Assembly: GCA_028554795.2 (NCBI GenBank) | Contig: CM068841.1 | Span: 26,717,308 to 26,781,307 of the forward strand | Source: Sinohyriopsis cumingii | Lineage: Eukaryota; Mollusca; Bivalvia; Unionida; Unionidae | Direction of reading: 5' to 3' | DNA length: 64,000 nucleotides | In this document: piece after piece, positions 1-64,000 of the stretch | Position numbering within the stretch: the first letter of the stretch is position 1 | Layout: every line of letters starts with the position of its first letter | Program-made: the position numbers and the translations under genes | Notes under the pieces: generated by a model | Told to the model about the DNA's origin: nothing | What the model saw: the letters and a program-made list of their open reading frames with translations, nothing else | Databases searched by the model: none

Positions 1-3000
1 TCACAAGATTCCAGTTCCTCACTTGTGTGAATCATTATAGTATATATAGGTTCACGACTTAAGTTCATGTCCAAAATCAGGGTTGCTAGGTATCCTCAGA
101 TGTGTTCCAAAGGTTCCTCTTTAGAAATCACATCATAAGCCTGAGGGTTGGGAGGTCCTGTTGATGGGCAGTTTAGGTACGCAGTAAATAAAAGGTTGGA
201 AACCACTGTCCTAGATGAATAGAAGTATTCTGGTTAATTTGGGGCCCAGTTCAATGATGTCAGTGGAGTCCTTTCATAATGATGACTGGCCTTCAGCAGC
301 TTAGTTTCTCACGAGATAACTTGAGATTTGTTTATTTTTATTAAAGTGGGTATGCAGTTTTATATTGACAAGATTTTGAAAGTTTGAGTTTTATACAACC
401 TTGTTTAAAGAATGTATGGCCCTTGATTGCCCTTCCTTTTAACTTTCGTTACTACAGCTCATCTTTATCAGAGATATTTGAATTTCAGACGGATATGGTA
501 ATAAGCTTTATGCTGACAAGATCCCTTCAGTTTGGGGTATTCCACAACATTTGCAGTAGTTATATCTCCAGCTTGCACCATCTGACACTGGTTTCCACAA
601 TATTACTTTCTCAAGCATGCTTGGATTTTAGCAAAATGTTGCATATAGCCTTATACTGATGCATTTAATTCCCAACATTATGCGAGTTATGACCCCTGAT
701 TATAAATCCTCCTAACATTGGTTTATGCAGCACAAAATTGCACAGCAGTTTTCGATTTCAGCCAAAGTTTTGACACACCTTTTTATTGATATTTGTTTGA
801 TTTCAAGTAAGAAATGATTCCATGCCATCATATGAAAAGAGTTATGCCCTTCCCCGATTGTCAGCCCTTTGTGACTTTGGTATCCACAGCATCACATAAC
901 CAGGGGTTGTTCTTGGGCTCTTTTAGGTTTGGAGCTTGATATAGACAAGACTTTGAAATGAATTTTATTTTCAGCATTCGCATCATCATTACTTTACCGT
1001 GGATTTTTGGATTTTGATCAGATTTGACGTGCATCATTATTTCAACGAGACCTTGACAGAATTTGACTTGTGCGTAATCCGTTAAAGGCGTTATGACCAT
1101 TGAATGTGCATTCTCTTAACATTGTTTTCGTTGCAAGTTCCTCAGTTTACGGTCTTTCAGAGAAAGCTGTAATTAAAAATGGTTTCCATCATCAATAGTT
1201 CATGTGAATTCTCTTGGAATCCATGATCCATGACCTGTACAGTTTATGGAATCGTTAAATGTCGGACTCTTAAGTCTTAGAAGACATTGGCTGAATATGG
1301 TTACATAACCAAAAGGGTTTCAGTCAAGAGTTATGACTTTCACCCTAACACAATATACGACTCAAATTATGTTGGCATGATATTACCGTTCATGTAGTGA
1401 AGTTGTAACACCGATCAGTCTATCATGCATCCAGATTCCTCTCAACAGAATTCATTTTATGCTAAAGTAATAGTGTCTTTGCATGGCATTTATTGTATAC
1501 TAGTAATAGAACTGCCGAATCAGTTAGCAAGATTCCGGCAAGCTTTATTAGCATAGAGATTTGTGAAGCCTCTAGATCCAATGACATGCAGTCTATTGGT
1601 GTGTTAAGAATGGCTTGTGTTTAAAATAATTGGAACTGTTTATTTAGTTCCCCGTAGTTTTACCTGCAGAGAGTAGGTATTAAGGGACATGCCTGATTTT
1701 CATGCCCTAGTAAAATGATTTGACCTATGAGTCACTTCTTTTTTCAAAATATAATTTAACCTCATAGATTGTGCTTCAAACTATGCAGATTCGTTTCTAT
1801 ATAAACTCGCTTTCTCAGAATATTTTGACTTGTGATACATTCTTGGGTAAAGAAAAGAATCTCCGTAGAATGGACATCCTTTTGTCTCCCGTTTGTGGGA
1901 ATCGAGACATAGCAGTACATTTTCCGACGGCAATGGCATATACGGTTAAGGTTTTACTTCAAGTTTTTCATTTGGATATTTTTCCTAAACCCCTTGATGT
2001 GCATCGTACCTGGTATGAATTACTATGAAGCTAAAACGATTCAATAACGATGCACGCTCCCTTCATTTACAGAAGTTGTATAAAAGTTGCTATGCGGTTT
2101 TTGTTGATGATCTTTTCATTTACTTATATTTGTTATCGCCGCTGATAGAGTTTCTTCATACTTGGGATGAATCATCATTTGGCTTAGACAGTTCATTATA
2201 TGATGTGCTTACCTGCCCCTGTTACCTTGTGGTCAAGGTCACAGAAAATGTGCATCAAGGTTTTGATTCCGGTTTTCCATTTGCCTATATTTCCAAAACC
2301 TCTTGATTGATTTTCGTCATACTTGGTAAGAATCATTGCTGACATAGAATAATTTGTTTTATTATATATTTCATAATTGAATATTTAAATACATCGGTGG
2401 GCTAAAATTGATACCGCCACAGTGACAATATCGCTTTTGGAACTACTTTCTTTTCCCATTTAGGATCTATATGCCTTTCAATAGATTCGAATCGAAATTT
2501 CCATGTTCTTCTGCTGCTTCAGACCTGTCAACTCTTACGATTTTGTCGTAAGTATTACGAAAATTACCCTAATATTACGTACTTAGGCATGCGAGCATAA
2601 ACTACGGAAAAATTATAGTTGCCGAAAATTCCGGATAATTGGTTCGTCCGTGTTTTATTTCGATCCGGGTTTTATCTTAGAATTAGTGAAATTAGTCAGG
2701 GAACCAGACTAACTTTACAGCAGCACCCCAGAAGCGTCTGCATGATCAAAGTCTTGATTATAGAACTTGTACAAATCGCGTACAGAAAGGAATGCATGTT
2801 TAAGACGAAAGGGAAAATAGGCTTCTAGAAAAGTGTTAATAATCAACACAGAAAAATAAAATGGAGTATTCAGATTCTTGTGAATAAAAGCTGGAAAGGA
2901 CACAATTACGTTTATTTAACATCACGTGCCAATTTGAGTATGTCTCGTGGCGGGAGATGGGATTGCCCGTCATGTGAAATGGAAAAGAATTTCCAAGAAT

Positions 3001-3590
3001 TATGTCACGTTGAGAAATAGCAACAAGCCATTGATCTGCATAGAGTTTGGAACTAGAGTTTGTGCTACTCTATTGGTGGTAAACAAAATCTACGCATACT
3101 TTACAAACTTTTCAGTTGAACATAATGTTTATCTTCGATGCGTCGAACTTCTGATTACGTTTTCCAGCTTTACAGTAGCAGTTGTTGACATTTTGTTACA
3201 CCTTACTGAAAACCGGTCAATCTTCCGGAAAAAAAAATCAACTGCCTTAATGAGACAGACTCGTCAGGGTTGGCAGGTCTGCTGCTTCCTCCATATCTCT
3301 CTCTCTCTCTCTCTCCAGACTTGAACATCTTTCAAGTAAATTACCCTCCTAGTGTACATTTATGTAATTAATAAGGAAGTGCCATTTAAAAATTGCTTAA
3401 GAAGAATTCCAAACAACAAATGTAGGCTTCAAGTATTAAAGTTTTCAATTAGCTTTCCACACGAATCTTGCAAATTATTGGTGGTTAACCTGAATTACCT
3501 GTTGTTATTCCATAGTATGTCACACATACAGTGTGCACAGTATGCCCTACGACAAAAATTGACACATAGATAAAAAAAAATTAAATATAT
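1..3590. other. Gene-free AT-rich stretch
   Basis: No open reading frame here has a recognisable domain. The longest ones (for example 2947-3324) begin at a non-ATG codon or have the composition of random sequence. The stretch holds degenerate repeat-like text, such as a block around 2220-2340 containing 'gtggtcaaggtcacag', a pattern I associate with dispersed molluscan repeats (impression only), and a short CT tract at about 3296-3315. Confidence 0.5.
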
Positions 3591-3689
3591 GATTTTAACG
3601 ATGGAAAACAATCATAATCGTATATGAAAACGATAGAAAAAATCGGCATTGATGAGTGTTCGTTGCAAAGAAACCAAAAACAGTATCTA

Positions 3690-3960
3690 CTATCAGAAAT
3701 AAACGAATATTTACTATCAAAAACGCCAATATCTACTATCCACACAAACGTACGCGCACGCATGCAAAACCAAAAATCTACTGTCCACACAAACACACTT
3801 CGGTCGGTATGTATTCGCTTAGAATGTAAGAGAAGATGAAATCTCACAAAAATGCTATCCATTATACCCACTATACAATCCATTGTATCATACTCACTAT
3901 CCAAACGCGCTGTGTTAGCTTAAAATGTAAGAAAACGCGATAAAATCTCACAGAATAGAC
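3690..3960. repeat. Left terminal inverted-repeat region of element 1
   Basis: Short repeated units built on TACTATC/TACTGTCCACACAAAC occur at about 3733 and 3777, and a longer unit containing 'atgtaagaraa...aaaatctcaca' appears twice (around 3821-3850 and 3925-3955). The segment from about 3731 to 3775 is nearly the reverse complement of about 12803-12848 in the right array, which is the evidence for terminal inverted repeats. The repeats are diverged and the outermost base cannot be fixed. Confidence 0.6.
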
Positions 3961-3989
3961 TATCTCTTACACTATCTAAACTACTATGT

Positions 3990-4315
3990 GGAAAAAGCTA
4001 GTATCTTTTTATAGTCAACACTGGTACAAAATTCCTTTAGAAAAACCTAGAATTTGTTATTAGCTACAACTTAAGGGAAATTCCTATCGAAAAACCCACT
4101 ATGTGTTTATAATCTCATCTTGTAGGAAAGTCCTATGAACTAACCTATTATCTATTTATGGCTTTAACCTGTTGAAAGCCATATGAAAAACCTACTATAT
4201 ATTTATAGTCACAACTTGTGTGACGATCCTGTTTGAAAACCCTAGTATATATTTATAGCTACAGCTTGTGGAAATTCCTATAGAAAACCCCAAGTTTACA
4301 TTTATAGCGTCAAAT
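3990..4315. repeat. Subterminal tandem repeat, about 48-50 bp unit
   Basis: About six diverged copies of a unit read roughly as TATATTTATAGCTACAACTTG then AAATTCCTATAGAAAACC. Each unit contains a TATTTATAG-like TATA core. The array lies directly upstream of the polymerase ORF of element 1, where a replication or promoter region would be expected. Copies differ by several substitutions, consistent with age. Confidence 0.65.
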
Positions 4316-4362
4316 CTATCTTCAGTGACGCCAACGTACTGGGCGTTTCAAATATAGTTAAA

Positions 4363-7300
4363 TTGAAACGATCGCATCATTTCGTGGAGAAAGGAGAAGA
4401 AAGTAAGAAGCAGAAACGTGATTTATCTCCTCGCACAGTAGCTGAAGTCTTGGCTCAGATGCATGCCAGCGACTTTGAAGATGACATGAGTGAGCCCGAA
4501 TCTAGGCCCAGAGAGTCTACACCCAACCAAAGTCCACCAGTATCACCCGAAAATTTCTACCGCATTCGAGAGACTGAAAAGCGGTCATCTAGAAAATTTA
4601 GAACTACGGCCTACACATACGCGGTGAAGTTTGAAGGCGTACGTCTGGAGAATGAAGATTTCATCACCGATGTATGGGATTCTTTGTTAACCACACTGAA
4701 ACGGCAATGTGAAGCCAAAGAAGACGATCGCGTGAGGCTTTAAATTCATCACAACAGTTTGAAGTCCCCTTTTCGGATCGAGTTTAGCAGCCCGGCAGAA
4801 CTGACACCTTCCAAAGTCAACGACAAGTTTCACATCGCTGACGGAAATTCGACACTCTTCATGACCCACGTGTCTCTTCCCCAAGGGACAGGACATAAAA
4901 AGGTGTTATTGGTAGACGATCTTCTCAGCACCAAAAAGAGTCTCGTCCAAAATTAACAACCCTATAGACAATATGTGTTTAGCCTGTCCCATCGTGGTGG
5001 GGCGAAACATATGCTGACAAGAACGACATGGCAGAACTCAAAAGAGCCTGGAAAACTATACAACAATCGTACTGAGTCAAACAACGAAGTGAAGCAGAAC
5101 ACCTGTTACAGCAAAGCGAGGCTATCCAAAGACACTCCCTGTGGCATTCCTGACATGCAAACATTTCAAGACGTCTTGGCTCTACGCTACACCTTGAAAG
5201 TGCACCCTCAAGAAGTGTGCAGACCTCTGTTGTTTCGAGGCAAATATTTCAAAGACGGAGAATACATTCACGTCTATCATCACGATGGACATTTCGATGC
5301 CATTACCAGTATCGCCTCATTCCTGGGATAAAGTTATTACTGTGAGAAATGTGACCATGGCTATAACAATCAAGAGCAATAAAAACATTGTGGATCGAAA
5401 TGTGAGGAATGTTTTCCCTCTCAACTCTGTCTGGCCCAGCTTGTCAGCTCACTTTTGTCAGCCCTGTCTGTTACCAACAACATTTAAATACGCGTGGGTC
5501 TCAGAAGAATAATGTTTGTCAGTTGCTGTGATTGTGCCCTACTTGTGAACAAGGCATATGTGGCAACAGTGCCAAGGCACACGCATGTTCAGGAAAGAAA
5601 CGATGTCACATTCGTCGCCAAATCATAGACTTAAAACACGAATGCCATATTCAGACATACCATTCCGAACATCAAGAGGGAGGCGATAACCAGAAGAAAG
5701 GCAATTTAATCTTTATCGAATTTGAATGCATGCAAGAGAGCGGTATTTACATTCCTAATTTATGTGTGGCTCATCGAGCGTGCGAGAAGTGCATCCAAGA
5801 GCGTATCTTTAGTCACTGCCCTCACTGCAGCAAGATTCCTGGTGAACGTGAAAAAATCTTGCGGAGACCTAACACGCTAGCCGATTTGGCCCATTGGATA
5901 TTAAACCCAATCTACGAGACTTGGAGCCAAGAGGACATCGTACGTTACGGAGACTCCCATTGCCATGCTGCGCTGATGGCTCACAATTTCTTGGGATACG
6001 ATGAACAGTTTCTTCTCATATACTATACGGAACAAAGTACCAAACGTCCTAAAGTGACTTTGAACGGAGCCAAAATCATTTCCATGCAAGTTGGACAAGT
6101 GAAGTTTAAAGATTATATGAGTTACTTGGCTATACCTTTGATCCAAATACCTAAAACGTTTGGAATGACGGAAATGACCAAGGGTTATTTCCGCACTTTT
6201 TCAATAGCGAGGCCAATCAACACGCCGTTCTACTCCATTTGCCTGAGGCTCACTACTGCGACCCCGACAACATGCACACCGAACAACGAGAAGCTTTCTA
6301 CGCTTGGTACCACACTCGCGCTTCGGACCCCTTCGACTTTCAGGAAGAACTGGTAAAATATTTTCGTTCCGAAGTGGACATTTTACGGCGTTGCTGTGGA
6401 AAATTTCGAAAATTGTTAATGGAACACGGAGGGATCGATCCTCTGAAAGACGCTTGCACCATTGTCAAAGCCTGTTCCTTAGTATACCGCCAACGATTCA
6501 TGCCCGAAAACACACTGGTTGTCATCAGCCCTCAAACAAACAACATTTTCAAACGTCGATACTCGGTCAAAGCCCTACGCTGGCTACATTACTTGTGCGA
6601 CAAAGAAGACAAATTGATTCAACATGCCCGAAACGGAGGAGGCAAAAAGACCATCGGACAATATTCGTTGGATGCCTGAAACTTAGAAAACCCTCAGATC
6701 GTGTACGAGTTTAACGGATGCTTGTTCACAGATGTCCCCTAAGCTACCCTCAATGTGACACTAAAAATCATTTTTTACAACGTACCTTGGAGGACTTGTA
6801 TGAGGATACTTGTCAGCGACGCTTGAAGTTAGAACAGCAATAATAGTGGTGGAAATGTGGGAACACGAGTACGATCACCGTTTGAAAACTGATCCCGAGT
6901 TTAAACGTATCGTAGAAAGTTACAAGCTGGTGGACCCTCTGAGCGCACGAGATAGTTTGTAAGGTGTACGGACGAATGCCACCTGTTTGCTGTACCAAGC
7001 CGACGAGGGGAAAGGAGAAGAAACCAAATACTTGGACGTGTGTTCCCTGTATCCTTAAGTGTGCAAATATTGTCACTTTCCTGCAGGGCACCCACAATTG
7101 CTGACGGAACACATCGACCTGAAAAACATTCGACAGTGCGAAGGATTGATCAAGTACATAGTCTTGTATCCCACGGACTTGTACCATTCCGTTTTACCTC
7201 ACCATTGCCAGGGAAAACTGATGTTTCTCTTGTGCCGTATTTGTGTCAAAACGTGCAACCAAGACCGACCTTGTCAGTACACCCATGAAGAACGCGCCTT

Positions 7301-8373
7301 GACGGTAACGTGGGTCAGCGTGGAATTGTGTGAAGTCCTGGACTCGGGATACCAACTGTTAGAAGTGTACGAAATTTACAACTTTCCCAAGGCAGAAAAT
7401 ACCACAAGGGCGACGAGACTCAGAAAGGCATTTTCGCAGACTACCTGGATGCCTTTTTGAAACTGAAACAAGAATCTAGCGCTTATTCTTCCTAGTGCCA
7501 CACTCCCGAAGACCAAAATAAATTCAAAGAGAAATACTGGGAGCAGGAAGGTATCACTTTAGACCACGTGGAGAAAAACGAAGGAAGCCGATGGTTTGCC
7601 AAAGTGATGTTGAATTGCTCGTGGGGCAAAATGGCACAACGACCGTGTTTCCCCAAGACGGAGTATTTGACAGAACCTTCTCGCTACTTCCAGATGATTC
7701 ATGACAAAACCAAATACATGGAACACGTAAACTTCCTTCGTGAGGACTTGATATTAGTCAATTACGAAGAAGAATTGGACATTGTAGAAGCCGACGAATT
7801 TGGAAATGTCATCATTGCGGCTTATGTGACAGCCCATGCTCTCTTAAAATTGTGCTAATTTTATGAGCTGTTAGGAGATCGCGTCCTGTACTTTGACACG
7901 GACAGTTGCGTCTACATATATCGCCTGGGTCGCTGTTACTCAAAACTGAAGGGGACCATTTAGGAGTCTGGATGGACGAGCACGCCGACGACAAGATTGT
8001 AAGTTTTGCTAGTGGTGGTCCTAAACATTACGGCTACGAATATCGAAACCCTCAAGGAGAAGAGCACACCAAGTGTAAGGTGAAAAGATTGACTCCCAAT
8101 TATCACACCAGTCGAGTGGTGAAAAACTTTTGCGTACTGAAAGAAGCCTTGCAGTCTGGACAGGATGACAACTTTAAAGTGACCACCTACGAACCGCACA
8201 ATATTGTACGTTTACCTACACACCAAATCGTCAGTCGACATCTGGGAAAAGTGTGTCAAATCGTGTACCAGAAGCGATTGTTGCTTCCCAACCACTTCGC
8301 TTTACCGTACGGACACGCCAATATTGGTCAGCATATAAAGGGGAAATCGTCCAAGACCGATACTTCATTGTAA
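4363..8373 (+). pseudogene. Protein-primed DNA polymerase B (Polinton/adintovirus type), broken copy 1
   Basis: This would have replicated the element from terminal-protein-bound ends. Readable in order: an N-terminal region matching copy 2 (4363-5330); a Cys/His-rich segment with CEKC (about 5340-5640); Exo I as FIEFECMQ (about 5710, canonical Asp changed to Glu); Exo II AHNFLGYDEQF (about 5972); Exo III KYFRSEVDIL (about 6355, again Asp to Glu); Pol A LDVCSLYP (about 7033), followed by TAA at 7056-7058; Pol B KVMLNCSWGKM (7601); Pol C YFDTDSCVYI (7888); and a thumb region with SGGPKHYGYEY (about 8010). The Asn-x-x-Trp-Gly form of Pol B is typical of Polinton-type enzymes. The gene is shattered by stops (4741, 4954, 5329 and more) and frame changes across all three frames. 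The expected start codon is TTG at 4363, where copy 2 has ATG. The family assignment is secure; activity is excluded. Confidence 0.9.
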
Positions 8374-8424
8374 CTACCAACGTCAATCGAGAAAGATGAA
8401 TACTTTTAAATAGACATCATTCAA

Positions 8425-8745
8425 GTTCGGTGGTTCTCAAGTGGAGTGCGATGATGTGCTTTGCGATGAGATCGATGCCGTACGCTGTGACCGCAGCAAT
8501 TCAGTACGACATCATGGGAATTCCGTTATATCTACGACCATACCTACCATGGAAAGTGATGATGTGCGTGTCAAACCTGGTGGATGCAAAAGCGGTGACA
8601 CTCGTTACAGAACATCTTATCACTTTACTGGTTTTCATTGTCAATGTCATCCTCCACGTAAAACCATGCAGCTACTACCCTACGGATGTCATCCATCCCT
8701 GAGTAAACTCCTGCAAATTTCACCTTACCCTCATCGAAATTAGTG
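8425..8745 (+). other. Cys/His-rich ORF of unknown function
   Basis: An open frame just downstream of the polymerase, rich in Cys and His (for example ECDDVLCDEIDAVRCD and FHCQCHPP), lies on the coding strand of the element. The Cys pairs could form a zinc-binding domain, but no family is recognised. It might be the N-terminal part of the gene that continues from about 8713, interrupted by a frameshift, or chance sequence. In element 2 the corresponding place is taken by a BIR gene, and the Cys spacing here does not fit a BIR. Confidence 0.3.
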
Positions 8746-9382
8746 TGAAAGACGAATATTTGTGCGTTTGCCTGAATACAGATTTTTTGAAAGTCGATTC
8801 TAAACCTTCCAAGGCAAAGATAAGGATTGGTTTGTTGTGACTCATTCTTTTTACTACAAGGTAGACTTACTGCAACGAATTTCATAGGAAGAATTAAAGG
8901 ATTATCAAAATGGTTTGCACAATGTGAACTCTGTTCATGAGGAAATGTTTGAACGGAGTGTGATGAGCAAGTTAGTGACTAAACGATTTACATTTGCCAC
9001 TGGAGTACGATCATCTCCGTACAGAAAGTACACTTATTGCCTCCGACAAAAAGAGGTTTCAAAACTGGCTACCGTGCGACAGCCTTTATCAGAATTGATA
9101 CAACAAATTCCGTGGAAGGAAATCAATGAGAGTATTCAGACGGTGGAGGATTACCAACACTTATTACGTGAACCGTGTCCCATGAATTGGGGGTGGGGAT
9201 GTGTGGCGTGTGTCTTAGTGACTTCCTTTCTGGGATTTCGTTTACCAACCGATTCCTTGTGGACTCCTTACGAACAGTACATACAAATACATTATGGTGG
9301 CTTCTTTAAATGTGCACGAAACACTTATTCTTTTCAAAGCTTTACGATTCCATATCGATACATCTCAGTCTCTACTACATGA
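8713..9382 (+). pseudogene. Unrecognised element gene downstream of PolB
   Basis: A coding-like stretch split by at least one frame change near 8815 and a TAG at about 8885. The longest uninterrupted part (8886-9382) reads about 165 residues. It includes a conserved-looking PCPMNWGWGCVACVLVTSF segment (about 9175-9231), a Gly/Trp/Cys-rich patch followed by a hydrophobic run, and then a Tyr-rich tail. Ordinary codon choice and the element context argue that it was once a protein. I do not recognise the family. A Cys-protease-like or structural protein is conceivable, but no His/Asp partner residues can be assigned. It has no counterpart in element 2. Confidence 0.4.
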
Positions 9383-9694
9383 AGAAAATATTTGTAAAAC
9401 TTTGGCGACTTTGGATGCTTGAGACGATGTGGGTATCTTGTTGGTTAAACGAACACTAAAATGACGCACATGATAGAAATATCTACGTAGGAACACAAGT
9501 GGTAGCTGATCAGTTCTTAAACAACGTGCTTTTTTTCCCTAAGATATGAATGGTAATTTTTATTAATACTTTTCTAGGACAAAGAACTGGGTTTTTAAAA
9601 CAAATATGGCATATATCTGAGTGAGAGTTTGGGGGCTTTTTTGTGCTAACATTACCTGGTTAGCTTCCTTGGAATTAACATGGACTAGATTGGA

Positions 9695-10501
9695 GTGAAA
9701 GTTTCATTACGTGATAGGAATACAACTAGTGATATCAAAAGCTTACCAATGGAGATCATCTACAAGTTTCATTACAAGTCTTACAAGTCAAGGGGAGAGA
9801 AGAAGTCCAAGCTAGTGAATAAAGATTATCTTGGCCAAGAGGTGCATAGGAGAAAGGTAGATCAAGTGAACAAATACATTCAATTCATATTTGTTAGAAC
9901 TTTCTTTTGGAGCCTGTACTTGTCAAGAACAGATTTGTCAGCTCAACAACAACATATGTTTTCCAGGTATCCTATTGATTTCACTGGAGAAGTTTGTTTT
10001 TTAAAGATTATCTTAAACGTGCGCGTAATAAAGTAGAAGCAATATGAGGATGGGTATTTGTTTTGTGAAGATGATGAGGAAGTAGAAGTTAGAATTTGAG
10101 GTTAATTTAGTAACTGTATCAGAGTTTAACAGTACCGTTTGTGATGTGAAGTTGAGTGAATCTAAAGTGTTTTAAATTGAAAGGTGTATGAGAAAAGACA
10201 GCGAAAATGTATGGCTTTACATGTGGCTAAAAGTAGTACATGGAAAGGAAATGTGCACAGACTTTACACGGATAAACGTGAGGAATATAGGAATGATACA
10301 TATGCTTTGTATAAGGACTATGAAGTATGGAGAGATAATGGGATTTGGGAGTTTATAAAATTAAACGTGTTGAGTAATGAGAAATGTGTAAAGTACTTTG
10401 GATTGGAATATACAAATGAACATACACATAACTTGGAAGTATGTTTGTTACATGTCCAATTGTTATGTATTGAATGGATAATGCTAAGACCAAAAGCATA
10501 G
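9695..10501 (+). pseudogene. Unrecognised broken gene of element 1
   Basis: Two longer open stretches in the same frame (9695-10036 and about 10184-10501), separated by several stops, read as a charged, Lys/Tyr-rich protein with segments such as KGNVHRLYTDKREEYRND and WEFIKLNVLSNEKCVKYFG. Shared frame and similar composition suggest one decayed gene of at least 250 residues. No motif allows a family call. A structural (capsid-like) role is possible from its position but cannot be supported from sequence by eye. Confidence 0.3.
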
Positions 10502-10633
10502 GTAGCAGAGCTCGTGTATGTAATTGAATAAAAGTTTTGTACCCATACAAGATTAAAAAAATTGGAGTCACTAATCTTTCTGCGAGTCTTTCTTTGAAAT
10601 ATCTGTCTTTTTTTTTGTCTTTCTTTTTGTGAC

Positions 10634-11066
10634 TTGGAAGTTGACATACCTTCGATTCGAAACCTACCACGAAAGAGAAAGTTTACAAGAAAACAAAAGA
10701 CAGTTGATGTCATCAAGAGTGCTGCAGACAGTACTGTGCCATTAGAACACGCACGTACTGCAGAAAACCACGCTACTCGACTACGATGTCTCATTATCTC
10801 ACTTTTACTTTGTCGTTGATCACTGGGATCATAGAAGAGCTCTTCAGAAAGGAAATCTAAAAGAAGAAAGAAGAATGGACGGAGAAGTAGAGACTTCAGA
10901 AGCAAAGAGATCAGAGAACACCAGCAACAGCAGTAGCAGGAACCAGACAGAGGATTTGTCGACTCCAGTGTAGACACAAAAGAGTTCAACTTCCCTTTCC
11001 GACGAAACAGACCCTGTCCTGTGGGGAAAGCCTGCCGCCAGACGGGGACGCAATCATAGACGATAA
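10634..11066 (+). pseudogene. Basic, Ser/Arg-rich protein gene with histone-type 3' end
   Basis: Reading starts in one frame (10634-10819) with a nuclear-localisation-like PRKRKFTRKQK. It switches frame near 10750 and continues as a Ser/Asn/Glu-rich middle part to a very basic C terminus (KPAARRGRNHRR), stopping with TAA at 11064-11066. An internal TAG lies near 10970. The stop lies 31 nt before a 16-nt histone-type hairpin, which is why I trust this C terminus. A small basic protein with such a tail could be a DNA-packaging (core-like) protein; that is inference. No family is recognised. Confidence 0.4.
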
Positions 11067-11097
11067 AAGATTGCAGTAACTCCCCGTCCACAAAAAT

Positions 11098-11150
11098 AGC
11101 CCTTTTCAGGGCTACCCCAATACTCTAGAAAAGAGATACTAGTTCAATTG
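11098..11150 (+). terminator. Histone-type 3' processing hairpin and downstream box
   Basis: AGCCCTTTTCAGGGCT at 11098-11113 forms a 6-bp stem with a TTTC loop. It is preceded by CACAAAAAT and followed by ACCCCA, as in replication-dependent histone mRNAs. Thirteen nt further on comes AGAAAAGAGA, matching the purine-rich histone downstream element that pairs with U7 snRNA, and then TTCAATTGCC. It lies 31 nt after the stop of the preceding broken gene. The same layout recurs at 12530, 49110 (minus) and 50191. Confidence 0.75.
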
Positions 11151-11387
11151 CCAACCCTATTATTTTTGTGTCTATAAGCACTTAGTTTCTTTGTTTTATG
11201 TCCAACAAAATAGAAGTGTGTCTATCAACACTTCCTTTCCCTATCATGTCAGATAGCAGTGTGTTTTTCTTTGTAGTTTGTGATTGTAGTTAAAAAGTGA
11301 ATGTTTCTTTTAGGTCTGCGCTTTCCATATTTCTTTTTGCAATGATATGGGTCTTGCTCAACTAGAACGGATTTCTTGTTAACTTAT

Positions 11388-11810
11388 TTCTGATTGGTAG
11401 CTGACATTTTTGCATTTCAATCCCATGATAAGTTCTACAACTTCGCTGAACAAACGGATTGAAAATATAAAAATTTGGCCCGCACCCTTGCGCGGGATAA
11501 CTAGGGTTGTAAACCCGAACCTGATTGGCTGTTGTATACTTGGGTGTTTTGCTAACTCTTCAACAACTAAAACGGGTTGAAAATGGAAATACTCGGCCCT
11601 TCACTTTGCGCGGGAGAACCAGGTTTGTAAACGTGAATCTGACTGGTAGTTGACTCCCTATTCGATTTTCTAGCTTGGTGGAAACAAAACGGATTGAAAC
11701 TTAGAAAAATTCTACCCGCACTGTATGCGGGACAACTAGATATGCAACCTTGATTCTGATTGGTAGTTAACTTCTTTGGCTGATTTTCTAAATTGGTATT
11801 TCATACAGTC
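11388..11810. repeat. Tandem repeat of about 117 bp with CCAAT-type and hairpin motifs
   Basis: Three to four diverged units. Each has an inverted CCAAT box (TGATTGG at 11391, 11522 and 11757; variant at 11639), an ACGGATTGA-like motif (11454, 11572 as ACGGGTTGA, 11689; spacing 118 and 117) and a small CCCGCA...TGCGGG hairpin. The ACGGATTGA plus CCAAT pairing also occurs in the divergent promoter of element 2 (49455-49477). The array lies between two genes with histone-type 3' ends, so a promoter or enhancer role for the downstream gene is plausible. Confidence 0.6.
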
Positions 11811-11814
11811 ATAA

Positions 11815-12090
11815 CTCTTGCAAACTAATTGAATTACAACTGATTGAATTATAAAACGCACTTAATAATTGGCGGACTAAATTGATGTTTGGACTTGTTT
11901 ACTTTTCCTTGATACCTTTCCTGTTTTACCAACTCCAGAAATGTAAAGGGAAGCGCTTGTCAGTCTGGCTACCCATCGTTGATTCATCAACTTGAAAAAT
12001 AAGTAGAATTGCAAAACTCATGGAACTTCAGTTCGCCTGGAGTATGCCAGGCGCATACTAAATGAACTGGCTATGGATTCCATAGCATAA
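11815..12090. other. Non-coding spacer of element 1
   Basis: The stretch between the 117-bp repeats and the next coding-like frame shows no ORF. It contains a self-complementary GTATGCCAGGCGCATAC around 12044-12060, which could fold, and is otherwise unremarkable. The start codon or first part of the downstream gene may have been lost here. Confidence 0.4.
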
Positions 12091-12489
12091 ACTGCTAGGA
12101 TAGAGGAGAAGGAAGAAGAGAGAAAGAAACAAGGAAAGAAAAAAACGATCCTGCCTCACCTCATACTGATACCACTGTGTGAGGTCAGGCCTGAGCTGAG
12201 GACGCTTCCACCACTAGAACGAGCACGACAACTAGCACGACAACCAGCACCACAACCACAACGACGCCAGCTACAGCCACCAATACCAGTGCCAGAGATA
12301 AGGAGACCTCATTATCCACGACTACAAAATAGAAGACAGAGGGAAGTCTTCATTATCCCACAAAGTGAAGACTGAGATGATGAGGCCACTGAACCCGCCT
12401 TTGCGCTCCCAAGAACAGATGTAAATTGGGAGCAGGACTGGAGTAGATGTTGCGTGTGTGGGGCCAGGCCTGGGAGATGTCAGTATTAA
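12091..12489 (+). pseudogene. Basic Pro/Gln/Arg-rich protein gene with histone-type 3' end
   Basis: One frame reads 132 codons with a single internal TGA at 12373-12375 and ends in TAA at 12487-12489. The product is Lys/Glu-rich at its start, Pro/Arg/Gln-rich in the middle (for example PAPQPQRRQLQPPIPVPE) and ends with a Cys cluster, CCVCGARPGRCQY. No upstream ATG remains after the TAA at 12088, so the 5' end is damaged. The stop is 41 nt before a histone-type hairpin. The family is not recognised; the basic proline-rich composition suggests nucleic-acid binding (inference). Confidence 0.45.
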
Positions 12490-12529
12490 GCAGGTGTATC
12501 TGAAGCTAAAAAAAAACAAAAAAAAAACA

Positions 12530-12580
12530 AGCCCTTCTCAGGGCTAACCAAATCTCTTGAAAAGAGACTATTGCCAATTG
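12530..12580 (+). terminator. Histone-type 3' processing hairpin, second copy in element 1
   Basis: AGCCCTTCTCAGGGCT at 12530-12545 forms the same 6-bp stem with loop TCTC and the flanking sequence AACCA. It is followed by TCTCTTGAAAAGAGA (12553-12567), a purine box within a short hairpin, and then by TTGCCAATTGGC. The upstream flank is A-rich. It sits 41 nt downstream of the TAA of the basic Pro-rich gene. Confidence 0.75.
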
Positions 12581-12630
12581 GCGTGAATGTGGAGTAGTGT
12601 TAGTATAAGCACTCACTCCTTTCTTGATGT

Positions 12631-12632
<2 letters not shown>

Positions 12633-12689
<57 letters not shown>
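12633..12689. repeat. (GT)n microsatellite
   Basis: An almost uninterrupted GT dinucleotide run just inside the right terminal repeat array of element 1. ORFs through it (poly Cys-Val) are artefacts. Confidence 0.95.
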
Positions 12690-12691
<2 letters not shown>

Positions 12692-12698
12692 CGTTCAC

Positions 12699-13035
12699 AT
12701 ACGTTTGTGTGGATAGTATATTTTGGGGTTTGTATGAGTGCTCGCAGGTTTGTGTGGATAGTAGAGTGTGTGGGGTTTTTCCTCTTCCCTTTGTGTGGAT
12801 AGTATATTTGGGGTTTGTATGCGTGTGCGTACGTTTGTGTAGATAGTAGAGTGTTTGTTTGTATGCGCTCGAGTACGTCTATGTTGATAGTAGATATTGT
12901 GTTTGTTTTCTTTTTCCTTCCCCTGTGTGGATAGTATATTTGGGGTTTTTATGCGTCCGCGTACGCTTGTGTGGATAGCATATTTGGGTTTTGTTTACCT
13001 CTTCCCTCTGTGTGGATAGTATATTTTGGTTTTAT
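12699..13035. repeat. Right terminal repeat array of element 1
   Basis: At least six copies of GTTTGTGTGGATAGTA or close variants (12702, 12751, 12797, 12833, 12921, 12967, 13006) alternate with GGGGTTTGTATGCGTG-like and TTCCTCTTCCCT-like blocks, giving a compound unit of about 44-90 bp. The segment about 12803-12848 is nearly the reverse complement of 3731-3775, so this array and the left region form terminal inverted repeats. Confidence 0.7.
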
Positions 13036-13048
13036 TTCTTCTTCCCTC

Positions 13049-13066
13049 TCTCTCTCTCTCTCTCTC

Positions 13067-13127
<61 letters not shown>
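13049..13127. repeat. (CT)n(TA)n microsatellite
   Basis: A CT run of about 20 bp passes into a TA run of more than 50 bp, directly outside the right terminal array of element 1. A TA-rich target is compatible with an insertion edge, but no target-site duplication could be read. Confidence 0.95.
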
Positions 13128-13191
13128 TATTATTTAAGGTGGGTCGTGGGCAGTTTTGTCGTCCTCAGACGGTTTCGTGGGCAGATAAAAG

Positions 13192-13221
13192 TTCGTGGGC
13201 AGATTTCCATCTGCCCACGAA
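13192..13221. repeat. Perfect 13-bp hairpin
   Basis: TTCGTGGGCAGAT at 13192-13204 and its exact complement at 13209-13221 flank a TTCC loop. GTGGGCAG also occurs at 13147 and 13176 in direct orientation, so this is a small cluster of the same motif. It may be the end of a short inverted-repeat transposon. Confidence 0.7.
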
Positions 13222-13490
13222 GCACGTCGTCCTTTTCTGCACTCTTGCCACAAATATCAATAAAATAAATGCATATTTACGCTGCTGAATGTTAAATATT
13301 CGATAAATATTCATCTGCAAAATAAATAATTGCCTTTTTACCTATTTATTTCCATTTTTTCATTAATGAATTGAATTGAATAGCACAACTTGAGTTACCT
13401 CCCATTATGTACTAGTATATATTGCACCTTAAAAATAGATTGACCCGGAAGTAGTATGTTTCAAATTTACTGCCCATGATGACAGGGGGT

Positions 13491-13592
13491 CGTTACAAAG
13501 AAAATCAAGGGATGGGGTTCTAACCTGTAACAATATAATATGTTAATAGTGTTACAGGTTAGAACCCAAATCTGTTGATTTTCGTTGTAACG
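13491..13592. repeat. Palindromic element (42-bp imperfect arms)
   Basis: The arm at 13491-13532 is complementary to 13550-13592 with few mismatches around a 17-nt AT-rich spacer. The innermost part (GGGTTCTAACCTGTAACA) pairs perfectly. The layout fits a small MITE or foldback element; the flanks (GCCCATGATGAC on the left, TATGCCCGTGAT on the right) also look weakly complementary. No target duplication is seen. Confidence 0.65.
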
Positions 13593-13639
13593 AGCCACTA
13601 TGCCCGTGATTATTATTGTGAGAGATCAAAACTGCCCGG

Positions 13640-14880
13640 GAACCAGGATGTGGAGTGAATAATCTGCCAATGTCGCCAACAAGCACCATACATATATACT
13701 ATTTATTTTGATATCTAAGAAGTTTTCAATAATGCTAATTAGTAACATTGTAATGAGTGAGCTGTTATATGTCTTTCGAAATACCTCTATTCACTATTGC
13801 TGGTCTTGAGCCCAAACTAAGAGGATTGTGGCTGTCATTAGAAATACAAGTGATACCATTTATTTAAATCCAGGCTTAGTAAGTTCATAACTTCACTTAA
13901 GTTCATATTATATGCTGCTGCATTTTCTTCTCTCAGTCTACCATTAACAACGACAACAAAAGAAAAATGGTGTTTACTCAGAATTTGTTCCTATATTTAT
14001 CAAAAAATTTGTTTTGGAACAGATATTTTGTTGGAAAAGCTGAAAGAATAAAATTGGGGGAAAATCATGATGGTATAATAATACAATTGTTTACTTATAA
14101 TAAAAGAATACTGGATTTAGTGTACAACATCCTTGCAATAATTAAATGGCATTGTGAATATGCAGAACCCCAATTCTTTAATGTACATGTACTGTTTAAG
14201 GTACAAAACTGTTTTGCATACTTCATAACTTATTTCTCTAATAGTGCAAATAATAGGAGACAGAAGACATTTAGAAAGAATTAATTTGTCAAAATAAGTT
14301 AAATATCAAGATTAGTTTAATGGACGTTTGAAAATTTACTATTAAAGTAAAATTGCCTTTTTTTGAGAGAAAAATCCTAATAGTAATACACGTAATTTTA
14401 TTTAAATTAGCAGTAATGTAGAGGATGCTGATTTATTTATGAAATATACCATAAACGTGTGTTTCATGTTCATTACTCCAAAGTAAAATACCCAAGAACC
14501 ACCTCAGAAAATCAGTAATGACATATTCACGTAAAACACAAAACACAATTCTAAAAAAGTGATGGAGATGCAGTTATCAGCTGTGAGTCACATAGCTAAC
14601 ACATGTTGAGTAGCAGACTGGATGATTGGTATGGAACGAATTGTATTTGCCTTGTCAGAATAGTTGGTAAAGATTTTAAGAGGACTTCCTGGTTGGAAAA
14701 AAGTGAATTGGAGAAATGTATTATTTTTTTCATCGTATGTGTCCTTGTTTCACTTCATTAATAATAATGATATGACTTTTGACAAATCTTTTTGTCCGAG
14801 TGACTCAATGCTGATAAGTGTAAAAAAATGTCGAGGCTGCGACAGATGTGTCCTCTGTAGAAATGGGTGTTTATTAAACT
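13640..14880. other. Gene-free AT-rich spacer
   Basis: No supported coding sequence. The ORFs at 13967-14284 and 14664-14882 have the composition of AT-rich non-coding DNA and show no motif. I see no RNA gene or repeat with a defined unit. Confidence 0.5.
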
Positions 14881-14919
14881 AGGTCAAAATTAGGTAGTGT
14901 AAAAATAGGAAGTGGAACA

Positions 14920-16600
14920 ATACACAATATGGAAAACGCTCGCTGTGGAAGACATTGGGCGGACATACAGATACATCAAGATGTATTTAATAAGATTCAT
15001 ACACATATTATATACTGTTGTATAGCTCTCCTTGTATGCTTCAGATTTATACTATAAACATTGAAGTTTGTGATACCGAGACAAACGGCAATGGAAGATG
15101 CACGTATCAAGGTTATGAAGATTGTTAAATTCACAAGCGATACAGAGTCAAATATACCAAAACTTTCATATTGCATTTTCTTACATTTCTACTATCACAG
15201 ATCGATTTAGACTGATGCGAAACCTATCAATTTATATCAAATTTGTCAAAATCGGGGTTTATTTACTATTGTTATGAGTTATTCACCTGTATGGAAAACG
15301 ATCGTATAGGAAGACATTAGGCGAAATGACAGACAAAGGAAGATATACTTAATAAGATACATACACATACTATTTACAGTTGTACGGCTTTAATTATATG
15401 CTTTAGATATATAGCAATAGCATCGAAATATGTAGTACGATCGCAAAACGGCAATGGTAGATTCACGTAGCAAGGATATGCAGATCGGTAAAGTCGCACC
15501 CGATATTCAGTAAAAAGAACAAAACCTTCTATTTTGCATTTTCACACATGTCTATTGGCACAGATCGATTTAGTATGATTAGAAACATATCAATTAAAAT
15601 CAAATTTGTCATCTGATATCAAATGTGTCAAAACCGTTGTTTTTGCGATTGTTATGACTTATTCGCCCATATGAAAAACTTTCGTATAGGTCGGATCTAG
15701 GCGCACGGACAGACAAATAAAGACGTGCTTATTAAGATATATACACACATTTTATAATATTGTATAGTTTTAATTCTATACTTCAGATCTCTAATATTAG
15801 CATCGAAGTATGTGCTACAATCACAAAACGGGAAGGGTGTATTAAAGTAGCAAGCATATGAAGATCGGTAAAGTCGCACCCGATATTCCGTAAAAAGTGG
15901 AACTTTTTTATTTTGTATTTTCACACACGTCTATTGGCACAAATCGATTTAGGCAGATGAGAACCTATATATTAATATGAAATTTGTCAAAAGCTGTGTT
16001 TGTTTACTATTGGTATAAATTATTCACCTATATGGAAACCGTTCGGATAGGAAGGCATCGGGTGCACAAACAGACATATGAAACCGTACTTAATAAGATA
16101 CATACACATATTATTTAATGTTGTACATCTTAAATTATATGCTTCAAATCTATAGTATTAGCATCCAAGTATGTGCTACTATCGCAAAACGGGAAGGGTA
16201 GATGCACATATCAAGGATATGAAGATCGGTAAAGTCGCAAGCAATAATGAGTCATAAATACCAACTTTTTTGTTATTAATTTTCTCGACTTTTTTTGGCA
16301 CAGATCGATTTAAACTGATGAGAAACCTATACATTGATATTATATATGTCGAAATATATGGTTGTTTAAGATTGGTACAACTAATTTACCTATATGGAAA
16401 ATCTTTGTGTTGGAAGGTATTTGGCGCACGGAAAGACAAATGAAGACGTACTTAATAATATATGTAAACATGTTATATGCTGTTGTTTAGCTTTAATTTT
16501 ATGCTTGAAATCAGTAGTATTAGCATCGAAGTATGTTGTAACCCCCCTCCCCTTAGTACGCTACTGCAAGCAGACTTTGTTAAATGCTAAGAGACACTAA
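14920..16600. repeat. Satellite-like tandem array, about 365 bp unit (array 1)
   Basis: About 4.6 copies of one unit. The phrase ATGGAAAACG or a close variant recurs at 14929, 15291, 15671, 16032 and 16394 (spacings 361-380). Each unit also has GACAGACAAATGAAGACGTA-like, AGATCGGTAAAGTCGCA-like and CACAGATCGATTTA-like landmarks. Copies are well diverged. The same unit forms the larger array at 26262-29240. Confidence 0.85.
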
Positions 16601-16745
16601 TTGCTCGAAAATTATAATTTAAAAAATATTTATGTATTTATGGACTCGTATATTATAACCTTATAATGCGCCTTCATTTTCCATCAGGTAGGTCTCCAGG
16701 TCGAGTTGTCATGAAAAACAGGAACCAGTATCGTACATTCTTTAC
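16600..16745. repeat. Conserved flank of the satellite array
   Basis: The sequence after the last unit (from about 16540, CCCCTCCCCTTAGTA, through TCAGGTAGGTCTCCAGGTCG at 16685) is matched by 29205-29410 after array 2. The array and its flank therefore move or duplicate together, as in transposons that carry an internal tandem array. Confidence 0.7.
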
Positions 16746-16945
16746 TAAGCGACTTCTCCGATGGTGCAATGTGTCTATAGAGCGTCCGCCTCGGATGCGA
16801 GGGGTCGCGTATTCAAACCCCGGCCGAATCATACTAAAGACATAAAAATGGTACTAGCAGCTGCCTCTTTTGGTGCCGATCATTAAGAGGTTAGTGTTCG
16901 GATTAGTCGGCCTGGTGTCAGGATAGTGTGACTGGGTGGGACAAG
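16745..16945 (+). mobile_element. tRNA-derived SINE, truncated
   Basis: It has a tRNA-like head with a degenerate A box (GATGGTGCAATGTG), the anticodon-arm-like AGAGCGTCCGCCTC, and a B box within GTATTCAAACCCC. The body (AAATGGTACTAGCAGCTGCC ... GGCCTGGTGTCAGGAT ... GTGACTGGGTGG) matches the full-length copies at 29411 and 58414. The match ends near 16945, so the 3' tail is missing. Confidence 0.8.
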
Positions 16946-16949
16946 TTTG

Positions 16950-19640
16950 TCTTATGTCCGCTAAAATGCAAAAGCCTACTGAACCAAGTCGAACAGGTTA
17001 CGTATTATACAACTTATTTTCGAGGTTTCAGCGCCCCCCCCCCCCTTAAATGCGTACATATATTATCAGTATACCTCCATGCTCAAGCCTATGCATTTGG
17101 GTTACCCCCACCCCACCCTTCTATGCGTACATACTAAATGGACGGCCCCTAACCATTCATGAGATGGTATTGATTCAAATTTACGAGTGCGATTGTGATG
17201 TACGCATTTCCCTACACAAACACGGGATGGTATTATTCAACCGTACATGTCCACAAAACTATATATATTTATAGATATATGTATACAACCATGGTACATC
17301 AATTAGGTATCTAATTACATAATGACAGTGTAGTGGTTAGCAAATTTGAGAAATATACTTTTTTATTCAGACACCATGCCAAAAGGAAAGAACTAACTTA
17401 CAGTTTACGCTGAACTAAATTAAATTTACTATTTTTGTTTCCAGCATGGTCGGAATATGTTTACATGTTTCATATTAGGAAACAATTTGCATTATGGCTA
17501 AGTATATCTAAGAAGGAAATAAGATGTTCTTACAAACTCTTATTTTGTTGGTGTATTGGTTACCTCTCAACATATGAACCATTCTTTGCCATCTCACGAT
17601 TATAATCCGTATGTACTTAAGCGTTGTCTCATTTGTAGTGTTAATTTTTAAATGTATACTTTGCTTGTAAAATGATCCCACTTTATATAAATGTACAAAC
17701 ACCGCAATCGTGATGTGCTTACAGGAATACATTCTTCTGAGTTCTACTGAAGTCAGTTATTCAGTATAATTTGTAAAACGATATGGACTGATTGATAAAA
17801 GTGACTGTTTTCTTTACTTTGGTTTGTCGCAATATTTTTCTAACACAGTACTAATATACACTGGTCACACATGACGCCCCAAAGAAGCAGTTGTAGTTAA
17901 TTCTTTTTTACCTGTAGTAATGGGATTTTTACAATATATGGCTGTGGCAGATGTACGTCGATTATCAGACAATGGTCGGCTTTTGCACTATTCGCTTATT
18001 TCCCTACTTCGAGTGCGGACTGATTGACCGTTAAGCAAAATCTCAAATAATCTCTGCGATTTATGTGCAACGTACGATATTGTCCCCAGTGTTTATTTAA
18101 TTCCATCATCGTTTAACAAAACTTCTTTTCTTATCCTCTCTAAATCAACTTTTGTTGACCAAAGACAATACATTTTATAAGCAAGGCAGAACGCAAAATC
18201 ACATTACCCATCCACGAGTACAATGAAAATATGTAAACAAAAATAGTTAATAAAATTCCAAGGTATGTATAATATTGTAATATATTTTGGAGTATGCGCA
18301 TTTGTTTACCGCTCTCCATTTTAAGGATTCCTTATATACTTGCTTGAATATGGGAAGTCGGTGCTGGGATTATAGTCTTTAGACCAAAATAATTAGCCAA
18401 TTACTAGGGGCAAACGTTACGGAGTGAAGTGTAAGTGAGTTTCAAGATGACATGGTTTACTTTTGGTGAATTCAGGTAAGAGCCGCATGAGTATCCCTGT
18501 CACTCAGTAGTCCCTATTCAAATCTAATTGCGTGAATTGATCGTGTGACTCCAGGTGCAGTATTTATGACTGGAGATTGGTAAATTATACAATGGAATCA
18601 ACAGAAAAGGACTGTTCCGCCGTCGGCGGGCGCCATTTATTGTTGCTGTGGTGGTAAATATGTTACAAAGTTACAGGCGAAATGAAGCTAAAAATCATGA
18701 TTTAAAAGGCCTAAGGTGGCGTAGTAAAAACGGTTCCCTGTATTAGGTTGTTGAGTTGTGTAGTTTCACGGCGTGAAATACTGGCGGTAAGTTACGGAAA
18801 GTTAACGAAGAGAAGCTTTGCAGTTGTGACATTGACATACAATTGGGAAGTTGGGATTTGTGGTCATGTATTAATTAGAGTAACATTACTGATAGATTGG
18901 ACGCGTTGGACTTTCCAGTTTGCAGAAGTAGTTGTACAGGATTCCTTTGAATCGGGGAAACCTATGACTCGTAGCGGGATTCGCGCAAGGGCTTGACATC
19001 GCTCGGTCAAGAAACCCATTTGGTTGATACAATATTTCTTGCGTGAGCATAATGCAAATGTGTATATTGGCTTGCACTGTTTGCAGCTATGATGTACGAT
19101 GTTAAGATCTCAGTCGGTCAGGATATTCTTTAACAACGGTATCTTTTTCCTAACACGTCTTTCAATACGGTACCATTTACCCCTTGCAATAAAGTATATC
19201 AGTTGGAGGTTGAGGATGAACTACTCGATATTGAATTTCTCTAAGTACTGTTTGGTCAATGTTCGGATCTCATTATCTTGTTATTGCAAAAAATATATAT
19301 TGGTTATAATCAATTACACCTTTAGTTTTATGATTATTTAGACATTCTATATAAATCCAGCATGGTATCAGTTAATATTTCGACGATATTGTTATATGTG
19401 ACCAGTACATTTGAACATGTATGATTATAAACAGTAAAATTAGGCATTTAAACTGTAGGAAAAAAAATTCTACTGAAAAATGTTTCATCAGCATAAAAAA
19501 CTAAGGCTTGTCAAATCCGAGACTAGCAATATTTTATAGTACCTATATTTGCTCTTTTCAGGCCAAGTTCTCACGTAATGGCTTGTTTTAGTAGATTGCT
19601 TGTTTTTGTGTGGGGTTTTTTTTCGTGCTCCCACACAAAA
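16950..19640. other. Gene-free stretch
   Basis: No supported gene. It includes a C homopolymer at 17034-17045, AT-rich spacer, and a short CpG-rich block CCGCCGTCGGCGGGCGCCAT (18619-18638) with a YY1-like GCCAT core that could be part of a promoter. No coding exon can be attached to it. Confidence 0.45.
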
Positions 19641-19644
19641 TGCG

Positions 19645-19700
19645 CATGCGCGGAATTTATTTTCCGTTGCCATGACGTATAAAAGTTACCGGCCATGCAC
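19645..19700 (+). promoter_or_regulatory. Promoter-like NRF-1 / TATA cluster
   Basis: TGCGCATGCGCGG (about 19648-19660) matches the palindromic NRF-1 site, followed within 30 nt by TGACGTATAAAAG, a half CRE merged with a TATA box. The order and spacing are promoter-like on the plus strand. No ORF or exon downstream can be recognised, so it may be a chance match or an orphan or transposon promoter. Confidence 0.35.
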
Positions 19701-20595
19701 CAACATTTTTCTTTATACATCAGATTTGCATAACATGATTAAAAGTAGTTATACTTGAACAAAAAGAACCAAAAAAAACCTATAAAGTGTACAGAAAAAA
19801 TAATTTAATTTCTCGAAATAAAAGTATACATCACTGTTACTTAGATACGATTTTCCACCTATAGAGGACGCCAGCAGGAAATGACGTACATTTATCCCCA
19901 CAAGACGAAGTACTGGGGGGGGGGGCCGGCACCAGACAGACCCCCCACCCCACTTTTCCAAAACATTATAGTGTTTTATGTGTATTTATCCACCCCCCCC
20001 CCCATGTGTTGTATGTTTTATATTATGCAAAAGAATTTAGGTCAAAAAAATTTAATTCTCCTTTTTAACGGGGTATTTCTTTTAAAACCTAGTTTTATCT
20101 ATAGGGTTGTTTTTCCGAATAGGTTTCTATCTTTCCATCACCTGACTTGAAATCCCTTCGCTATACTCTTGGTTGACCTTGGCTAGAGGTTGCCTATATC
20201 CCGTGTGTGCTATATATATATATGCTATAGTTTGTGTATGCTATATTTTGCTTCCATGTTGGGTAGCCTTTATTTTTTCCCAAATCTCCCCAGTAATCTT
20301 AGGACCTTATAATCGGATCAAGAAAAGGTTTATTTTTATTTATTTAATATATTTTTGAATTTTGGCTAAGTAACGGTGTATTATAATTTAATTAAGAAAA
20401 AAAAAAACTTAATGTGTTCTGTGTGCAAATATATTGTGTCATTATTCACATATTGGATTTGTAAATTGAAATCCGCTGTACTCGAGTTGGAGTCCATACA
20501 CTTTTTTATTTGCTTGTATTTCTCCCACCTAGAGTTAGGCCGTCTCAAATTATTTATTGGATTTCTGCCAAAATCTCTAAAAATGGTTGTTCTTC
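19701..20595. other. Gene-free stretch with homopolymer runs
   Basis: Contains a G run (about 19915-19925) and a C run (about 19991-20003) plus AT-rich spacer. No coding or RNA gene signal. Confidence 0.5.
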
Positions 20596-20597
20596 CC

Positions 20598-20633
20598 ACA
20601 CACACACACACACACACACATACACACACACAG
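20598..20633. repeat. (CA)n microsatellite
   Basis: A CA run interrupted once by TACA; reading frames through it are artefacts. Confidence 0.95.
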
Positions 20634-20639
20634 TGGGGA

Positions 20640-21420
20640 TTTACCGTACAGTGCGAGAGCTGCACATTTTGAGCAAATAGAATTAGAAGAGAGACTTATT
20701 AGATCCTTTGTTTTCGTGTATGTATGTAAAGTTTCCTATATGAGGTGTTTTTCCCGACTCTTTCATAGCCCCATGACGTCATTATCTCGTTCTTTTCCCA
20801 TATAGTTTCTCTGTCCCGATAATTAGGATTTGTGATAGTTTACGTAATATAATTAAAGTCTATTTAATTGTTTAATTTTAATTGTAATGGATAATAAAAA
20901 GAAACTGAAGCTGTTTAGGAAAATTTATAAGAATCTAAAAGGGTGGCGGCTACAGCAGATTCCAATCCGGGGTGGGGGTATGAGGGCAAGGGTTCACTTT
21001 GTGATGGTCCCCTTTAAGGGGAGATTATCCATTGCCCCATCTCCCTCCCCTTCTTTTCACCCTTTGCAGCCCCGTCCCTCCCATTCACAAATCTTCCTAG
21101 AAGTTCTTTTTTCTAATTAATTTGAAAGGATTACAAAAAAATTTGCCTATTCATTTTTTTTATGTTTATGACTTGGTCACACGCCATCATGGTTTTAGTT
21201 ATGTTATCTGTTATTTTTCCTATTAAAGTTTTGTTAAAGTTGCCGTCTTGATATAAAACTTGGTTTCTTCTGTATTTTTATTTCTTGGATATCTCCATAA
21301 TTAATTGTATCCTGTCTTGTTTCCTAAACTCGCACTGTGCCATCGCATGATATTTTGTGAAGTTCGCACATTTGCACATGAGATAATTTACATGTATGCA
21401 TATGTCGTGTAGATATCTGA
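20640..21420. other. Gene-free stretch, possibly LINE 3' region
   Basis: No ORF of substance. It is adjacent to the L1-like fragment on the minus strand, so part of it may be that element's 3' untranslated region. I cannot define its end. Confidence 0.35.
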
Positions 21421-21423
21421 ATA

Positions 21424-21693
21424 TCAAGCTTTGTATTTTTGGAGAGCCGATGTTGGTCCAGTACCTCTAAGGTCTGTCCCAATTAACCGAGATATTTCCT
21501 CCTCTACTTTATTTTTAATTTTAGAGGTTAAATTTTCCCTTATCCAATTATATGTTTCCTTAGTTTCAATTCCCCAAAGTTCCTCATTTTCCCTATATTT
21601 ACATAAAAGTTCCTTTATGCTTCTAAAGGTCCTTGTTGTTTCTAGTCTTTTTACCAGTTTATTATTTTTGTAGATGTCACTTATGTTTTTCAT
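21424..21693 (-). pseudogene. L1/Tx1-like LINE fragment (post-RT region)
   Basis: A 90-codon open frame includes YNWIRENLTSKIKNKVEEE. The LINE at 30434-33787 has a matching segment, HAWIREEVTKNIKCRVEQD, near 33345-33405. Shared spacing and residues show the two belong to the same family region, between the reverse transcriptase and the C-terminal Cys motif. Only this piece is readable here; RT and endonuclease are absent. The fragment is on the opposite strand to the larger copy. Confidence 0.6.
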
Positions 21694-21779
21694 GCTAAAA
21701 CCAAACCAGTAAATGTATAAAGCTTCCTAAGGGGTTTTGGGTTGGATATTTACTTCTTTTACATTATAAATTAAATACT

Positions 21780-22410
21780 AGAGAGGAGGCCTAACTCGAA
21801 TCGGGAGAAACACAAATAAATAAAGAAAGAAAGTGCGGACCCTGACTCGAATACAGCCTACCTCATTTTGAAAATAGACTTTAATGTGAGAAACACCACA
21901 CCATAGTCAATCACATAAAACAAAAGGTTTTATTTTAATTTCAAATGGTAGTATACCGTTCATCTCGCCGGAATTCTAAATTGCAAATTAATTCAAAAGC
22001 AACTAAATTTATACCAGGACAAACAAATAAATTTGAAAAGTCCATAGAAAAATATATATTAAGACAACAGAGACAAATTTGACATAGTATTGCTGTCCCT
22101 ACACACAGACTATATAGCATACACACACCATAGCATTGATACACATAGCATACACGGAACATAGAAAATTCTTGACAAAGATCACTAAAAATCAAGGATA
22201 TGAAATCTGAAAATGGGAATAAGACCCATGTTTCAGACTACTACCCTTTAGAAAACACTAGGACTAATTATAAACTAAAAGTTTGATCAAAATTTCTTTT
22301 TTAAACTTTAAACAAGCACACACATCTTGGGGTATACAAGAGTACATGAAAACACTTTATTTTTTGTGTGGTGGGGGTCATCTGTCTGGCGCCCCCCCCC
22401 CCCCCATGAT
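21780..22410. repeat. Dispersed repeat, copy A
   Basis: It matches 34430-35060 in the same orientation. Landmarks in order: GGAGGCCTAAC with CGA, an AATAAAGAA stretch, TATAGCATACACAC, CCCTTTAGA(A/T)AACACTA, and a T-rich run ending in ATCTGTC(T/C)G and a C homopolymer. The two copies are clearly related but diverged. No coding potential; the repeat class is unknown. Confidence 0.6.
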
Positions 22411-22419
22411 ACTTTCGTA

Positions 22420-24880
22420 ACTCATACCTGCGAAAGATTATCATTTGCACTCACATTGTATGTTCTTTAAAATAATGATTTTTTTTTTATTTGCGAGATA
22501 TCGTCGTATAGTTAACCTGGATACAATATAATCTTGGTCCGTTTGCACCTTGAAACTTATCATGCGTGAATGGCAGGCGCCTTCAAGCAATCTGGTGATA
22601 TTTTCGTCTCTTTTGCGATATTTTTTTTATCTGACATTAGCGATACACACACAGTAAGGATGCATACGCATGCCGGCATCCGCTACATTTACGGAGTTCG
22701 TTGATATATTTTGTTCTGTAAATTTCGCATGATGAAAAAAGAAGGAATACATTATAACAATGCAAGGTTAGTTTCTTTTATTTTATTTTCAATCAAGTGT
22801 TTGTTTATTGTACCGTGCCGGGGCGGGGTGGGATGGGGGGGGGGGGCACAAATTCAACACAAAATTAGTTCCTTTCTTATCTGCATGGAATAATGGAGCA
22901 AATATGATTGACGATATTGACTGGTAATAACAAGCTTTCAATTTACGCGCGCACACACGAAGACAACTTGAAAAATAGAAACAAACAATAAAATTAACTG
23001 GTAACTTCGCACTTGCTCAAGGCTTTGTAGTTACAGTGGGGGGGGGGGGGGTCTGTGCTATTATCTGGTTAGGCATGACTATTTCGCAGAAATACAAACA
23101 AATCTTTTGAGATGAGCATAAAATACAATTATTTCTTTTCCTCCATACATTTACGATGCTCTCAAAGGACCCACATATTTAGGTAAAAGTATGACCGTTA
23201 CCAGGCGTTACCGAGTTGAAAATATGCCGAGTAAACTTACGAATTACGCCACGTACAATGTATAAACAACACTTGGCAACTTTTAATGATAAAAGATGGT
23301 GTTTTTATTTATTTACTTATTTATTTAGTTATCAGAACTCTTTCAGAATAACAATGTAACTGCCGATTATACAGCTCGCCTCTAAGAAGATTTTCGTAGT
23401 TTCCAACTGCCATGCATAAAATAAGTTTATGCCAAAGTGATCGTGACCTACAAAATGTTGGCCATTGTCACAGGGCATAAAATTCATAAAACAATAAAGA
23501 ACATTCCTTTTTGTTCTACCAAAGCAGCGGAACCATAATGAGTTGATAAAACACAAGGATATTTGTTGTTATTTTGCAAACCATTGCTAATAAAATCAGC
23601 TTCAGAAACTATTATTATTGTCCGCCCTAGAGGAAAGATTTTACAAGGTGGAAATCACTGACTGTCAGTATCCCTGGAATGACAACCAGTATGACAACTA
23701 TAACTAGTTTGTGCATCAGTAAATAATCTTGAGTAGCCACTGCACCTGAAATGCGTGCAGTCCATTCATCGAATACCTCCTATTCATTCATTGTATAATA
23801 CACATTTTACTTACTAAGAATACCCTATCACAGTATAAATGTTTAGTCATAAATCGGGAAAGTTTACAACTGTATATGCATATTTATTTCTATTTTAACC
23901 GTACTGTCATAAAGGTACTTCTGTGGAGGCTAGTGTGTATATGTCATGATGAAAGCTTATGTCATTAATAGTTTTCTTTCTTTGCTCTTTACAAAAAATC
24001 AAAATAATAAGACTTTCGTTATCTTTTGTCAGATTTCATATTTTCTTGAGAATTTTTTTAAAAATGTATCTGGAAAGTAAACATAAAAAATACGATAATT
24101 TAAAAAATGAAATTTGGGTCTCCATCTAAAGAATTTATATATTCTTAGTTACTACTCAGTAATTTTTAATTATTCATAAATGATTGTAAGATAAATTAGT
24201 TTTACAGTGTAAAAGTGCGAGTTTGCTCCATTTACAGAAGGGTTTACTTGCTATTCTCTTTGTATAATTCTCCCAGCTTTAAACTACAGATACAGAACAT
24301 TACATAAGACAGCGAATTTCAGTCTTAACCTAAAGCTCGAGGCTGGAGAAGAGGTCACTAAATTACCGTTTCCATAGTTACACACTGGTCAGATAGAGCA
24401 GTCTCCCGCAGGTATCATTCCCTATAGATGAATTAGAGGCCAAGTAAACTGCCTTCATTTCATGAGCTATACTAGTGTAGTATAGATGAAATAAGTTTTA
24501 AATTGCAAAAGTTGTCTCTTTTGTAACCAAAGTGCAAATCAATAAAGAAATATAATGACATGTAAAATTTTATGAACAGCAATGAAGGATCTTTTCACGA
24601 GAGTCGCAAAAGATTGAAACTATTTAACGAATTTCATAAATTTCATTTTAAATAAACTTAAATGTAAGATTATGTTATGTGTATCACATGACAGAAATGA
24701 TATTCAATAAAAAGCATAAAAATAGGTTACATAATTGACTTTAAATTACATTCGTCATTACACCTTCAATTCATATGTCGTCATGCCGGCATTTGCTGAG
24801 TTACTGGGTGTTATTAAACGTATCATATAGTTACGTATGATACTGGAAAATATCATATGGGTATATTAATCTTAAGAGGA
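22420..24880. other. Gene-free stretch
   Basis: AT-rich, with two G homopolymers (about 22834-22847 and 23037-23050). No ORF has a recognisable domain. Nothing else can be supported. Confidence 0.5.
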
Positions 24881-24882
24881 GC

Positions 24883-25100
24883 AACATTGGCTCAGTGGTT
24901 AGCGTCTCAGACCTGCGACCGAAAGGATGCAGGTTCAACCCCTGCCATCGGATCAAATCCTCGACCTTATTGGAAAATAATGAGATAACAAGTACATTCT
25001 ACAAAGACATGGAACCTATTACCTCCACTGAAACGTACGAAATGATCATCTAAATTTGCAACAAGTGATCAGGAGAAGTGCGACCTGTTGAACTCGGAAG
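24883..25100 (+). mobile_element. tRNA-derived SINE (second family)
   Basis: Head: TGGCTCAGTGGTTAGCGTCT (A box) and CAGGTTCAACCCC (B box), spaced as in a tRNA gene, followed by an unrelated body. A genuine tRNA is excluded because the acceptor strands do not pair and there is no anticodon arm with proper pairing. The family differs from the 58414 SINE. Confidence 0.65.
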
Positions 25101-25139
25101 TTTGATATGTTACACGTTTAAAAAATTATGATAAACAGT

Positions 25140-25917
25140 TACCGCATTTTGAAGTTAGAAATGAAACTTTTATTTCTGCCATCATTATATATAAACAAGA
25201 AATTATAGATGTAGTAACTAGTCTTGACCTAAACAAAACCGCTGGAACCAATCCAATAAGTAATAAACTTGTACAAGTATAGTTGAAGAAATGTATGTTC
25301 CATTGCAAATACATTTAAATAAATCACTCCCAGCCAGCGTGTTCCTAACACAGTGCAAGCTAGCGTATGACATACCGATGTATAAGAAAGGAGATAAAAC
25401 ACTACCGTCTAAATGCAGACTAATTGTTGACTTCAGCTAAATTATATACACTATTCATAAGTCCAACCTTAGAATATACTTCTGGAGTCTGGGATAATTG
25501 TTCTATTGAAGATTCGGAAAGATCAGAATAAAGGGGGGAAAATCAGATGGAAGATGCACGGATCGTTCCAGATCTATACCCATTAATTCTTCTAGATAGT
25601 CTCTTTATGCGGAAACTGCTTGGTTTGCACAACGAAGGAAAAGGAAGAGATTATGCATTATGTATTCGATTATAAATACTCAAGTACCTAACTATTTAAA
25701 CGAACTTCTTCCACAAAGGAGATATGAGGCATCTAATTATCGTCTACGTTACTCTCAAAGTATCACACCAATCTCAACCAAACTTTATATTTTCACACGA
25801 CCTTTTACCATATACGATTCGTCTTTAGAACTCTCTGCCTGATGATATCCGAAATCCTCCAAATCTTTCTATTTTTAAGAAACGTTTCTCTAATTTAACT
25901 AACGGGTCATCACACAA
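25140..25917 (+). pseudogene. CR1-like LINE fragment (RT to near C terminus)
   Basis: In shifting frames one reads VVTSLDLNKTAGTNPISNKL and then IPMYKKGDKTLPSKCRLI (reverse transcriptase fingers). After a deletion come SPTLEYTSGVWDN, VPNYLNELLPQRR, TIRL.NSLPDDIRNPPNLSIF and KKRFSN, the typical end of a CR1-type RT protein. The catalytic YADD region is missing. The segment ends at TAACGGGTCATCACAC (25902-25917), where the same sequence begins in inverted orientation at 26203. Confidence 0.7.
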
Positions 25918-26260
25918 GCAGAAAGACATCTTATTGTAGGTGAGTAGTCACGTCACTTTTCAATGATAAATCTAGACTTAACCAAGAAGTGTATTGAAAG
26001 GTAGAGCGAAAGAGCTGGGATCTTTGGCATTAGGTAAGGGGCAATAGACAAAGTGTTCAGCTTCTTCATTATCATAAGCACATGCACACGTGAAAGAGTT
26101 AACTAAATTCACCATGTAAAGGTCGGATTTCAGGAGACTACCTGCTTGTCTAAGTTTAGTATGTAGGATATTAAGGTGACATTTGTCAGTAGCGTAATTT
26201 TAGCGTGATGACCCGTTAGTTGAATTAGAAAAACGTTTCTTAAAAACAGAAAGATTTCGA
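25917..26260 (-). pseudogene. Inverted LINE C-terminal segment
   Basis: Read on the minus strand from 26260, it starts with the same KKRFSN block as the upstream fragment. It continues to LNILHTKLRQAGSLLKSDLY and a Cys/His cluster (CACAYDNEEAEHFVYC), the usual LINE C-terminal motif. The duplicated 57-bp block (25860-25917 and 26203-26260) forms an inverted repeat with about three mismatches. The 3' part of the LINE is thus flipped against its 5' part. Confidence 0.7.
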
Positions 26261-26261
26261 G

Positions 26262-28932
26262 GATGAGAAACCTATAAACTGATATCAAATGTGTTAACAT
26301 CGGTGGTTCTTTACAATTGGCATGACTTATTTGATTATATACAAACCATCAAAAAACGGCAAGGGTAGAAGCGGGTAGCAAAGATATGAAGATCGGTAAG
26401 TCGCAAGCAATACCGAGACAAAAAAGGCAACTTTCAAGGTAGCATTTTCACACATTTATATTGACACGGGTCGTTTTAGACTAATGAGAAACCAATGACT
26501 GGATATCAAATAGGTCCAAATCTTTGTAGCTTTTTTTACGATTAACATGACATATTTAGCCTTATAGAAAACGATCATGTTGCACGGATATAGGCGCACG
26601 GACAGAGAAATGAAGATGTACTTAATAAGATACATACACATAATTTTTACTGTTTTATTGCTTAAGTATATGCTTCATATCACTAGTATCAGCATCGAGG
26701 TATGTGATACCATCGCAAAACAGCAATACTAGAGGCACGTAACAAGGATATGAAGATTGGTAATGGTAAAGTCGCAAAGGATACTGGGTAAAATATATAA
26801 ACTTTTCTAGGTTGCATTTTCACACATTTCTGTAGGCATAGATCAATTTAGACTGATGAGAAACCTACCAAATAATACCAGATTTGTCAAAATCTGTGTG
26901 TGCTTACGATTGGTATGACTTATTCGACTCTAAGATAAACGTTCGTGTTGTAAAGATCTAGGAGCACTAACATTCAAATGATTATCATCGAATTATATGG
27001 TACCATCTCAAAGCGGCAAGGGTAGAGGCACGTAGGTAGAATATAGAATATGATGATCCGTTGATGATCCGTAATATCGCAAGCGACACCAAGTAAAAAA
27101 TATCAACGTTTTTACTTGCATTTTCACACATTTATATATTTCACAGATCAATTTAGACTGATGAGAAACCTATCAATTGATATCAAATTCGTCTAAATCG
27201 CGTTTTTAAAAAATTACTAATGTTATAACTTATTTGCCTATATGGAAAACGCTCATTGAGGAAGACATTGAGCGGACATACAGACACACAAAGATGTACT
27301 TTATAAGATGCATACACATATTATATATTGTTGTATAGCTTTCCTTATATGTCTGAGATCTATAACATTAAAATTGAAATATGTGGTACCGTGGCAAACT
27401 GCAATGGTAGAGGCACGTATAAGTCGCAACCGATATCGAGTCAAAAATACAAACTATTTTATTTTCATTTTCACACATTTCTGTTGGCACATATCGATTT
27501 AGACTGACGAGAAACCTAACAATTGATATCAAATTTTGCTAAATCGGTGTTTATTACTATTGTAATGACTTATTCACCTGTTTGTTAAACGATCGTATAG
27601 AAGACATTAGGAGAAAAGACAGACAAATGAAGACGTACTTAATAAGATACACACACATATTATTTACTGTTGTACAGCTTTAATTATATTCTTCAAATTT
27701 ATAGTATTAGTATCGAAATATGTGGTACAATCGCAAAACGGCAATGGTAGTTTCACGTACCAAGGATATGAAGATCGGTAATGTCGCACCCGATATTCAG
27801 TAAAAAGAACAATCTTTTTTATTTTGCATTTTCACACATGTCTATTGGCAGAGATCGACTTAGAATCATGAGAAACGTATCAATTGATATCAAACTTGTC
27901 AACATCGTTGGTTGTTTGCGATTGGTATGACTTATTCGCCTATATGGAAAATATTCGGTTAGGAAGGCACTAAACGCAAGGACGTACAAATGAAGACGTA
28001 CTTCATAAGACGCATACACATTATTTACCGTTGAACAGCTTTTATTATATGTGTCAGGTTTATAGAATTAGCATCGAAAAAATGTGATACGATCGCAAAA
28101 CGGGAATGGCAGATGGACGTAGCAAGGATACGATGACCGGTAACGTTGCAAGCGATACTGAGTGAAAAATACCAACTTTTCTATTTTGCATTTTCACCCA
28201 TTTATATTGGCACAGATCTATTTAGACTGATAAAAATTTATCAACTGATATCAAACGTGTCAAAATCGTTCTTTGCGATTGGTATGACTTATTCGTCCAT
28301 ATGGAAAACTTTCGTATAGGTCAGATGTAGGCACACGGAAAGACAGATAAAGACGTGCTTAATAAGATACATACACATATTTTATAATTATGTACAGCTT
28401 TAATTCTATGCTTCAGATCTATAGTATTAGCATGGACGTATGTGCTACCATCGCAGAACGGGAACGGTATATGAACGTAGCAAGGATATGAAGATCAGTA
28501 AAGTCGAACCCAATATTCAGTAAAAAGTACACTTTTTTGTATTCTGCATGTTCACACATGTCTGTTGGCACAGATCGAGTTTGACAGATGAGAAACCTAT
28601 ATATTAATATGAAATTTGTCAAAATCGGTGTTTATTTACTATTGGTATGACTTATTCGTGTATATCGAAACCGTTCGTAGAGGAAGGCATTGGGCGCACG
28701 AACATACATTATGAAGACGTACTTAATAAGAAGATACATAAACATATTATTTACTGTTGTACAGCTTTAATTATATGCTTCAAATCTATAGTATTAGCAT
28801 CCAAGTAGGTGCTACCATCCCTAAACGGGAAGGATGGAAGCATCAAGGATACGAAGATCGGTAAAATCGCAAGCGACAATGAGTCGCAAATAGCAACTTT
28901 TTTATTATTCATTTTCACACATTTTTTTTAAT

Positions 28933-28967
<35 letters not shown>

Positions 28968-29240
28968 ACAGATCGATTTAAACTGATGAGAAACCTATAA
29001 ATTGATATCATATATGTCGAAATCGGTGGTTGTTTACGATTGGTACAACTTATTTACCTATATGGAACATGTTCGTGTAGGAAGGCATTTTGGCGCACGG
29101 AAAGACAAATGAAGACGTATTTAATAAGATATATAAACATGTTATGCTGTTGTTTAGTTTTAATTTTATGCTTCAAATCAGTAGTCAGCATCGAAGTATG
29201 TTGTAAACTCCCCCTCCCCTTAGTATGCAACTGCAAGCAC
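26262..29240. repeat. Satellite-like tandem array, about 365 bp unit (array 2)
   Basis: About eight diverged copies of the unit in array 1, with the ATGGAAAACG-type landmark near 26563, 26932, 27242, 27582, 27943, 28301, 28663 and 29063. Units vary from about 310 to 400 bp because of indels, including a T homopolymer insertion at about 28928-28965. It begins directly at the folded-back LINE. Apparent ORFs inside are not conserved between units. Confidence 0.85.
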
Positions 29241-29410
29241 ACTTTGTCAAATGCTAAAAGGCACTAACTTTCTTGAAAATTATAATAATCAAAAAAAATT
29301 CCGGATTCGTATATTATAACGTTATAATGCGCTTTCATTTTCCGTCAGGTGGGTCTCCAGGTCGAGTTGTTATGAACAACAGGAAACAGTATCGTACATT
29401 CTTTGCTAAG
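29240..29410. repeat. Conserved flank of array 2
   Basis: Matches the flank of array 1 (16570-16745), including the run TCAGGTGGGTCTCCAGGTCG at about 29345. This shows that the flank belongs to the repeated unit and is not local sequence. Confidence 0.7.
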
Positions 29411-29694
29411 CGATCGCTCAGGTGGTGCAGTGTCTGTACAGAGCGTCCGCCTTGGATGCGAGAGGTCGCGGATTCAAACCCCTGCCGAATCACACTAAAG
29501 ACATAAAAATGGTACTAGCAGCTGCCTCTTTTGGCGCCCATCATTAAGATATTGGTGTGAGGATAATGTGATTGGGTGGGACAAAATGCTGTATGTTTGT
29601 GGCATGATGCCACATTGCTAGACATCATTATAAACTGTCACAATGCAGACATGGTAGCGATATGATTGCATTTTTTTTTAAAGCTACGTTAAAA

Positions 29695-29735
<41 letters not shown>
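29411..29735 (+). mobile_element. tRNA-derived SINE, near full length
   Basis: Same family as 58414-58730. tRNA-like head (GGTGGTGCAGTG, AGAGCGTCCGCC, GGATTCAAACCCC), body with GTACTAGCAGCTGCC and GTGACTGGGTG-like text, tail GCTACGTTAAAAAT and then (AC)n at 29697-29734. CTTTGCTAAG before it and CTTTGCTTAG after it look like a target-site duplication with one mismatch. The A box is weaker than in the younger copy. Confidence 0.8.
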
Positions 29736-29737
<2 letters not shown>

Positions 29738-29739
29738 TG

Positions 29740-30430
29740 CTTAGTTATTTGCTATTTGAAGAGATGGAATATTGTTCATATTTCAACCGCTTTTTATTAA
29801 TGATCATCGATGTGACCAACATATACGATAATAATACTCCCGATGATGATGATGATGGTTGTTGTTCTGATTTCTGTATTACTACTGCTCCATGGGTATA
29901 TTATATATCGAACTTGAAAACAGAAGCACTACCAGCAATAAAGCAGCTTTGAAAACAAATCGCACTTAATCGATATCAATATATATTGACATCAAAATGA
30001 ACGTCAAATGCTCTGTGCAACTGTATCGAAATGAACTATTACATGCTGGGTTTTTTTTCTTTTTTTTTTGGGACAGTTTTAGACCGAAAAAAGTAGTACT
30101 TCAAGGCTCTGTCTATGGTATAAATATGTTCATGTACACTTTTCCATTGTAACTTTAAGTGTATAGACTGCAAATACGATGAAGCACAAATCGAGGACGT
30201 CGAGTGTTAGCATTGGAACAATGTTACTACTTCGGTCGAGAAGGATAACGACCTATATATGTATTCCTGCCCACTACCATGTAGGATGTATCAAACTGTA
30301 TATTACTCAAGCGCTCTTTGTCGAGCGTGCTGGTGTGTGTGTACAAAAACAAATGGAATATAATAACTTTAACTGAAATATATACAATTAAATTCTATAT
30401 AAAAGTGATGCGGCACCTGGGAGTAAAGCA
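29740..30430. other. Gene-free stretch
   Basis: Contains a short GAT repeat at about 29843-29858 and AT-rich spacer. It may include the 5' untranslated region of the LINE that starts at 30434, but no boundary is visible. Confidence 0.4.
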
Positions 30431-32292
30431 AAAATGGAAGAAACAAATTTCCGGATCGCTACTATCAACAGCAATGGGATAGACAAAGCGAAAGCAGACA
30501 AAGTAGCCAAAGAAACAAACTTTGGTGTAATAATGATACAAGAAACACACTATAGAATTAAGCCAGAGTTCGAAATTTTAGTAGAAGACAAACTTAACGC
30601 AATAAAGATATGCAACAATTTTGCAAATAATGATATTAGAGTTGGTTGCAACAATAATATTTTTAAAAAGCTGGGAAAGGTTTGAGGAGGGGGGAATTTT
30701 TTAAGGGACGGTTGCTACGTGTTAAAATGTTTAATTGGCATATTATAAATGTGTACATGCCAGCTAATAGAAATAAGAAACTAATTTTAAAGAAAACTTA
30801 TACACCTACCTACAACAATATTCGATGGAAAATCTAATCATAGGGGGAGATTTCAACTGGGTAACTATAAATTAAACCAGTCTAGCAGGATTGATAAATT
30901 TTACGGAAATTTTTATGATCCATTAATATATATTAATACTGCAATAACCAACCAAAAGCTATCAGACCATTTCATGCTCACTATTGACCTAAAAATGAAA
31001 AAAATAGAAAAATGTGGGTCAGGACTATGGAAACTAAATAATAAGATTTTAAATGACAAAGAATATGTCGAAATAATAATTAAAAAAAGAAATTGAAACC
31101 GTCAAAAATGAAGAAAATATTAATATAATAATTGATTGGGATGTTTTAAAAAACAAAATAAAAGGAATAAATATTCAGTACTCAAATAGAGGGCGGAAAA
31201 ACCCCAGAAAAAAACAGACAAACACGAACTCAAATTAGAACTAAGCAAAACAACAAACGACGATGGAGAAAAAAAAAAAAAACGATTGACAGACAAAATT
31301 AAAATCGTTGAAGAAGACGAAAATCAGGGGAGAATAATAAGGGCGGGAAAATTTACAAAGATCTACAACGAGGCAAAAAACGTATATAAGCGAGAAGAAT
31401 TTAGAAAAGGGGGTGATACAATTTTGAACAATATCAAAATAAACAATGTAACCCATACTGTAAAAGAAGATATCCTAAATAATATTTCCAAATATTATAA
31501 AGAACTATACACCACACACCACACAGAACATATACTTCAGCACAATCGACAGCTACTTAAAAAATGTCGACTGTGAGATGACGTCAGCAGTACATAGAGA
31601 CCAATGTGATGATGTCATCTCAGATGAAGAAATCACAAAAAGTATATCAACACTCACAAAAGTCACCAGGGAAAGATGGACTCATCGTGGAATTCTACCA
31701 AAAGTTCCACGGTGAACTGACGCCGATCTTAAACGCTTTGTATAATAATATAGTTTTAAGTAAAAATAAAATGACTAAATCTATGAGGGAGGGAGTTATC
31801 ACAATTATATACAAAGGGAAAGGGAATAGAGACGAGATTAAAAACTGGAGGCCTATATCACTTTTAAACACGGACTATAAGATTTTAAGTAGGATTTTAA
31901 CAAATACAGTAAAGGGTAGGATAAACAAGATAATTAATGTAAATCAAACTTGTGGGGGAGGGATATACAAAACAATATTTTAAACATTAAAACTATAATT
32001 AACTACATAAATGAAACTGGTATGATGAGTGCTATGGTACTCTTCGACCAGGAGAAAGCTTTCGACTGATTTGAACAAAACTGTATAAAGAATGTTTTTA
32101 AAAAATTTGGTTTCGGACCCAATTTCCAAAATGGACCAAAATCCTACACACTGGGATAATTAAACGGGAAATGCACGAAAGAATTTGAAATACAACGATC
32201 AGTGATACAAGGATGTCCACTATCAATGCTAGAATACGTAATGGCAATATAAATCCTACGTCACACGATAAGAAACAACCCAGATGTGCAAG

Positions 32293-32566
32293 CAGGGGCG
32301 TATTAACCATTAAGCAGACTAAGCACGTGCATAGGACACCAGGGCCAAAGGGGGCACCACAAAGTTGAGAAAAGGGTGAAAAGAAAGAAAGAAAAAAGAA
32401 TGAAGATTTGTAAAAAAAACTGATACAACTAGTGCAAATTGATCATGATGTTCTGTTTCTTGATCATGGTACACCCTAGGGTTATCTTCTCAGGTGTACG
32501 TGGAAAAGAGGGGCGCGCCAAGATTTGTCAGTGCTTAGGGCACCAGTGAGCCTTAATCCGCCCCTG
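32293..32566. mobile_element. hAT-like MITE nested in the LINE
   Basis: The ends CAGGGGCGTATTAACC and (reverse complement of the right end) CAGGGGCGGATTAAGG are inverted repeats of the hAT type. Internal sequence has no coding capacity. The flanking 8-mers (TGTGCAAG and ATTATACA) do not match cleanly, so the target duplication has decayed or is shifted. It interrupts the LINE reading frame and therefore inserted later. Confidence 0.65.
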
Positions 32567-32739
32567 ATTATACAAGGCATACAAATACCAAACCTAAAAA
32601 AGAATTAAAAAATGCTCTAACATGCATATGATTGCAACATCTTTAGAAGAGAGGGGAAATGCTATAAGCGTCGGGTTCCAAAATAAACCACAACAAGCAC
32701 GAAATCTTAAAAATAGTTAACTGGAGGGGCAACCACCCT

Positions 32740-32775
32740 GGATTATCGCCCCCCCACACACACACACACACACAC
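32740..32775. repeat. C-run and (CA)n tract
   Basis: CCCCCC followed by a CA run, inside the LINE; low complexity only. Confidence 0.9.
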
Positions 32776-33799
32776 TTACTGAGAGACACTGTAAAGGCTC
32801 TAGGGGTTTACTTTGGTAATAAAAAAAGAAGCTGTAGAAAATTATGAACATATTATCAATAAAATAAGAGAAAATGTGAAAATCTGGCCATGGCGCCATT
32901 ACCTATCATGGAGCGGGCCCAAGTGGCCAAGACTTATTTATACTCAAATATTAACTACATAATTAAATCCATAGATATGGATAATACAATTTTAAACAAA
33001 ACAGACAACGAAATAATAGATTATATATGGAATCATAAAATGCATCATGTAAAAAAAGAGACATTATATAGGGCCAAAAGTAGAGGGGGCTTGGGGTTGC
33101 CGAGCCCTCTACTACTATAATTAACTAACATAATCAATAGATTAAAAAAAAAAATGCACTCAGACCCGGCTACAGCGTGAGAAGCACCGTACATCTACTG
33201 GTTCGGCTTCACCTTGAGAAACCGACCAGAGATATACAAAAATAACAAATTAATATAAAAAAATCGAAGTGCCACGCAAACATATGAGAACTAATTTTAA
33301 AATATAGAGACAAAACAGATTTATGCAAAATTTAATAAGTAAAAGTCACGCTTGGATTAGGGAGGAGGTAACCAAAAATATAAAATGTAGAGTAGAGCAG
33401 GACAACTGAGGGTGTAAATTGGACAAAAAAATTGGAAAAATTGGGGAAAATAAGATCTGTCAAAACACAAAGTATAATTTTTAAATACCTGCACAACACC
33501 TGGCTAACAGGCGAAGAAACAATCAAACATCGTATGCTGAGGATAATGCCGAAATGCCCTTTATGTAAAACAGCGAACTTCACCAAACTACATACGATTG
33601 TCCAATGTGATAAAACTAAACATAATAGGATAAAGTTAATAATGAAAATTTGCAAAAAATATAAGTATAACAAAAATAACATTTTATTCATAGATTTAGA
33701 CTACGAAAACAAAATCGTTCTAAAATGTATAGACTATATAGTAACTACGATGATATCCTGTGGACAGGTGATAAAGATTTTTAAATAAGATACGTGGTA

Positions 33800-34430
33800 A
33801 AAATAAGAATATTAACCACAACAAGAACTCAGTACGTCTTACGACGAATAGATACTTACCGTCAGGTTGATATAACGCAATTGATGTTGGAATTGGGGGA
33901 GAGAGGGGGAGGGAGGAATAGGTATTACAGACCGAAGGGTCGCGTAGCGCAATTGCGAGCTGATGCCATACCCATACCCCCTCCTCGCACCCCACAACAG
34001 CCATATTTCAAAGAAAATTTCAAATTCTATTTCAAATATTTCAAAGAAACCCATATAACTTTTTTTTTTTAAAAGAGAAAAGGGAAGAAAGGAAGAAAGA
34101 AAAAAATAAAAGAATTTTGTAATTTAATTTTTTTTCTTCTTTCTCTGAAAGAAAATTCTAAAGACATATATAGGAAGGGATACAGGGAAAATATAAGGGG
34201 GAAGTAAATGGCGATGACATCATGGGGCTAAGTCACAGGGCTCAGTGAAGTGCATAGGCCCATCATGAGTCTTTGAAAACACCCAATGTAGAACATAAAC
34301 AGACAAAATAAAGACACAAATACATACTGTATAACACTTAGTTTAAAACCCTACTAACTTCTCCCGCACTGCATGGTTGACCACTATAGAATAATGTGGT
34401 CTCATAAATACGTTTGGATCTTTCAATAAA
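33800..34430. other. Non-coding stretch after the LINE
   Basis: Purine-rich blocks (about 33895-33925, 34070-34110) and a T run. Probably the LINE 3' region followed by spacer; no poly(A) end could be placed with confidence. Confidence 0.4.
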
Positions 34431-35060
34431 GCATAATCAGATAAACTAAATAAAGGAGGCCTAACGCGACCCAGGAAAAACACATAGAGAATAAAGAAGC
34501 GTGAACCTTGGATCGAGCGTAACCTACCTATCAACATCTTTAAAGACTATTATGAGGAACGACACATATTATCACTCGAATAATAAAATAGGAAATTATT
34601 TTTTTTAAACAAAATCTAAATAGTACACCATTCCATCGTCAAAATTAGAAAACCATAAAACAAATTAAAAGATACAATATAACATCATAAAGGAAGAAAT
34701 ACAACTGGGAAAGATATTTGATCTATACTTGCTGTCTCAAACATAAAGAAAATATAGCATACACACAATATAACACCATTACATATAGCAAACACTGAGA
34801 CCTAGGCGACATATAGCAAAGGTTACAAAACATTTCAAGGGAATGAACTTCGAGCAAGGTGAGGGAAACCAGACTCGGACGAACAACCCTTTAGATAACA
34901 CTATGGAAACATAAATACCCCATCAAAAATTCTAAAAACTAAATTTTTTATATAAAATTTTGTTTTAATAAAACGTAGAACACATCTGAGGGGGAAATAC
35001 ACAAATATAAAATACTTTTTATTTTTTTTGGGAAATGGGGGCATCTGTCCGTTGCCCCCC
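34430..35060. repeat. Dispersed repeat, copy B
   Basis: Same order of landmarks and same strand as copy A at 21780-22410, including GGAGGCCTAAC, TATAGCATACACAC, CCCTTTAGATAACACTA and the ATCTGTCCG plus C-run end. There are many substitutions and small indels between copies. Confidence 0.6.
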
Positions 35061-35070
35061 CCCCAAAAAA

Positions 35071-35071
<1 letters not shown>

Positions 35072-35104
<33 letters not shown>
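35072..35104. repeat. (GT)n microsatellite
   Basis: GT run following a C run and an A run; low complexity. Confidence 0.95.
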
Positions 35105-35108
<4 letters not shown>

Positions 35109-35269
35109 ATACCCATTACATTACTTGCAAAATATATATGGTGCTGACATTTTTGGCAAGAGGGAGACCTACCGATATTCTGCATATAATTATTTTAATG
35201 TTTTTCAGAGCGAGAGTATTGGGGCCTGATCTGTTCAATATATTTCTCAACTGATACAGCAGGTATAAT

Positions 35270-35473
35270 CAGAGGCGTAGCTGGGGGGGGGGGGAAGGGG
35301 AGTACATATGTCCCCGGGCGCCAAGGTACAGGGGCGCCAAAATGAGGCTTACAACGTTACATTATAATAAGTAAACAAGGGTAATATTCAAAAATGTGAT
35401 TAAACGGGGAGGGGGCTGGGGCGCCAATTTTATAGTTCGTCCCCGGGCGCAAAATATCATAGCTACGCCTCTG
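35270..35473. mobile_element. hAT-type MITE with perfect 8-bp target duplication
   Basis: CAGAGGCGTAGCT at 35270 is the exact inverse of AGCTACGCCTCTG ending at 35473, and both ends are flanked by GGTATAAT (35262-35269 and 35474-35481). An 8-bp duplication with CAGRGGCG termini is the hallmark of hAT elements. The interior (204 bp in total) is non-coding and has an inner repeated GCGCCAA/CCCCGGGCGC theme. The intact ends indicate a fairly young insertion. Confidence 0.9.
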
Positions 35474-35489
35474 GGTATAATGGAGACCC

Positions 35490-38400
35490 GCCCCCCCCCC
35501 CCCCCCCCCCGAGTTTGCCACAGAGCGCTCGTGTAATATACGGTTTAATACAAAATACATGATTGTGGGCAGGAATATATAAAATTTGGTCGATATACAT
35601 GATCGTTGGTATCTATTCAAACGAGGGCCATGAAATACATTAGCAAATTCCTACAGTATTTTAAGGCAGGCGATTACGAATTATTTAAACCACGATTTTC
35701 ATCTGTCACAGATTTTATAATCATTTTGAAGTGGCTGCTTTATCTCGAGGAAAATTAGCGGTAAGTGTTATACAAAACAAAATCTTAATAGCAATTTGAT
35801 CACTTTTGCGTCATTTGACAGTAAGAATAGTAATAAATAGAGGATAATTTCTTTTCCTACGTTAGGCCTAATACCTGGTATGTTTTTTAGTGTGGTACAC
35901 ACACAAAAAACAACCCCAAAACAACACTAACAACATTTTAAAAAACCCACAAAAACGAGTGCCGTGCCGAAGCCACGGGCTAAAATGCTTTATTATCATT
36001 TTTTTTTTATTTATAGCATCAATCACAAATTGAAATATATACAGTATTAGCGTTGGAAAAGAAAGTTTTCTTTTTGTTATATTTTTTTTTCTCACCCTAG
36101 CGAAACACTTTCTGCAAATGACCTTAATAAAGAAAAATAATAAATTAACCTAAACCACTTTGAATGTCGACCGTATCTTTTATTTACACGGCATCATGCG
36201 CGGAAGAAAATACCAACTGAACCGGGATTTCAGACAGCAGATGAATTGAAGTTGATTCATTGAACATCATTAGCAATTGTACAATCAAACAGATGCAACA
36301 ATGAAAAGTGGAACTATGAAAAATCGAGAATGTTAGATTTGCGAAGGATTTATTCCGAATCATTGTCTGCTAATAGAGAATTCATGTCAGTTGCTGTGTC
36401 GGCGATGCCCACACAGCGCGCCGTCCAAATGTGAAGTTGCGTTTTGCTGACAGACATAACACTGTGCCATAATTTATCTGATGGCATGTAAAGAAGCTGC
36501 TTAAATTATAGTATTTAAAAGTTTCTTCATTTTGTAAGAGCTCAAGAAATTAATTCTGGTTTGAAAGACAAGATGACGGTAAAACTCAGAAGACGTAGCT
36601 GTACAGTACCGTTGGTGTTGGAGACATCATAATAAAGGTAACTGCGTTAACTTCGCTTTTTGTTTGGTAATTTGTTGGATATTATCTTTTGCTGATCTTC
36701 TTTGAGCTTGGAGTAAATTTTACATTCTGAACATTTTTTTTTGCACTTATCTGCTTAATATGTATTGCTGGGATATCATATAGAATATGAAGTCAGTATA
36801 ATGGTACTATATTACATATTTGAATGATAAAAGACTGGTAAATGATATAATGATAAACTACAAAATAAATAATTTGCCCAATATCCCAAATATGTTAATT
36901 AAAACAAACATTGAATGTAAATTCAGATATAATGAGCAGTTGTAAGAAGTAAGAAATAACATTTTATCCATTGAACCTGTTATGTGTTATCATCATCAGT
37001 TTTAAAATAAACACATGGAGACAAGTTTGCTTAAATTCTAAAATTAACACACACACACACACACACATATGGTATTTTAATCTAATACAGAAATGGTGAC
37101 ATTGATATATGCAGACCAATAGTTTTTTTCTTCTACAGATATAAATTAAAAAGCCTAATTCTGAGAGTTTCACCTACAACATTCATGATGGGAAAGGGCC
37201 ACTAATTAAGAGCTGACATATGTGGAAGAAAAATACCATCCATGTTGAAAAGGGCTAGAGGTAATGTGAGAAAACATAATTTATCAATCTTATTTAACAT
37301 TATTGTTGATATTTTATCTCAACTGGTCAAAAGGCTAAGTGGGTTTATGTAATGGTCCAGAGTGTGTTATTTATTTCACATCCCCTTCTGTCTTTCAACA
37401 GTAAGAAATTAGCTACTTTGGAGTCCATAGTTCTGATCAATTTGTTTATATAAAACTTGGTTTTGGGCTTAAATCAACATCTTGGATAAATCTAATAATG
37501 AGGAAAATCCAAGTATATACATGTGATCATGTATAAGATTAGTTGAGTTTTTTAACCAGCCTAAAAGCCATACTTCCACAATATAGGCTAAAATCATTAA
37601 GTTGTCCTTGAAGTTTGATGAGTGTTAACCATTAATAATAATAAGGTGATCTTTCATCTGAGTATGTTACCACCGCATGCAATATTTATACATGTAGTGC
37701 AGTTTTTACTAAACGTAGAATACATGCTTATATAAATGAGATCTAGATTGAAGAAGTGAAGATGCATACAAATACATGAGGTTATAACCACTACTGCTGA
37801 TTCAAGTTTGATCATGCTTGGCCATTGGGCTTATAGAGTCAAGTTTCACAATGATGCTTATTATGAGTGTGATAAAGGTATGGTAGTGAAGTGACCTTGC
37901 ATCTGATTGGCAGAGTTTCTTATGATTTGCACAACAGTGTTTATGATCCAATTTAGATCTGACTTGTTTAATTATTTGCTTGTATGTCTGAGGCTATAAG
38001 CAAAATCTATGCATATAATGTGGTGGTTCTACATCTCACTAGCCATTCTTGCTACTGCTCTTAAAACTATTTCTCATTAATTTCATCAGACTTGGTGAAT
38101 AGATTTACCTCATCAAGATATAGCAAAAGAGCAATTTTGTAAAAAAAATATTCATTCATATTAAACTCAAATTCTGCATCTGATTGGTTGACCTTGCAAA
38201 TACTATAAGGGCTCTATTTCTGACAAAAAGATTATTTTGATTTAATGTAGCAGAAATGCTTATATGATCAAAACATTGAACATATTTGATGACAAATAAG
38301 AAATAGTTTTTCATGCAAATTTGATAAACATTGATAAATCGGTTCATATCATTAAAAGCTTGGAAGAGTTTGATTACATGCGAGACCATCACATATTAAT

Positions 38401-39250
38401 CATTCTTTATTTAGAGAATTATTTTTGTCAGGATTTAGTAAAATATGTAAAATCAATATGGACTGGTTTTGTTATGTACAGCAACACTAGTTGTTTACTG
38501 AGTACTGAGGGAATTGGAGTAAGGCAAGGGTACATTGCAGTAGGTAACCTGGTTGACTTGATAACAGGATTTTAACACAAACATTTTTATCAGGAGTCTA
38601 GCATACTAACCACTGATTCTGGGCAGATCCTGCCCCCATTAGTTACCTTTTAATACATAAAGCATTTGGGTTTTTTATGTCACAAATCCCATAGGGATTA
38701 AAATTAACATCATAGGTCTCACTGGATAGTTTCGTATTTTGACATCCCTCTAATTTTTAAGGTAGAAGGCATGAACCTAATTATCACAAGCCTAGCATTT
38801 ATAAATTTACACATAAGCTAAATCTATAATGTGGTTCAGATTTACTTTGAGTTAGGCATGGAAATAGGTTGGCTTGTTGGTGACTGCCTGTCACAGTTAG
38901 ATGAGCATTGGAGATCATATGCGTAACTTAGTCTGCAAATGAGCTGCCGACTTTTATTTGTGTCTGCTACAGAGTTAAATATAAAAAAATCTTGATGGTA
39001 GAGGGGTGATGAAAAGTATGCTAATTTGTTATAGTACTAGTGAACTTTATTCATGCATAAGGCACATACTGATTCTTTTAGTTGCCTTGTCACAGAAAAA
39101 TATTGAAAATAGCTATTTCTAGTAAAAAATTAATGTAAAATGTACCTGCATCCTTTGACCCTACCAGAACCAAACTAAAAGCTCAAATTTGTGCAGCTGC
39201 TTTTGCTCATCACAAACATAATTGGGAGTATAACTGCTAACCCTACCCTC
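35490..39250. other. Gene-free stretch
   Basis: A C homopolymer of about 20 bp (35491-35510), a CA run at about 37050-37066, and otherwise AT-rich sequence with no supported ORF. Text at about 37800-38200 looks like an old diverged dispersed repeat, but no unit can be defined. Confidence 0.5.
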
Positions 39251-39259
39251 TAGCACACA

Positions 39260-40440
39260 TTTCATTCATTCATTGGATTAAAGTCACGTGCACCTTTCGG
39301 TATGTGCGACTGTTTAGTTTGTACACGTTTGTGTACTTTTTGAATTTAGCGATTAACTTATACAATGCCCCCAAGCAAGCAAGCCGAAGCCCAGGTGCCC
39401 CAAAAGGTCCCGCCCAGGCTCTCGTCGCTGCAACCTTCTCCATCGTTGTACTCCGTTGGTGGTCTCTTTCTGCATCCTGCATCTCCTTCCTCTCTCATTT
39501 CAGGCAGTAACCGAAGCACACCAGCAGCAGTATTATTAAATTTTCGTTGCAATCGATGCCCAGTTCCCTATATTTATTGGGCTATTCCTGTACTATCTTG
39601 CCAAACATGTGATTGTCACATACGCTTCAGATATTCCTGAGTTGTGAATTTTCCTATCTTTTGTAAGGTCTATTAAATTTTGTGTACTTTGCGTACTTGA
39701 ATTTTCCGGAAATTTTTTCACATCTAGTAGGCTTTTAGTAGCCCTTTATTTTGTTTTGGAGATCTCAATTTGGTTAAGTATTTCGTACGTGTGGCTTTAA
39801 ACCAATCAGTGTGTTTCAGGGCCAGTAAGTTGTTGGTCAAAAGAGGGCTTTCGTGGGTCAGAATGAAAGCCCTATGTGGTAAAATTTGTTTGTAAAAAAG
39901 AAAAAAAAAAAGAAAAGAAAAGAAAAAAAAGGTGGGTAGGGAGTGTGTATGCTATATTTGTGTAATGGCTATAGACATTTTTGTTCGTTTTTCTGCTTTT
40001 CCCACATATCCCGACAACACACATTCACGCTCACTTTCTCATTCACACTTATAAGTAGATGGGGGGGGGTGGCCTTATTTATTTTGTTTGATTTCGGGAA
40101 GGCAATTCTTTTCATACTGGGGGGTGGGGGTGGTTTGATTATTTGAGGCATACTCTTTTCATTGTTTCTGCCTTCATTCCCCAAGGTCTGCAAGTGTCCT
40201 GTTCTTTCTTCTTTTACTGCCTTAGGACGTTTAACTTCATTCTGTGCCTTTTCCTGCTCTTCTTTATTTCAGCTCTTTCTGCCTTATCCCGTGTCCGTTT
40301 CTGTTTTGGTCTTCTCGTCCTTTTGATACTGCCATGTTCGCCGTGAGATGTTTTCTTCGAGGGAGGTGGTTTGATTGCCTTTGTTTCCCTTCGCTTTGAC
40401 CACTTGGCTATTTACCTGTTATTTTTGTTTAGCTTAGCTA
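39260..40440. other. Unclassified GC-richer block
   Basis: Base composition rises above the flanks. An ATG-initiated plus-strand frame at 39365-39640 (91 codons, Pro/Ser-rich start, then a Cys-containing tail) has a splice-acceptor-like TTTCAG at about 39498 but no recognisable domain. The 39900-40440 part is poly-purine/pyrimidine. It could be untranslated sequence of a transposon adjoining the I-type LINE. No function is claimed. Confidence 0.3.
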
Positions 40441-40764
40441 TTTGTGATTTATTTTAATGTATATTTTTTTTATTTTTATTTTTTTATATTTTTTTTTTTT
40501 TTTTTTGAACCTACGGGGCCTAGCATGCCATTATAATTCCAAAACAGTGATTTTGTAATATTCGTCCTTATCTGGTTTTTATTGTTCGGGTTATGAGCGG
40601 CGGTGTCAGTCTGTGAACCCACTAGCCCGAGCCGGCCGTCACAATTCCCAAACAGTGATTTGTAATATTTTGATTGGTTTTTTTCTTTTTTGGTTCGATC
40701 TTTTAGGTTTATTGGTTTTAATTTCTTTACATGGTCTCTCTTTATACCCAACCCTTCATTCGGT

Positions 40765-43700
40765 TTAGATTTGTCCCCTTTTGCCTATTTTGTTAATGAA
40801 TGTCATGATGTTATTATAGGTCATTCCTATGTTATTGTTTTTTGCCACAAGTAACTCCGGGTATGTCCACCGTTCTCCTATTTGTTCCTGTTGAGATTTT
40901 AGTTCGGCCCTTTCCTGGTTGTATTTGGGGCATATATTTATTAAGTGTGCAATTGTTTCTGGAGTTGGGCAGTAGGGGCAGTTTTCGGTTGGTCCCCTTT
41001 TTATGTGTTTCCCTGCGCATCCTGCCAATAGTGTTTTACCTGTTCTTATTCTATTTATTATTGTTATATCGTATGGATTTTTGAAGGTCGGACTTTCGAC
41101 TTTTCTACTTACTTTTTTCATCATCGTGTGTATTAGACTGTTTGCATCCGATTTTTCCCATAGCTCTTGCCACATGTCATTGATCTTGTCCCATGTTATT
41201 GATTTCAGTGACGCTGTATGCTATATTTTGGGCTTTTGGTTCGTTTGTGGCGTTTTTTGCTTCTGCATCTGCTTTGTCATTGCCTGGGATTATGGATGTG
41301 AGAGGGTATCCATACGAATTCAACGTGTTTGTTGTTTTTTTCAATCTCTTTAAGTAGCGATCTTGCATGATTAATCATATTAGGTCTGCTCTTGGATTGG
41401 TCCGTTGCTAACGATTGTAGTACACTGTAAGAGTCGCTTAGAATGACTGCCTTAGTTGTGGGGTATGTTTTGACGTATGTTAATGCCATTAGTATTGCCA
41501 TGAATTCTACCGTGTATATAGCGCATTGGTCTGGGAGTCTTTTTCCAACGGTGACATCTAATTTTGGGATCACTATCCCTGCTGCAGTTTTATTTGGATT
41601 TTTGGTTTTTGATCCATCTGCGAAGATTTGCGTGTATGTCTCGTATTTGTTGTCAATGTACGTTAGTATTGATGCTCTTAGTCCTATCGGGTCATTTTGT
41701 TTTTGTCCTAGTTTACGTAAGCTAAGATCTATTTGTGGTGTGGGACAGGTCCACGGGGGGTCTGGGTAGTACCTTATTTTTTCTGGGTTGATATTTGCGA
41801 TTTGAAATTTCCTTTTTAATTCTATAATTATTTTCCCACTAGGTATTTTTTTATTTTTTCCTTTTGTATCGAATGGTTTGTCGCATGCTAAGAGGGCTTG
41901 TAGCGTGAGGTGGTTGGGTTGGTGTATTGATATTCGAGTCGAGTATCGCAGCATCAATTCCTTCCGCCTTAGGTCTAGCGGGGGTTCTCCTACTATTATT
42001 AAGATATCTTGTGTGGGGGTACCATTTAGGACGCCGGTGCATACCCTTAGCGCTTTTGATTGGACTGTGTCTAGTTTCTTTAGTAACGTGGCGTTTGCCG
42101 CTCCATATACCTGGCAACCGTAGTCCAATTTTGCTCTTATAAGTGCTCTATATAGGGTAACGAGTGTTTTTTGATCAACCCCCCAATTCACCCCTCTGAG
42201 GTTTCTGTGGAGGTTGATGTCTCGTTTGCACTTCGTTACGAGTTCTTGGATATGAGCTGCCCACGTGGTCGAATACCATACCTAGGAGTGTCGCTTGTTT
42301 TTCGAATTTGATGGGTACCCCCTTTAGGGTTAAGTTTGGAGTGGGTGGGGGGTGGCCACCTCCCGGATTGGAAACTATGCCTACTGTTTTTAGAGGTGAC
42401 AATTTAAATCCCCATTTATCTGTCCAATTTCCTATATCGTTTAGTCCTTTTTGTAAGTGCTTGGTCGTTTCTCTGCTGGCCGGGTTGCCAGTTTTCCATA
42501 CGGCGCTGTCATCGGCGAATTGGGATAAGTCAAGGTGGTTGGGTTTTACCGCTGTTTCCAGGTCGTTTATCATTATATTAAATAAAGTTGGGCTGATTAC
42601 GCTTCATTGTGGTGTGCCATTTTCCAGTTTGTATCGTTCGGAGTAGTCTTGTCCTAGTCTGACTTGTATCTTTCTATCGGTTAGGAAGTTAGCAATAAAT
42701 TTGTATATATTGCCAGTTATTCCGTATGGTTTAAGTTTACTTATCAGTCCCTTAGTCCACATTAGATCATATGCTTTTTCCATGTCTAAGAAGATGGCTG
42801 TAACATATCTGGATTTTTAAAATTTTTCTCTAGATGCTAATTTGACAGCGGTTTCTAGTCTCATGAGTTGGTCTATTGTGCTTCGGTAGTTGCGAAACCC
42901 GCTCTGTGTATTAGCTAGTAGTCCTTTGCTTTCTAAATGGTATTTCAGCCTGTTGTTTACCATAATTTCCATTATTTTACATATATTGTCTGTTAGTGAT
43001 ATGGGCCTGTATGATTTTATATCACTTGAGGGTTTTCCAGGCTTAAGAATCGGGACCACTACTGCCTTTTTCCATCTTATAGGTATGGTACCGGTTTCCC
43101 ATATTTTATTAATGAGGTTAAGTGCAATTGTGACAAGTTTTTTGGGTAGGTTCTTGTACATTTCATACCCCAAAGTGTCCTCCCCGGGGGATGTGGTCTT
43201 TTTGCCGGCGAGGGCCTTTCTCCATTCGGCTTCTGTAAACGGAAGGTTTAGTGGGCCGTCATTATTTCCTGCTTCCTTTATGTTGTCAGAGTTGCTTTCC
43301 TCAAATTGCCTTTTATGATTTTTAAACTTATCCTCTAAGTTGGTATTGCTACACATGTTGGCGAAATAGTTTGCGAATAATTCTGCCTTATGTTTGTTGT
43401 TTTGTCCAGGTATGTTGGGGGTTATTGATTTAGTTTTGCCTCTCATTTTTTTAATTCTTTGCCACACCTCCTTCGATTTTGTGTTAATATCTAGTTTTGA
43501 GCAGAATTCTCTCCATGAGTTTTGTTTAGCTATCATAATAGTTTGTTTGGCAGTTTTTTCCTTTTCCTTGTAGTAGTTAAAGTCCCTATTATTTTTAGTT
43601 CTTTTGAATTTGTTTAGAGCTCTTTTTTTCTCTTTAATTGCTATTTTACATTCATTATTCCACCAGGGCACCGTGGGTTTGGGTGCTACTCCTTTAGTTT

Positions 43701-44580
43701 TAGGAATTGTTTCTTGGGCCATTGTGTTAATGGTTTCTATTAATTTGTCATTAAAGGTGTCAATGTCCCGGTGATATATGGTTTCTGGGTCGATTGAGTC
43801 ACCTATCTGTTTGAACCTAATCCAGTTGGCCTGTTCGTATTTCCATCTTGGTGTGAAGGACGCTTTATTTTGAGGTATTCTAATTTGTATTTCTATATTT
43901 ATAAGGTAATGGTCACTTCCCATAGGGTCGCTTTCATCAACTTGCCAATCAGAAATGCCTGCTAATCTTGGTGTGCATAGAGATAGGTCTATTGCTGATG
44001 TGTGACCTGTTCTGTCATCTATCCGGGTGTGCATTCCGTTGTTTAGAAAAACTAAGTTGCATTTTTGTGCCCATTTTTCTACAATTTTTCCTTTAATGTC
44101 CGTCTTTTGACTCCCCCATAGTTCATTGTGCGCATTGAAGTCCCCGCATATTACCACCCATTCTCCACAGTCTTTAATCATTTTGATTGTTTCGTCTGCA
44201 CTTAAATTGCGCTGCTCATTTGTTTCATAGAGGTTAACGATTAGTACCTGCTTAGTTTGAGCGGTTATTTTGACTATCTGTATTTCGAAGTCATTGGGCG
44301 GTCTACTATCTGTTAATTTATGCATTTCTGATGTAATTCCATCTCTAACAAAGGTTGCTAACCCCCCTCCTCTTGCTGTGGGGGATCGATGCTTTAGGTA
44401 TTTGGTGTTGTAGCCTATGATGTTTGGGATACGTGAGGTATCATTTAGGTGGGTGTCCTGTATGCATATAACATCTGGTTTTCTTTCCTGTTCAAGTATT
44501 TTGTTATTTAGTTGGTCAGCGTGGGCCCTAAGGCCGCGTGCATTCCATTGCCATATTTTGATTTCTGCTCTGGAATCCAT
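40765..44580 (-). pseudogene. LINE ORF2: endonuclease, reverse transcriptase, RNase H
   Basis: Starts at ATG 44580 and stays open for 587 codons. AP endonuclease motifs are WNARGL, IQDTHL, RGGGLATFV, CGDFNAHN, SAIDLSL and SDHYLI. The RT has SPGEDTLGYEMYKNLP, VVVPILKPGK and SYRPISLT. A TAA at 42817 interrupts it, after which the same frame continues with FLDMEKAYD, TPQ-stop-SVISPTLF (TGA where Gly is expected) and the active-site FADD. A 1-nt loss near 42265 precedes the next part (41277-42191), which holds the RNase H (FADGS, VEFMAILMAL, LSDSYSVL). Further frame changes near 41280 and 41180 lead to a C-terminal Cys motif, CPYCPTPETIAHLINIC, and the stop at 40765. Two stops and about three frameshifts in all. 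Confidence 0.88.
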
Positions 44581-44667
44581 CTCTAGTGCAAAAAGTCTTA
44601 ATAGTTTGTTTAATTTACTGTTGTTTTCATTTTATGCGTGTTTCCTACCAGTGAGGGTGCTACCTAT

Positions 44668-46018
44668 TTATTTTGTTTTTGGTATCCTAATTTTTGTTTT
44701 GGCCTGCTTATAGTTTACCCCATGGGAGATCATATATTCGACTATTAGGGCTTCTCTAAGAGCCCTGGGGCATTCTGCGTGGTTTGGTTTGTGGTTACCA
44801 CTACAGTTAGCGCAGTGCTGATTGCTGGCGCTACATGTTTTCCGGTCTGGGTGGTGAAGACCACATTGATTGCACCGGAATAGGTTTCCGCAACTCTTAG
44901 AGTAATGCCCCCAATTTTTGCAGTTGCCACAGAACCGTGGTTTGTTTTTGAAAGCAAAAATTTTTTTAGCCTCGAGTTTTTCGGCTATTTTGATAGTTTC
45001 TGGGGTGGCGCCCTTAAAAAAGAGTACCACTGCAGTGCTATCCTTTCCCCTTCTTGTTTTTAGGCGGATTGCTTTCTCTACTTCCTGTCCTTTACTCCTT
45101 ATGTAGTCTACTATTTCATTGGTTTTATTTTGAGTTGATACGTATATGACTCCTTTGTTGTGTGTTTTTGGGGGGTTTGGGTCTATGTGTTGTTTTGTTC
45201 TGTTGTGTCTAGTGACCTGAACATTTATTTGGCCTATTCTTTCAATTTCCATATATTTGGCAATCTGTTGTTCAGTGGTGCATTTGATTATCAGCAAGTC
45301 GTCTCTAGTGCTTTTAAGCGTGAATTCTCCTTGGTGATGTTTGTTCAATTGCCATGCTATGGTTTTAAAGGCTAACTTCGTTATTTTGGAATTTACTCCC
45401 TTGACGAAGAGAGTCAGTTCAGCGGGGTGTTTCTTGTTTTGGATATTTTGCAGACTGGTCTTTTTTCCCCTGGTGTTTGTCTCTTTAGCTGACTTTGTTT
45501 CGTTGTCCATAACCGGCTTGCTGGGTCTTGTATTGACAGTTAGTGTGTTCCTTATTCTTTCTAACTGGTATTTGGGATTTGGTTTTCCTATTATTCTTAC
45601 CTTTTGTTGAGTCGTGTGTGACTGCTTTATTTGTGGTAGGGTGAGGGCGTTCTGTTTCATCTAGTAGGTTCTCAGTTTGAGTCCCCTGGCTGCTAGTGTT
45701 TTTAACCAGCGTGGTCTGGGTTGTTTTTGTGCTTGTTGAGTATTGTTCCTCAGTTTGGGTACTCATGTCGGATGTAGTTTTGCGGTTACTCGGTAGATTG
45801 TCCACATTCTCGTTTACGCTTGGTGACAGGTAGAGTCTACTCATCGAGTCAGTTGGGGTCGAGTTGAAAATTGGCGTTAAGAACTGTATCTGTCGTTTTT
45901 CTCTTAGGGGGGATGAGACTGCTTCGGAGTAAGTTTGCCCTAGTTTATCTGCCTTTAGGTTGACCAGGCAGCTGAGATAACTATTTGATGATGTGACATT
46001 AATTTTGTTGTTATCCAT
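44668..46018 (-). pseudogene. LINE ORF1 (gag-like RNA-binding protein), one frameshift
   Basis: The ATG at 46016-46018 opens a frame (to 45485) rich in Ser/Thr/Gln. The gag continues in another frame from about 45660 to the stop at 44668, so a single frameshift lies near 45600-45660. The C-terminal third has three zinc-knuckle-like motifs: CGNCKNWGHYSKSC, CNQCGLHHPDRKTC and CANCSGNHKPNHAEC. It would coat the element RNA. ORF2 starts 88 nt downstream. Joined length is about 440 residues, in the usual range for I/Jockey ORF1. Confidence 0.8.
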
Positions 46019-46039
46019 CTTGAGTTTCTTTATTTGATG

Positions 46040-47715
46040 TAAGGTATATATGACGGGATATTTCTTTATCTGTCTTAACTATACTTTATTCTACTTAGTA
46101 CTATGAAAAAGCAACAGCTGTAAGGGGATATGCAAATAGCTTTTATTCTGATTTGTGTAATTAATTATTATATTACTATTATCCAATTTAAACTTATTGA
46201 AAATTATTTTCTAGCCAAATGGTCAAAGTAAAAGGTTTTACTTACCCCGATCCAATTTTCTTTTTAAGATCTTTAGAGTTTTTAAATACAGCCTTCTAAT
46301 TATACAAGTTTCATTACATTGGTCAATAATTAGTCACATGTGATGACACTTGTAACTAATCAAACCACAGCAACTGAGAGCAGACTAAGCACTGATATTT
46401 ATATGGTACAGTGGCAATATACAGTCTGTCTGCTGCAACACATGAAACAAACTGGACAAATCTGAAAGCCTTGAATTTGACTTTATTTATCTGTATGGTA
46501 GAACAGAACCTGAGTTGAAAAGCTTTTAAAGAAAGACCTTGATATCAAACCTAATAATAACTGCAGGAGTTATATTATGGATAATTAACCATTCTCTCAG
46601 TTTCAAACTGGGCAATCCATCCCATGGGGTTCTAAATGTAAACCAAGTGTAACTGATATCCTAATGAACTGTAAAGACCATAGCAGCACAACAGCAGGGG
46701 ACCAGGTATGTCCAGATCCAGAAATCACAGACCAGTTTCAAACTGATGATGAACCACATAAAAATTACACATCTGCTAGAACTTATGTTATGAAGATAAC
46801 TTAAATTGCATTATTATTAATCCTCCTCCTCACATTCATCATAATTGAGATGCATCATATATGTTTTATTGTAAAATAGTTTATGCAACATAATTCAGTG
46901 AAGACCTTTGCTGCCAATTTACCAGTGAACCATTTGTTTCAATGAACATATTTTATGTTGTAACAAGGAGCATCATTTAAACATTATGATACACTTATCA
47001 TACCTGTATATGAAATCTTAATACTAACACTTATACTTGCAATACTACTACTAATAAAAACACCTGCATTGATAATTTGATTATGTTCAATTGGACTTGT
47101 ATCTAAATGATCACCAGCTGTATGAAAAGACATATTTTAATATATAGATATTGGATGGAATACTAGTTACCACAATTGAATAGTCATATGATAAATGATA
47201 TATTATTTTAAACAATTTATATTTGCAGTGAAACATACTTTTACATTATTTTCACTTAAATTTCATTTATAGAGCAGTATACTCTGCATTCATTAAATTA
47301 CTGAAATGGTTATAATACAACAACAAATACTGCAACTTCCAGAATCACAAAAATCAAAAGATATAAACAAAAACTTCCCTACATGTATCAACAGTTGTCA
47401 CTTAATAGACAGAACTCTGAAGATTTAGAATAGGATGTTAACAAATTAGGTATTCAAGTTAAAAAGAAAAAAATACCAAGTAAGCTTACTACCAAAAAAT
47501 CAAACAATAACAGTGAATTTTAGTACATTCCCAGGAAACAGAATATATGATTTTTCTTAACTTGATCTGATACATCTTAAATCTATAGAAAATGATTCAT
47601 ATCGTATGACTAAAATATTATGTAAACAAAAATTCCATCACTTTTTTCAGATGCAACATGCATACCCCAACCCATCCTTCTTGATCATAAAGTATACCAG
47701 CATTCCACTATAAGA
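46040..47715. other. Gene-free AT-rich stretch
   Basis: No ORF of note, no repeat with a definable unit. The beginning may include the 5' untranslated region of the I-type LINE. Confidence 0.5.
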
Positions 47716-47722
47716 TGGGGAG

Positions 47723-47905
47723 CTGTAGTGGCTCAGTGGTTAGCTTTCTGGACCTGTGAAATAAGGTAGGTTCAAATTCTACCATCAGACCAACCTGGGT
47801 TAGCTACCATGGTGTGTCCTTGGGCAAGGCACTATACTTAAAGTGCCTTGGCACTAAATAACTTACTTGTGTTGGTTTACCATAAAAGGCCAAACCAAAC
47901 ACAAA
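47723..47905 (+). mobile_element. tRNA-derived SINE (third family)
   Basis: Head with TAGTGGCTCAGTGGTTAGC (A box) and AGGTTCAAATTCTA (B box), then a body containing GTCCTTGGGCAAGGCACT, a block found in several metazoan SINE families, and a tail CAAACACAAAAAAAC. The position of the boxes and the lack of a foldable cloverleaf identify it as a SINE and not a tRNA. Confidence 0.75.
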
Positions 47906-47909
47906 AAAA

Positions 47910-48690
47910 CAACAACTTTAAAATATGAGTTTTGTCAATACTAAGTAATTGAAAATCATACTGAAGAAATGTTTTTGTTAATACAGATTAATGGATCTGA
48001 AAAATCTCTTTCTTCTGCAGGAGTTTAAAATGTTAAATTAAAAAGGTCATGGTACACATTGCCTTGTTCGTACACATCAGGCTCCGTAACCCATATCCAA
48101 CTAAAAATTTTAGTAGAGTCTGAATAAAACATATTTTAATCTGGATGATAATATTCTTTCTCCATTCATATATTACACCACCAAGATTGATCCAAATAAG
48201 ATTACATTTTACTATAACACTGAGGATGAGTATGCCTCTTAACAACTTACAAATGTGGAGAGAATGGAGTTAAACTGAACTTTGATTTCTTTTCAACCAT
48301 AGCACAAGATGATCATTTATTATGAAAAAACCTGAATAAAGTTGGAGTTCATAACCATGACAGTCTTGATACAATATAAATTCAATATATTATTGTTGTC
48401 TTGAGGTATAGTTCTGTATATTACAATCTCACACAAGATCAGGGTATATTTTAGTACCATACAGTTAATTCGGGATTGTATTAATACCTATTCTGGTGAA
48501 TGAACATTAAATAAGATTTACTATTTTGGAACCAGTTGCAATAAAGTTTACTAAACAAGAGAAAATATGACTTTACTATAATATCTAAAATGTAAAATCT
48601 GCAAACAGAATACTTGCTTGACTTTACACTTCAACTATATCATAATATTTATTTGAAATGAATTTATACAAATGGCATTAAATTGGGTTT
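47910..48690. other. Gene-free AT-rich stretch
   Basis: No supported coding sequence or structured repeat before the left repeats of element 2. Confidence 0.5.
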
Positions 48691-48724
48691 CAGGCTGGTA
48701 ATGACAATGGTAGTAGTGAATAGG

Positions 48725-48905
48725 GACGGTCTAGGGACTAGGGAACTTCCATGTTAAAAAGGGTATATCCACTCTGGGGACTATGTAATTTAACATGGGA
48801 GAAAGAAAAAAAATATCCATTCTAGGGACAAGGGGAATTTAACATGGGAGAAAGAAAAAAAACTATTCACTCTAGGGAGAAGGGAAATTGAACATGGGGA
48901 ATAAA
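48725..48905. repeat. Left-end tandem repeat of element 2, 50-bp unit
   Basis: Three units with TCTRGGGA at 48772, 48821 and 48871 (period 50), each followed by AATTTAACATGGGAGAAAGA-type text. Weaker relatives (GGACTAGGG) flank them from about 48731 to 48930. Position at the outer edge of the element parallels the end arrays of element 1, although the sequence is unrelated. Confidence 0.75.
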
Positions 48906-48942
48906 TCGTGGGACTGTCTTGGGACTAGGGGAAATGGAACAG

Positions 48943-48974
48943 GGTCGGGACCCTATTTTAATAAGGTCCCGACC
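48943..48974. repeat. Perfect 10-bp hairpin at the element end
   Basis: GGTCGGGACC (48943-48952) and GGTCCCGACC (48965-48974) pair perfectly around a 12-nt AT-rich loop. It could be a terminal structure of the element, or a transcription or replication signal. No homologue is seen in element 1. Confidence 0.7.
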
Positions 48975-49076
48975 TGATGGGTCTATGAAAATGGAACAGG
49001 CGAAAATTGAAACAGGGAGGGGTCTCTATTTTTTTATTATTTTTTTAAACAAAAAAATAAAAAAAGGGGTAGGCAA

Positions 49077-49125
49077 TTGAAAGTCAAGATCTTTTCGAGA
49101 GATAGGAATGGCCCTGAAAAGGGCC
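49077..49125 (-). terminator. Histone-type 3' processing hairpin (minus strand)
   Basis: On the minus strand, GGCCCTTTTCAGGGCC (49125-49110) starts 12 nt after the stop of the minus-strand ORF and has the flanks CCAAA before and ATTCC after. It is followed by TCTCTCGAAAAGATC and then TTTCAATTGCC. The core sequence is identical to the hairpin at 50191 and fits the histone mRNA consensus (6-bp stem, TTTC loop). Confidence 0.8.
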
Positions 49126-49137
49126 TTTGGTTTTATG

Positions 49138-49383
49138 TTAATATACCCTTAACATAAAGGGCATCTGTGACATCTTCTTCTTGACCTTAGGCTGTGCCTG
49201 ACTGCAGGACCATAGATTAAGACTCTTTTGAGGCATCCTTGATGCTCCACATAAGATTCTTCGCATCCACAGGCTGGTGTCTGTCCTGTGGATAACTGTC
49301 CAGTTGGATCGGACATACATTGATATGTCCGTCCGGAACATCATCGAAGACACAAGCGTTGAAGATTGTACATCGGTCCACAT
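49138..49383 (-). CDS. Small ORF with histone-type 3' end
   Basis: An 81-codon frame starts at ATG 49383, about 50 nt downstream of a minus-strand TATA box (TATAAATAAG, about 49428-49437), and ends in TAA 12 nt before a histone-type hairpin. The product is Met/Ser/Arg-rich with a basic patch (QPKVKKKM) near the C terminus, and no family is recognised. Placement of promoter and 3' signal at the expected distances on both sides supports a real gene, although possible frameshifts inside cannot be excluded. It is divergently paired with the gene starting at 49604. Confidence 0.5.
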   Translation of the reverse strand: MWTDVQSSTLVSSMMFRTDISMYVRSNWTVIHRTDTSLWMRRILCGASRMPQKSLNLWSCSQAQPKVKKKMSQMPFMLRVY

Positions 49384-49424
49384 GTTGGGGTGCTGAGTAA
49401 CAGGTGAAGGAATGCAGTGAACTG

Positions 49425-49603
49425 TACTTATTTATAGGGGGAGGAAGGATTGAAACGGATTGAGTTTGTTGACCAATCCAAACACGCGTTACAAAATTCA
49501 GTCAGCCCACGTCCAATCCGAAGAGAGCAGTCTGTGACGTCACATAGTCTATATAGATTCGCTAGCGCCTGTGCGTAGTCAATCTAAGCGACAGTTTTTC
49601 AAC
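49425..49603. promoter_or_regulatory. Divergent promoter with CCAAT, CRE and two TATA boxes
   Basis: Minus side: TATAAATA at about 49430-49436, upstream of ATG 49383. Plus side: TCTATATAGA (49548-49557), about 50 nt upstream of ATG 49604. In between lie a palindromic CRE (TGACGTCA, 49535-49542), two CCAAT boxes (49473 and 49513) and ACGGATTGA (49455-49463), the motif repeated in the 117-bp array of element 1. CCAAT and TATA in a divergent arrangement with histone-type 3' ends recall histone gene pairs; regulation in S phase is an inference. Confidence 0.65.
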
Positions 49604-50168
49604 ATGACGGAAACTCAGAAAACGATCAGTTTGGGTGCACTGATGGTGGAGACTACCCAAGGGAACCCAGACTTACTTTCAGAAGAGGTGAATTGGGATT
49701 TTGTGGATTTTTTTACCTTGCAAGAATTTGTTCCTGAACCTTCGTCACCTTCTCCTTCATTACCGCACATGGAAAATTTTAGACAGAGACAGAAAGAAGA
49801 ATTGGAGAAATTTATACAACAGCAAAAGGAAGCGGAACAAGCTTTTCTCCTACAGCAACAGCAGCAAGAAGAAGAGGTAAGAAAAAAACAACAAGAAGAA
49901 GACGCAGCAGCAAAGAAACAAGGGTGTCAAAATCAAACGGTCACGGTACTGTTAGACATTTTAGTTAAGAAGTCTGAAACAGATGTATCAGACTTCTTTA
50001 TTACGGCCGAAGAGAATACGACCTTCCCAAGCTAAACACTCCAACCCTGTGACTACGCCTACTGCACCATCCTTAGTGATTTCAACGAAATCATCATCAA
50101 CAGTACGCAGTCCAGAAGTAGGCCTTGGCCATGGCAAAGGCTTAAGACAGTTAAAGTTGATTGTTTAA
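49604..50168 (+). pseudogene. Gln/Glu-rich coiled-coil protein gene with histone-type 3' end
   Basis: The ATG at 49604 (consistent with the TATA box at 49548) opens 143 codons: an acidic N-terminal half with Pro/Ser (about residues 45-55), then a long Gln/Glu/Lys stretch (RQRQKEELEKFIQQQKEAEQ and after) predicted to be a coiled coil, ending at TAA 50035. In another frame the sequence stays open from 49983 to TAA 50166-50168 with RPKRIRPSQ and a Ser/Thr/Pro-rich basic tail. That second stop lies 22 nt before the histone-type hairpin, so I infer a frameshift near 50000 and this longer C terminus as original. No family is recognised. Counterparts with basic tails in element 1 end the same way. 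Confidence 0.55.
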
Positions 50169-50190
50169 ACTCACCCCTTACACCAAAAAA

Positions 50191-50245
50191 GGCCCTTTTC
50201 AGGGCCATCCACGTCTCTCGAAAAGAGATATGCTTTCAATTGCCA
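50191..50245 (+). terminator. Histone-type 3' processing hairpin
   Basis: GGCCCTTTTCAGGGCC at 50191-50206 is preceded by ACACCAAAAAA and followed by ATCCACG. TCTCTCGAAAAGAGA (50214-50228) follows 7 nt later, and then TTTCAATTGCC (50234-50244). The core matches the replication-dependent histone consensus, and the purine box is where U7 snRNA would pair. This is the best-preserved of the four copies. Confidence 0.85.
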
Positions 50246-50357
50246 ATAACTAATAAAAACCATTTTACCCAATAGTACCTGTCTGTGTATGAGTGTGCGT
50301 GAGTGTAGGTTCTTATTTTAAAATCAAAACCCAAAGACACTTACCTTTTATAATTAA

Positions 50358-50363
50358 TTTATT
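50358..50363 (-). terminator. Conventional poly(A) signal of the zinc-knuckle gene
   Basis: AATAAA on the minus strand, about 60 nt after the TAA at 50425-50423. No histone-type hairpin follows this gene, so the element uses two kinds of 3' end. Confidence 0.6.
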
Positions 50364-50422
50364 CTTTTATAAATATTTACAATTCACAATTCACAACAGA
50401 GCACTTTAAAAAGTTCATAGAC

Positions 50423-50879
50423 TTATTCTGTCTCATTGTTCACTCTCTGTTTTTTTAATTTCTTCACCGTCATAGTCTTTTCCTCCTCTTCCTCTTCACT
50501 TTCTTCCCTTCTTTTCTTCTCCTGTTTCTTTTTCTTCACCTGTCTGTTTTCTTCCTCTTCTTCTTCCTCTTCCTCTGAAGAATCCCTCTCTTCTTCTGAC
50601 TCCTCTTGTTTCTTTTTTGGGCAGTCTGGTGACCAATGTCCTTTTTCTTGACAATAATAACAGGTATCTTGACTTTTGTCTCTTCTAACCCCTTTTTTTT
50701 CTTTTTTGACGGTCTGGACACTCTGAAGACCAATGCCCTTTCTTCTGACAGATATAGCAAGTATCTTGACTTTTATCTTGAAAGGAAGGAGAGTAGTCCC
50801 TCGGCTGGTCTGAAGAGAATTTTCTAATGACCCCTCGCAAAGCTCTGATGAAACGTTCGATCTTGGTAGTCTCTTCCAT
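50423..50879 (-). pseudogene. Two-zinc-knuckle (CCHC) protein gene, one frameshift
   Basis: Start chosen at ATG 50879 (MEETTK), about 55 nt below a minus-strand TATA box. The upstream in-frame ATG at 50927 lies too close to the TATA box. After about 45 residues comes CYICQKKGHWSSEC (C-x2-C-x4-H-x4-C). In the frame reached by removing one A of an A8 tract (50686-50693) a second knuckle, CYYCQEKGHWSPDC, follows, then a long Glu/Ser/Lys-rich acidic-basic tail to TAA 50423. In the present frame the protein stops after KRKKRG. CCHC knuckles bind single-stranded nucleic acid; the role in the element is unknown (packaging or replication are possible). It diverges from the polymerase gene. Confidence 0.7.
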
Positions 50880-50929
50880 TGTTGTGCTCAGTTTGAGAGT
50901 GAAATGAATAGTGAAAGGACAAGACACAT

Positions 50930-51012
50930 ACCCTTTATATACGCTGGTCTGCTATGACTATAAATTAATCCATGGTGTTTAAACTTTAGTCATTTGACTT
51001 TTTGCTATCGAG
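50930..51012. promoter_or_regulatory. Divergent promoter between zinc-knuckle and PolB genes
   Basis: The minus-strand TATA GTATATAAAG (50942-50933) serves the zinc-knuckle gene, and the plus-strand TATAAAT (50959-50965) lies 48 nt upstream of the PolB ATG at 51013. The compact back-to-back layout is typical of a small viral genome. No CCAAT box or CRE is seen here, unlike in the other divergent promoter. Confidence 0.55.
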
Positions 51013-54000
51013 ATGAAATGATCCAATTCATTTGAGAAGAAAGAAGAAGAAAGTAAGAGGCAGAAACGTGATCTATCGCCTCGTACTAGGGCTGAAGTCT
51101 TGGCACAAATTCATGCCAGTGATTTTGAAGAGGACATGAGTGAACCAGAATCCAAACCCTCTAAACAAAGTTTACCACCCTTAGTCAACCCTGAAAAGTA
51201 CTATGACATTCGAGAGACGGAAAAGCGTCCCTCTAGAAAATTTAGAACTACGGCTTACAAATACACAGTGAAGTTTAAAGATTTCAAGTCTGAAGTACTG
51301 TTAGAGAAAGCAAAAGGGTTCATCACCGACATGTGGGATTCTTTGCTCACCACACTCAAGCGACAATGTCAACCCAAAGAAGATGATCGCTTGAGACTTT
51401 CCATACAACATGATGGCTTGAAATCCCCTGTTTGGATCGAGTTTAGCAGCCCTGCAGAATTGACCACTTCCAAAGTCATGGACAAGATTCAACACGTGCA
51501 ACAATCTAATGACCAGTTTGACATCACCGATGGAAAAGCCACACTGGACATGACCCACGTCTCTCCTCCTCAAGGGACCGGGCAATGCAGAAAGACCTTA
51601 TTGGTCAACAACCTTCGCATTACCAAAACAAGTCTTGTCCAAATTAACAATTTTCAAGACCACATGTGTTTAGCCCGAGCCATCGTGGTGGGATGAACCT
51701 ATGCCGACAAGAACGACACGGTAGAATGGAAAAGAGCCTGGGAGAACATTCGAAAATCGAACCGAGCCAAACAACGAAATGAAGCAGAACTTCTGTTACA
51801 ACAAGCATGCCTGTCCAAAGACACATCCTGTGGCATTCCTGAGATGCAAAAATTGCAAGATGCCCTAGCTCCACGATACACCTTGAAAGTGCACCCTCAA
51901 GAAGTGCGCGGGTCTCTGTTGTTTCGAGGGAAAGACTTTAAGGATGGAAAATACATTCACCTCTATCATCACGATGACCATTTCGATACCATTACCACTA
52001 TCACTGGATTCCTGGGATACAAATATTACTGTGAGAAATGTGACTTATGATGGTTATAATAATCGAGAGCAACACAAACATTGTGGATCGAAATGCTCAG
52101 GATGTTTGGCCTCTCAACCCTGTCTGAGCGAAGGGCAAGAACCAGTGCATTGTCCTGCTTGTCTGCGCACATTTGTCAGCCCTGCCTGTTACCAACAACA
52201 TCTGAAGATGCAAGGTTCACAGAAGAAATGTGCTTGTCAACTCCTGAGATTGTGCCCAATGTGTGGACAAGGTCTATGTATCAACAGTACCAAGGCACAC
52301 GTATGTTCAGGAAAGAAAAAATGTCACATTTGTCACTGCATTGTGGACTTGGAACACCAATGCTACATACAAAAATACCAATCCCAACCAGAGAAAGAGG
52401 ATGGTCACAAGAAGAAGAAAGGCAATTTCATCTTTTTCGATTTCGAATGCATGCAAGAGACCAGTATTCACATTCCTAATTTCTGCGTGGCTCATCGAGC
52501 GTGCGAGAAGTGATTCAAGAACCTATCTTGAGTTATTGCCCTCACTGCAGTAAGATTCCTGGAGGGCGTGAAAAAATCTTTCAAGGACTGAACACACTAG
52601 CCGATTTCACACAATGGGTCTTAGACCCCATCGACAAGACGTGGAGCCAAGAGGACATCGAACATTATTATGGAGATTGTCATCACCATGCCACGGTGAT
52701 GGCTCACAATTTCTCCGGATACGATGGACAGTTTCTTTTGAGATGTTATACGGAACGTGGCATCGAGCGTCCTAAAATCACTTTGAACGGAGCCAAAATC
52801 ATTTTCATGCAAGTGGGACAAGTGCAGTTTAAAGATTCGATGAGCTACTTAGCCATGCCTTTGAGTCGAATGCCTAAAATGTTTGGAATGACAGAAATGG
52901 CTAAAGGGTACTTTCCACACTTTTTCAATACAGAAGCCAATCAACACGCCGTTCTACCCCATTTGCCTCAGGCTCACTATTACGACCCTGACAACATGCG
53001 TACTGAACGAGAAACTTTCTACGCTTGGTACCAGGCTCACGCCTCCGACCCTTTCGACTTTCAGGAAGAAATGCTAAAGTATCGTCGTTCCGACATGGAC
53101 ATTTTACGGCGATGCTGTGGAAAATTTCGAGAACTGTTCATGGAACACGGAGGGGTTGATCATTTAAAAGAGGCTTGCACCATTGCCAAAGCGTGTTCCT
53201 TAGTCTACCGACAATGATTCATGCTTGAAAACACTGTGGCTGTCATCAGTCCTCAAACGACCAACTATGTCAAACGTCAATACTCGGTCAAAGCCCCATG
53301 CTGGTTGCATTACTTGTGCGACAAGGAAGACAAATGGATTCAGCATGCCCGCAACGGACAGGGCGAAAGATCATCGGAATGCATTCGGTCAATGGCTGGG
53401 ACTTAGAAAACCCCAAGATCATGTACGAGTTTAACGGTTGCTTATTTCACGGATGTCCCGTCTGTTACCCTGACCGCGGCACTAAAAATCAGTTCTTACA
53501 ACGAACCATGGAAGACTTGTACCAGGCCATTTGTCAGCCACGCCTAAAGTTAGAACAGGAAGGATCCAAGTGGTGGAAATGTGGGAACACAAATACAATC
53601 ACCGTTTGAACACCGATCCTGAGTTTAAACGCCTCATGGAAAGTTACCAGTTCATGGACCCCCTGAACCCAAGTAATAGTTTGTACGGAGGAAGGACCAA
53701 TGCCACCTGTTTGCTGTACCAAGCTGACGAAGAGAAAGGAGAAGAAATCAAATACTTGGACGTGTGTTCACTGTATCCCTATGTGTGCAAATATTGTTGC
53801 TTTCCTGCAGGGCACCCACAATTGTTCACCGAACACATCGACCTAAAAAACAATCGACAATACGAAGGCTTGATCAAGTGCAAAGTTTTGCCTCCCACGA
53901 ACCTATACCATCCCGTCTTACCTCGCCATTGCCAAGGCAAACTTGTGTTTCCTTTGTGCCGTACTTGTGCTGAAACGTGCAACCAAGATCAACCTTGTCA

Positions 54001-55048
54001 TCACACCCAGGAAGAACGGGCCTTGACGGGGACATGGGTCAGCGTAGAATTGTTCAAAGCTCTGAACATGGGATACCAACTGTTAGAAGTGTACGAAATT
54101 TGCCACTTTCCCAAGACACAATAATTCCACAAGGGTGACCCCACGCAGAAAGGCATTTTCGCAGACTACGTGGATGCCTTTTTGAAACTGAGCAAGAAGC
54201 CAGTGGCTATCTGTCCTGGTGTCACACTCCCGAAGACCAAAAGACATTCAGAGAGAAATTCTGGGCACAAGAAGGCATTACTTTAAATCACATTGAGAAA
54301 AACGAAGGCAGGCGATCGTTTGCCAAAGTGATGTTAAATTGCTTGTGGGGTAAAATGGCACAATGACCGTGTTTACCCAAGACGGAGTATTTGACCGAAC
54401 CTTCCCGCTACTTTCAGATGATTCACGACAAAGCCAAATTCATGAAACACGTGGACGTCGTTCGTGAGGATTTGATCTTGGTGAATTACGAAGAAGATCT
54501 GAACTTTGTAGAAGATGACCCCTTTGGAAATGTCATCATTGCAGCTTACATGACAGCTCATGCTCGCTTAAAATTGTACGAAGCTTTAGAACTGTTAGGG
54601 GAACGTGTCTTGTACTTTGACATGGACAGTTGCATTTATATCGATCACCCGAGTCAACAGCACCCTGACATCGAAGGAGACCGTTTAGGAGCCTGGACAG
54701 ACAAGCACCCCGATGACAAGATTCTAAGTTTCGTTAGTGGTGGTCCCAAAAATTACGGCTACGAATACTGGGACAAACAAGGAGAAGTGCACACGAAGTG
54801 TAAAGTGAAAGGACTTACTCTGAATTATCGTACCAGTCGAGTGGTCAACTTTGGCATATTGAAAGAAGCCTTGCAGTCTAGAGAAAGTGACCACCTATCA
54901 ACCCAACAAGATTGTACGTTTACCCACACACCACATCGTCAGTCGACCCTTGGAAAAAGTCTATCAAATCGTGTAGCAGAAGCGAGTGCGGCTTCCCACC
55001 CACTTTACTTTGCCGTATGGACATGTCGGTATAAAACATTGGTTGTAA
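51013..55048 (+). pseudogene. Protein-primed DNA polymerase B (Polinton/adintovirus type), broken copy 2
   Basis: About 1,345 codons from ATG 51013 to TAA 55046-55048, the better-preserved copy. Order: charged N-terminal region; CLARAIVVG-type segment (51663-51693); Cys-rich zinc region beginning CEKC (52030-52350); Exo I FFDFECMQ (about 52433, canonical DxE); Exo II AHNFSGYDGQF (52703); Exo III KYRRSDMDIL (about 53075); Pol A LDVCSLYPYVCKY (53755); Pol B KVMLNCLWGKM (54325); Pol C YFDMDSCIYI (54612, Met for the usual Thr); thumb SGGPKNYGYEY (about 54738). Stops at 51019, 51694, 53215 and 54364 are all TGA where copy 1 keeps CGA. Frameshifts lie near 52045, 52510, 53370, 53590, 54120-54390 and 54890. 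No function is expected now. Confidence 0.92.
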
Positions 55049-55071
55049 GAGGATAGCCACCCACCAGAAGG

Positions 55072-55455
55072 ATGACTTCGCCGCAGCAAGAATCGAGTGA
55101 GAAATCCAGTGAGAACTCCAAGTTCAAACCCTACCATTTTCCAGTCTTCTTACCTGACTATTGTGATTGTGCCCGTCGATTGGACACGTTTCAAAAATGG
55201 CCTACGGATAGGGAAGGATTACCTTCTTCGTATGTTTTAGCTAGAACAGGATTTGTCTACTTCGGACCCGAGTCAGGATTGGGATACGAAGTACAGTGTT
55301 TCGCTTGCGGACTGAAGTTACGAATGGATCTATGTATCTACAAAGATTCAGCTATTCTGGAACATACTTGATGGTCTCCGCACTGCCCTTACCTTTCAAT
55401 GGCCTTTCCACCCATTAAACTACGGTACAATTATGACGGTACCTTCCAAAACTAG
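55072..55455 (+). pseudogene. BIR-domain (IAP-type) protein gene
   Basis: The ATG is 23 nt after the polymerase stop. The product has one BIR near its middle: RRLDTFQKWP opening, GFVYFGPESG, then CFACG and EH, and after an in-frame TGA (55369-55371) WSPHCPYL. Zinc ligands in the pattern C-x2-C, His, x6, Cys are all present; the C-to-H spacing of 18 residues is two longer than usual. The TGA sits where many BIRs have Arg, so CGA to TGA decay is likely. The frame continues to TAG 55453. BIR proteins inhibit caspases or act in division; in a virus-like element an anti-apoptotic role is the obvious guess. No RING domain follows. Confidence 0.82.
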
Positions 55456-55459
55456 ACGT

Positions 55460-56045
55460 AAACACATTGCATCCTATTTCATTGTTGTTTCTTTTCCACA
55501 TAATAGCTTATTTTTTATAAAATGTTAAACTTTACTAATCTTTTTTCAAGATCACTTTAGTTTGCAAAAATATATCTTGTCATTTATTGGCATTCTACAT
55601 TGAATTTTGTAAACTAGCTATAAACCTGACCTAATTACTCAACTTAACTGCTGACAGAAACAGTCTACAGTAAATGTATTTCATTTCTATAGCTCGATGG
55701 ATAAACATTACATCTTTTAAAGCTGTGCACAGAATAGGCCGACATATCACGAGTCAGGAAAACATGGGGGTGGTATCCCCTGTGTCCAAAATTAATATCA
55801 TTTTGAATAGAATATTCTAGTGACAATTGCCTCTTTTCAAATGGTAAGCATTGCTTTTTTTATTTTCATCAATCTGTCAAATTCGGTATGCATTTTGCTT
55901 TAATATTTGAGATGGAAACCTTAGGTGCATAGAAATGTCAGACAGCATTGTACATCATGGATGGTGTCCAACATACTTTTATGATCATAAAACAAAATCC
56001 CATTTTTTAGTTATGGCCACTGATTTAAAAAATATTCATCCAAGC
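55460..56045. other. Non-coding stretch after element 2
   Basis: No ORF, no repeat matching the left end of element 2. It may contain the lost right end of the element; the boundary is not visible. Confidence 0.4.
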
Positions 56046-56049
56046 TAAA

Positions 56050-57013
56050 TATAATAATAATAATAATGAGGACTTTGTATAGCGCCTAATCTTTAGAAGC
56101 TCTAAGCGCTTTGCAACATTAGACAACATAAAAACATACACAATGATATGATTACAAAAACAAACACCATGAAATTAGAAAACATAAAAAACATGCTGAG
56201 AATATTTAAGGTAGTTAACATTATTAAGTCATTAAGTTTGTTTTTGTAGTCAGAATAAGTAGTTTTGAGAGCACTCTTGAATGGGATCACTGCGTCTTTG
56301 TGTCTAAGTTCAGTGGGCAATTCATTCCATGTTGCTGGGCCCTGGTATGCAAAAGAATGCTGTCCATGTGACTTTGTTTTCATAGTGAGAATAATGAGTA
56401 TATGATTGTCGGAAGAGGAGTGTAAGTATCTTGCTTGTGTGTACACATAGGTGAGGTCGGATAGGTATGTTGGACTAGAGTCTGTCAGTGAAACGTAGCA
56501 CAGAGAACTAATGTTGTGTTTGATTCTGGATCGAATGGATAGCCAGTGTTGGGTACAGAGCAGCGGGGAGGTGTGCTCTGATTGTGGTACTCTAAGTATG
56601 ATCCAAGCAGCTATGTTTTGAACTTTTTGAAGTCTCTGCAGTAGATATTAAGATGAACCAGACAGAATTGAGTTACCATAGTCCAGTCTTGAAAGCAGTA
56701 ATGAACACACAAGTGTTTTAGTGGCATCAACTGAAAGATATCTGAGAATGGAGCTGATGCGTCTCAGCTCAAGATACGCAGCCTTGCATATGTTCATGAC
56801 ATGTTGGTGCAATGTGAGAGTACTGTCCAGAGTAACACCTAGGTTTTGTACTGATTGTGTGAATTTAATGTTGGTGTTGCTGATATTTATTGTGTGAGGT
56901 AAAGGATGTGAATGAGAAAGTCTTTGATAAGTAAGTATGGCTTGATTTAAATTGTGTTTTTCATGTGACTTGCCAGAGATTTTTAAATGAATTGATAAAG
57001 TAACTTGAGACAC
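56050..57013 (-). mobile_element. CR1/L2-type LINE, 5'-truncated
   Basis: Minus-strand frames read the end of the RT protein: VQNLGVTLDSTLTLHQHV, AYLELRRISSILRYLSVDA, LLSRLDYGNS, then in a second frame VYTQARYLHSSSDN, FAYQGPATWNELPTELRH and FKSALKT. This order is typical of CR1/L2 RT C-terminal halves. The 3' end has the characteristic AGCGCTT/TAGGCGCTATACAA hairpin and an ATT microsatellite (about 56050-56066). The endonuclease and RT core are absent because of 5' truncation near 57013. At least one frameshift is present. Confidence 0.82.
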
Positions 57014-57019
57014 ATTTCA

Positions 57020-58400
57020 AAGTACATGTTTTAAAAATATTCCATTGATTATTGCTGGCATTTAGAAAAATGCAATGCATCCTTTGTTGTGAAACTTATT
57101 TTAAAACATTGTATTACTCATGCAGAAGCCTGCTTGAAAACTAATGGCAAAGCAAAGGCAAATGGAATGGAAGAGACCATATCAGAGACCCTCAAATATG
57201 CACCCAACCAATGCAGAATGATAAAAAACAAGGTAATCCAAATGACTCTTATTTCATCAATATTGGATTCAGTTTCGTCTTTTAAAGCATAGTATTTGCA
57301 AAGCGGATGCATTTCTAAACTGATAACAAAATCAGCTTATCCTATTGCCCAGGACTATCAGAGCTAGAGTCCAGCTAACTACAATATGCATATATCTTGT
57401 CTGATCGGACAAGTGCCTCCATTTGGAATTTTTATTCACATGAAATATTTGGATGAAATAAATTCATCTTTGTGCAAATTGATTGCACCATCCACTTGCC
57501 AGAAATGACAAGTAAGTGCAAAGTTATCTTGTATCATGGCTTAACGATAGTAAGGGAAGCACAAGTGCAGTGAAGAAAATTTCATACATTTTTATAATGC
57601 TGATTAACATGACTTCTGCATATGTAACTAGTGCTGAGATGATATGACTTTATTTAAGCATTACAATTTTGTTTTAATTTGCAGGTGCCTGAGCAGAAGA
57701 AGTAATAGATAAACTTTACAGTGGAGTTGGAGACTGATTCTGATTCATAATCTTAATTAAATCTAGAAAATAAACATTAAAGTCATATTAAAATATCTGT
57801 TGTATTGTTTCCTTCTTTCATTTTTCTCTTAAAAACAAATGTCTGAACCTTTAGTCTGTAAATTCAGTGGATTCCTTATCAGCCCATCTACTTTTACTTT
57901 ACACCATGCTACTTTAAAAAAAAAATGAATTATCCCCATTGGGGTAGGTCCCCCCAACCCCCCACCCTACTTTGTCAACTTACCTGCCACATTTAAATCT
58001 AATGGAAGGCCCTGCTGTAAAGCCTGTTAGTAAAACTACCCAACAAGAGGATTTCATACATTTGCAACTCCTAGATGGATGGTAATGTTTTCATTTTTGT
58101 AATGTAGATTTGGACATTCTTGCCACCAGTATGGAATATGTGTTTCAGAAACACAAGCAGCTTTCATCAGATTTGCATATAGGTTTTATATGTTGTGAGT
58201 ATGTTGTAGGAAGTTTTTTTAAATAACATCATATGAGATGATGCCAGTGGAAATGGCAGAAAAGTGTCTGTATTGTTCACCAACTACACCTTGTTCTTAC
58301 AAAATGTGGCTGTTACACATTCCCATGATGATGTCACTGACAGCCATCAGTGAGGAATGCCCCAACAAGCATAATACAAATTGCTTCCATTGTAATTGTT
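57020..58400. other. Gene-free stretch
   Basis: No domain-bearing ORF. A possible splice acceptor (TTTAATTTGCAGGTGCC, about 57673-57689) is followed by a short open run and a stop, which is too little to call an exon. C-rich run at about 57950-57966. Confidence 0.4.
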
Positions 58401-58413
58401 ACAATTCCATTCT

Positions 58414-58730
58414 GACCACTCCGGTGTCCTAGTGGTTAGAGCGTCCGCCTCAGAAGCGGGAGGTCATGGGTTCAAACCCCAGCCAAGTCATACCAAAGAC
58501 TTACAAAAATGGTATTAACAGCTACCTCGCTAGACGCTCAGCATTAAGAGGTTAGTGTTAGGACTGATCGGCCTGGTGTCAGGATAATGTGACTGGGTGC
58601 AACATCATACTACATGTTTGCAGCATGATGCCCCAGTGCTATACATCACTATAAACTGCCACACTGCAGACATCGTAGCAATATGACTGAAAAATTATTC
58701 AAGCTACGTTAAAAATCCAATCACACACAC
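58414..58730 (+). mobile_element. Full-length tRNA-derived SINE with perfect target duplication
   Basis: Flanked by identical 13-mers ACAATTCCATTCT (58401-58413 and 58731-58743). Head: TCCTAGTGGTTAGAGCG (A box) and GGGTTCAAACCCC (B box), spaced as in tRNA. Body: AATGGTATTAACAGCTACC, CGGCCTGGTGTCAGGATAA, GTGACTGGGTG. Tail: GCTACGTTAAAAATCCAAT and a short CA run. The intact promoter boxes and target duplication make it the youngest SINE in the window, and a reference for the older copies at 16745 and 29411. Confidence 0.92.
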
Positions 58731-58743
58731 ACAATTCCATTCT

Positions 58744-60050
58744 ACGATCCAGAACCAACACTAATTCCGTACTACAGTTCTTGCATTTCAATCCAATTTT
58801 GCTTTTGAAATGTAGTGCCACTCAATTCATAATGAACCCATTCATTTCAAACACTCGCAAATACTTATTATTCCTGTCTACAACTGAAAAATATCTATAT
58901 AAAAAAACGTGTAACTGTGTTTTATGCAAGGGCATGGAGATGCACAAAAACTTGCACCTGAAGCTTGAATAAAACCCCGACTGTGGATAAGACTTTACCC
59001 ATCGATTACCCCAGCTTGGGGATAAATTCCGACCGTGGCGATTTATTATATATCCTATGACTGCTCCAGCTTGAGGGCAAAATCCAAGCACATCCCTAAA
59101 AAGATAACAAGTATAGCGGCTCTTTACCTTCTGTAAATGCCACTTGAGCTTCCTGATGCTGTTGTATCTGCCATTTGACAGAATCACGAATGTGGATATA
59201 TTTCTTAATTGCCTCTAGTTGTTGAGCTAGTTTAGCTGTATGAAATTCCTTTGTGCAGACTCACTCATTATTAATATTACAACAGTGATTTAATTACACA
59301 TCACCTGTCAGCACACCGATGATAAGTCAGTTATTTTATAACACACCAACAAGCTTGCCCCTTGCACCCCCCCCCCCTTTTTATTTTATTTGGGCACCTG
59401 TGGACATGAATCTGCAAGGCTCAAATTGTCATTTTTAATATAAGATCTCAACATTTTTAAGGCCTTAATTTTAAAGACATCCTTAAAACCCCCAAAAGGT
59501 TATCAACTGGATCACCAGCCTTCGTTTAGAGTAACAGCAAGTATATATATATATTTAGGTCTAAGGAAACACAATAAAAATGTTTGATTTAACAATGACA
59601 TATTTGCCTCAGGTCTGTGATCCTGAAGTGAATATTAACTGTCCATTTATTTTCTTGGCTTTTCTTTACTAGGAAATTGATTATAGAGATTTCTGCAATG
59701 GTGAAGGCAATGTAAAAATTGGTTACTATAACATACTTTTTACGCCATGTTTGAAAAAATAAATCCAATGGAAAGGTTATAGTCTGAAAATCTTCATTAA
59801 ATTAAGTTAATATAGGGGAAAAAACTTTAAGAGTTCATAAATATTTTTCAGTGCTGAATAAAGATATAACACTTTCTGCTGTGATTTTAATAGTTTCTGA
59901 GAGCATGAAAAATTTCTAGAACTATAATGTATAAATGTTTTCAAAAGATTATATTAATATGAGGGAAAAGTCTGTTATGAAATAAACTGACAAGATCTTG
60001 TATGAATTCATGTTATCTTTAAATATGATATTTGTGTGAAAATATCTGGA
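58744..60050. other. Gene-free stretch
   Basis: No supported ORF. One C homopolymer at about 59366-59377. Nothing else definable. Confidence 0.5.
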
Positions 60051-60054
60051 AGAA

Positions 60055-60545
60055 AAAACAAGATGGTGCCACTCACACATACAATGTGGTTGCCACAGTA
60101 GCCATATTAAGAAACTTTTTATCGCTACTTCTGAATGGATAATTGTGTCAGCGTGTCAACATGTGTACAAAATACTTATGTTGATGTCTAGCAGGTCCTG
60201 AATGAGAATTATGGTGCTGTACAGACATCCTATAAGGCCACCAATGTGGCCATCCTGAAAATCTTGGTATAACTACTTCTCCTGAATGAATCGTCATATC
60301 AGTGAAAGACTTCTTATGTCTAGTTGGACGTAAATGAAAATAGTGCCAATCTAACCTCCAATATGGCTGTTTTAATGGGCATCTGGAAAACCCCTTCCTT
60401 GCTACTTCTCCTAGATGGCTGGTCATTTTGACATTGTGCTTTCACTAGATGACCTATTTGATGTCTGGTTGGCCGTAAATGGAACTATGCATATGGTTTT
60501 GATGTCTAGTTGGTCCTAAATGTGGTTTTTGCTGCTCATAAACTT
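60055..60545. repeat. Degenerate tandem repeat, about 150 bp unit
   Basis: Three diverged units share GCTACTTCTCCTGAATGG-type, TTGATGTCTAG(C/T)TGGTCCTAAATG-type and CCAATATGGC(T/C)-type segments (landmarks at 60124/60269/60410 and 60181/60319/60460). No coding meaning; the unit resembles old dispersed repeats. Confidence 0.6.
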
Positions 60546-60549
60546 TTAA

Positions 60550-62595
60550 TGGTATTATAGTTGGTTCCTTAATGAAACTGCTGTACAAAATTAAAAGGCC
60601 TTCTCACTTTCTGTCAAGTTGGATACAATTATCTTTACCAGCTAGGATTTCTTGATCCTCTTTTTTATACATCAACCCTTCGCATATGTAGTTAGCTAAA
60701 ACAGTATTTTGAACAATTAATTGCCCTCTTGCAAATACAATCCCAATTGCATGCTTTTACCAGTGTGAGAGCTCCTTATATAAGTAGCTAAGTATTCAGT
60801 AACTGAATTTCCACATCCACATGCATCAACTCAGAATTAAAAGTTGCAAAACGTATACAAATTTGAAAATCTTGAGACATGTGTCACTTTGCATGGTGGG
60901 TGTTATGATTTAAATGCAACAAGGAAATTGAATTAGGGTTAATTTCTTTAAGCTGTATTCAATCATGGGGCCCTGGATTATAGAATGGTCTAGGCATACA
61001 CATCACTAATCAACTCTCTCTAGTCCAACCAATGTGTGTATATGAGAAAGCTTGCCAGTAGCGTTATGTGTGTTGATTTCTTCCAATAAATATGTTGGCT
61101 GCCATGTAAAGTCTATGATGTCCTGAAAAATGGTGTTAAGCTCCATACAAGCAAGCTAAACAATCAATGATATAATGGAACAGTAGACACCATTTTAGCT
61201 AAATATGCCAAGAATTGATTTAGAGACTTGGTTAGTGATGATGACTTAAAATTGGCAAGGGATTAAAAAGATAAAAGAAATGACCTTTCATGGCACTGTA
61301 ATATAACAAATGAGGAAAAACAAAAGTTTATTGCATTTGAACCTTTTGTTTTTTCACAGTTTCAATTTAAGTCATAAGGCCCCTTATTTTGCCTTACCAA
61401 ACATATAGCAAGTTATTACCTCAAGCCCTAGCACTAACAATGCCTCACAAGTAAGCAGTCTTTTATGAAGTCTCAGGTCTGAGTATATGTCTAGCAATAC
61501 TTATGTCCAGTTTGTTTATAAAATTCTTTCTCACATGGTACAGTTTTCAGAGAGACACGATAAATTCAACAAGTGTGGTAATGAAGGGACAGGCATTCTT
61601 TATTTATGCACACATCCCAAAGGGACATTGCTATGTTTGAATCAACACTGAACTGAAGAATGGAGCATCAGCTGCATCAATTAAAATATTGTGGCCCACA
61701 CAAAATACTGCAAGGACTATAATCAATTTATGAGTGCAATGGGCATGAATTACTGTAGCAGACTGGAGGAAGTAATCCGAATTTATTAATATCTTGAAGC
61801 TAAATATAGTAAAGTTTTCATCTATAATCTGTGGAATCATTTTTGCACACAGTTTGCAGGATTTGTCTTTGGGTCATCGTTTTTCTTTTTCTTCATCTTT
61901 CTAGCTTATGGTATCTTGATAAGTCTTATGGTGCCGTGCAACTGCACTTGATGATTACCACAGCCAGTGACATTGTATCAAATCTTCTGGGATCAGATGA
62001 TTCAATGCAAATTCCACATAACCTATCACCATCCTCATGTTTGCCATCTGACTTACTAAGTTATTTTGCCTAAATAATAATAAAAACAATCTGGTCTGAT
62101 GTATTGATAGCGTTCTGAATGACCATAATATATTCTCTGTATCTATCCTAGAAAATCCTGAGTGGATTGCTGTTTGGTTTTAATAAACCAAAGTAATCCA
62201 ATGAAAGGCATTTTACAGACACAAGTGTCTGTTTCCTGTATGCAGTGATTAAATGATAGTATTATGTCTTTATTTTTTTAAAACTGATGATACATATGAT
62301 CACCTTCAATGTGCAATATTAGTTATGTTAATTAACGAGTGGGCAATATTTGAATTTCAAAGATAAAAGTGTATGCCATGATCACTTTAGTAGGATGATT
62401 TGTCAAGTGAGGTTATCTTTTCTGTTTGAATAAATATTGTTAACTAAACTATTTTCGCAAGTTATGACATAAGAATGATTCAAAGAAAGAAAATTCATTA
62501 AATTGAACATATAAAGTGTAATACTGCAACAGAGTCTAGATGAACTATTTCTTCAGAGACACAATCCAGACTCTGTGGCAGCAAAATTATCAAAT
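60550..62595. other. Gene-free stretch
   Basis: No ORF with a recognisable domain. A frame at 61831-62073 has a hydrophobic start but no supporting signal. Nothing else definable. Confidence 0.45.
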
Positions 62596-62597
62596 AG

Positions 62598-62732
62598 GAC
62601 ACAACTAAGAGACAATCACATTTTCAGTCACAATGGTTTGACAATTATCAATGGCTTGAATTCATTGACTGTGAAGGCAAAGTGATTTGCAGTTACTGCA
62701 AAAAAAAGTTCCCAAACTGTCACAGATTTTAA
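62598..62732 (+). pseudogene. Relic of a TTF/BED-type zinc finger (hAT-transposase-derived)
   Basis: A 44-codon frame reads SQWFDNYQWLEFIDCEG and then KVICSYCKKKFPNCH before TAA 62730-62732. The pattern of two Trp/Leu residues followed by V-x-C-x2-C is that of the N-terminal finger of hAT-type transposases and their domesticated ZNF862/KIAA1586-like relatives. The His pair and the transposase body are missing. It may also be a retained host exon, but no acceptor or donor site can be matched. Confidence 0.5.
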
Positions 62733-62734
62733 AT

Positions 62735-64000
62735 TCTACCAGTGGACTTGTAAGTGTAACTGACAAATTCAGGATTTAATCAAGCAAGTCTCATGATAGT
62801 ATTATACCTAATAAAGCAAAATGTAGCACAGTATATTCATGACACTTAGGCCAGCATGTACAAAATATTCCTCAAGTTACAGTTGCTAGCACTCCACTAA
62901 GAAATGTCATTTTATAATAAATAAAAATGTAATGGAAAAAAAAAATCGATAAAGTGATTGCACTCTTTAACATAGCCTACTACCTAACTCAATAATGAAA
63001 ATGATTTGGTTCATTATATCTTTGTGTTTTATGGAATAAATGCATACATCTGATTGAATTTTAGGCAAGAGACTGAACTTTTGGGTTAAGTTAAAATGTA
63101 TGTGGAACAAATGCATTTTCTAAAACTACTTGTATCAGTGTGCATTGTGACTTTTCTTTAAGATAACTCTAAATGGTACTGGGTATATATCATTTTCTTC
63201 AACTGCACACTGTTGTCTTCCATTTGATTTGATGACTTACAGCTATACTGTCTACACAGTAGGCCTCAACGTCAGGAAAAATTCTGTATACTTCAGTTAC
63301 AGCTGAAATAAGTTTTGCATTAGTACCTGAATCAGACAAAAAAGGTTGTGTTCTGGTGTGTGAATAGAAATGGCTAAAAGTAATATAGACAAAAGCCATA
63401 AGAGTACACAAGTTACATATGAAAACCACCAATTCACTTGCATGTGTGGCATACAAGTTCAAAGATTTGCTTCAAGTTTATTTGTGTACACAGATTGTTC
63501 AACTCATAAGATATTTTAAGAGCTATTTCTCTATTGTATGCATAATTCATTTACAAATGTGATTAGTGGGCCACACCGAAGGCCATACTATTAGTTCACT
63601 TGGCAATATGGTAACGTCAGCTGAAAAGCATAATCATCCATTAAAAGAGCATTATGATATGAACATTAGGTATTTAGGACATATAGATTTTTCTTTTCCA
63701 AATGGAGTCCAAGTAATTATTGCCCAATCCAGGTATAATTTTGTACACAAGTAAAGAACAAAATAAGATAAATCTTCATTTATTTGCAATTGACAATACA
63801 CTTCTTAATGAATATACACTTTTGCATTTATTTTGTATCACTTGAATAAACAATATTTCTTTCAGTTCATTTTAAACTTTTATTTTATATCACTTGAGTA
63901 AACAATATCTCTTTCGTTTCATTTAACACTTAGAAACAGGTTCTTCCAGTTACAATAATCAACTCTGGAAACAATAAACAAACTGGAACTTTTGACCTAA
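62735..64000. other. Gene-free AT-rich end of window
   Basis: No supported coding sequence. A short duplicated passage (ATCACTTGARTAAACAATAT with TTTCATTT, at about 63837 and 63888) is a local tandem duplication of about 50 bp. Confidence 0.5.

Follow-up and report, generated by a model that had tools for sequence, protein, structure and literature searches.

Histone-type 3′ end signals after genes of Polinton-type elements in the bivalve Sinohyriopsis cumingii

Replication-dependent histone mRNAs are described, in passages of PMC7026596, as the only eukaryotic mRNAs known to lack poly(A) tails. In the pathway set out there, SLBP binds the stem-loop, U7 pairs with a downstream element and CPSF73 cuts 4–5 nt past the stem. 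Histone genes of clams, according to an excerpt of PMC6210712, have stem-loops and purine elements that are partly displaced. We judged histone likeness here against a single histone array unit from this genome and the mouse layout given in part of PMC7026596.

The window that we analysed (the whole stretch of 64,000 nucleotides, positions 26,717,308 to 26,781,307 of contig CM068841.1) contains two decayed Polinton-type elements, which have better-preserved copies elsewhere in the 2.9-Gb genome.

Stem-loop modules in two decayed elements

The first-pass annotation of this DNA had placed the stem-loops on genes of a virus-like PolB element. The element family is of Polinton type, judging from the sequence matches of its PolB (protein-primed type; PF03175, in two pieces), its rve integrase (PF00665, E = 1e-14, in copy L022) and its A32-like ATPase (above the Pfam cut-off in other copies), and the virus-like label stands. 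Neither decayed element of the window shows the integrase. Other copies also have a match to an adenain-type protease (Peptidase_C5, below the Pfam cut-off) and capsid-like ORFs, a label given by eye to frames that have no Pfam match. One PolB homologue is named Crassostrea virginica. A BIR gene (inhibitor-of-apoptosis type) adjoins PolB in the window (55132–55410 and 8396–8818) and at L021:1518-2219. Between the two Polinton-type elements lies a retrotransposon-like element (40765–46078, minus strand), in which endonuclease and reverse-transcriptase-like ORFs were recognized by eye. The features of the two elements, in window coordinates, are as follows.

Element 1
4363–8325, plus: PolB pieces, broken
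8396–8818, plus: BIR gene remnant, N-terminal part
10940–11014, plus: gene E remnant (25 residues, 72% identity)
11098–11113, plus: stem-loop AGCCC...GGGCT after the gene E remnant (Histone3 11093–11138, 27.0 bits)
11128–11137, plus: box GAAAAGAGAT past the gene E stem-loop
11304–11321, plus: decayed promoter motif of host H4 type upstream of gene F (17/18 bases)
12031–12489, plus: gene F
12530–12545, plus: stem-loop AGCCCTTCTCAGGGCT after gene F (Histone3 12525–12569, 23.4 bits)
12559–12568, plus: box GAAAAGAGAC past the gene F stem-loop

Element 2
49125–49110, minus: stem-loop after gene B (Histone3 49130–49085, 33.5 bits, just below the cut-off)
49089–49096, minus: box GAAAAGAT past the gene B stem-loop
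49149–49383, minus: gene B, broken frame
49428–49556, unstranded: divergent promoter region of genes A and B, with TATA-like and CCAAT-type boxes
49428: TATA-like TTATTTATAG, for gene B
49473 and 49513: CCAATC
49535: TGACGTCA
49550: TATATAG, for gene A
49604–50168, plus: gene A, frameshifted near 49966 (74% and 82% identity in two blocks)
50191–50206, plus: stem-loop GGCCCTTTTCAGGGCC after gene A (Histone3 50186–50231, 37.0 bits)
50220–50229, plus: purine-rich box GAAAAGAGAT, 13 nt past the gene A stem-loop, proposed U7 site
50234–50244, plus: TTTCAATTGCC, kept in most copies, could extend the proposed U7 pairing
50627–50879, minus: zinc-knuckle gene
51013–55045, plus: PolB pieces, broken
55132–55410, plus: BIR gene remnant

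Behind gene A the sequence reads as the first-pass annotation had described it: the stem-loop GGCCCTTTTCAGGGCC lies 22 nt past a stop codon (TAA at 50166–50168) and the box follows shortly after, at 50220–50229. The CCAAA-like and ACC-like flanks that it had reported are there, but as AAAAA and ATCCA, weaker than the CCAAA and ACCCA of most copies. The same module had been said to occur at 11098, 12530 and, on the minus strand, 49110, always 12–41 nt past a stop. All three are present; the distance holds at three of the four sites, with gaps of 22, 23 and 40 nt, and the stop before 11098 is uncertain because both elements have decayed. A covariance search with the Rfam histone 3′ hairpin model (Histone3), a check that the annotation had proposed, was run over the whole window and matched all four places; only the site at 50191 exceeded the curated cut-off of 34 bits, and the other three fell below it. 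The six-pair stem and UUUN loop typical of histone ends are thus present at 50191 and at the genome places described below. Common to all four sites is a CAATTG-type stretch about 30 nt past the hairpin, which makes the module longer than first described.

Four such placements had been called very unlikely by chance, and the counts agree. The hairpin pattern, at up to two mismatches, has three matches in the window (12530 is not included) versus 0.08 expected. A composite pattern of the six-pair hairpin with RAAAAG 12–15 nt on, written after the sites had been seen, matches these four sites and no others in the window, whereas 200 dinucleotide shuffles have 0.02 matches on average and never more than one. 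On these two comparisons we rejected a chance origin of the module.

Genes that carry the module across the genome

In the genome-wide Histone3 search, 75 of 589,472 first-look candidates were scored, and all of the 75 places listed are over the cut-off. We classified 54 of them: the top ten, another 40 and four from the final six. A further place falls in a fetched element copy, L020. All 54 classified places, in loci fetched for a strong Histone3 match, sit with element genes A, B, C or D (tblastn), and H4, H3, H2A and H2B were not among the best five matches of any of these loci. Fifty of the places score 43.0–45.6 bits and four score 34.5–36.1 bits. Nor do the proteins of genes A, B, C, D, E and F contain a histone domain (Pfam). 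A Histone3 match in an animal genome thus need not mark a histone gene, as all 54 classified places show. By eye, the products of genes C, D, E and F look like small helical charged proteins that may be interrelated (L023:5717-8139, L017:6937-8289).

The hairpin, at up to two mismatches, follows 23 of 23 A genes, 11 of 11 B genes and 17 of 17 F genes (exactly in 14, 11 and 11), a tally of genes found by protein similarity that were not themselves the reason for fetching their locus, although this tally and the promoter tallies also rest on loci fetched for a strong Histone3 match. Five companion rows for gene C were left out as artefacts: the C query ends in a translated stretch of the module itself. 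The proposed look at relatives for hairpins past stop codons gave a positive answer among copies within this genome. Spacing is equally regular: in 94 modules collected with the six-pair pattern, RAAAAG lies 13 nt from the stem-loop in 84 and 14 nt in four, with no box found in six, and 40 of the 94 have an open frame of at least 70 codons ending no more than 120 nt upstream, at a gap of 18–29 nt in 34 of the 40.

Core genes end without the hairpin in 25 of 25 cases (best match with at least five mismatches), a set that includes ends of frame pieces and, like the 55 core-gene starts considered below, comes from few loci and repeated families that are not independent. A[AT]TAAA occurs downstream of several core genes, at +88 and +222 for the protease, +134 and +187 for the zinc-knuckle gene and +203 for the MALNGHEK gene. 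Gene E, a hairpin gene, also has A[AT]TAAA, at +210, and the frame of gene C runs through the hairpin in one copy; we count both against the explanation favoured below. Because the frame of that copy crosses the hairpin, gene C appears without a hairpin after its end in the core-end comparison.

Outside this genome, 16 database homologues of gene A were listed and 12 aligned. One of them, P0030, is about 70% identical and reads beyond the usual stop into WPISGPPTSLEKRYYVNCQF, an extension that, on back-translation, looks like a translated module; the remaining aligned homologues carry no information on it. In IMG/VR we found no related loci with PolB pieces and alignments, a capsid-like ORF or two hairpin patterns. 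Six matches there to one of the hairpin patterns were rejected as relatives, having no Histone3 match; the one whose ORFs we read, L001, looks like phage DNA.

Host histone genes and promoter motifs

Host histone H4 has 114 matches, many of them about 8.3 kb apart on common contigs, as in a tandem array. One array unit (L070) contains H4, H2B, H2A, H1 and H3, each of which ends with GGCCCTTTT[C/T/A]AGGGCC (GGTCC...GGACC in H1) and then GAAAAG 13 or 14 nt on; H2A additionally has TCAATTTTGCC downstream. The Histone3 scores of these five genes are 35.0–39.4 bits. In sequence and in spacing, the element module matches the host's own histone signals, as represented by these five genes of one array unit. 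This identity, the recurrence after the same gene families copy after copy and the absence from core-gene ends support the first-pass reading of the modules as histone-type 3′ signals on element genes.

A host U7 gene was not identified with the Rfam model and two patterns, which we also count against the favoured explanation. The Rfam control was likewise without a match, and the empty Rfam search is hence no evidence of absence. The first pattern gave 99 forward and 123 reverse matches, many of them one repeat (49 and 38 in the reversed control), and the second gave nine, as did its reversed control. Five fetched candidates were rejected for lack of resemblance to U7. Many places on C1 to C9 contain the string TCTTTTCCAAATTTGTCT, which is probably part of a repeat.

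Upstream of the genes, host and element also have sequence in common, which the first-pass annotation had not noted. The host H2B promoter has a 23-nt motif, GATGTTTTCCATCACGTCCGCGC, that recurs in H1 with one mismatch (L070 positions 750 and 4149 for the H2B/H1 pair) and in H2A reversed, with four; at up to three mismatches, it is absent from 200 shuffles of L070. Element DNA has this motif at 49 distinct places in 21 loci (up to four mismatches, eight exact), and 29 of the 49 copies are followed 6 nt later by a TATA-like stretch. There is none in 32 kb of window flanks at up to five mismatches, nor in the window's own two decayed elements at up to four, the latter being a further point against the favoured explanation. 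Sorted by gene within the fetched loci, the motif lies upstream of C in 8 of 8 cases, D in 11 of 11, F in 10 of 10 and E in one of two; it was not found upstream of A (0/33), B (0/34) or core genes (0/55), or in random 260-mers (0/500). The host H4 motif TTTCTTTTAGGTCCGCGCGTT, at up to four mismatches, precedes 10 of 10 F genes (six exactly) and, with three or four mismatches, 8 of 8 C and 10 of 11 D genes; these counts overlap with those of the 23-nt motif, because GTCCGCGC is common to both.

Genes A and B are divergent over a common promoter region (L021:7700-8278, gene B on the opposite strand) and in form recall the divergent histone gene pairs of other animals. At least two CCAAT boxes precede gene A in 32 of 33 cases, versus 24 of 500 random stretches. 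Among the host histone promoters of L070, CCAAT occurs in H3 only.

Alternative readings and known systems

Conservation of the module can be read from 34 gene A copies. On average, pairs of copies differ by 4.3% across the hairpin, 4.6% across the five bases behind it, 4.1% across the box and 3.0% across the TTTCAATTTGCC stretch; the spacer differs by 25.7%, the stretch past the box by 18.9% and the downstream DNA by 16.2%. The 19 bases from stop to hairpin differ by 3.8%, coding positions 1 and 2 by 7.0% and position 3 by 5.5%; the module is therefore conserved about as well as coding DNA, and no better, and the gene A copies show no protein-level constraint now. Both this level of conservation and the fact that the window copies are dead count against the favoured explanation. 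The outermost stem pair of 51 aligned modules is GC in 33, AU in 17 and GU in one, with two-sided change between gene classes; only this change is informative, as stem pairing of 100% results from the construction of the six-pair pattern.

The element could have taken up host histone gene ends passively, the module then spreading by gene duplication with no present role in RNA processing. Neutral-looking copies, in which coding positions 1 and 2 differ no less than position 3 and the hairpin and the stop-to-hairpin stretch are equally low, fit such a history, as would the possible kinship, by eye, of genes C, D, E and F. However, at least six gene families carry the module, the divergent A/B pair included, the spacer inside it has diverged far more than the hairpin and box (about 4%), and its stem changes by two-sided substitution. 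We regard passive capture as unlikely. Considerably more improbable is that abundant element stem-loops and boxes act as decoys that draw SLBP or U7 off host histone mRNAs, with 3′ end formation of the element's own transcripts secondary. The many copies would suit a decoy, with no fewer than 75 Histone3 places above the cut-off, most of them scoring higher than the host histone genes, but the modules are single, sit just past the stops of specific genes and in some cases accompany histone-type promoter motifs, and a decoy needs neither such placement nor such promoters. That the hairpin is an ordinary palindrome that serves some other purpose (as a terminator, or in packaging or replication) and resembles histone ends by chance, palindromes being common in mobile DNA, is hardly credible given that its stem, loop, spacing and box are the same as in host histone genes, which strongly disfavours this reading, and that it lies in the sense of its gene, past the stop, and at none of the 25 core-gene ends.

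We consider it likely, on the sequence evidence, that some small accessory genes of the element (A to F) are expressed as histone-type cassettes. Each of them ends, usually 18–40 nt past the stop, with the replication-dependent histone 3′ signal of the host: first the stem-loop of SLBP type, next a tail like ACCCA and then, at 13 nt, the purine-rich box to which U7 would pair. Upstream, C, D, F and one of the two E genes have motifs identical or nearly identical to those of host histone promoters, and the A/B pair has TATA and CCAAT boxes. SLBP and the U7 snRNP would then cut element transcripts past the stem-loop, and the cassette mRNAs would carry no poly(A) and be most abundant in S phase, a time at which host replication resources could serve the element's polymerase. 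With core genes ending by polyadenylation, there would be two expression classes. We infer the lack of poly(A), the S-phase timing and the use of SLBP and U7 from established histone biology.

With less confidence, we lean towards a complete mimicry of histone genes: the element, a DNA transposon or virus, would have remodelled some of its transcription on replication-dependent histone genes, with histone subtype promoters on the 5′ side and SLBP/U7 processing on the 3′ side. If so, the cassettes would be the first non-histone genes to follow the histone expression pathway from end to end; a set of element genes would be timed to the host S phase, and the element might perhaps be drawn to histone locus bodies. 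Mobile-element genes with histone-type ends would break the rule that only histone mRNAs lack poly(A), would represent a new kind of link between S phase and the expression of a DNA element and would offer natural test substrates for the specificity of SLBP, U7 and histone promoters.

Three known systems are closest. Metazoan replication-dependent histone genes share with the cassettes the stem-loop sequence, the ACCCA-type tail, the purine box at 13–14 nt, the site near the stop and some promoter motifs, whereas the element genes encode no histones and belong to a mobile element, and their processing is predicted. Polintons/Mavericks and adintoviruses share PolB, the rve integrase, the A32-like ATPase, a weak match to an adenain-type protease and, by eye, capsid-like ORFs. 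Where they differ is in the histone-type signals, as far as the literature covered goes: for Polintons, adintoviruses, transposons and viral genes, the titles and abstract openings of the open-access papers listed mention neither 3′ ends nor promoters of histone type, and term searches within PMC11071296 and PMC12846552 show none. Adomaviruses with their 'Histoid', as described in part of PMC11071296, are likewise a case of an animal DNA virus tied to histone biology; adomaviruses encode a histone-like protein, whereas the element described here resembles histones in its gene signals.
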